Shown: piece after piece, positions 1 to 35,613 of the stretch
Position numbering within the stretch: the first letter of the stretch is position 1
Layout: the number at the start of each line of letters is the position of its first letter
NCBI GenBank assembly: GCA_902585365.1
Contig: CACIDF010000008.1
Span: 1-35,613, forward strand
Source of the DNA: an uncultured Pelagibacteraceae bacterium
GTDB lineage: Bacteria; Pseudomonadota; Alphaproteobacteria; Pelagibacterales; Pelagibacteraceae
Direction: 5' to 3'
Length of the DNA: 35,613 bases
Notes under the pieces: model-generated
Database searches by the model: none
What the model was told of the DNA's origin: nothing
What the model saw: the letters and a program-made list of their open reading frames with translations, nothing else
Made by a program: the position numbers and the translations under genes

Positions 1-946
1 AATTGCTCTTGGTTGTAAGAAATTAAATATAAAAAAGAAAAAACTTAAAATAGATCAAAGTCAAGCCGTAGCATCTGTAGGACAAATCGAGTTAATGAAT
101 TTATTTAAGGAAATTTTCGCTATTCAAAAAATTAATATTTCCCAAATATTGCTTACACTAGAAGATACTGAAATAAGAAGGAGGGCTATAAATGCTAAAA
201 GGACGATTGAGAATTTATTTAATCTTAATTTTTTACCGATAGTTAATGAAAACGATACTATTGCTACTTCCGAAATAAAATATGGAGATAATGATAGACT
301 AGCCTCAAGAGTTGCTCAAATTTCTGATGCAGATTGTCTTGTGTTATTATCAGATGTGGATGGACTTTATACAAAAAATCCAAAAATTCATAAGCATGCT
401 AAATTGATAAATAAGATTGAAAAAATAGACCAAAATATAATTAAATTAGCTTCTGGAAAAACTAGTGAGTATGGATCAGGTGGTATGAGAACTAAAATTG
501 ATGCAGCTAAAATATGTGCGCTCTCAGGATGTAAAATGGCAATAGCAAACGGATTAAAAGAAAGACCTTTGAGTAATATTTTAGATAAAAAAATATGTAC
601 TTGGTTTATTCCTGAAATTTCTAAATTAGATGCTAGAAAAAAATGGATTGCCAGCACGTTACATGCAAAAGGATATTTAAAGATTGATGAAGGTGCTGAA
701 AATGCATTAAGAAAAGGTAAGAGTTTGCTGGCCGCAGGTGTAAAGAGCGTTGACGGTTCATTCAAAAAAGGTGATCAAATAAAAATAATTAGTAAAAATG
801 ATAAAGAGCTAGCAATAGGCCTGAGTTCATTTTCATCTGAGGAAATTGACAAAATAAAAGGTCATCAGTCAAATAAAATTGAAGAATTAATAGGTTACAA
901 AACAAAAACTGAAGTTGTTCACAAAGATGATATGGTGGAAATCTAG
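1..946 (+). CDS. proB: Glutamate 5-kinase, C-terminal part (5' end outside window)
   Basis: Glutamate 5-kinase phosphorylates L-glutamate with ATP, the first step of proline synthesis in the cytoplasm. The frame is open from base 2 with no start inside the window; an ATG at 95 is internal, because the codons before it read as typical ProB sequence (SQAVASVGQIELM). About 314 residues are present. The amino-acid-kinase core shows NENDTIATSEIKYGDNDRLA and LLSDVDGLYTKNP, followed by a PUA domain near the C terminus (HAKGYLKIDEGAENALRKGK). The stop codon is one base before the proA start, so the two steps of the pathway are probably co-translated. The N-terminal part of the kinase domain lies outside the window. 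Confidence 0.95.
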   Translation, partial: IALGCKKLNIKKKKLKIDQSQAVASVGQIELMNLFKEIFAIQKINISQILLTLEDTEIRRRAINAKRTIENLFNLNFLPIVNENDTIATSEIKYGDNDRLASRVAQISDADCLVLLSDVDGLYTKNPKIHKHAKLINKIEKIDQNIIKLASGKTSEYGSGGMRTKIDAAKICALSGCKMAIANGLKERPLSNILDKKICTWFIPEISKLDARKKWIASTLHAKGYLKIDEGAENALRKGKSLLAAGVKSVDGSFKKGDQIKIISKNDKELAIGLSSFSSEEIDKIKGHQSNKIEELIGYKTKTEVVHKDDMVEI

Positions 947-947
947 A

Positions 948-2198
948 ATGAAAAAATATTTACAAAAATTAGGTCAAAATTCTGTTAAAGCAAGTTTAGA
1001 AAAAGTGGATACAAACACAAAAAATAAAGTTCTATTGAAATTCAGTGGCTTAATAAAAAAAAATTTAAATAAAATACTTAAACAAAACAAAAAAGATATT
1101 AAGTATGCCAAAATAAAAAATATTGACAAAAATTTAATTGCAAGACTCGAGTTAGATAAATTAAAGCTTAGTTCTATAACTAAAACAATAATTGAAATAA
1201 CTAAATTAAAGGACCCAATTGGGGTTATTTTAGATAAATGGAAAAGACCAAACGGTCTAAAAATTAAAAAAATATCTATTCCAATTGGTGTCATTGGTGT
1301 GATTTATGAGAGTAGGCCCAATGTAACTGTTGATCTATCTTGTCTTTGTTTTAAATCAGGTAATTCAGTGATCCTCAAGGGTGGTTCAGAAGCTTTTTTT
1401 ACTAATAAAATATTTGTTAAACTATTTAGAAAATCTCTCAAGGCTAATAAAGTAAATATGAATTATGTTCAATTTATTGAAATAAAAGATAGAAATGTTG
1501 TTAGCTACCTTCTAAAAGATATGAGAAATTATATTGATGTTATGATCCCTCGAGGAGGTAAAAACCTTGTTAAGAAAGTCAAAGAATTATGTAATGTTCC
1601 AGTAATAGGTCACTTAGAAGGTATTTGTCACACATTTATAGATAAAAAAGTAAATACAAAAATGGCAAGGAATGTTGTTTTAAACGCAAAAATGAGAAAC
1701 GTTAGCATATGCGGAGCTACTGAAACTTTATTAATTCATAAAGATTGTCCAAAAAAAGAAATTAATTTGATACTTAACGAATTAAAAAATAACAATTGTT
1801 TAATATACGCAGATAATAAAGTCAGAAAAATTTTTAGTGGTAAACTTAAAAAAGCAACTAATAAAGATTGGAGTAAAGAATATCTTGATTCAAAAATCTC
1901 TGTTAAAATTGTTAAAAATGTTAATGAAGCAGTTCAACACATAAATAAATTTGGCACCATGCATACCGACTCTATTATTACAAATAACCCTGTAAATGCT
2001 AATTATTTCGTAAGAAATGTAAAAAGTTCCATAGTTATGCATAATACATCAACTCAATTTGCTGATGGAGGAGAACTAGGCTTTGGTGGAGAAGTTGGAA
2101 TATCTACAAACAAGTTACCACCAAGAGGTCCTGTAGGACTAAATCAATTAGTATCATTTAAATACCATGTAGCTGGAAATGGCCAAATCAGAAAATAA
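948..2198 (+). CDS. proA: Gamma-glutamyl phosphate reductase
   Basis: Reduces L-glutamyl 5-phosphate to glutamate 5-semialdehyde with NADPH, the second step of proline synthesis, on the product of the adjacent ProB. The 416-residue protein has normal family length. Visible signatures are IGVIGVIYESRPNVTVD in the N-terminal half, the catalytic-cysteine region SICGATETLLIH near residue 263, and the C-terminal FADGGELGFGGEVGISTNK. I chose the ATG at 948: it lies one base after the proB stop and has a GGTGGA purine stretch 9 bases upstream. A longer frame from a TTG at 915 would overlap proB and adds no conserved sequence. The 3' end overlaps nadD by 20 bases. Confidence 0.96.
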   Translation: MKKYLQKLGQNSVKASLEKVDTNTKNKVLLKFSGLIKKNLNKILKQNKKDIKYAKIKNIDKNLIARLELDKLKLSSITKTIIEITKLKDPIGVILDKWKRPNGLKIKKISIPIGVIGVIYESRPNVTVDLSCLCFKSGNSVILKGGSEAFFTNKIFVKLFRKSLKANKVNMNYVQFIEIKDRNVVSYLLKDMRNYIDVMIPRGGKNLVKKVKELCNVPVIGHLEGICHTFIDKKVNTKMARNVVLNAKMRNVSICGATETLLIHKDCPKKEINLILNELKNNNCLIYADNKVRKIFSGKLKKATNKDWSKEYLDSKISVKIVKNVNEAVQHINKFGTMHTDSIITNNPVNANYFVRNVKSSIVMHNTSTQFADGGELGFGGEVGISTNKLPPRGPVGLNQLVSFKYHVAGNGQIRK

Positions 2199-2715
2199 AC
2201 TCATAGACAAAATAGGTATACTGGGAGGCACATTCGATCCACCTCATAAAGGACATTTGAAAATTTCTCAAATAGCAAAAAAAAAATTTAATTTAAAAAA
2301 GATAATTTGGGCTATAACAAAAAAAAATCCATTTAAAAAAAAAAGTTATTTTGATTTAAACAAAAGAATAAGACTTTCAAGAAGTTTAACAAAAAAACAA
2401 AAATATATTAAAGTTGTTTTTTTTGAAAAAAAGATTAATTCAAATAAGACAATTAATTTAATAAAGTATTTTAGAAGTAAAAGTAAAAAAAAAGAGATAT
2501 TTTTTTTACTAGGTGCAGATAACTTATTAAATTTTCACAAATGGGACAATTGGAAAAAAATACCAAAAATTTGCAAAATCGTAGTTTTTGATAGAAATGG
2601 TTTTAAGGCAAAGGCTAAAAAATCTACCGCATATAAGTCAATTAAAGATAAAGGTCTAATTTATGTTGAATTTAAAAAAGTTGACATTTCATCTTCTAAA
2701 ATTAGAAATTTTTGA
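2179..2715 (+). CDS. nadD: Nicotinate-nucleotide adenylyltransferase
   Basis: Transfers AMP from ATP to nicotinate mononucleotide, making deamido-NAD in NAD synthesis. The nucleotidyltransferase signature GGTFDPPHKGH is at residues 15-25, and the ISSSKIR motif that closes the active site is at the extreme C terminus. At 178 residues it is shorter than E. coli NadD (about 213): it ends three residues after the ISSSKIR segment, so the usual C-terminal helix is missing or cut back. It is very rich in lysine, and its gene holds A-tracts of 9-10 bases at 2277-2286, 2319-2327 and 2335-2344. The ATG at 2179 lies inside the end of proA. The order proBA-nadD-rsfS is usual in alphaproteobacteria and supports the call. 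Confidence 0.92.
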   Translation: MAKSENKLIDKIGILGGTFDPPHKGHLKISQIAKKKFNLKKIIWAITKKNPFKKKSYFDLNKRIRLSRSLTKKQKYIKVVFFEKKINSNKTINLIKYFRSKSKKKEIFFLLGADNLLNFHKWDNWKKIPKICKIVVFDRNGFKAKAKKSTAYKSIKDKGLIYVEFKKVDISSSKIRNF

Positions 2716-2730
2716 TATGATTAGTAATTA

Positions 2731-3081
2731 ATGGTCAAAAAAACCAATCTAAAAAAATTAATAATTGAAACATTAGATAATAATAAGGCGATGGACATAG
2801 TTTCAATTGACTTAAAAGATAAGTCTTCAATTGCGGATCATATGATCATAGCGAGTGGAACCTCTTCAAGACATATCCAGTCATTATCAGAACAGGTATT
2901 AGACAAATTTAAAGAGAATGGTTTTAGTCAATGTAAAATTGAAGGAAGAGACAGCACAGAGTGGAAGCTTGTTGATGGTATCGATATTGTTGTTCACATT
3001 TTTAACCCAGAGAAAAGAAAATTCTATGAGCTTGAGAAAATATGGTCTGAATTAATTCCTAAAGAAAGGGTAATTGTTTAA
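2731..3081 (+). CDS. rsfS: Ribosomal silencing factor RsfS (Iojap/DUF143 family)
   Basis: A small cytoplasmic protein that binds ribosomal protein L14 on the 50S subunit and blocks joining with 30S, lowering translation in stationary or starved cells. The 116 residues cover the whole Iojap domain, with typical segments DHMIIASGTSSRHIQSL and EWKLVDGIDIVVHIF. It follows nadD by 15 bases, and its TAA overlaps the ctpA ATG by one base (TAATG). In many alphaproteobacteria rlmH and an EnvC-like hydrolase lie between rsfS and ctpA. Here they are absent from this locus. Confidence 0.94.
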   Translation: MVKKTNLKKLIIETLDNNKAMDIVSIDLKDKSSIADHMIIASGTSSRHIQSLSEQVLDKFKENGFSQCKIEGRDSTEWKLVDGIDIVVHIFNPEKRKFYELEKIWSELIPKERVIV

Positions 3082-4217
3082 TGAAAAATAAAAAAATATT
3101 TACTCTTATTATTTTTTTTATTTTATATTTTGGGAAAGTTAGTGCTCAAGAAGAAACGGTTTATGACAAAATAGATCTTTTTGGAGAAGTTTTAGACAAA
3201 ATAAATAAGGAATATGTAGAAGAGGTAGATCAATCAGACACTATGGATGCGGCAATTAACGGTGTTTTGCAGTCATTAGATCCGTATTCATCATATATGT
3301 CTCCAAAAAATTTGGAGGAAATGCAAACAGAAACTAGAGGTGAGTTTGGTGGTTTAGGCATAGAAGTTGGTATGGAAGCAGGAGTTGTGAAAGTTATATC
3401 ACCTCTAGATAATTCACCTGCTGAAAGAGAAGGTGTTAAGGCTGGAGACTACATTGTCAAAATAAATGATACACAAGTTCAAGGAAAAACGTTAAATGAA
3501 GCAGTCGAATTAATGAGAGGTCCTGTCGGATCAACTTTAGAAATTACTGTAAGAAGAATTGGTTTAAGAAAATCATTAGTATTTAATATAACTAGAGAGA
3601 TTATTCAGGTTGCGTCTGTTAAATCTGAGGTTCTTGATGAAAAAATTGGATATATCCGTCTCACATCATTTAATGAAAATAGTGACGATCAAATTAAAAA
3701 GAAGATTAAAGAATTTAAAAAAGATAAAAAAATAGAGGGCTATATTTTAGATTTGAGAAATAATCCAGGTGGATTACTAGGCCAAGCAATTAAGATATCA
3801 GATTTTTTTTTGGATGACGGGGAAATAGTATCGACCAAAGGAAGAAAAAAAAATGAGAATCAAAAATGGTTTGCTAGAGAAGGTGACATTATTAATGGTA
3901 AAGCTCTTATAGTTTTAATTAATAAGGGTTCTGCCTCAGCATCAGAGATAGTTGCAGGAGCTTTAAAAGATCACAAAAGAGCAGTGTTAGTTGGTGAGAA
4001 AAGTTATGGAAAAGGGTCGGTACAGTCTATTATACCTTTAAAAAATCGAGGCGCAATTAGATTAACTATTTCAAAGTATTATTTACCATCAGGAAAATCA
4101 ATTTCAGAAGTTGGTGTAACACCAGATATTACTGTGGAAGAAGAGTCTGATGATTTTAGAATTCTTTCAGAAAACGATAATCAACTTAAATTTGCTAGAA
4201 AATTATTCACTGGATAA
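3081..4217 (+). CDS. ctpA: C-terminal processing peptidase, family S41
   Basis: A periplasmic serine protease of the CtpA/Tsp family, which trims or degrades envelope proteins from their C termini. Residues 1-22 look like a signal peptide (lysine-rich start, hydrophobic core, SAQ cleavage region). A PDZ domain spans about 85-165, with a GLGIEV carboxylate-binding loop. The S41 domain follows, with the NKGSASASEI motif at 281-290 and KSYGKGSVQ at 307-315. Ser286 and Lys311 lie 25 residues apart, the spacing of the catalytic Ser/Lys dyad in this family. At 378 residues it is shorter than many alphaproteobacterial homologues (about 440 as I recall), mainly because little follows the GVTPDI motif. 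It is cotranslated with rsfS through TAATG. Confidence 0.94.
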   Translation: MKNKKIFTLIIFFILYFGKVSAQEETVYDKIDLFGEVLDKINKEYVEEVDQSDTMDAAINGVLQSLDPYSSYMSPKNLEEMQTETRGEFGGLGIEVGMEAGVVKVISPLDNSPAEREGVKAGDYIVKINDTQVQGKTLNEAVELMRGPVGSTLEITVRRIGLRKSLVFNITREIIQVASVKSEVLDEKIGYIRLTSFNENSDDQIKKKIKEFKKDKKIEGYILDLRNNPGGLLGQAIKISDFFLDDGEIVSTKGRKKNENQKWFAREGDIINGKALIVLINKGSASASEIVAGALKDHKRAVLVGEKSYGKGSVQSIIPLKNRGAIRLTISKYYLPSGKSISEVGVTPDITVEEESDDFRILSENDNQLKFARKLFTG

Positions 4218-4221
4218 TTTT

Positions 4222-4701
4222 ATGCAGGAAAAGTTTAAAAATCTACCTTTAAGAATAGGTGTAGGTATTATTCTTTTAAATAAAGATAATAAGGTTTTTG
4301 TAGCTAAAAGATTAGATAACCCTCACAATTATTGGCAAATGCCTCAGGGTGGTGTAGATGGAAATGAAAAATTTTTAGATGCAGCACTTAGAGAACTGGA
4401 GGAAGAGACAGGTGTAAAAAATGTAGATTTAATAAAAGAGATTGAAGGTTATCAAACATATTTTTTACCTGAAAATCTTCTTGGGATAATATGGAGAGGT
4501 AAATACAAAGGACAAAAGCAAAAATGGTTTTGTATGAGATTTAAAGGTGAAGATAAAGAGATCAATATTAAAACGAAAAAACCGGAGTTTTCGGAGTGGA
4601 GATGGATTGACTTAGACGAAATTACTAAATGGGTTGTTGACTTTAAAACTGATGTATACAAAAATTTAAAAAGCGAAGTTAAAAAAATTATTTTTAATTA
4701 G
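4222..4701 (+). CDS. rppH: RNA pyrophosphohydrolase (Nudix)
   Basis: Removes pyrophosphate from triphosphorylated mRNA 5' ends, starting RNase E-dependent decay; alphaproteobacterial members were once called invasion protein A. The complete Nudix box (G-x5-E-x7-RE-x2-EE-x-G-V) lies at residues 43-65, preceded by the NYWQMPQGG segment typical of RppH. The 159-residue length is normal for the family. I chose the ATG at 4222, four bases after the ctpA stop, because LPLRIGVGIILLN then sits at the usual distance from the N terminus. An earlier in-frame ATG at 4150 would overlap ctpA by 68 bases. The stop codon overlaps the convergent atpC by 8 bases. ctpA followed by rppH is an alphaproteobacterial pairing. 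Confidence 0.93.
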   Translation: MQEKFKNLPLRIGVGIILLNKDNKVFVAKRLDNPHNYWQMPQGGVDGNEKFLDAALRELEEETGVKNVDLIKEIEGYQTYFLPENLLGIIWRGKYKGQKQKWFCMRFKGEDKEINIKTKKPEFSEWRWIDLDEITKWVVDFKTDVYKNLKSEVKKIIFN

Positions 4702-5089
4702 ACTTTATAGAATTTAAAACCTCAATTTTCTGATCTAATATATATCGTTCATGGTCTTTAATATTCTCTTTTTTTAAACCTTCCTCCGCATCCTTCACAA
4801 TTTTATCCACTTTATTTTTATCCATTTTTTTTAAGTCAAAAATATTACTTGTTAGTATCGACAAAGTATTATCTTTAAATTCGACAATTCCATCATCTAC
4901 ATAATAATTTAAAGTTTCATTTTTAGATCTTACGTCAATAATTCCTGGTTTTAAGAAAGAAATTAAAGGAATGTGATCTTTTAATATACCCATATATCCT
5001 TCAATAGCTGGGATAACTACTTCCTCAGTATCACTTTTTGTTAAAAAAGATTTTTCTGGACTTATGATTTCCAAATTAAATTGGTCCAT
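4694..5089 (-). CDS. atpC: ATP synthase F1 epsilon subunit
   Basis: Central-stalk subunit of F1 that couples rotation to the c-ring and can inhibit ATP hydrolysis. The 131 residues open with the N-terminal beta-sandwich typical of the family (FNLEIISPEKSFL, VVIPAIEGYMGILKDHIPLI), followed by a short lysine/glutamate-rich helical tail. It is the last gene of atpHAGDC. Its ATG follows the atpD stop with no spacer, so translational coupling is likely. Its own stop lies inside the end of rppH on the other strand, and I see no hairpin terminator there. Confidence 0.95.
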   Translation of the reverse strand: MDQFNLEIISPEKSFLTKSDTEEVVIPAIEGYMGILKDHIPLISFLKPGIIDVRSKNETLNYYVDDGIVEFKDNTLSILTSNIFDLKKMDKNKVDKIVKDAEEGLKKENIKDHERYILDQKIEVLNSIKSN

Positions 5090-7383
<2,294 letters not shown>

Positions 7384-7391
<8 letters not shown>

Positions 7392-8922
7392 TTTTAAACT
7401 TTTCTTTTAAATCATTTATCAGAGATGCTAAATTTTTTTCTATATCTTCGTCAAGCTTTCCAGAGCTGGAAATACTTTCAATAATCTCAGGTTTTTCAGA
7501 TTTGCATTTTTCCAAAAGTTGGTTTTCGAAATCTTCGATATTTTTTAAGTCTATATCATCAAGGTATCCTCTAACACCCGCAAATATAGTTAAAACTTGC
7601 TCTGCAACAGTCATTGGTGAATATTGTTTTTGCTTTAATAATTCTGTTAATTTTGATCCTCTATTTAATAATTTTTGAGTTGAGGCATCTAAATCAGAAC
7701 CAAATTGAGCAAATGCTGCCATTTCTCTATATTGAGCCAACTCTAATTTAATTGAACCTGCAACTTTTTTCATCGCTTTAGTTTGAGCGGCTGATCCAAC
7801 TCGCGAAACAGACAACCCAACATTAACCGCTGGTCTAATACCTTGGTTAAACAATTCTGTTTCTAAAAAAATTTGCCCGTCTGTAATAGAAATTACATTA
7901 GTTGGAATATATGCAGAAACATCCCCCGCTTGTGTCTCTATAACAGGTAATGCCGTTAATGAGCCTCCACCATTGGCGTCACTTAATTTCGCTGCTCTCT
8001 CTAGAAGTCTGCTGTGTAAATAAAAGACATCACCTGGATAAGCTTCTCTACCTGGAGGTCTTCTAAGTAATAGAGACATCTGACGGTAGGCTACTGCTTG
8101 TTTTGATAAGTCATCGTAAATAATGAGAGCATGCATTCCATTATCTCTAAAATATTCTCCCATAGCACAACCAGTATAAGGTGCTAAGAATTGTAAAGGA
8201 GCAGAATCTGAAGCTGTTGCTGAAACTATAGTCGTATAATCCATAGCTCCTGCATCCTCTAATGTCTTTACAATTTGTGCAACCGTAGATCTTTTTTGGC
8301 CTATAGCAACATAAATACAATAAAGTTTTTTGCTTTCATCTTCTGATTCATTAATTTTTTTTTGATTAATAATTGTGTCGATTGCTACTGCAGTTTTTCC
8401 AGTTTGTCTATCTCCTATGATTAATTCTCTTTGTCCTCTACCAATTGGAATTAAACTATCTATCGATTTTAAACCAGTTTGCATTGGTTCACCCACCGAT
8501 TGTCTCGGTATAATACCTGGTGCTTTTACTTCCACTCTTCTTCTTTCTAGATTTTTTTCGAGATTAGCTTTACCATCTATTGGGTTTCCTAACCCATCAA
8601 CTACTCTTCCTAATAATTGTTTACCGACTGGAACATCAACAATTGATCCAGTTCTTTTTACTGTATCTCCTTCTTTAATAGCTCTGTCGTCACCAAAAAT
8701 AACTACGCCAACGTTATCACTTTCAAGGTTTAAGGCCATTCCCTTTGAACCATCAGAGAATTCAACCATCTCTCCTGCCTGAACATTATCTAGACCATAT
8801 ATTCTGGCTATACCATCACCAACAGATAAAACTTGTCCAATTTCAGTAACCTCAGATTTGTCTCCAAATTTTTTGATTTGTTCTTTTAATATTTTTGTTA
8901 CTTCTGAAGGATTTATATCCAT
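7384..8922 (-). CDS. atpA: ATP synthase F1 alpha subunit
   Basis: Non-catalytic nucleotide-binding subunit of F1. The 512 residues include Walker A GDRQTGKT at 170-177, the [16 protein letters not shown] region, and the signature [17 protein letters not shown]. Length and order are canonical. It is preceded by a GAGG Shine-Dalgarno-like site at 8928-8931, five bases from the ATG and inside the end of atpH, one of the few clear ribosome binding sites in the window. atpH ends immediately before it, and atpG begins within its last codons. Confidence 0.98.
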
Positions 8923-9453
8923 TTATACCTCGATCATCTGTGATTTAATTTGTTTAAGTTTATTTTTCATAGAATTATCAATCATTATACTTCCAACTTG
9001 AATTATTAGTCCTGAAATAAGATCTTTGTCTACTTTATAATCTAAATTAATTTTTGACCCAAACTTAGCGAAAAGATCTTTTTTGATTTTTTCTACTTCA
9101 TCATCTTTAAGTTCTTTGGCAGATATTAGTTTTGCATCCACTTCACCTCTTTTAAATGAACAATAAGAAACAAAATCCTTTAAAATTTTATCTAAATAAA
9201 AAAGTCTACGCTTGCTAACCAAAAAATTTAAGAATTTATTTAGTATTGGGTTAAAGTTAAATTTCTTTGAAAGACCATTTAGCATTTCAACATGATCATT
9301 TTGTTTAAAAAGAGGGTTTTTGATAAAAGCATTAAATTCTTTTATTGTTTCCAAAGCTTTTAAAATTGATTTAGACTGGTTCTCGATTTCATCCGTAACA
9401 CTAGACTCAATGGATAATTCATACAAAGCTTTTGAGTAACTGTTAAAGGCCAT
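8923..9453 (-). CDS. atpH: ATP synthase F1 delta subunit
   Basis: Peripheral-stalk subunit joining the top of F1 to the b subunits. The 176-residue protein has the delta/OSCP form: an N-terminal helical domain opening YSKALYELS, the NPLF segment near residue 63, and a C-terminal domain with DLISGLIIQVGSIMIDNSMK. It is the first gene of the F1 operon. The F0 genes (a, b, c) are not adjacent, which is usual in alphaproteobacteria. The ATG at 9453 has no Shine-Dalgarno sequence. The 115-base gap upstream is the largest in the window. Confidence 0.93.
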   Translation of the reverse strand: MAFNSYSKALYELSIESSVTDEIENQSKSILKALETIKEFNAFIKNPLFKQNDHVEMLNGLSKKFNFNPILNKFLNFLVSKRRLFYLDKILKDFVSYCSFKRGEVDAKLISAKELKDDEVEKIKKDLFAKFGSKINLDYKVDKDLISGLIIQVGSIMIDNSMKNKLKQIKSQMIEV

Positions 9454-9475
9454 TTTAAGTGAATTTTTTCAAGTT

Positions 9476-9503
9476 AATATAATTAGATCTTTAAATTTTT
9501 GAA
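9476..9503 (-). promoter_or_regulatory. Candidate promoter of the atpHAGDC operon
   Basis: On the - strand the only sizeable intergenic region (9454-9568) holds TTCAAA (9498-9503) and TATATT (9476-9481) separated by 16 bases, an acceptable sigma-70-like pair. It would start RNA about 15 bases before atpH. A second -10-like sequence, CTATAT followed by GCTAAT, lies further upstream but without a well-spaced -35. The DNA is so AT-rich that such matches arise by chance. The better support is positional: this is the natural place for the F1 operon promoter. Confidence 0.35.
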
Positions 9504-9543
9504 CTAATTAGCATATAGCCTAGATACGATCAAGCTAGAGGTT

Positions 9544-9570
9544 AAAAAAAATACATTTTTTTTCTGTATT
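9544..9570 (-). terminator. Weak possible terminator after priA
   Basis: On the - strand AATACA and TGTATT could pair as a 6-bp stem around a 9-base, mostly A loop, followed by a run of Ts. The stem begins within the priA stop codon. It is AT-rich with a single G-C pair, so it would be a weak terminator at best. It is the only hairpin-plus-T-run I noticed between genes in this window. Confidence 0.3.
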
Positions 9571-11527
9571 AATTGAAGTTTATTGGATCAACATCAACTG
9601 AAAGTTTTATTTGAGGCGGTAGTTTAAAATTTTTTATAGTATTTAGTATCTGTTTTTGAATATTTATTTTTTTAATCGATCTAATAAGTATTCTATTTCT
9701 ATATTTGCCTCTAATTCTATAAATTGGTGCATTTACAGGACCCAATATATTCCCATCTGTTTTTTTTTTAAGTAATGTAACAAGGTCATACGCAATCTTT
9801 TCTGACATAGAGGCATCTTTACAACTTATTATAATTGAAACAAATCTCTCAAAGGGTGGTAATTTAAATTTTTTCCTCAACTCAAGTTCGTTTTCTAAAA
9901 ATATATATGGGTCTGGATTAATAATTTGAGATATCACATTATTTTTTTTATTAATTGTTTGAAAATATACTTTTGATGGCTTGCCTTCTCTCCCGGCACG
10001 CCCTGACAATTGATGATATAGTTGTACAGTTTTTTCCACACTTCTTATATCAAAACCTCGTGAAGCTAAATCTAAATCAAGTATTACTATACAATTTAAA
10101 TTTGGAAAATGAAATCCTTTTGATATTAATTGGGTTCCTATTAAAATTTTAGTTTCATTATCAATAATTCTTTGTATTTCAATTTGTGAATTTTTTTTAT
10201 TAATTGTATCACTTGAAAAAATTACAGTTTTTTTTCCAGGAAAATTTTTTTTTACTTCCTCTAATATTTTTTCAACACCCAAACCACTATAAATAAATTC
10301 ACATTTTTCACTATCAGATTTACAAATTGTTTCTAAGTTTTTTTTATACCCGCAATAATGACATAAAATCTTGTTTATTTTTTTATGATAAACGAGATTA
10401 ATAGAACACTTTGGACAAGTAAAATTTTTTAAACATTTTTTACAAATAACAAAAGGAGAGTATCCTCTTCGATTAACAAAGAATAATACTTGGTCATTAT
10501 GTTTTAAATGATTTTTGACTTTGCTAATAATTTTTTCAGAAAATATACTATTTTTAATTCTTTTTTCTTTCATTAAATCAATTAACTCATATTCAGGTAG
10601 CCTTGCATTTTTATATCTTTTTAGAATTCGATGAGAGAAATACTTTCCTTTTTTTATGTTGTTGTATGTTTCAATTGAAGGGACGGCAGAAATTAAATTT
10701 ACTGGAATGTTTTCATAAGATGCTCTTGATATAGCCATATCTCTTGCATTATAAGCAACTCCTTCGTCTTGTTTAAAAGATTGGTCGTGTTCCTCATCAA
10801 CAATAATTATCCCTAAATTTTTAAAAGGCAAAAAAAGAGATGATCTAGCACCAATTATAGCTTTAATATTTCCATTGCTTAAACCATTCCATATAATTTT
10901 TTTATTTTTTGGTGTTACACTAGAATGCCATATGGCCGGTTTAAAACCAAAAAAATCTAAAAATTTTTTTTCGAATTCTCCAGTTAAGCCTATTTCAGGT
11001 AGCAGTATAAGTGCTTGTTTATTTTGTTTAATTTTGTTTTTAATAAGATTGAAATAAACTAATGTTTTTCCTGAGCCTGTTGTGCCTTGAAGCACATTAA
11101 CACAGAAATTATTATTTTTTTTAGATAGATTAGTAAAACATTTAAGTTGTTCTTCATCTAATTTGTAAATAGATTTTTTGATTGTTGAGTTGTACTCAGT
11201 GAAATTATTGTTTATTTCATTTTCAATAGCCTGATTACTTAGTAAATGAAGTTTCAAAGCCATTCCTTTTGGAACAATGTTATATTTTGAAAACCAATTT
11301 AAGAAGTCTATTGTTGGTTTTTTTAATGGGTTAACATCTAATTTCCTCAATATTTTTTTTAATTGAAACTTTTTTGATTGATCTTGTTCAAACTCGTTCC
11401 AGACAACACCATTAATTTTTTTTTTACCAAAAGGGACTTCAACATAGTCACCTACCTTCAGATTTATATCAGATGTGTATGTAAATGGATGATCAAATAT
11501 ATTTGGGATAAGTACTGGATACTTCAT
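9569..11527 (-). CDS. priA: Primosomal protein N' (replication restart helicase PriA)
   Basis: A 3'-5' DNA helicase that reloads the replisome at stalled forks. In the 652 residues the N-terminal DNA-binding domain is followed by Walker A GTTGSGKT at 148-155 and the DEEH box at 244-247. A cysteine-rich zinc region (Cys362, 365, 371, 374, 389, 392, 402, 409) follows, then the C-terminal helicase motifs ILIGTQLISKGFHFPN and QLSGRAGREGKPSKV. It is somewhat shorter than E. coli PriA (about 732). The last zinc pair is spaced C-x6-C where E. coli has C-x2-C. priA upstream of the F1 operon is a usual alphaproteobacterial neighbourhood. It follows lpd by 19 bases. Confidence 0.95.
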   Translation of the reverse strand: MKYPVLIPNIFDHPFTYTSDINLKVGDYVEVPFGKKKINGVVWNEFEQDQSKKFQLKKILRKLDVNPLKKPTIDFLNWFSKYNIVPKGMALKLHLLSNQAIENEINNNFTEYNSTIKKSIYKLDEEQLKCFTNLSKKNNNFCVNVLQGTTGSGKTLVYFNLIKNKIKQNKQALILLPEIGLTGEFEKKFLDFFGFKPAIWHSSVTPKNKKIIWNGLSNGNIKAIIGARSSLFLPFKNLGIIIVDEEHDQSFKQDEGVAYNARDMAISRASYENIPVNLISAVPSIETYNNIKKGKYFSHRILKRYKNARLPEYELIDLMKEKRIKNSIFSEKIISKVKNHLKHNDQVLFFVNRRGYSPFVICKKCLKNFTCPKCSINLVYHKKINKILCHYCGYKKNLETICKSDSEKCEFIYSGLGVEKILEEVKKNFPGKKTVIFSSDTINKKNSQIEIQRIIDNETKILIGTQLISKGFHFPNLNCIVILDLDLASRGFDIRSVEKTVQLYHQLSGRAGREGKPSKVYFQTINKKNNVISQIINPDPYIFLENELELRKKFKLPPFERFVSIIISCKDASMSEKIAYDLVTLLKKKTDGNILGPVNAPIYRIRGKYRNRILIRSIKKINIQKQILNTIKNFKLPPQIKLSVDVDPINFN

Positions 11528-11546
11528 TTGTAATATAAGATATATA

Positions 11547-12947
11547 TTACGAATGAATCTGTCTTTTATCTACTGATAATGCAGCTTCTTTAATTGCCTC
11601 AGAAAACGTAGGATGTGCATGACAAGTCCTTGCAATGTCCTCAGAACTTGCACCAAATTCCATCGCAACTGCCATTTCTGCAATCATTTCACCAGCATGG
11701 GGACCTATAATATGTACCCCTAACACTTTGTCAGTTGAGTTATCAGCTAAAATTTTTACAAAACCTTCGGGCTCATCAATTGCCTTGGCTCTAGAGTTCG
11801 CCATGAATGGAAACTTTCCTATTTTATAACTTATATTTTGTTTTTTTAATTGTTCCTCTGTTTTTCCGATAGTTGCTACTTCTGGAGAAGTATAAATAAC
11901 TCCAGGAATTAAATCATAATTTACATGTCCAGATTGGCCTGCAATAATTTCTGCCACTGCAATACCTTCTTCTTCAGCCTTATGCGCTAACATCGGTCCA
12001 TGAATTACATCGCCTATAGCAAAAATATTTTTTTTGTCTGTCTTAAAATTTTTATCTACCTTAACTCTACCTTTTTCGTCAGTTTTTAATTTTATTTTCT
12101 CTAAATTTAGGTTGTCTGTGAATGCCTTTCTACCTATTGAAATTAAAGCAACATCACAATCGTGAGAGCTTTTTTCTCCCTTACTATTTGAAGTCTCTAT
12201 CTCTACATTTTCTCCTTTTTTTGTAATTTTCTCTACTTTCGTACTCATATGAAATTTTATGTTTTGTTTTTTTAAAATTTTCATAAATTCATTTGAAATT
12301 TCTTTATCCATTCCAGGTGTTATGTGATCTAAAAATTCAATTACATGAACATCAGAACCTAATCTTGACCAAACAGAACCCATTTCTAGTCCAATGTATC
12401 CACCACCGATTACAATCATTTTTTTTGGAACTTTTTTTAAAGAAAGGGCGCCTGTTGAAGATACAATTCTTTCCTCATCAAAGTTAATATTTGACATTTT
12501 AGAGGGCTCTGAGCCTGTAGCTATAATTATATTTTCCCCTTCAATTTCTGACTCTTTGCCGTCGGAACCTTTGATTTTTATTTTTTTGTCCGAAACAAAG
12601 CTTCCAAAACCTTTGAAATAAGAAACTTTATTTTTTTTAAATAAAAACTCTACTCCTTTAGTTAATACAGTTACCGCTTTATCTTTATTTTTCATCATTT
12701 TATCAAGATTTAATTTAATATCACTTATCTCGATTCCTACTTTTGAAAAATTTTTTGCTTTTTGAAAATTTTCAGAAAGGTTCAATAAATTTTTTGAGGG
12801 GATACATCCAATATTTAAACACGTTCCGCCTAAAGTGCCCCTATATTCTACACATGCGGTTTTTTTTCCTAATTGAGCAAGCCTTATCGCACAAACATAT
12901 CCACCTGGGCCACCACCTATAACAATTGCATCAAATTTTTCAGACAT
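11547..12947 (-). CDS. lpd: Dihydrolipoyl dehydrogenase (E3)
   Basis: Flavoprotein that reoxidises dihydrolipoyl groups with NAD+. Given its place after sucAB it mainly serves 2-oxoglutarate dehydrogenase, and perhaps other lipoyl complexes. The 466 residues contain the FAD-binding GGGPGG at 11-16, the redox disulfide GTCLNIGCIPSK with Cys43 and Cys48, the NAD-binding VIGGGYIGLEMG, and the C-terminal catalytic pair His445-Glu450 in HAHPTFSEA. The start lies four bases after the sucB stop. Length and motifs are complete. Confidence 0.96.
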   Translation of the reverse strand: MSEKFDAIVIGGGPGGYVCAIRLAQLGKKTACVEYRGTLGGTCLNIGCIPSKNLLNLSENFQKAKNFSKVGIEISDIKLNLDKMMKNKDKAVTVLTKGVEFLFKKNKVSYFKGFGSFVSDKKIKIKGSDGKESEIEGENIIIATGSEPSKMSNINFDEERIVSSTGALSLKKVPKKMIVIGGGYIGLEMGSVWSRLGSDVHVIEFLDHITPGMDKEISNEFMKILKKQNIKFHMSTKVEKITKKGENVEIETSNSKGEKSSHDCDVALISIGRKAFTDNLNLEKIKLKTDEKGRVKVDKNFKTDKKNIFAIGDVIHGPMLAHKAEEEGIAVAEIIAGQSGHVNYDLIPGVIYTSPEVATIGKTEEQLKKQNISYKIGKFPFMANSRAKAIDEPEGFVKILADNSTDKVLGVHIIGPHAGEMIAEMAVAMEFGASSEDIARTCHAHPTFSEAIKEAALSVDKRQIHS

Positions 12948-12951
12948 AGCT

Positions 12952-14286
12952 TTATAAATTTAAAAATAATCTTCTTGGTTCCTCCAAATTTTCTTTAACA
13001 GTTTTTAAAAATGAAACTGCCTCTTTTCCGTCAATTATACGATGATCATAAGATAATGCTAAATACATAATTGGTCTAATTTTAATTTCATTATTAATTA
13101 CATATGGTCTACTAACAATATTATGCATGCCCAAAACACCTGATTGTGGTAAATTTAAAATTGGAGTAGATAACATAGAACCATATACGCCCCCGTTACT
13201 AATTGTGAACGTTCCACCTTGTAAGTCTTCAATTGTAATTTTTCCATCTCTAGCCTTATCTGATAGAGTTTTTATATTCATCTCTATGTCTGCAAATGAC
13301 ATTTCATCTGCATTCTTTAAAACTGGCACCACCAATCCTTTATCTGTTCCAACCGCAAAGCTGATATTGTAATAATTTTTGTAAATTATGTTCTCGCTTT
13401 CTACTTCTGCATTGATTGCTGGGTATAACTTAAGCCCAACTACGCAAGCTTTAACAAAAAACGACATGATCCCCAGTTTAATTTTAAATTTTTGCTGAAA
13501 ATCCACCTGATTTTCTTTTCGCATGTTCATGATATTTGTCATATCTACTTCATTAAAAGTAGTAAGCATCGCTGCATTTTCTTGGGATTGTTTTAATCTT
13601 TTTGCAATTGTCATTCTCAGCCTAGACATTTTAATTTTTTCTTCCTCTCCAAATTTTAATTTTCTTTCTGATGGAGCAGGTTTAACACCCATTAAACTTA
13701 GTAAGTCTCCTTTAAGAATCATCCCGTCTTTACCTGATCCCTTAATTTCTTCTATATTTATATTATTCTCATTTACTATTTTTCTAACTGCAGGTGACAT
13801 AACTTTTTCTTTCCCTGATTTAACTTTTTCATCACTTTTTACTTCTTCAGTTAAAACAAGTGCCTCTTCTTCAGGTTCTTGATTTGCCCCTTGTTTAGGT
13901 TGAATTTTTAAATTTTCTTCTTCGTTATTATTCTCAAAGAGTTTGGTGTCTCTTTCTTCATCCAATTTAATTATGTTGTCATTAATATTTTCTGGTGCTT
14001 TGGTCGTAGCTTTTATTTTTTCAATTTTATCGTTTTTAGAAGCTGATTGACCTCCCATGATAGACCCTAACGTTGCTCCAACTTCAACCGTAGATCCTGC
14101 TTCAAAATTTATTTCTCCTAAGATCCCTCCAGATGGTGAGGGTACTTCTAAATTTACTTTGTCAGTTTCTAGCTCAACAATGGGTTCATCTACTTCAACG
14201 CTATCGCCTTTGCTTTTAAGCCATTTTGCAACTGTAGCTTCGGTTATGCTCTCTCCGAGGACAGGAACAACTATTTTTTCTGACAT
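12952..14286 (-). CDS. sucB: 2-oxoglutarate dehydrogenase E2 (dihydrolipoyl succinyltransferase)
   Basis: Transfers the succinyl group from E1 to CoA through a lipoyl arm and forms the core of the complex. The order in 444 residues is: a lipoyl domain (about 1-76) with the modified lysine at 43 in [14 protein letters not shown]; a long flexible linker (about 77-160); a peripheral-subunit-binding domain (about 163-200, [22 protein letters not shown]); and the catalytic domain ending in [16 protein letters not shown] with His415 and Asp419. The linker is rich in Lys, Glu and Asn rather than the Ala/Pro common in higher-GC homologues. There is no spacer after sucA. The sucA context fixes the substrate as 2-oxoglutarate rather than pyruvate. 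Confidence 0.95.
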
Positions 14287-17154
14287 CTATTTAAATACTT
14301 TATCTAAAATTTCTTTTTGTTGTTTAGCATGTCTATTAGCATATCCAGTAGCAGGCGATGCCGCAGCTTTTCTGCCAATATAATCTAATTTCTTTTTAAC
14401 TCCTAAATTATCCAAAGTCCATTGAATATAATCTCTTACAGACGACCATGCGCCCATATTTTTAGGCTCTTCCTGGCACCAAAAAAACTGAGAATTTGAG
14501 ACATATGGCTTAATGGCTTTAGTTAAAGATTTTACTGGGAATGGATATAATTCTTCAATTCTAACAAAAATTACATCGTCAACCTTATTTTTTTCTCTTG
14601 CTTCTAGTAGATCAAAATAAATTTTACCTGAGCAAATTATAACTTTTCTGACTTTTTTAGCTTTTTTAATTTTTACAAATTTAGAATTTTTGATTAAAGC
14701 ATGGTCTTCTAATACTCTATGAAAAGAATTAGATTTATTAAAATCGTCTAAATTTGACACACAATATTTATGTCTCAGCAAAGACTTAGGTGTCATAATA
14801 ACTAATGGTTTTCTAAATTCCCTGTGAATTTGTCTTCTTAAAGCGTGAAAATAGTTAGCGGGTGTTGTACAATTCATAACCTGAATATTTTCTTGGGCAC
14901 ATAATTGTAAAAAACGCTCCAATCTTGCAGATGAATGTTCTGGTCCTTGTCCTTCATATCCATGGGGCAAAAGCATTACGAGTCCTGAGGCCCTTGACCA
15001 CTTTCTCTCTCCTGATGCTATAAATTGATCTATAACTACTTGTGCTCCATTAGCAAAATCTCCAAATTGTGCTTCCCATATAGTTAGTGTTTCTGGTTCA
15101 ACCAAACTATAACCATATTCAAAACCTAGAACTGCCAATTCGGACAACAGACTGTCGACTATTTCATATTTTTTTTGATTATTTGAAATGTTATTTAACG
15201 GAATATATCTTGAATTATCATTTTGGTTCCTAATTACTGAATGTCTTTGACTAAATGTACCTCTGCCTGAGTCCTGTCCGACTAACCTTACTGGAAAACC
15301 TTCTTCTAACAAAGTACCAAAAGCTAGGCTTTCTGCTGTAGACCAATCAATATTTTGTCCTTCAGCTACTGTTTTTGCTCTTTGAGAAAAAACTCTTTCG
15401 ATTGTCTTATGAGCACATATTTTTGAAGGTATTGAATTTATTTTTTCTGATATTTTCTTAATTTTTTCATTGTTTACTCCCGTTACTCCTTTTTTATCTT
15501 TACCTTTAGTTGGTTGATATCTTGACCATGTTCCTTCAAACCAGTTTAATTTTGGTTTATAATCTTTTGCAGTTTTAAACTGATTTTCCAAAAGTTGTTT
15601 AAAATCTGTATTCATTTTATTAAACTCACTTTCAGATAAAGTTCCCTCCTGAACCAGTTTTTTACCGTAAATATTTAGTGTAGTTGGGTGAGCCCTAATT
15701 TTTTTATACATTAATGGCTGAGTGAATGAAGGTTCGTCCCCTTCATTATGGCCAAACCGTCTATAACAAATCATATCAATAACAACATCTTTATTAAATT
15801 TTTGCCTAAATTCTATTGCTATTTTTGCACAATGAACAACAGACTCTGGATCGTCTCCATTGCAGTGTAAAATCGGTGACTCCACAACTTTTCCTAAATC
15901 GGAAGGATATGGACTTGATCTCGCAAACCTTGGGCTGGTTGTAAATCCAATTTGGTTGTTTACGATTATGTGAATGGTTCCTCCGGTATTATGTCCTTTA
16001 AGACCTGACATAGCGAAACATTCTGCTACTACACCTTGTCCAGCAAACGCAGCATCTCCATGAATTAGAACTGGTATTACCTTTTTTCTTTCTTCGTCCT
16101 TATGAAAAAATTGTTTTGCTCTAGTTTGACCGAGGACTATGGGATTGACTGCCTCTAAATGTGATGGGTTATCAGTCAAACTTACGTGAACAGAATTTCC
16201 ATCGAATTCTCTATCTGAAGATGCTCCTAAATGATATTTTACATCACCTGTGGAGTCATCGTGTGTGGCTGAAAATTCACCTGCAAATTCATTAAAAATT
16301 CTTTTATAAGACTTTTGTAAAACATTTGCTAAAACATTTAATCTTCCTCTATGAGGCATTCCAATTTTAATTTCTTTTGCACCTAATTGACCTCCTCGTT
16401 TAATTATTTGTTCTAAAGATGGTATTAGAGACTCGCCACCATCTAGACCAAATCTTTTAGTTCCAACATATTTTTTTGCCAAAAATTTTTCAAATCCTTC
16501 TGCTTGGATTATTTTATTCATAATTGCTATTTTTCCATTTCTAGTAAAATTTAATTGATTTTCTTTTTTTTCCATCCTTTCTCTAAACCAGACTTTTTCA
16601 GCTGGATCTGTAATATGCATAAATTCTGCACCAATTGTTGAGCAATAGATTTTTTTTAAATTATTTGTTATTTCTTTGATTGTTGCATGTCCTATATCCA
16701 TATAATTATCTAAGAAAATTTTCTTATTAAGATCATCTGCAGTAAAACCATGATCTTTTGGATGTAAATCATGTAAGTACTCTCTTTTCATTAAACCCAA
16801 AGGATCTAAATTTGCAATCAAATGACCTCTCGTTCTGTAAGCTCTTATTAGCGTTATAGCTCTTATAGAATCTGAAACTTTTTTATCTGCATTAACATTT
16901 TCTGTAGGGATATTATTTTTAAAGTTTAAATTATTTCTATTAATTTTTATTTTTTTAGGACTCCAATTTGGTCCTTGAATTTCTTTGGAAATGACTTCTA
17001 GATCTTCATTAAGACTTTCAAAATAGCTCCTCCAACTCTCAGGTAAATTTGGATCTCCCTCTATAAATTTTACATACATTTCCTCGATAAATCCGCTGTT
17101 AGATTTATTTAAAAAAGTTGCATTTTTATTTTCTAAGTTATTTGAGGAACTCAT
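14287..17154 (-). CDS. sucA: 2-oxoglutarate dehydrogenase E1 (thiamine diphosphate)
   Basis: Decarboxylates 2-oxoglutarate with thiamine diphosphate and succinylates the E2 lipoyl group. The 955 residues are normal for the family. Visible are the N-terminal helix that contacts E2 (GFIEEMYVKFIEGDPNLPESW), RTRGHLIANLDPLG, the conserved GMPHRGRLNVLANV, the cofactor-binding GDAAFAGQGVVAE and HNTGGTIHIIVNNQIGFTTS, and the C-terminal transketolase-like half with FGDFANGAQVVIDQF and LLPHGYEGQGPEHSSARLER. It lies 35 bases after sucD, the widest spacer inside the TCA block, which may hold an internal promoter. Confidence 0.97.
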   Translation of the reverse strand: MSSSNNLENKNATFLNKSNSGFIEEMYVKFIEGDPNLPESWRSYFESLNEDLEVISKEIQGPNWSPKKIKINRNNLNFKNNIPTENVNADKKVSDSIRAITLIRAYRTRGHLIANLDPLGLMKREYLHDLHPKDHGFTADDLNKKIFLDNYMDIGHATIKEITNNLKKIYCSTIGAEFMHITDPAEKVWFRERMEKKENQLNFTRNGKIAIMNKIIQAEGFEKFLAKKYVGTKRFGLDGGESLIPSLEQIIKRGGQLGAKEIKIGMPHRGRLNVLANVLQKSYKRIFNEFAGEFSATHDDSTGDVKYHLGASSDREFDGNSVHVSLTDNPSHLEAVNPIVLGQTRAKQFFHKDEERKKVIPVLIHGDAAFAGQGVVAECFAMSGLKGHNTGGTIHIIVNNQIGFTTSPRFARSSPYPSDLGKVVESPILHCNGDDPESVVHCAKIAIEFRQKFNKDVVIDMICYRRFGHNEGDEPSFTQPLMYKKIRAHPTTLNIYGKKLVQEGTLSESEFNKMNTDFKQLLENQFKTAKDYKPKLNWFEGTWSRYQPTKGKDKKGVTGVNNEKIKKISEKINSIPSKICAHKTIERVFSQRAKTVAEGQNIDWSTAESLAFGTLLEEGFPVRLVGQDSGRGTFSQRHSVIRNQNDNSRYIPLNNISNNQKKYEIVDSLLSELAVLGFEYGYSLVEPETLTIWEAQFGDFANGAQVVIDQFIASGERKWSRASGLVMLLPHGYEGQGPEHSSARLERFLQLCAQENIQVMNCTTPANYFHALRRQIHREFRKPLVIMTPKSLLRHKYCVSNLDDFNKSNSFHRVLEDHALIKNSKFVKIKKAKKVRKVIICSGKIYFDLLEAREKNKVDDVIFVRIEELYPFPVKSLTKAIKPYVSNSQFFWCQEEPKNMGAWSSVRDYIQWTLDNLGVKKKLDYIGRKAAASPATGYANRHAKQQKEILDKVFK

Positions 17155-17166
17155 TTATATTTACTA

Positions 17167-17194
17167 TTTATAATACAAAGTTCCTTTATTTAAA
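17167..17194 (-). promoter_or_regulatory. Candidate internal promoter upstream of sucA
   Basis: Within the sucD-sucA gap and the end of sucD the - strand reads TTTAAA (17189-17194), 16 bases, TATAAA (17167-17172). RNA would begin about five bases before the sucA ATG. This could give sucAB-lpd separate expression from mdh-sucCD. In DNA this AT-rich the match is weak evidence. Confidence 0.25.
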
Positions 17195-18065
17195 GAGACA
17201 ATTTATCTACAAGTGTTTTGCCCAACTCGGCAGGAGAATTAGCTATAGTAATGCCTGCTTTTTCCATAGTTTCTATTTTGTCTTTTGCGCTACCTTTGCC
17301 TCCAGAAATTATTGCTCCAGCATGCCCCATTCTTCTACCGGGTGGTGCTGTAACTCCTGCAATAAATCCAACCATAGGCTTTTTGATAGGATGACTTTTT
17401 ATAAATTCTGCAGCTTCTTCCTCTGCAGAACCACCGATTTCCCCAATCATTAGTATAGATTTTGTATCATCGTCTTTTAAAAAAAGATCAAGACAATCAA
17501 TAAAATTTGTTCCATTAATTGGATCGCCTCCAATGCCTATACAAGTCGATTGACCTAGTCCATTTTCAGAAGTTTGAGCAACTGCTTCGTAAGTTAATGT
17601 ACCTGATCTTGAGACTATTCCAACTGTTCCTTTTTTATGAATATTTCCTGGCATTATTCCAATTTTACATTCATCAGGTGTAATAATACCTGGGCAGTTA
17701 GGACCAATTAATCTTGATTTAGATTTTGATAATTTTTGTTTAACTTTTAACATGTCTAATATTGGTATCCCCTCAGTGATACAAACAATCAATTCTATAG
17801 ATGCATCTAATGCTTCAATTATTGCAGCAGCAGCAAACTTTGCTGGGACATAAATCATTGAAGCATTCGCGCCAGTTTTATCTTTAGCTTCTTTAACAGT
17901 ATTAAAGACTGGTCTACCCAAATGTTCTTGGCCTCCTTTTTTGGGAGTTACACCACCTACAAGATTAGTTCCATACTTAATAGCTTGTTCAGAGTGAAAT
18001 GTGCCATGGGATCCTGTAAATCCTTGGCAAATTACTTTAGTTTCTTTATTTACTAAAATAGACAT
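17190..18065 (-). CDS. sucD: Succinyl-CoA synthetase alpha subunit
   Basis: Binds CoA and carries the phosphohistidine intermediate of the succinyl-CoA to succinate step, which makes ATP or GTP. The 291 residues include the N-terminal CoA-binding Rossmann region ([16 protein letters not shown]), [24 protein letters not shown], and [14 protein letters not shown] with the phosphorylated histidine at position 248 (His246 in E. coli). Its ATG overlaps the sucC stop by one base (TAATG), so the two subunits are probably made in equal amounts. Confidence 0.97.
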
Positions 18066-19224
18066 TATTTTATTGCTTTTACAATTTTGCTAGCCGCATC
18101 TGACAAATCTGATGCAGAAATTATTTTTAACCCTGAGTTATCTAAAATTAGTTTACCTTCTTTATAGTTTGTTCCAGCTAATCTAACTACAAGTGGTACA
18201 TTGATATTAATTTCTTTTGCTGCTTCAACAACTCCTTGAGCAAGAATATCACATCTCATAATGCCTCCAAAAATATTTATTAATATTCCTTTAACATTTG
18301 GATCTGAAAGTATAATTTTAAAGGCTGCAGAAACTTTTTCTTTTGAGGCTCCACCACCCACATCTAAAAAATTTGCTGGCTCTTGCCCAAACAATTTAAT
18401 TATATCCATGGTTGCCATTGCCAATCCTGCTCCATTTACCATACAGCCAATTGATCCATCTAATTTTATATAGGCTAAATCATGTTTACTTGCTTCAATT
18501 TCTGATGGATCTTCCTCATTTAAATCCCTCAGGCTTTGAATCTCTGGTTGCCTAAAAATTGAATTATCATCAAAATTCATTTTGGCATCTAAACAGATTA
18601 AATTATCATCTTCAGTTAATATTAAAGGATTTATTTCAACTAAGTTTGCATCAGTAGATATAAACATTTTATAAATTGATTTAATTAGATTTATTCCTTG
18701 TAACATTGTATTGTCTTTTAGATTAAAAATTTTGATAATTTTTTTGCAATTTTCATCATCAATATCCTCAAGATAATCTACTTTAGTCGTAATTATTTTT
18801 TCAGGACTCTTTTTAGCTACTTCTTCAATGTCCATTCCTCCTTGATCACTAGAAATAAATGCAATTTTTGAACTTGCTCTATCAATAAGACAAGACAAGT
18901 AAAATTCTTTCTTAATTTTAGACGACTCTTCAATATAAAGTCTTTTTACTTCTTTGCCATTTGGACCAGTCTGATGAGTAATAAGAGTTTTACCCAACAT
19001 CTCTTTTGCAGCATCAATTAATTCCTCAATATTATTCAATATTTTGACTCCTCCAGCCTTACCTCTACCTCCGGCGTGTATCTGTGCTTTTAAAACGTAT
19101 TTTTCAGTCTTAATCTTTTTTGCTTTTTCAATTAACTCGTTTACTGTGAAAGCAAAATCACCTTTTGGAACACTTGCACCATATTTTTTTAAAATTTGTT
19201 TTGCTTGATGTTCGTGAATATTCA

Positions 19225-19225
<1 letters not shown>
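18065..19225 (-). CDS. sucC: Succinyl-CoA synthetase beta subunit
   Basis: Nucleotide-binding subunit of succinyl-CoA synthetase. In 386 residues the ATP-grasp fold occupies the N-terminal two-thirds, opening with [16 protein letters not shown] and containing the nucleotide loop [12 protein letters not shown] and the metal site LVEINPLI. The C-terminal CoA-ligase-like domain shows [11 protein letters not shown] and LDVGGGAS followed by [11 protein letters not shown]. Length is normal. Both ends overlap neighbours by one base (TAATG), linking mdh, sucC and sucD translation. Confidence 0.97.
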
Positions 19226-20193
<968 letters not shown>

Positions 20194-21687
20194 CTATTTC
20201 ATTGTTGGCATTATAAACTCTGGGTTTGATCTAACACCTGAAGGCCACCTAGATGTAATTGTTTTTAATTTAGTATAAAATCTTACACCCTCAGGTCCAT
20301 GCATGTGTTGATCTCCAAAAAGTGATCTTTTCCATCCACCAAAACTGTGGAATGCGACTGGTACAGGTATAGGTATATTTATACCAACCATGCCAACTTT
20401 AATTTTGCTTGCAAAAGTTCTTCCAACATCACCATCACGTGTGTAAATACTTGTTCCATTACCAAACTCATGTTCGTTAATTAAATTAATTGCCTCGTTA
20501 AAATCTTTAGCTCTTACAACTGATAAAACTGGACCGAAGATCTCTTCTTTGTAAATTCTCATATCTTTACTCACATGATCAAATAAACATCCCCCAATAA
20601 AAAATCCTTTTTCATAACCTTGTAACTTTATATTTCTGCCATCTACAACTAACTTAGCGCCCTCTTTCACACCTAAATCTACATATCCTTTCACTTTTTC
20701 AAGATGTTCTTTTGTAACTAAAGGGCCCATCTCTGAACTTTTATCCATTCCAGGACCAACTTTTAAAGACTCAACTTTTTTTGATAGTTTTCCAACTAAT
20801 TCATCACCAATTTTTCCAACAGCTACAGCTACTGATTGGGCCATGCATCTTTCTCCTGCGGATCCGTATGCTGCTCCCATTAATCCATTAACAGCTTGAT
20901 CTAAATCACAGTCAGGCATAACAACACAATGATTTTTTGCACCTCCTAAAGCTTGTACCCTTTTCTCATTTTTTGCAGCATTTTCGTAAATATATTTTGC
21001 TATTGGGGTCGATCCAACAAAACTTACTGCTTGAATTTTTTTATTTGTTAAAATTGCATCAACTACCTCTTTATCACCATTGACAACATTAAGAACTCCA
21101 TCAGGTAAACCAGCTTCTGAAAAAAGCTCTGCTAACTTTATTGAACATGAAGGATCTTTCTCTGATGGTTTTAAAATAAATGTATTTCCACATGCGATAG
21201 CCATTGGAAACATCCACATTGGTACCATAGCCGGAAAATTAAATGGGGTTATACCTGCACAAACACCAAGTGGCTGTCTAATTGACCAACTGTCAATCTC
21301 AGTACCAACATTTTCTGTAAATTCACCTTTTAACATTTGAGGTATGCCACAGGCAAATTCAACTATCTCTAAACCTCTTGTCAGTGAGCCTTTTGCATCC
21401 TCATAAACCTTACCGTGTTCAGAAACAATTAATTTTGTTAGCTCATCTGAATTTTTTTCTATCAATTCTTTAAATTTAAACATGACTCTTGCCCTTTGTA
21501 TTGGTGGTTTTAGAGACCATGTTTCAAAAGCTTTTGATGCTATATCAACAGCTTGATCTAAGTCATTTTTTGTTCCAAGTGAGACTTCGCTTTCTTGTGA
21601 TCCTGTTGCAGGATTAAAAACTTTTCCACTTCTTTTGGATGAACCAGAAAAAATTTTACCATTTACGTAATGTTGTATTAAATTCAT
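20194..21687 (-). CDS. mmsA: CoA-acylating methylmalonate/malonate-semialdehyde dehydrogenase
   Basis: An aldehyde dehydrogenase that oxidises methylmalonate semialdehyde to propionyl-CoA, or malonate semialdehyde to acetyl-CoA, with NAD+ and CoA and loss of CO2. Typical family segments are PLGVCAGITPFNFPAMVPMW, ALGGAKNHCVVMPD and GSAGERCMAQ with the catalytic cysteine (Cys281 from this start). The 497 residues match the family. I chose the ATG at 21687; a TTG two codons upstream (21693) is possible. Neither has a Shine-Dalgarno site. It sits between sdhB and mdh, genes that often lie in one cluster in alphaproteobacteria, so it seems a later insertion feeding acyl-CoA into the cycle. Physiological substrates could come from valine, inositol, beta-alanine or 3-hydroxypropionate; the sequence does not decide. 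Confidence 0.92.
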   Translation of the reverse strand: MNLIQHYVNGKIFSGSSKRSGKVFNPATGSQESEVSLGTKNDLDQAVDIASKAFETWSLKPPIQRARVMFKFKELIEKNSDELTKLIVSEHGKVYEDAKGSLTRGLEIVEFACGIPQMLKGEFTENVGTEIDSWSIRQPLGVCAGITPFNFPAMVPMWMFPMAIACGNTFILKPSEKDPSCSIKLAELFSEAGLPDGVLNVVNGDKEVVDAILTNKKIQAVSFVGSTPIAKYIYENAAKNEKRVQALGGAKNHCVVMPDCDLDQAVNGLMGAAYGSAGERCMAQSVAVAVGKIGDELVGKLSKKVESLKVGPGMDKSSEMGPLVTKEHLEKVKGYVDLGVKEGAKLVVDGRNIKLQGYEKGFFIGGCLFDHVSKDMRIYKEEIFGPVLSVVRAKDFNEAINLINEHEFGNGTSIYTRDGDVGRTFASKIKVGMVGINIPIPVPVAFHSFGGWKRSLFGDQHMHGPEGVRFYTKLKTITSRWPSGVRSNPEFIMPTMK

Positions 21688-21711
21688 TGGCAAAATTATT
21701 TAATTAACTAA

Positions 21712-22485
21712 TTAGCTTGTTGCAAGCATTTTTTTGATAGATGCGATAGCTTTTGCAGGATTAAGACCCTTTGGACAAGCATTTGTACAGTTCATGATTG
21801 TATGACACCTATATAGTTTTAGTTCATCAGCTACTTTTTTTAATCTTGCTTTTCTATCTTCATCTCTTGAGTCTATTATCCATCTATAGGCTTGAAGTAA
21901 AACAGCTGGACCAAGATATTTATCTCCGTTCCACCAATAACTAGGGCATGATGTGGAACAACATGCGCACATAATACATTCATAAAGTCCATCAAGTTTA
22001 GCTCTATCTTCTTTGGATTGTAAGTTCTCGGTTTTGCTAGAATCGTTTGAATTTTTTAGCCAAGGTTCCACAGACTCATATTGTTTATAAAGTGAACTTA
22101 AATCTCCAATAAGATCTTTTAACACTTTTAAATGAGGGAGAGGGTAAATATTAATATCTCCTTTAATCTCTGAATGAGGTTTAGTGCAAGCTAAACCATT
22201 TTTTCCATCCATATTCATTGCGCAAGAACCACAAACTCCATGTGCACATGATCTTCTATAGGCGATAGTAGGATCAATTTCATTTTTTATTTTATTTAGT
22301 AAATCTAAGACTTTTGATGGACAATTATCCATATCCACTTCGTAAGTATCAATTCTTGGGTTTTCACCAGTTGAGGGATCCCATCTATAAATATTAACTT
22401 TTCTTATATTCTTAGAACCTGTTGTGTCTTTAAAATATTTGCCCTTTTGGATTTTTGAATTCTTAGGCAAATTTATTTGAACCAT
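21712..22485 (-). CDS. sdhB: Succinate dehydrogenase iron-sulfur subunit
   Basis: Carries electrons from the flavin of SdhA through three iron-sulfur clusters to ubiquinone. All ligands are present: [2Fe-2S] Cys80, Cys85, Cys88 and Cys100; [4Fe-4S] Cys170, Cys173, Cys176 and Cys237; [3Fe-4S] Cys180, Cys227 and Cys233, with the same spacing as in E. coli SdhB. The 257 residues are slightly longer than E. coli (238) because of N-terminal and middle insertions. The ATG overlaps the sdhA stop by one base (TGATG). An AGGAAAGAG stretch inside the end of sdhA may serve as the ribosome binding site. Confidence 0.97.
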
Positions 22486-24260
22486 CAGTAGACTCTTTCC
22501 TGTGGCGGGAAATATTGCACATCATTAGTTAGTGTTGATCTGTGAACTGGTCTATAATCTATTTTTGTTTTCTTACCTTCACACCAAGATAAAGTATGTT
22601 GCATGTATTTTTCATCGTCTCTCTTAGGATAATCTTCTCTAGCATGAGCACCTCTGCTCTCCTTTCTATAATATGCTGAGTCCATTGTTGTTATTGCTTG
22701 TCTTATTAAGTTATCAAACTCTAAGGTTTCAACTAAATCAGTATTAAAAATTAAAGATTTATCTTTCACTGATAAATTTTCCATACCTTCAAATGGTTTT
22801 CTTATTTGCTCTATGCCTTCTTTTAAAGTTTTTTCTGTTCTAAAAACGGCACACTTTGACTGCATTGTTTTTTGCATAGATAATCTTAAATCTGCAGTAC
22901 TGTTTGAACCGCTAGAATTTCTAAGCTTATCAAATCTTGATAAACATTTATCAGTTTCAGAATCTGGAATATCTTCATGTGGTTGTCCAGGTTTTATTAA
23001 TTCGGATGCTCTTTTTGCTGCAGCTCTTCCAAAAACAACTAAATCAATTAATGAATTAGATCCTAATCTATTTGCTCCATGAACAGATACACATGCAGCC
23101 TCACCAATGGCCATTAATCCCGGAACTGTTTTTTCAGAACCATTTAGTGTTAGCACTTCAGCTTTATAATTTGTAGGTATACCCCCCATGTTATAATGAA
23201 CAGTTGGTACTACTGGTATTGGTTCTTTAGTAACATCAACGTTAGCGAACAACTTCGAAGACTCTGATATGCCTGGTAATCTCTCTTCGATAACATTTTT
23301 ATCTAGGTGATCTAAATGTAAGTGAACGTGATCTTTATCTTTACCAACTCCTCTGCCCTCATTTATTTCAACTGCAATAGATCTGCTCACCACATCTCTT
23401 GATGCTAAGTCCTTAGCTTTAGGAGCATATCTCTCCATAAATCTTTCACCTTTAGAGTTTACAAGATATCCACCTTCACCTCTTACACCCTCAGATATTA
23501 AAGTGCCATGACCATAGATACCTGTTGGATGAAATTGAACAAATTCCATATCTTGTAAAGGCAAACCTGCTCTTAATACCATTGCATTCCCATCACCAGT
23601 ACAAGTATGTGCTGAAGTAGCTGAATAGTATATTTTTCCATAACCACCTGTTGCAATAATTGTTATATGAGACCTAAACCTATGAATTGTGCCATCATTT
23701 AAATTCCAAGCAACCAAACCTTTGCACTCACCATTTTTCATTAAAAGATCTAATGCAAAATACTCAATAAAAAATTCTGTATTGTGTTTCAAAGCTTGTC
23801 CATACAATGTATGTAAAATTGCATGGCCAGTTCTATCTGCTGCTGCACAAGTTCTTTGTACTGGTTCGTTACCATAGTTTTTTGTCATTCCACCAAAAGG
23901 TCTTTGGTAAATTTTGCCATCATCTGTTCTGCTAAAAGGAACACCATATTTTTCTAATTCCAAAACTGCTCGAGGAGCTTCTTTACACAAGTACTCTATA
24001 CAATCCTGATCACCCAACCAATCTGCACCTTTAACTGTATCATACATATGCCAACGCCAATCATCTTCACCCATATTACCTAATGCTGCAGAAATTCCAC
24101 CTTGGGCAGCAGATGTATGGCTTCTAGTTGGAAAAACTTTTGATATACAAGCTGTCTTAAGCCCAGCTTCACTTAACCCTACAGCAGCTCTCAAGCCTGA
24201 ACCTCCAGCACCTAACACAACTACATCATATTCGTGATCAATAATTTTATAAGATTTCAT
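22485..24260 (-). CDS. sdhA: Succinate dehydrogenase flavoprotein subunit
   Basis: Oxidises succinate to fumarate on covalently bound FAD. The 591 residues contain the FAD-binding [10 protein letters not shown] at 18-27, the flavinylated histidine at 48 in [12 protein letters not shown], the active-site region [20 protein letters not shown], and [16 protein letters not shown] further on. Length is essentially that of E. coli SdhA (588). It lies two bases after sdhD and overlaps sdhB by one base. Sequence and context agree; quinol-fumarate reductase is unlikely given the sdhCDAB order and the aerobic TCA neighbours. Confidence 0.97.
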
Positions 24261-24262
24261 AA

Positions 24263-24586
24263 TTATAAATATATAATAGTAATTATTGTAAATAGAGGGA
24301 TAATTAAAGATGACAAAAAAACACCCAAATTTGCGTATTTTTTTGCATTTTCCTGCTTTATATAGTCCTCAAAAATCTCACTAATACTGAGAGCTGAATA
24401 AAAAAACATGCTAACTATGAAAATTGAAAATAATATTTTAGATGGCTGTGAGGTAAAGAAATTAACTACCTCGTCATAACTTCCATTAAATATTGTAACA
24501 ATATTCATTAAAAACCAAATCATAAAAGGAACCATTATTACTGAACTGATTTTTTGGAATAACCATTTTTTTGTAGCTTGAAGCAT
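24263..24586 (-). CDS. sdhD: Succinate dehydrogenase membrane anchor subunit D, without heme-ligand histidine
   Basis: With SdhC it anchors SdhAB in the inner membrane and forms the ubiquinone site. The 107 residues predict three membrane helices (about 12-33, 50-70, 85-107). Identification rests on its place between sdhC and sdhA, on size, and on the SEIFEDYIK segment after helix two, which corresponds to the LTDYVK segment of E. coli SdhD with its Asp-Tyr quinone-site pair (here Asp74-Tyr75). The oddity is the heme ligand: E. coli His71 aligns without gaps to Tyr63 (codon TAT at 24398-24400), and the protein contains no histidine at all. Its ATG overlaps the sdhC stop (TAATG). Confidence 0.88.
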
Positions 24587-24969
24587 TAAATTAGAACTCC
24601 ACTTAGAAGGTATAAAGCTATTGTTAATATAAAAGAGCCTAAAATCACAATGACACCTGTTATTTTTGTAGTTCTCAATTCAAAACCATAACCCATGTCC
24701 CAGAACCAATGTCTGATTTCACTTAAAATCTGAAACAAATAGGACCAAATAAATCCAATAATAAAAAACTTACCCACCATCGATTCTGAAAATTTTTTAA
24801 AGTATTGATAACTTTCTGAGCCAAATATTAAACTAATCACCCAAAAACAAACAAGTATTAATAATAAATAATTTATCACTCCTGTTATTCTGTGAGAAAT
24901 TGAAACAAGTGATGAAATATGCCAGTTATAAACTTGTATGTGTGGAGATATAGGATTGTTATCTTTCAT
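24586..24969 (-). CDS. sdhC: Succinate dehydrogenase cytochrome b subunit C, heme ligand replaced
   Basis: Membrane subunit of complex II that helps bind ubiquinone and normally heme b. The 127 residues start with the family signature SPHIQVYNW and SISHRITG, where Ser23 and Arg27 correspond to the E. coli quinone-site residues Ser27 and Arg31. Three helices follow (about 27-50, 65-88, 103-127). The second ends in EIRHWFWDMGY, matching GIRHMMMDFGY of E. coli without gaps. At the position of the axial heme histidine (E. coli His84) there is Gln80 (CAG codon, 24730-24732). Thus the usual ligand is missing here as well as in SdhD. Translation has a strong Shine-Dalgarno sequence inside the end of asd. 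Confidence 0.93.
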   Translation of the reverse strand: MKDNNPISPHIQVYNWHISSLVSISHRITGVINYLLLILVCFWVISLIFGSESYQYFKKFSESMVGKFFIIGFIWSYLFQILSEIRHWFWDMGYGFELRTTKITGVIVILGSFILTIALYLLSGVLI

Positions 24970-24971
24970 AA

Positions 24972-25964
24972 TTACTCCTTAATGTATGCCTCCGCAATTT
25001 CCACTGAATTTAAAGCCGCCCCTCTTAATAAATTGTCTGAAACTATCCACATGTTAATGGCATTTTTTTTACTATTATCTTTTCTAATTCTTGAAATAAA
25101 AGTTTCATTTTTTCCTTCAGCTTCTACTGGGGTAATATATCCTCCATCATTCCTATCATCAATTACTTTACAACCAGGTGATTGATTTAAAATTTCTATA
25201 ACCTTATCAATTGGTGCCTCATTCTCAAATTCAACGTTAACAGACTCAGCATGAGATACTAAAACAGGGATTCTAACACACGTTGCTGTGATATCTATAT
25301 TCGAACCTAAAATTTTATTAGACTCTTGTATCATTTTGATTTCCTCTTTCGTATATCCATCTGTACTAAATTTATCTATATGCGGTATAGCATTAAATGC
25401 TATTTGTTTAGTAAAATTCTCACTTTTAATTTCTTTAGACTCAAGAGCTTTCTTTGTTTGATTTAACAGCTCATCCATAGGTTTTTTTCCAGCACCTGAT
25501 GTGGACTGGTAAGTTGATATTACCAATCTTTTTATTTTAAAATTATCATTCAAATTTTTTAAAACTATTACCAATTGAGCAGTTGAACAGTTTGGATTAG
25601 CTAAAATATTTTTTTTCATATTTTTTATTTCTTTAGAATTGACTTGAGGAACAATTAAAGGCACATCTGGATCCATTCTAAAATAGCTTGAATTATCTAT
25701 AACTACTGTATGCTTTGCTGCTGCAGGAACATATTTTTCTGAAATTTTTCCACCTGCAGAAAAAAATGTAATATCAGCTTTTGAGAAATCAAAATTTTCT
25801 AGGTCGCTTACTTCAATTTCACTGTCTTTAAATTTAATTTTTACACCTGAGCTTTTAGCAGATGCTAGAAGGTATAGATTAGTCACTGAAAAGTTTTTTC
25901 TTTCCAGAACTTCTATAATTTTTCTGCCAACATTTCCTGTTGCTCCTACAATCGCTATATTCAT
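24972..25964 (-). CDS. asd: Aspartate-semialdehyde dehydrogenase
   Basis: Reduces aspartyl phosphate to aspartate semialdehyde, the branch point to lysine, diaminopimelate, threonine and methionine. The 330 residues show the NADP-binding GATGNVG at 7-13, SAGGKISEKYVPAAA, the catalytic cysteine at 126 in NPNCSTAQ, and STSGAGKKPMDEL of the substrate domain. In many alphaproteobacteria asd directly follows leuB; here the DMSP genes separate them. It starts 15 bases after dmdA and ends two bases before sdhC, and its last codons hold the sdhC ribosome binding site. Confidence 0.96.
   Translation of the reverse strand: MNIAIVGATGNVGRKIIEVLERKNFSVTNLYLLASAKSSGVKIKFKDSEIEVSDLENFDFSKADITFFSAGGKISEKYVPAAAKHTVVIDNSSYFRMDPDVPLIVPQVNSKEIKNMKKNILANPNCSTAQLVIVLKNLNDNFKIKRLVISTYQSTSGAGKKPMDELLNQTKKALESKEIKSENFTKQIAFNAIPHIDKFSTDGYTKEEIKMIQESNKILGSNIDITATCVRIPVLVSHAESVNVEFENEAPIDKVIEILNQSPGCKVIDDRNDGGYITPVEAEGKNETFISRIRKDNSKKNAINMWIVSDNLLRGAALNSVEIAEAYIKE
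24975..24980 (-). promoter_or_regulatory. Strong Shine-Dalgarno site of sdhC
   Basis: The - strand reads AAGGAG five bases before the sdhC ATG, formed by the final Lys and Glu codons of asd. Most genes in this window have no recognisable Shine-Dalgarno sequence, so this one stands out. It suggests efficient independent initiation at the head of sdhCDAB. Confidence 0.7.
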
Positions 25965-25973
25965 GTTGATTAA

Positions 25974-26001
25974 CTTATACTAAATGAAAGGTAAATCGCA
26001 A
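25974..26001 (-). promoter_or_regulatory. Candidate promoter upstream of asd, within the dmdA end
   Basis: The - strand contains TTGCGA (25996-26001), 16 bases, TATAAG (25974-25979). This would start RNA only one to three bases before the asd ATG. It could let asd-sdh be expressed independently of the DMSP genes. Each hexamer is a partial match and the region is AT-rich, so confidence is low. Confidence 0.25.
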
Positions 26002-27089
26002 ACTGTTCCTAGAAATATTTTCTCATTGATATCAATTTTAAATTGATGTTTTGCATCCCAATAGGGTTTATTAATCATTGCAATTCCAATCACTTTTTTA
26101 AATGTTGGAGAATATGCGGCAGACCTAACGTGACCAACGATATTATTATTATCATCATATAATGTTTTTTCACAGTACATATCAATTTTATTATGATCAA
26201 TCTTAACACCCATTAATTTTCTTTTTATTCCATTTTGCTTAATTTGTTTCAATCTTTCTTTACCCAAGAAATTTACATCCGATTCTAAATTCACAAATTT
26301 ATCAAAATTTGCCTCAAATGGATTGTCTCTATTATCAAAATCATTACCATAAGATAATAAAGCAGATTCTATTCTTTCAATTAAATTTGGACATCCTGCT
26401 TTAACATTAAATTCTTTACCGTATTCAAACAAATAGTCATATAAATCTTGACCAGCTTTATCATCTTCAACATATATTTCAAAACCGCTTTGTTTAGACC
26501 ATCCAGATCTAGCAATAAAATATTTTTTTCCTTTGAATTCGTAATATTTAAAATTAAAAAATTTTAATTGTCTAATTTCTTCACCAAATATTTTTGCCAA
26601 AAGATTATCAGACAAAGGTCCTTGGACAGCTAAAATATTTACGTTTGGTTCAGTAATCTCCACTTCAAATTTGTATCCGGCAGCTAAACCTTTTGCAAAA
26701 AATATTACATCTGAGTCGGCTATTGAAAGCCACCATTTATCATCTGCAAGTTTATTTATAATTGGATCATTTACTAAATTTCCTTGATCGTCAATTAAAG
26801 GTGCATAATAACATTTTCCAACTTTTGAATTCGATAAATCTCTACACGTCATTAGTTGAACTAATTTTGCAGAGTCTTTCCCAGTAATTTGTACCTGTCT
26901 TTCTGCAGCCACATCCCATACTTGCACAAATTTCTTAAGATGCTCATAATCAGCTTCTACCGACTTAAAAGAGACCGGTAGTAGCATGTGATTGTAAACT
27001 GTATAACCACTCACCCCATGAGCTTCTATTCTATCAGTGTAAGGTGTGCTTCTTAATCTTCTTGATTTTATAATTGAAAAGTTTTTCAT
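25980..27089 (-). CDS. dmdA: Dimethylsulfoniopropionate (DMSP) demethylase
   Basis: Transfers a methyl group from DMSP to tetrahydrofolate, giving methylmercaptopropionate and methyl-THF. It is the first step of DMSP use as a carbon and reduced-sulfur source. The protein has the glycine-cleavage T-protein fold: a folate-binding domain over about the first 270 residues and a C-terminal barrel from about 285. I assign DmdA rather than GcvT from strong resemblance to remembered Pelagibacter DmdA in [54 protein letters not shown] and the end VCDLPFI, from identical length (369), and from the adjoining dmdB/dmdC-like genes. Its ATG overlaps the hydrolase stop by four bases (ATGA). It is the last gene of the DMSP set. 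Confidence 0.93.
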
Positions 27090-27862
27090 TTTTTTAAAAA
27101 TTCTGCTACCTTTTCCCTCATTTCAAAAGCTTTTTCAAACATAATCATATGTCCACAATCATTTAAAATCTCAGTTTTTGAGTTTTTTATTAAATTAGCA
27201 AATTTTTTTCCATTTTCAGTTGGCACCATTTTATCAAGTTCTCCAAAAATAAGAATTGTTGGACACTCAATACTTGTCGATGCATCTTTTCCGTTTTTAT
27301 AATTATTACAAGCTTTAAGATCTACAGATAAAATTTCCTTAACTTCTCTTGATGAGTTGATAATTTTTTCTACAGGGTTTCCGCCAATAAATTTTTTTGA
27401 TCCCTCGTAACCCCATTTCATCATCAGATGAACTGCTTTTTTATCACCAGACTCAGCTAAATCAATCAAATCTTGATTGACTGGCATTTTATAAGACCCA
27501 GCCAACAATACTAATTTAGAAATATGATTTTTATATTTTGAACCATATTCTATCGCCTCAAGGCACCCTTGCGAATGACCAATTATTGATACTTTTTCAA
27601 CATTTATTTCATTTCTTACATTTTCTAACCAGTCTGCAATTTTTTCTATGCTCGTTAGACATGGTCCATCTGATTTTCCATGGCCAGGTAAATCAATTGC
27701 TAAAATGTTAAAATTTTTATTTGACAAATATTGTTCGGTTAAAGACCAAACAATATGTGTCAACCCACTACCATGAAGCAAAAAAATTGTTTCTTTATTT
27801 TTATCAAAATCTTTACCTGCATCGGAGGCAAAGACCTGCTTATTATCTACTTTAAGAATCAA
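27086..27862 (-). CDS. Alpha/beta hydrolase of the DMSP cluster, substrate unknown
   Basis: An alpha/beta-hydrolase-fold enzyme of 258 residues, with an oxyanion loop LLHGSGLTH (His30-Gly31), nucleophile elbow GHSQGC with Ser97, acid Asp210 in FGELDKMVP, and His238 in [10 protein letters not shown]. The triad is complete, so it should be active. It has no signal peptide and should be cytoplasmic. It starts with TTG overlapping the dmdB stop (TTGA, four bases) and ends overlapping dmdA (ATGA), so it is translationally locked into the DMSP operon. No other in-frame start exists before the conserved domain. A thioesterase or C-C/ester hydrolase role on a methylmercaptopropionate-derived CoA ester is conceivable. 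That is inference from context only; the fold does not fix the substrate. Confidence 0.85.
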
Positions 27863-29487
27863 ATAAGTTCCTTGGCTTTTTTTCTTAGCTCAAATTTTTG
27901 AATTTTTCCTGTTGAAGTTTTTGGTAATTCACAAAATGCTACTTTTTTTGGTATTTTAAAACCAGCTAAAGTCTCTCTACAAAAATCAATTAATTCTTTT
28001 TCTGATACATCTTTATCTTGCACTTTCTCAATAAAAGCACAAGGAACCTCTCCCCATTTTTCATCCGGTTTTGCAACTACTGCAGCTATCGAAACAGATG
28101 GATGTTTTGCTAAGGTATTTTCAATTTCTATAGATGAAATATTTTCTCCTCCTGAAATAATTATATCCTTAGATCTATCTTTAATTTTAATATATCCATC
28201 AGGATTAACTACAGCCAAATCCCCAGAGTGAAACCAACCATGTGACATTGCTTTATCTGTTGCATCTTTATCTTTAAAGTAACCTTTCATAACTACGTTA
28301 CCTTTAATCATTATCTCACCAATGGTTTTTGCATCTTTAGGAACGGGTTTCATAGACTCGGGGTCCATTACCATTACATCCTCTGTATTAGGATATCTAA
28401 CACCTTGTCTTGCTTTAATTTCATTTTTCTTGTCTTCATCAAAAGAATTCCAATTCTCATTCCATGCACATTGTAAAATATGTCCGTATGTTTCTGTTAG
28501 TCCATAAACATGCATTACTTCAAAACCAAGTGCTTCCATTTTTTTAAATATAATACTTGGTGGCGGTGCTCCAGCTGTAAGAACATAAACTTTATGTGTA
28601 AGTTTTTTTCTATCACTTTCTGATGCACCAGTTATCATATTTAAAACTATTGGTGCTCCACCAAAATGTGTAATTTCATGCTTAATAATTAACTCAAAAA
28701 TTTTTTTTATATCAATGGCTCTTAAACAAATTGTTCTGCCGTTTAGCATCGGGATTGTCCAGGGATATCCCCAACCATTGCAGTGAAACATTGGTACGAC
28801 TGTTAAAAAATTTAATCTATTTGGCATGTTCCATGCAATAGCACTTCCTGTAGACATTAAATAAGAACCTCTATGGTGATACACAACTCCTTTTGGATTT
28901 CCTGTCGTGCCTGAAGTATAACTTAAAGATATTGCTTGCCATTCATCTTTTGGTCTCTTCCAGATGAATGTTTCGTCACCAGTATTCAGGAATTCTTCAT
29001 ATTCTTTTTCGCCAATTTTTTTTAATAAAGATTGATCAGCAAATTTATCATGAATATCAATTATTAAAGGTTTATTTTTGGATAATTCCAACGCTTTTTT
29101 TAAAACTGAATGTAGTTGTCGATCAACAATTAATACTTTTGCTTCGCTATGATCAATAATATATGCAACTGTCTTAGCATCTAATCTTGTGTTTATAGTA
29201 TTTAGAACTGCTCCAGTCATTGGTACAGAATAATGAGCCTCAAAAATTTCAGGTGTATTAAAAGCCATGACTGAAACTGTATCCCCCTCCTTAATACCAA
29301 TTTTTTCTAGTGCACTCGCAAATTTGATGCATCTCATATAAATTTGTTCCCAGGTGTAAGACCTATCTTCATAAATTAAAGCTTCATAATCTGGATAGAT
29401 ATCTTTTGCTCTTTCGAGGAAACTTAATGGAGTTAATGGAACAAAATTTGCGTTATTTTTGTCTAAGTTATTATCGTAATGACTCAT
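27859..29487 (-). CDS. dmdB: Methylmercaptopropionate-CoA ligase (DmdB-type acyl-CoA synthetase)
   Basis: An AMP-forming acyl-CoA synthetase that would activate methylmercaptopropionate, the DmdA product, to its CoA thioester. The 542 residues contain the nucleotide loop SYTSGTTGNPKG (189-200), the VYGLTETYG region, the hinge-side HSGDLAVVNPDGYIKIKDRS, and the C-terminal adenylation lysine Lys528 in TSTGKIQK. The fold alone would only say medium-chain acyl-CoA synthetase; the DmdB assignment comes from the position between a DmdC-type dehydrogenase and DmdA. It is one base after dmdC and overlaps the hydrolase. Some DmdB enzymes also use other short-chain acids, so a broader role is possible. 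Confidence 0.87.
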   Translation of the reverse strand: MSHYDNNLDKNNANFVPLTPLSFLERAKDIYPDYEALIYEDRSYTWEQIYMRCIKFASALEKIGIKEGDTVSVMAFNTPEIFEAHYSVPMTGAVLNTINTRLDAKTVAYIIDHSEAKVLIVDRQLHSVLKKALELSKNKPLIIDIHDKFADQSLLKKIGEKEYEEFLNTGDETFIWKRPKDEWQAISLSYTSGTTGNPKGVVYHHRGSYLMSTGSAIAWNMPNRLNFLTVVPMFHCNGWGYPWTIPMLNGRTICLRAIDIKKIFELIIKHEITHFGGAPIVLNMITGASESDRKKLTHKVYVLTAGAPPPSIIFKKMEALGFEVMHVYGLTETYGHILQCAWNENWNSFDEDKKNEIKARQGVRYPNTEDVMVMDPESMKPVPKDAKTIGEIMIKGNVVMKGYFKDKDATDKAMSHGWFHSGDLAVVNPDGYIKIKDRSKDIIISGGENISSIEIENTLAKHPSVSIAAVVAKPDEKWGEVPCAFIEKVQDKDVSEKELIDFCRETLAGFKIPKKVAFCELPKTSTGKIQKFELRKKAKELI

Positions 29488-29488
29488 T

Positions 29489-31255
29489 TCAGTTAAAATT
29501 AAAATTCATAATGTTTGAACTTCCTGAAATGGCAGATTTATAGTGTTGTTCAGCCCTAGGTAATACTTTTTCAAAATAAAATTTAGCAGTATTTATTTTG
29601 TCATCATAGAATTTCTTATTTTCTTCGTAATCTTTAAAACTTACTTGAAGTGTTTTAATCCAGGCAAATGCCAAAGAAATATAACCAAGTGTTTTCAAAT
29701 AATCATTAGCTGCTGCGCTTACATCATCTCTGTTAGTCTCGGATCTATCAATTGTCCATTTACTGAATTTTTTAAGGATTTCTAGATAATTATTAAATTC
29801 TTTAACAAACGGTTTAATTTTTTCGTTATTTGAATTAGTTTCAGATTTAATAAGATCTAAGAATTTATTAATTATGTTTCCATTTTTATTTGATAATTTT
29901 CTAAAAACTAAATCAGCAGCCTGCACTGAATTGGTCCCTTCGTAAATAGGTGTTATTCTATTATCTCTGTATAATTGCTCTATACCTTGATCTTTTGTAT
30001 ACCCGTATCCTCCATATATTTGCATTGCATCACTAGTAATTTCCATACCTAAATCTGAAAATAAAGATTTTACAACAGGTGTCATTAATGAAACCATATC
30101 TGAAGCATCTTGTTTAATTTTCTGATCACTATGATTTAAGCTAACTTCAGTTTGTTGTGACAACCAAAAACATAATGCTCTTTCTCCCTCAATTATTGAT
30201 TTCATGTTTAATAATGATTTTCTTATATCTGCATGTTCAATAATTAAATCTGCATTTCCATTTTGAGATTTGTTATTATTGCTTTTACCTTGTTTTCTCT
30301 CTTTAGCATAGCTTAATGAATTCTGGTAAGCGATTTCTGAAATCCCTAAACCTTGAATTCCAACGACAATTCTCTCTAGGTTCATCATAGTAAACATCTG
30401 ACTTAATCCTTTATTTTTAGGACCAATCATAAATCCAGTTGCGTCATCAAAATTTAAAACACAAGTTGCTGAACCTTTGATGCCCATTTTTGTTTCTATA
30501 GATCCTGTTGAAATTCCATTTCTTGCACCAATTGTTCCATCATTTTTTACAACAAATTTTGGAACTAAAAATAAACTTATTCCTTTAGTTCCTTTAGGTG
30601 AGTCTGTTGCTCTCGCAATTACTAAATGGATTATATTTTCAGTAAGATCATGGTCTCCAGATGTAATAAATATTTTTTGACCTGTAATTTTATAAGTTCC
30701 ATCTTGTTGTTCTACTGCTTTTGTTTTTAATAAACCTAAATCTGTTCCACAGACTGGCTCTGTTAAACACATTGTACCACTCCATTTACCCTCAACCATT
30801 TTGGGAAGATATTTATCTTTAATTTCATCTGAGGCGTGATGATGAATACAGTTGTAAGCACCGAGAGTTAATTCACTATAAAGTTTAAACGCCAAACTAG
30901 CAGATGATATCATCTCATCAAAAAAAGCACTTACAGTTCTAGGCATTCCCTGTCCACCATATTTTGGATCGCAGGATAATGAAGTCCATCCATCCTCAAT
31001 ATATTTTTGATAAACTTCTTTATATCCAGGCGGTGTTCTTACTACGCCATTTTCTAGAACTGCAGGATTATCGTCTCCAGCTTTTGCAAGTGGTAAAATT
31101 AAATTTTCATTTATTTTTGCTGCTTCTTCTAAAATGTTTTTAACGAGATCTGGACTGACTTCTTTATACTTTTCTAAGTCATTATAATTTTTATTGTCTC
31201 TTAATTTCTCAAAAAGAAACATCATATCTTCAACAGGTGCTGTATAAGTTGTCAT
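29489..31255 (-). CDS. dmdC: Methylmercaptopropionyl-CoA dehydrogenase (DmdC-type acyl-CoA dehydrogenase)
   Basis: An FAD acyl-CoA dehydrogenase of the long DmdC/FadE5-like class (588 residues, against about 380 for ordinary members). It is expected to oxidise methylmercaptopropionyl-CoA to methylthioacryloyl-CoA. Features are an N-terminal extension, the FAD-binding segments MCLTEPVCGTDLG (162-174) and KIFITSGDHDL, QIYGGYGYTKDQGIEQLYRD, and IYEGTNSVQ with probable catalytic base Glu439. A C-terminal helical extension beyond about residue 460 is characteristic of this class. Assignment to DMSP degradation is from the class and the dmdB-hydrolase-dmdA genes after it. It begins the DMSP set, 33 bases after leuB, where a promoter-like -10 lies. 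Confidence 0.87.
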   Translation of the reverse strand: MTTYTAPVEDMMFLFEKLRDNKNYNDLEKYKEVSPDLVKNILEEAAKINENLILPLAKAGDDNPAVLENGVVRTPPGYKEVYQKYIEDGWTSLSCDPKYGGQGMPRTVSAFFDEMISSASLAFKLYSELTLGAYNCIHHHASDEIKDKYLPKMVEGKWSGTMCLTEPVCGTDLGLLKTKAVEQQDGTYKITGQKIFITSGDHDLTENIIHLVIARATDSPKGTKGISLFLVPKFVVKNDGTIGARNGISTGSIETKMGIKGSATCVLNFDDATGFMIGPKNKGLSQMFTMMNLERIVVGIQGLGISEIAYQNSLSYAKERKQGKSNNNKSQNGNADLIIEHADIRKSLLNMKSIIEGERALCFWLSQQTEVSLNHSDQKIKQDASDMVSLMTPVVKSLFSDLGMEITSDAMQIYGGYGYTKDQGIEQLYRDNRITPIYEGTNSVQAADLVFRKLSNKNGNIINKFLDLIKSETNSNNEKIKPFVKEFNNYLEILKKFSKWTIDRSETNRDDVSAAANDYLKTLGYISLAFAWIKTLQVSFKDYEENKKFYDDKINTAKFYFEKVLPRAEQHYKSAISGSSNIMNFNFN

Positions 31256-31262
31256 TTTTTTT

Positions 31263-31268
31263 ACTATA
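31263..31268 (-). promoter_or_regulatory. Candidate -10 element in front of dmdC
   Basis: On the - strand the leuB-dmdC gap holds TATAGT followed by seven As and then the dmdC ATG. A transcript would start at or within about two bases of the start codon, giving a leaderless mRNA. I see no convincing -35 at 16-18 bases upstream. The position, at the head of the inserted DMSP genes, makes it worth noting, but the AT-rich background weakens it. Confidence 0.3.
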
Positions 31269-31288
31269 CTTAAATTAAGATAATTTAA

Positions 31289-32398
31289 TTATTTTTGCAA
31301 ACACGCAATAATCGCATCCCCCATCATAGAGGTGGAAACTTCTTTTTTTCCTTTAGAAATTATGTCTTTTGTCCTTAATCCATCGTCTAAAACTTTCTGA
31401 ACTGCATTGTCCAATTCAGTGGACTCTTTATCTAAGTTTAAAGAATATTTTAAGGCCATTGAAAAACTTAAAATTGTTGCAATTGGATTAGCAATACCTT
31501 TGCCTGCGATATCTGGAGCAGAACCATGCACAGGTTCGTACATTGATCTTAAATTTCCGTCTTTATCTTTTGCACCAAGTGAGGCTGAAGGTAGTAATCC
31601 TAATGAACCTGTAAGCATTGCTGCTTCATCAGAAAGTATATCTCCAAACAAATTATCAGTTACTATTACATCGAATTGTTTTGGATTTCTTAATAACTGC
31701 ATAGCACAGTTATCCGCAAGCATGTGTTCTAAATTTACGTCTTTATAGTCTTTTTTGTGAAGAGTTGTTACCTCCTCTTTCCACAGTTGACCAGCTTCCA
31801 TAACATTTGATTTCTCACAAGAAGTAACTTTATTATTTCTTTTTTTGGCTAATTCAAAAGCAACTCTTGCAACTCTTTCAATTTCTTTGGATGTATATGT
31901 ATGAGTATTAATTCCTTTTCTTTCTCCATTATCGATGGGCTTTATACCTCTTGGTTCACCAAAATAAATTCCTCCAGTCAATTCCCTTACAATCATTATA
32001 TCAAGTCCTGATACTATTTCGGGTTTTAAACTAGAAGCCTCAACTAACTGTTTAAAACAAATAGCAGGTCGTAAATTTGCAAAAAGTTTAAGTTCTTTTC
32101 TTAATTTTAGTAATGCTCTTTCTGGTTTTTTAGAAAAATCTAAGTTATCCCATTTAGGGCCTCCTACAGCGCCTAAAATTACTGCTTCACATTCTAAGGC
32201 TTTAAAAAATACTTCATCGGTAATGGGAGTTTTAAATTTATCATACGCAGCCCCACCTACTAAATCTTGATCTACTTCGAAATCAAGAGATCTATTTTTA
32301 TTAAACCATTCAATTATTTTTTTTACTTCATTGATTACTTCTGTACCAATACCATCCCCAGGTAAAAGTAAAATTTTTCTTTTTTTTACTTTAATCAT
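31289..32398 (-). CDS. leuB: 3-isopropylmalate dehydrogenase
   Basis: Oxidises and decarboxylates 3-isopropylmalate to the 2-oxo acid precursor of leucine, using NAD+. The 369 residues include [11 protein letters not shown] near the N terminus, the family signature [20 protein letters not shown] (250-269) with metal-binding aspartates near 248, 253 and 257, and the nucleotide region [20 protein letters not shown]. It overlaps leuD by eight bases (ATGATTAA). It is the last leucine gene before the inserted DMSP genes; in many relatives the next gene is asd. Confidence 0.97.
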
Positions 32399-32996
32399 TA
32401 AAAATCCAAGGCTTCGATGACTTTATTTTGCTTTCATAAGCTGAAATCTTTGAAGACTGGGCTAACGAAAGAGAGATATCATCTAAACCTTCTAGAAGGC
32501 ATTTTTTTTTAAATTCATCAATTTCAAACTTAATTTCATTATTCCCAAATTTTATAGACTGGTCCTCCAAGTTTATGGATATTTCTTCTTTCCTTGTAGA
32601 ATATTCAGATAATTCTTTTATTACTTCCTCTTTGATAGTTATTGGTAAGATGCCATTTTTGAAACAATTATTGTAAAATATATCTGCATAACTAGAACTT
32701 ATTACACAAGTAATACCAAAGTCTAAAAGTGCCCAAGGTGCATGTTCTCTCGATGAGCCACATCCAAAATTTTTACCAGTAATTAATATTTTTGATTGAT
32801 TGTAAGGTTCGTTATTTAGAACAAAGTCAGAAATTTCTTTACCTTCATCATCATATCTCATCTCGAAAAAAAGATTTTTTCCTAAACCTGTCCTTTTAAT
32901 AGTTTTTAAAAATTGTTTAGGAATTATCATATCCGTATCGATATTAACTATTGGTATGTATGCAGGAATACTTTTTAATCTATTAAACTTTTTCAT
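32391..32996 (-). CDS. leuD: 3-isopropylmalate dehydratase small subunit
   Basis: The swivel domain of isopropylmalate isomerase, which completes the active site with LeuC and carries substrate-recognition residues. The 201 residues are of standard size. Diagnostic segments are [17 protein letters not shown] near the N terminus and [20 protein letters not shown] (74-93), the aconitase-family small-domain signature. Its ATG overlaps the leuC stop (TAATG), favouring equal subunit production. Confidence 0.97.
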
Positions 32997-34399
32997 TAAT
33001 TTTTATACTTTCTTACATCATCAAAATTTCCAGAAATTGCTGCAGCTGCTGCCATAGCTGGGCTAACTAAATGTGTTCTACCACCTCTACCCTGTCTACC
33101 CTCAAAATTTCTGTTAGATGTTGATGCGCATCTTTCCTCTGGTTTAAGTTTATCAGCATTCATTGCTAAACACATGGAACATCCTGGTTCTCTCCACTCA
33201 AATCCAGAATTTAAAAATATTTTATCTAAACCCTCTTGTTCAGCTTGTTCTTTTACTAACCCTGATCCTGGAACGACCATGGCTTTTACATGAGATGCAA
33301 TTTTCTTATCCTTTAGAATTTTTGCAGCATCTCTTAAATCTTCAATTCTACCATTTGTACAGCTACCTATGAAAACTTTGTCAATTTTTATATCTTTAAT
33401 TAATGTATTTGGTTTAAGACCCATATATTTTAAAGATCTTTCAATTGAGTTTCTTCTGTCATTATCTTTTTCATCAGAAGGATTAGGGACTTTTCCATCT
33501 ATTGTAATAACATCTTGTGGTGATGTACCCCAAGTAACCATTGGCTGTATGTCTTCTCCTTTAAGTGTAACTTCTTTATCAAAATTAGCGTTATTATCTG
33601 AATTAAGTTTACTCCAATATTCAACTGCTTTATCCCAGATTTCATTTTTTGGTGACATCGGTTTACCTTTTAAATATTTAAATATCTTTTCGTCAGGAGC
33701 TATCAATCCTGCTCTTGCTCCGCCTTCGATTGTCATGTTGCAAATTGTCATTCTATTTTCCACTGTCAATGATGAGATAACATCTCCAGCATATTCAATG
33801 ACATAACCTGTACCTCCAGCAGTTCCAATTTTTCCTATTATTTGTAAAATTACATCTTTAGACGTTACTCCGATTGGTAATTTACCATTAACGCTTATTC
33901 TTAAATTTTTTGATTTTTTTTGAACCAACGTTTGGGTTGCTAATACATGCTCAACTTCTGAAGTACCTATTCCAAAAGCTAATGCGCCAAAAGCTCCATG
34001 AGTTGCTGTATGACTATCTCCACAAACAATTATGTTCCCAGGCTGTGTAAATCCTTGCTCTGGCCCAATAATATGTACTATACCTTGTCTTTTGTCAGAC
34101 ATTCCAAAAAGTTTAATTCCAAACTCCTTACAATTCCTACCTAGTGTATCAACTTGGATTTTAGACTCCTCATCTGCAATACCTTTAGATCTATCTGTAG
34201 TTGGAACATTATGATCTGCAACTGCAAGTGTTAATTCGGGATTTCTGACTTTCCTGTTAGAATTTCTTAAACCTTCAAAAGCTTGGGGACTAGTAACCTC
34301 ATGTATTAAATGTCTATCGACAAATAACAAAGATGTGCCATCTTCTTGCTGATGTACTAAATGTTCTTCCCAGATTTTATCGTATAAAGTTTTTGACAT
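32996..34399 (-). CDS. leuC: 3-isopropylmalate dehydratase large subunit
   Basis: Aconitase-family subunit that binds the [4Fe-4S] cluster and isomerises 2-isopropylmalate to 3-isopropylmalate in leucine synthesis. The 467 residues are normal. The cluster ligands are Cys347 ([12 protein letters not shown]) and Cys407 with Cys410 ([11 protein letters not shown]). Other landmarks are the N-terminal [18 protein letters not shown] and the [19 protein letters not shown] segment. It starts 16 bases after rplS and overlaps leuD by one base. Confidence 0.98.
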
Positions 34400-34415
34400 T
34401 TAAAAAAGTTTAATT

Positions 34416-34940
34416 TTATTTAGCCTTTTTAGTGCTATCTTCTTTAAGACTCTCATCTTTTTTTAAAGACGGAGATTTATCATCCTCAGAAGTTTCTACT
34501 TTATCATCTTTTGTTGTCTGTTTAACAACATTTTCCTCTGTTACTCCCTCAGGTTTTGTCTCTATATCAATACCGATTTTCTTTTTAATTTTTTCAGCAA
34601 TTTTTGCTGATTTCCCTGTTCTGTCTCTTAAGTAGTATAGTTTAGCTCTTCTTACTTTTCCAGATCTTATGACTTTAATAGTATCAACAATTGGACTAAA
34701 GAGTGCAAATGTTCTTTCAACTCCTTCGCCAAATGATATTTTTCTTACGGTAAATGAAGAGTTAATGTCTCTATTTTTTTTTGCTATACAAACGCCCTCA
34801 AAATATTGAATTCTTTCTCTCTTTCCTTCTGTAATTCTAACACCAACTTTAATAATATCTCCAGGAAAGAAATCTGGTAATTTTTTTTCTGCTGAGATTT
34901 TCTTTACGTTCTCTCTATTTATTTCTTCAATGTTTTTCAT
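34416..34940 (-). CDS. rplS: 50S ribosomal protein L19
   Basis: A large-subunit protein near the 30S-50S interface. Conserved L19 segments run through the first 115 residues: [60 protein letters not shown] and [20 protein letters not shown]. The next 50-60 residues form a charged tail rich in Lys, Glu, Asp and Thr, not part of the core fold; extended tails occur in other alphaproteobacterial L19 proteins. I chose the ATG at 34940 (174 residues); a TTG five codons upstream at 34955 would leave almost no gap to trmD and adds nothing conserved. It is 16 bases from trmD, its usual neighbour. Confidence 0.95.
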
Positions 34941-34956
34941 TTGTATGTTTATCAAT

Positions 34957-35613
34957 TTAATTCTTTTTATATTTTTGCCACAAGTCTGGTCTTCGGTGGC
35001 GTGTTATAGCCTCTGATTGAGATAAACGCCAGTCTTTAATTTTGCTATGATCTCCTGATAAAAGCACCTCAGGAACTGGTGTTTTTTCCCATATTTGTGG
35101 TTTTGTATACTGAGGATACTCCAATAAACCATTTTCAAAACTTTCGTCTTTGTACGAATTTTCATTTCCTAGAACACCTGGCACAAGTCTTAATATGCTA
35201 TCCAAAATTACGTATGCAGCTGTCTCGCCACCTGACAAAATGTAGTCCCCAATACTTATCTCTTCAATACCTCTGGACTCTATGACTCTTTGGTCAATTC
35301 CTTCAAAATGACCACAAAGAATATTTATTTTTTTTTCTTTCAAAAATTTTTTTGCTTTATTTTGATCAAAAGTCTTTCCTTTAGGTGTTAAATAAATAAT
35401 TTTTTCATTTTTTTTTAAATTTTGATCTAGTGCTTTTGCAACTACATCAGGTTTTAAAACCATTCCTTCACCACCTCCATAAGGAGTATCATCTACTGTT
35501 TTATGCTTATCCTTTGCGAAGTCTCTAATGTTGATTACATCCAAGTTCCACAAACTTTTCTCAATTGCTCTTCCATAGATACCTTTGCTTAAAATTCCTG
35601 GAAAAAAGTCTGG
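34957..35613 (-). CDS. trmD: tRNA (guanine-N1)-methyltransferase, C-terminal part (5' end outside window)
   Basis: Methylates G37 of tRNAs with S-adenosylmethionine, preventing frameshifts. The frame is open to the right edge, so about 218 residues are visible and the N-terminal few are outside. Visible are [50 protein letters not shown] and the SPOUT knot region [24 protein letters not shown] at 35553 might look like a start, but the homologous sequence continues upstream of it. The position ahead of rplS is the standard rpsP-rimM-trmD-rplS order. Confidence 0.96.

Follow-up and report, generated by a model that had tools for sequence, protein, structure and literature searches.

The role of heme b in complex II has been described as "highly ambiguous" (PMC3290573, available excerpts) and as uncertain (PMC13066397, available excerpts), the discussion of the latter stating that, judging from Escherichia coli mutants, the heme is not essential. 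In the E. coli enzyme, SdhD Arg20 holds the distal heme propionate, and this residue and SdhC Arg31 are equivalent across the pseudo-twofold axis of the heme (excerpts of PMC3290573). Heme-free type-C enzymes are already known: in complex II of Saccharomyces cerevisiae (9QDL/9QDM), Sdh4 Tyr108 stands in place of the SdhD-side histidine, while Glu112, four residues past this Tyr, replaces a Gly and takes over the heme-propionate contact, to Sdh3 Arg97, and the anchor heme is likewise reported absent from the Tetrahymena and Perkinsus enzymes (excerpts of PMC13066397). For SAR11, no account of heme in complex II was found among the matches listed in the open-licence literature, the available portions of PMC11069385 and PMC2864753 being silent on it.

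The window, i.e. the whole stretch of 35,613 nucleotides analyzed here, is contig 8 of a 0.90-Mb genome that is 74% complete. It carries, on the minus strand, the genes sdhC-sdhD-sdhA-sdhB in this order, the product of each scoring above the cut-off of at least one NCBIfam model (113.8 bits for SdhC against TIGR02970, cut-off 52.3; 60 bits for SdhD against TIGR02968, cut-off 41.8). The features are as follows.

24586..24969, minus strand: sdhC, cytochrome b556 anchor subunit with no axial His, 127 aa (open reading frame and NCBIfam)
24263..24586, minus strand: sdhD, membrane anchor subunit with zero histidines, 107 aa (open reading frame, NCBIfam and models)
22485..24260, minus strand: sdhA, flavoprotein subunit (TIGR01816, 952.1 bits against a cut-off of 727.35)
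21712..22485, minus strand: sdhB, iron-sulfur subunit (open reading frame and NCBIfam, above cut-off)
24730..24732, minus strand: SdhC Gln80 (CAG), aligned with the SdhC heme ligand of E. coli, His84
24718..24720, minus strand: SdhC Glu84 (GAA), where HxxxG has its conserved glycine (Gly88 in E. coli), a proposed heme-propionate substitute by analogy with PMC13066397
24398..24400, minus strand: SdhD Tyr63 (TAT), aligned with the SdhD heme ligand of E. coli, His71
24386..24388, minus strand: SdhD Ser67, replacing the conserved glycine of the second HxxxG motif (Gly75 in E. coli)
24551..24553, minus strand: SdhD Lys12 (AAA), at E. coli Arg20
24889..24903, minus strand: SdhC Ser23-Arg27, kept at the quinone site (Ser27 and Arg31 in E. 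coli)
24362..24367, minus strand: SdhD Asp74-Tyr75, kept at the quinone site (Asp82-Tyr83 in E. coli)

Beside sdh, the region 24972-29487 presumably encodes an aspartate-semialdehyde dehydrogenase, a GcvT-like protein resembling the DMSP demethylase DmdA, an alpha/beta hydrolase and an acyl-CoA ligase; the first three of these genes were found in the same order in the related genome G066.

The first-pass annotation had placed Gln80 and Tyr63 at the two axial ligand positions, and the codons CAG and TAT as well as independent alignments bore this out. In SdhC, an ungapped stretch around IRHxxWD, FQILSEIRHWFWDM against avian SdhC YHTWNGIRHLVWDM, put Gln80 on the avian axial His and Glu84 on a Gly, and the predicted model (pLDDT 81) could be superimposed on E. 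coli 2wu2_C with Z 14.4 and rmsd 1.9 over 111 aligned residues. In SdhD, the profile match to E. coli 1nek_D was gapless, and structural alignment of the model (pLDDT 92) with E. coli 2wdq_D (Z 13.1, rmsd 2.0, 105 aligned) laid residues 3-107 on E. coli SdhD 11-115 with an offset of 8 throughout. Searching solved chains with the window's SdhD by phmmer returned chance matches only (E 0.18 and worse), so that profile A1 was needed; Foldseek with the SdhD model gave nothing at E <=0.001, with E. coli and Mycobacterium SdhD at the top of its list (E 0.007-0.018, probability 1.00). According to the titles of structures 2wu2 (SdhC His84Met) and 2wu5 (SdhD His71Met), Gln80 and Tyr63 correspond to the positions mutated therein. 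Three further claims also stood: the translation of SdhD contains no histidine, the quinone-site residues listed above are present, and the cluster cysteines of SdhB, together with the His of CH(T/S)IMNC, were seen by eye to be intact in the translation. We consider that this locus encodes a working type-C succinate:ubiquinone oxidoreductase that would lack heme b, with a probability of about 0.8 for heme absence and activity together.

To describe the distribution of ligand loss, the residues at SdhC 84 and SdhD 71 (E. coli numbering) are written as a pair. In the PF01127 search, 24 of 197 genomes had no match. In genus g1, that of the window, which we infer to be Pelagibacter, both ligands were absent from all 53 genomes read, a part of the g1 genomes with a match, Gln/Phe occurring in 42 and Gln/Tyr in 11. 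The loci nearly identical to that of the window are assigned to Pelagibacteraceae, with Candidatus Pelagibacter ubique strain SCGC AAA795-F16 among them, and G066 has Gln/Phe. Other genera of the same family were His/His (g5, g6 and g7, with 2, 2 and 4 genomes read) or intermediate: g8 (10 read of 16 matching) had SdhC His in nine and Gln in one, with SdhD Phe in 10 of 10, and the two g9 genomes read were His/Phe and Gln/Phe. A second family comprised g3 with His/His (four genomes read, one of them twice), g2 (10 read) and g4 (one read) with Tyr/His, and g10 (one read) with Asn/His; further Pelagibacterales, the Candidatus Fonsibacter record L159 among them, likewise kept His/His. Among 80 named loci, a nonrandom set made up of the 80 strongest matches to the SdhC of the window, Gln/Tyr was found in 36, Gln/Phe in 19, His/Phe in 18, Gln/His in four, His/His in two and Gln/Asn in one. 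After removal of identical pairs, the order yielded 150 distinct pairs: 94 had neither ligand (Gln/Phe 58, Gln/Tyr 35, Gln/Asn 1), 42 lacked one (His/Phe 26, Tyr/His 11, Gln/His 4, Asn/His 1), and 14 had both. This comparison of SAR11 with other Alphaproteobacteria, which the first-pass annotation had proposed, thus answers its doubt as to whether the loss is strain-specific: it is not, since it extends to every g1 genome read and is accompanied by single-ligand relatives. With sister genera being His/His or having lost one ligand, the sequences indicate that the loss is stepwise.

Across the class, 195 of 240 genomes matched, three of them Pelagibacterales, and 90 loci were read: 60 hand-picked among the best-scoring matches across families, and the 30 weakest, picked by eye. 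The 60 better-scoring loci were His/His except for one His/Tyr, and the weakest 30 contained 22 His/His, four Tyr/His, one Tyr/Val and three with no readable pair (L235 and L236 without SdhD; L260 truncated). The 87 readable pairs of other Alphaproteobacteria in this nonrandom sample were therefore His/His in 81, Tyr/His in four, His/Tyr in one and Tyr/Val in one, five of the six cases of ligand loss lying among the purposely chosen weak matches; the columns are less sure for L259, L261 and L262, the SdhD matches of which are weak (17.2, 18.7 and 9.9 bits, respectively). L262, from the 1.2-Mb alphaproteobacterial genome G288, has apparently lost both ligands (Tyr/Val, with Glu75), subject to its weak SdhD match. 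Both ligands are thus missing from one of these 87 pairs as opposed to 94 of the 150 distinct Pelagibacterales pairs, a contrast beyond what chance would give. In this nonrandom sample, a large double-loss clade was seen in Pelagibacter only.

Each axial ligand lies within an HxxxG motif, and sequence comparison revealed that the glycines are lost as well, SdhC HxxxG having become QxxxE and SdhD HxxxG (Y/F)xxxS in Pelagibacter. Both glycines are kept in His/His pairs (14/14 in Pelagibacterales, 80/81 in others), and the 120 Pelagibacterales pairs with the SdhD ligand lost have Glu at SdhC 88 in every case and Gly at SdhD 75 in none. In the same 120 pairs, SdhD position 20 is Lys in 119 and Arg in one; Lys also occurs there in His/His pairs with both glycines (4/14 in Pelagibacterales, 3/81 in others), and therefore Lys by itself does not indicate that heme has been lost. 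Counted by family, with weak matches not placed on the tree, an acidic residue at a glycine position was found in six of eight ligand-loss lineages (seven rather than eight in total if g10 and g2/g4 share one loss), namely the Pelagibacter side, g10, L254, L255, L259 with L261, and L262; the two without it are g2/g4 and L232, the latter an alphaproteobacterium of another order with Tyr71, Ser75 and Lys20 in SdhD, apparently acquired independently. Among His/His pairs, such a residue was found in 1 of 95. This one, L242, from outside the order, keeps both histidines, but Asp occupies each of the glycine positions and SdhD 20 is Lys; it is possible that it represents an early step or a modified heme site.

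The order of these changes was examined on a tree of 67 representatives, from which the ligand, glycine and Lys20 columns were excluded and which was rooted on 13 other Alphaproteobacteria. By parsimony, Glu88, Phe71, Thr75 and Lys20 map to a single branch (SH-aLRT 100), below which SdhC His84 is retained in several lines and later gives way to Gln, in the main Pelagibacter clade and in two further instances outside it (L046; L052 with L171). The minimum numbers of changes were five for the SdhC ligand and four for the SdhD ligand, or five and six, respectively, on a quick tree of 210 rows; some inner branches are poorly supported, with 21 of 64 open. Single-ligand states are found in the main clade as well, with a His in SdhC for L143 and in SdhD for L108 and L142. 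Among the named loci, one histidine is kept there in L143 and the like on the SdhC side and, on the SdhD side, in four distinct Gln/His pairs of Pelagibacteraceae (L108, L119, L137 and L142), where His71 stands alongside SdhC Gln84/Glu88, i.e. as a ligand without a partner. His71 in these four is perhaps a reversion; Tyr to His and Gln to His each require one base change. Such single-His loci fit the heme-free reading only through drift or retention, and the drift suggested at SdhD 71, among Phe, Tyr, Asn and His, is the behavior expected of an unused ligand position.

An alternative is that heme is still bound, either through other ligands (SdhC His17, His26 or His87; SdhD Tyr63) or by packing of the pocket alone. 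Axial-ligand mutants of E. coli can retain heme, as reportedly found by Maklashina in 2001; SdhC has conserved His10, 17, 26 and 87, and at the propionate-holding positions His87 and Arg27 are still there, the charge of Arg20 being preserved in Lys12. However, His/His relatives have His26 and His87 just as often, and both residues are older than the loss; His87, which the first-pass annotation had named as a residue that might form a bis-His site with a partner chain, occurs in 14/14 His/His relatives and 93/94 double-loss pairs, and is thus not a replacement ligand. No conserved His is available in SdhD, the commonest His column being filled in 19/94 double-loss pairs, and an alternative bis-His site was accordingly rejected. 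Nor would ligation by Tyr be a general rescue, since Phe, which cannot bind iron, is the commoner state at SdhD 71 (58/94). Moreover, both pocket glycines are replaced, one of them by Glu, which should crowd the heme propionate, and the summed volume of the pocket positions has risen by about 171 cubic angstroms (permutation p 0.033, in a test that is weak and, as the defining positions are included, partly circular). Taken together, these observations make continued heme binding unlikely. SdhC His17 (24919-24921), which precedes the first long helix in the predicted model, is newly conserved, being present in 87/94 double-loss and 0/14 His/His pairs, and may have some other role.

It was also considered that SdhC and SdhD are decaying and the complex is impaired, the ligand loss being a sign of relaxed constraint on succinate oxidation. 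The ligand columns do drift among several residues, streamlined genomes lose genes, and in one relative (G030, locus L012) an in-frame TGA near the end of the SdhC match makes the protein slightly shorter. Against this, dN/dS over 18 close-relative pairs, of which 14 come from double-loss genomes, was 0.04-0.12 for SdhC and, in 17 of the pairs, 0.04-0.29 for SdhD, the remaining SdhD value being 0.77 on a dS of 0.015. The sdh frames are open in the window, and quinone-site Ser27, Arg31, Asp82 and Tyr83 are invariant save in one gapped SdhD row. Most matching genomes contain just two PF01127 matches, equivalent to one SdhC and one SdhD, so that no sign of a second, canonical copy was seen across them. 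The dN/dS values rule against decay, which we regard as very improbable. An error of sequencing or assembly in the window, which the incompleteness of the assembly might favor and which the first-pass annotation had named as a threat to its reading, is hardly credible, because codons CAG and TAT are identical in nine further records (L093-L100 and L147) and like states occur throughout the genomes read of the genus.

The reading as a functional complex II without heme b, first put forward for this single locus, therefore holds up as one drawn from sequence, both ligands being lost clade-wide with the quinone site kept, and heme b is predicted to be probably absent from Pelagibacter complex II. 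Ferrochelatase and cytochrome b were found in 12 of 12 genomes checked, and translation of the window genome's bc1 cytochrome b revealed both His-x13-His pairs to be intact, indicating that heme is synthesized and employed elsewhere in the cell; of the heme sites examined, the loss appears from these sequences to be confined to complex II. In the proposed mechanism, electrons would pass from succinate to FAD, through the three Fe-S clusters of SdhB, and to ubiquinone at the Ser/Arg/Asp/Tyr site, the heme, off this path, being dispensed with. In the ancestor of the Pelagibacter side, SdhD His71 would have changed to Phe, Gly75 to Thr and Arg20 to Lys, on the same branch as SdhC Gly88 to Glu. 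The carboxylate of SdhC Glu84 would probably replace the heme propionate by a bridge to SdhD Lys12, and bulkier side chains would take up the space left in the pocket. Once no heme was bound, SdhC His84 would have been free to become Gln, in the main clade and twice more outside by parsimony, and SdhD 71 to drift to Phe, Tyr, Asn and occasionally His. The saving of iron, which the first-pass annotation had pointed out for an ocean organism and which may have driven the loss, would by cofactor count be about one Fe of ten per complex.

As far as the searched literature shows, a bacterial double loss on the scale of a genus, the graded series leading to it and the mirrored Glu are new. SAR11 offers, in one order, a natural series with both histidines, one or none, such that the role of the heme becomes testable on natural enzymes rather than on mutants. 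If the reading is true, one of the central respiratory enzymes in cells that rank among the most abundant in the ocean does without a textbook cofactor, and the label "cytochrome b556 subunit" is misleading for Pelagibacter SdhC.

Compared with the type-C enzyme of E. coli (1NEK), the Pelagibacter complex has the same two three-helix anchors of the SdhC/SdhD families, the same fold and the same quinone-site residues, but lacks either axial His (Gln80, Tyr63), has both HxxxG glycines replaced and has Lys in place of Arg20. The type-D quinol:fumarate reductase of E. coli, FrdABCD, also has two anchors and no heme (PMC10238741, available excerpts); the Pelagibacter anchors, in contrast, match the SdhC/SdhD models, and an FrdA-type flavoprotein was rejected because SdhA passes TIGR01816 and, with 526.7 bits, falls below the cut-off of 932.7 of the FrdA model TIGR01176. 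With the yeast enzyme are shared the type-C fold, a Tyr in place of the SdhD-side His, and a Glu at the Gly four residues past a ligand position, although 42 of the 53 genomes read of the genus have Phe where the window has Tyr. The two differ in that yeast retains the SdhC-side His156 where Pelagibacter has Gln80, and in that the Glu belongs to the SdhD-side chain in yeast and to SdhC in Pelagibacter, the SdhD of which has Ser67. Since the heme site is pseudo-twofold symmetric (excerpts of PMC3290573), a Glu in SdhC would face SdhD Lys12, and by analogy Glu84 and Lys12 probably form a salt bridge that is the mirror image of the yeast arrangement. L254, L255, L259/L261 and L262, with Glu on the SdhD side and SdhC Arg31 kept (L259 and L261 having one Glu per chain), resemble yeast in this arrangement. 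We are inclined, by a small margin over even odds, to the wider view that a heme-b-free complex II is normal in Pelagibacter and was reached stepwise, with SdhC Glu84 standing in for the propionate in a mirror of the independent yeast solution, that several small-genome alphaproteobacteria have done the same by other residues, and that heme b is a structural clip repeatedly swapped for an intramembrane salt bridge.
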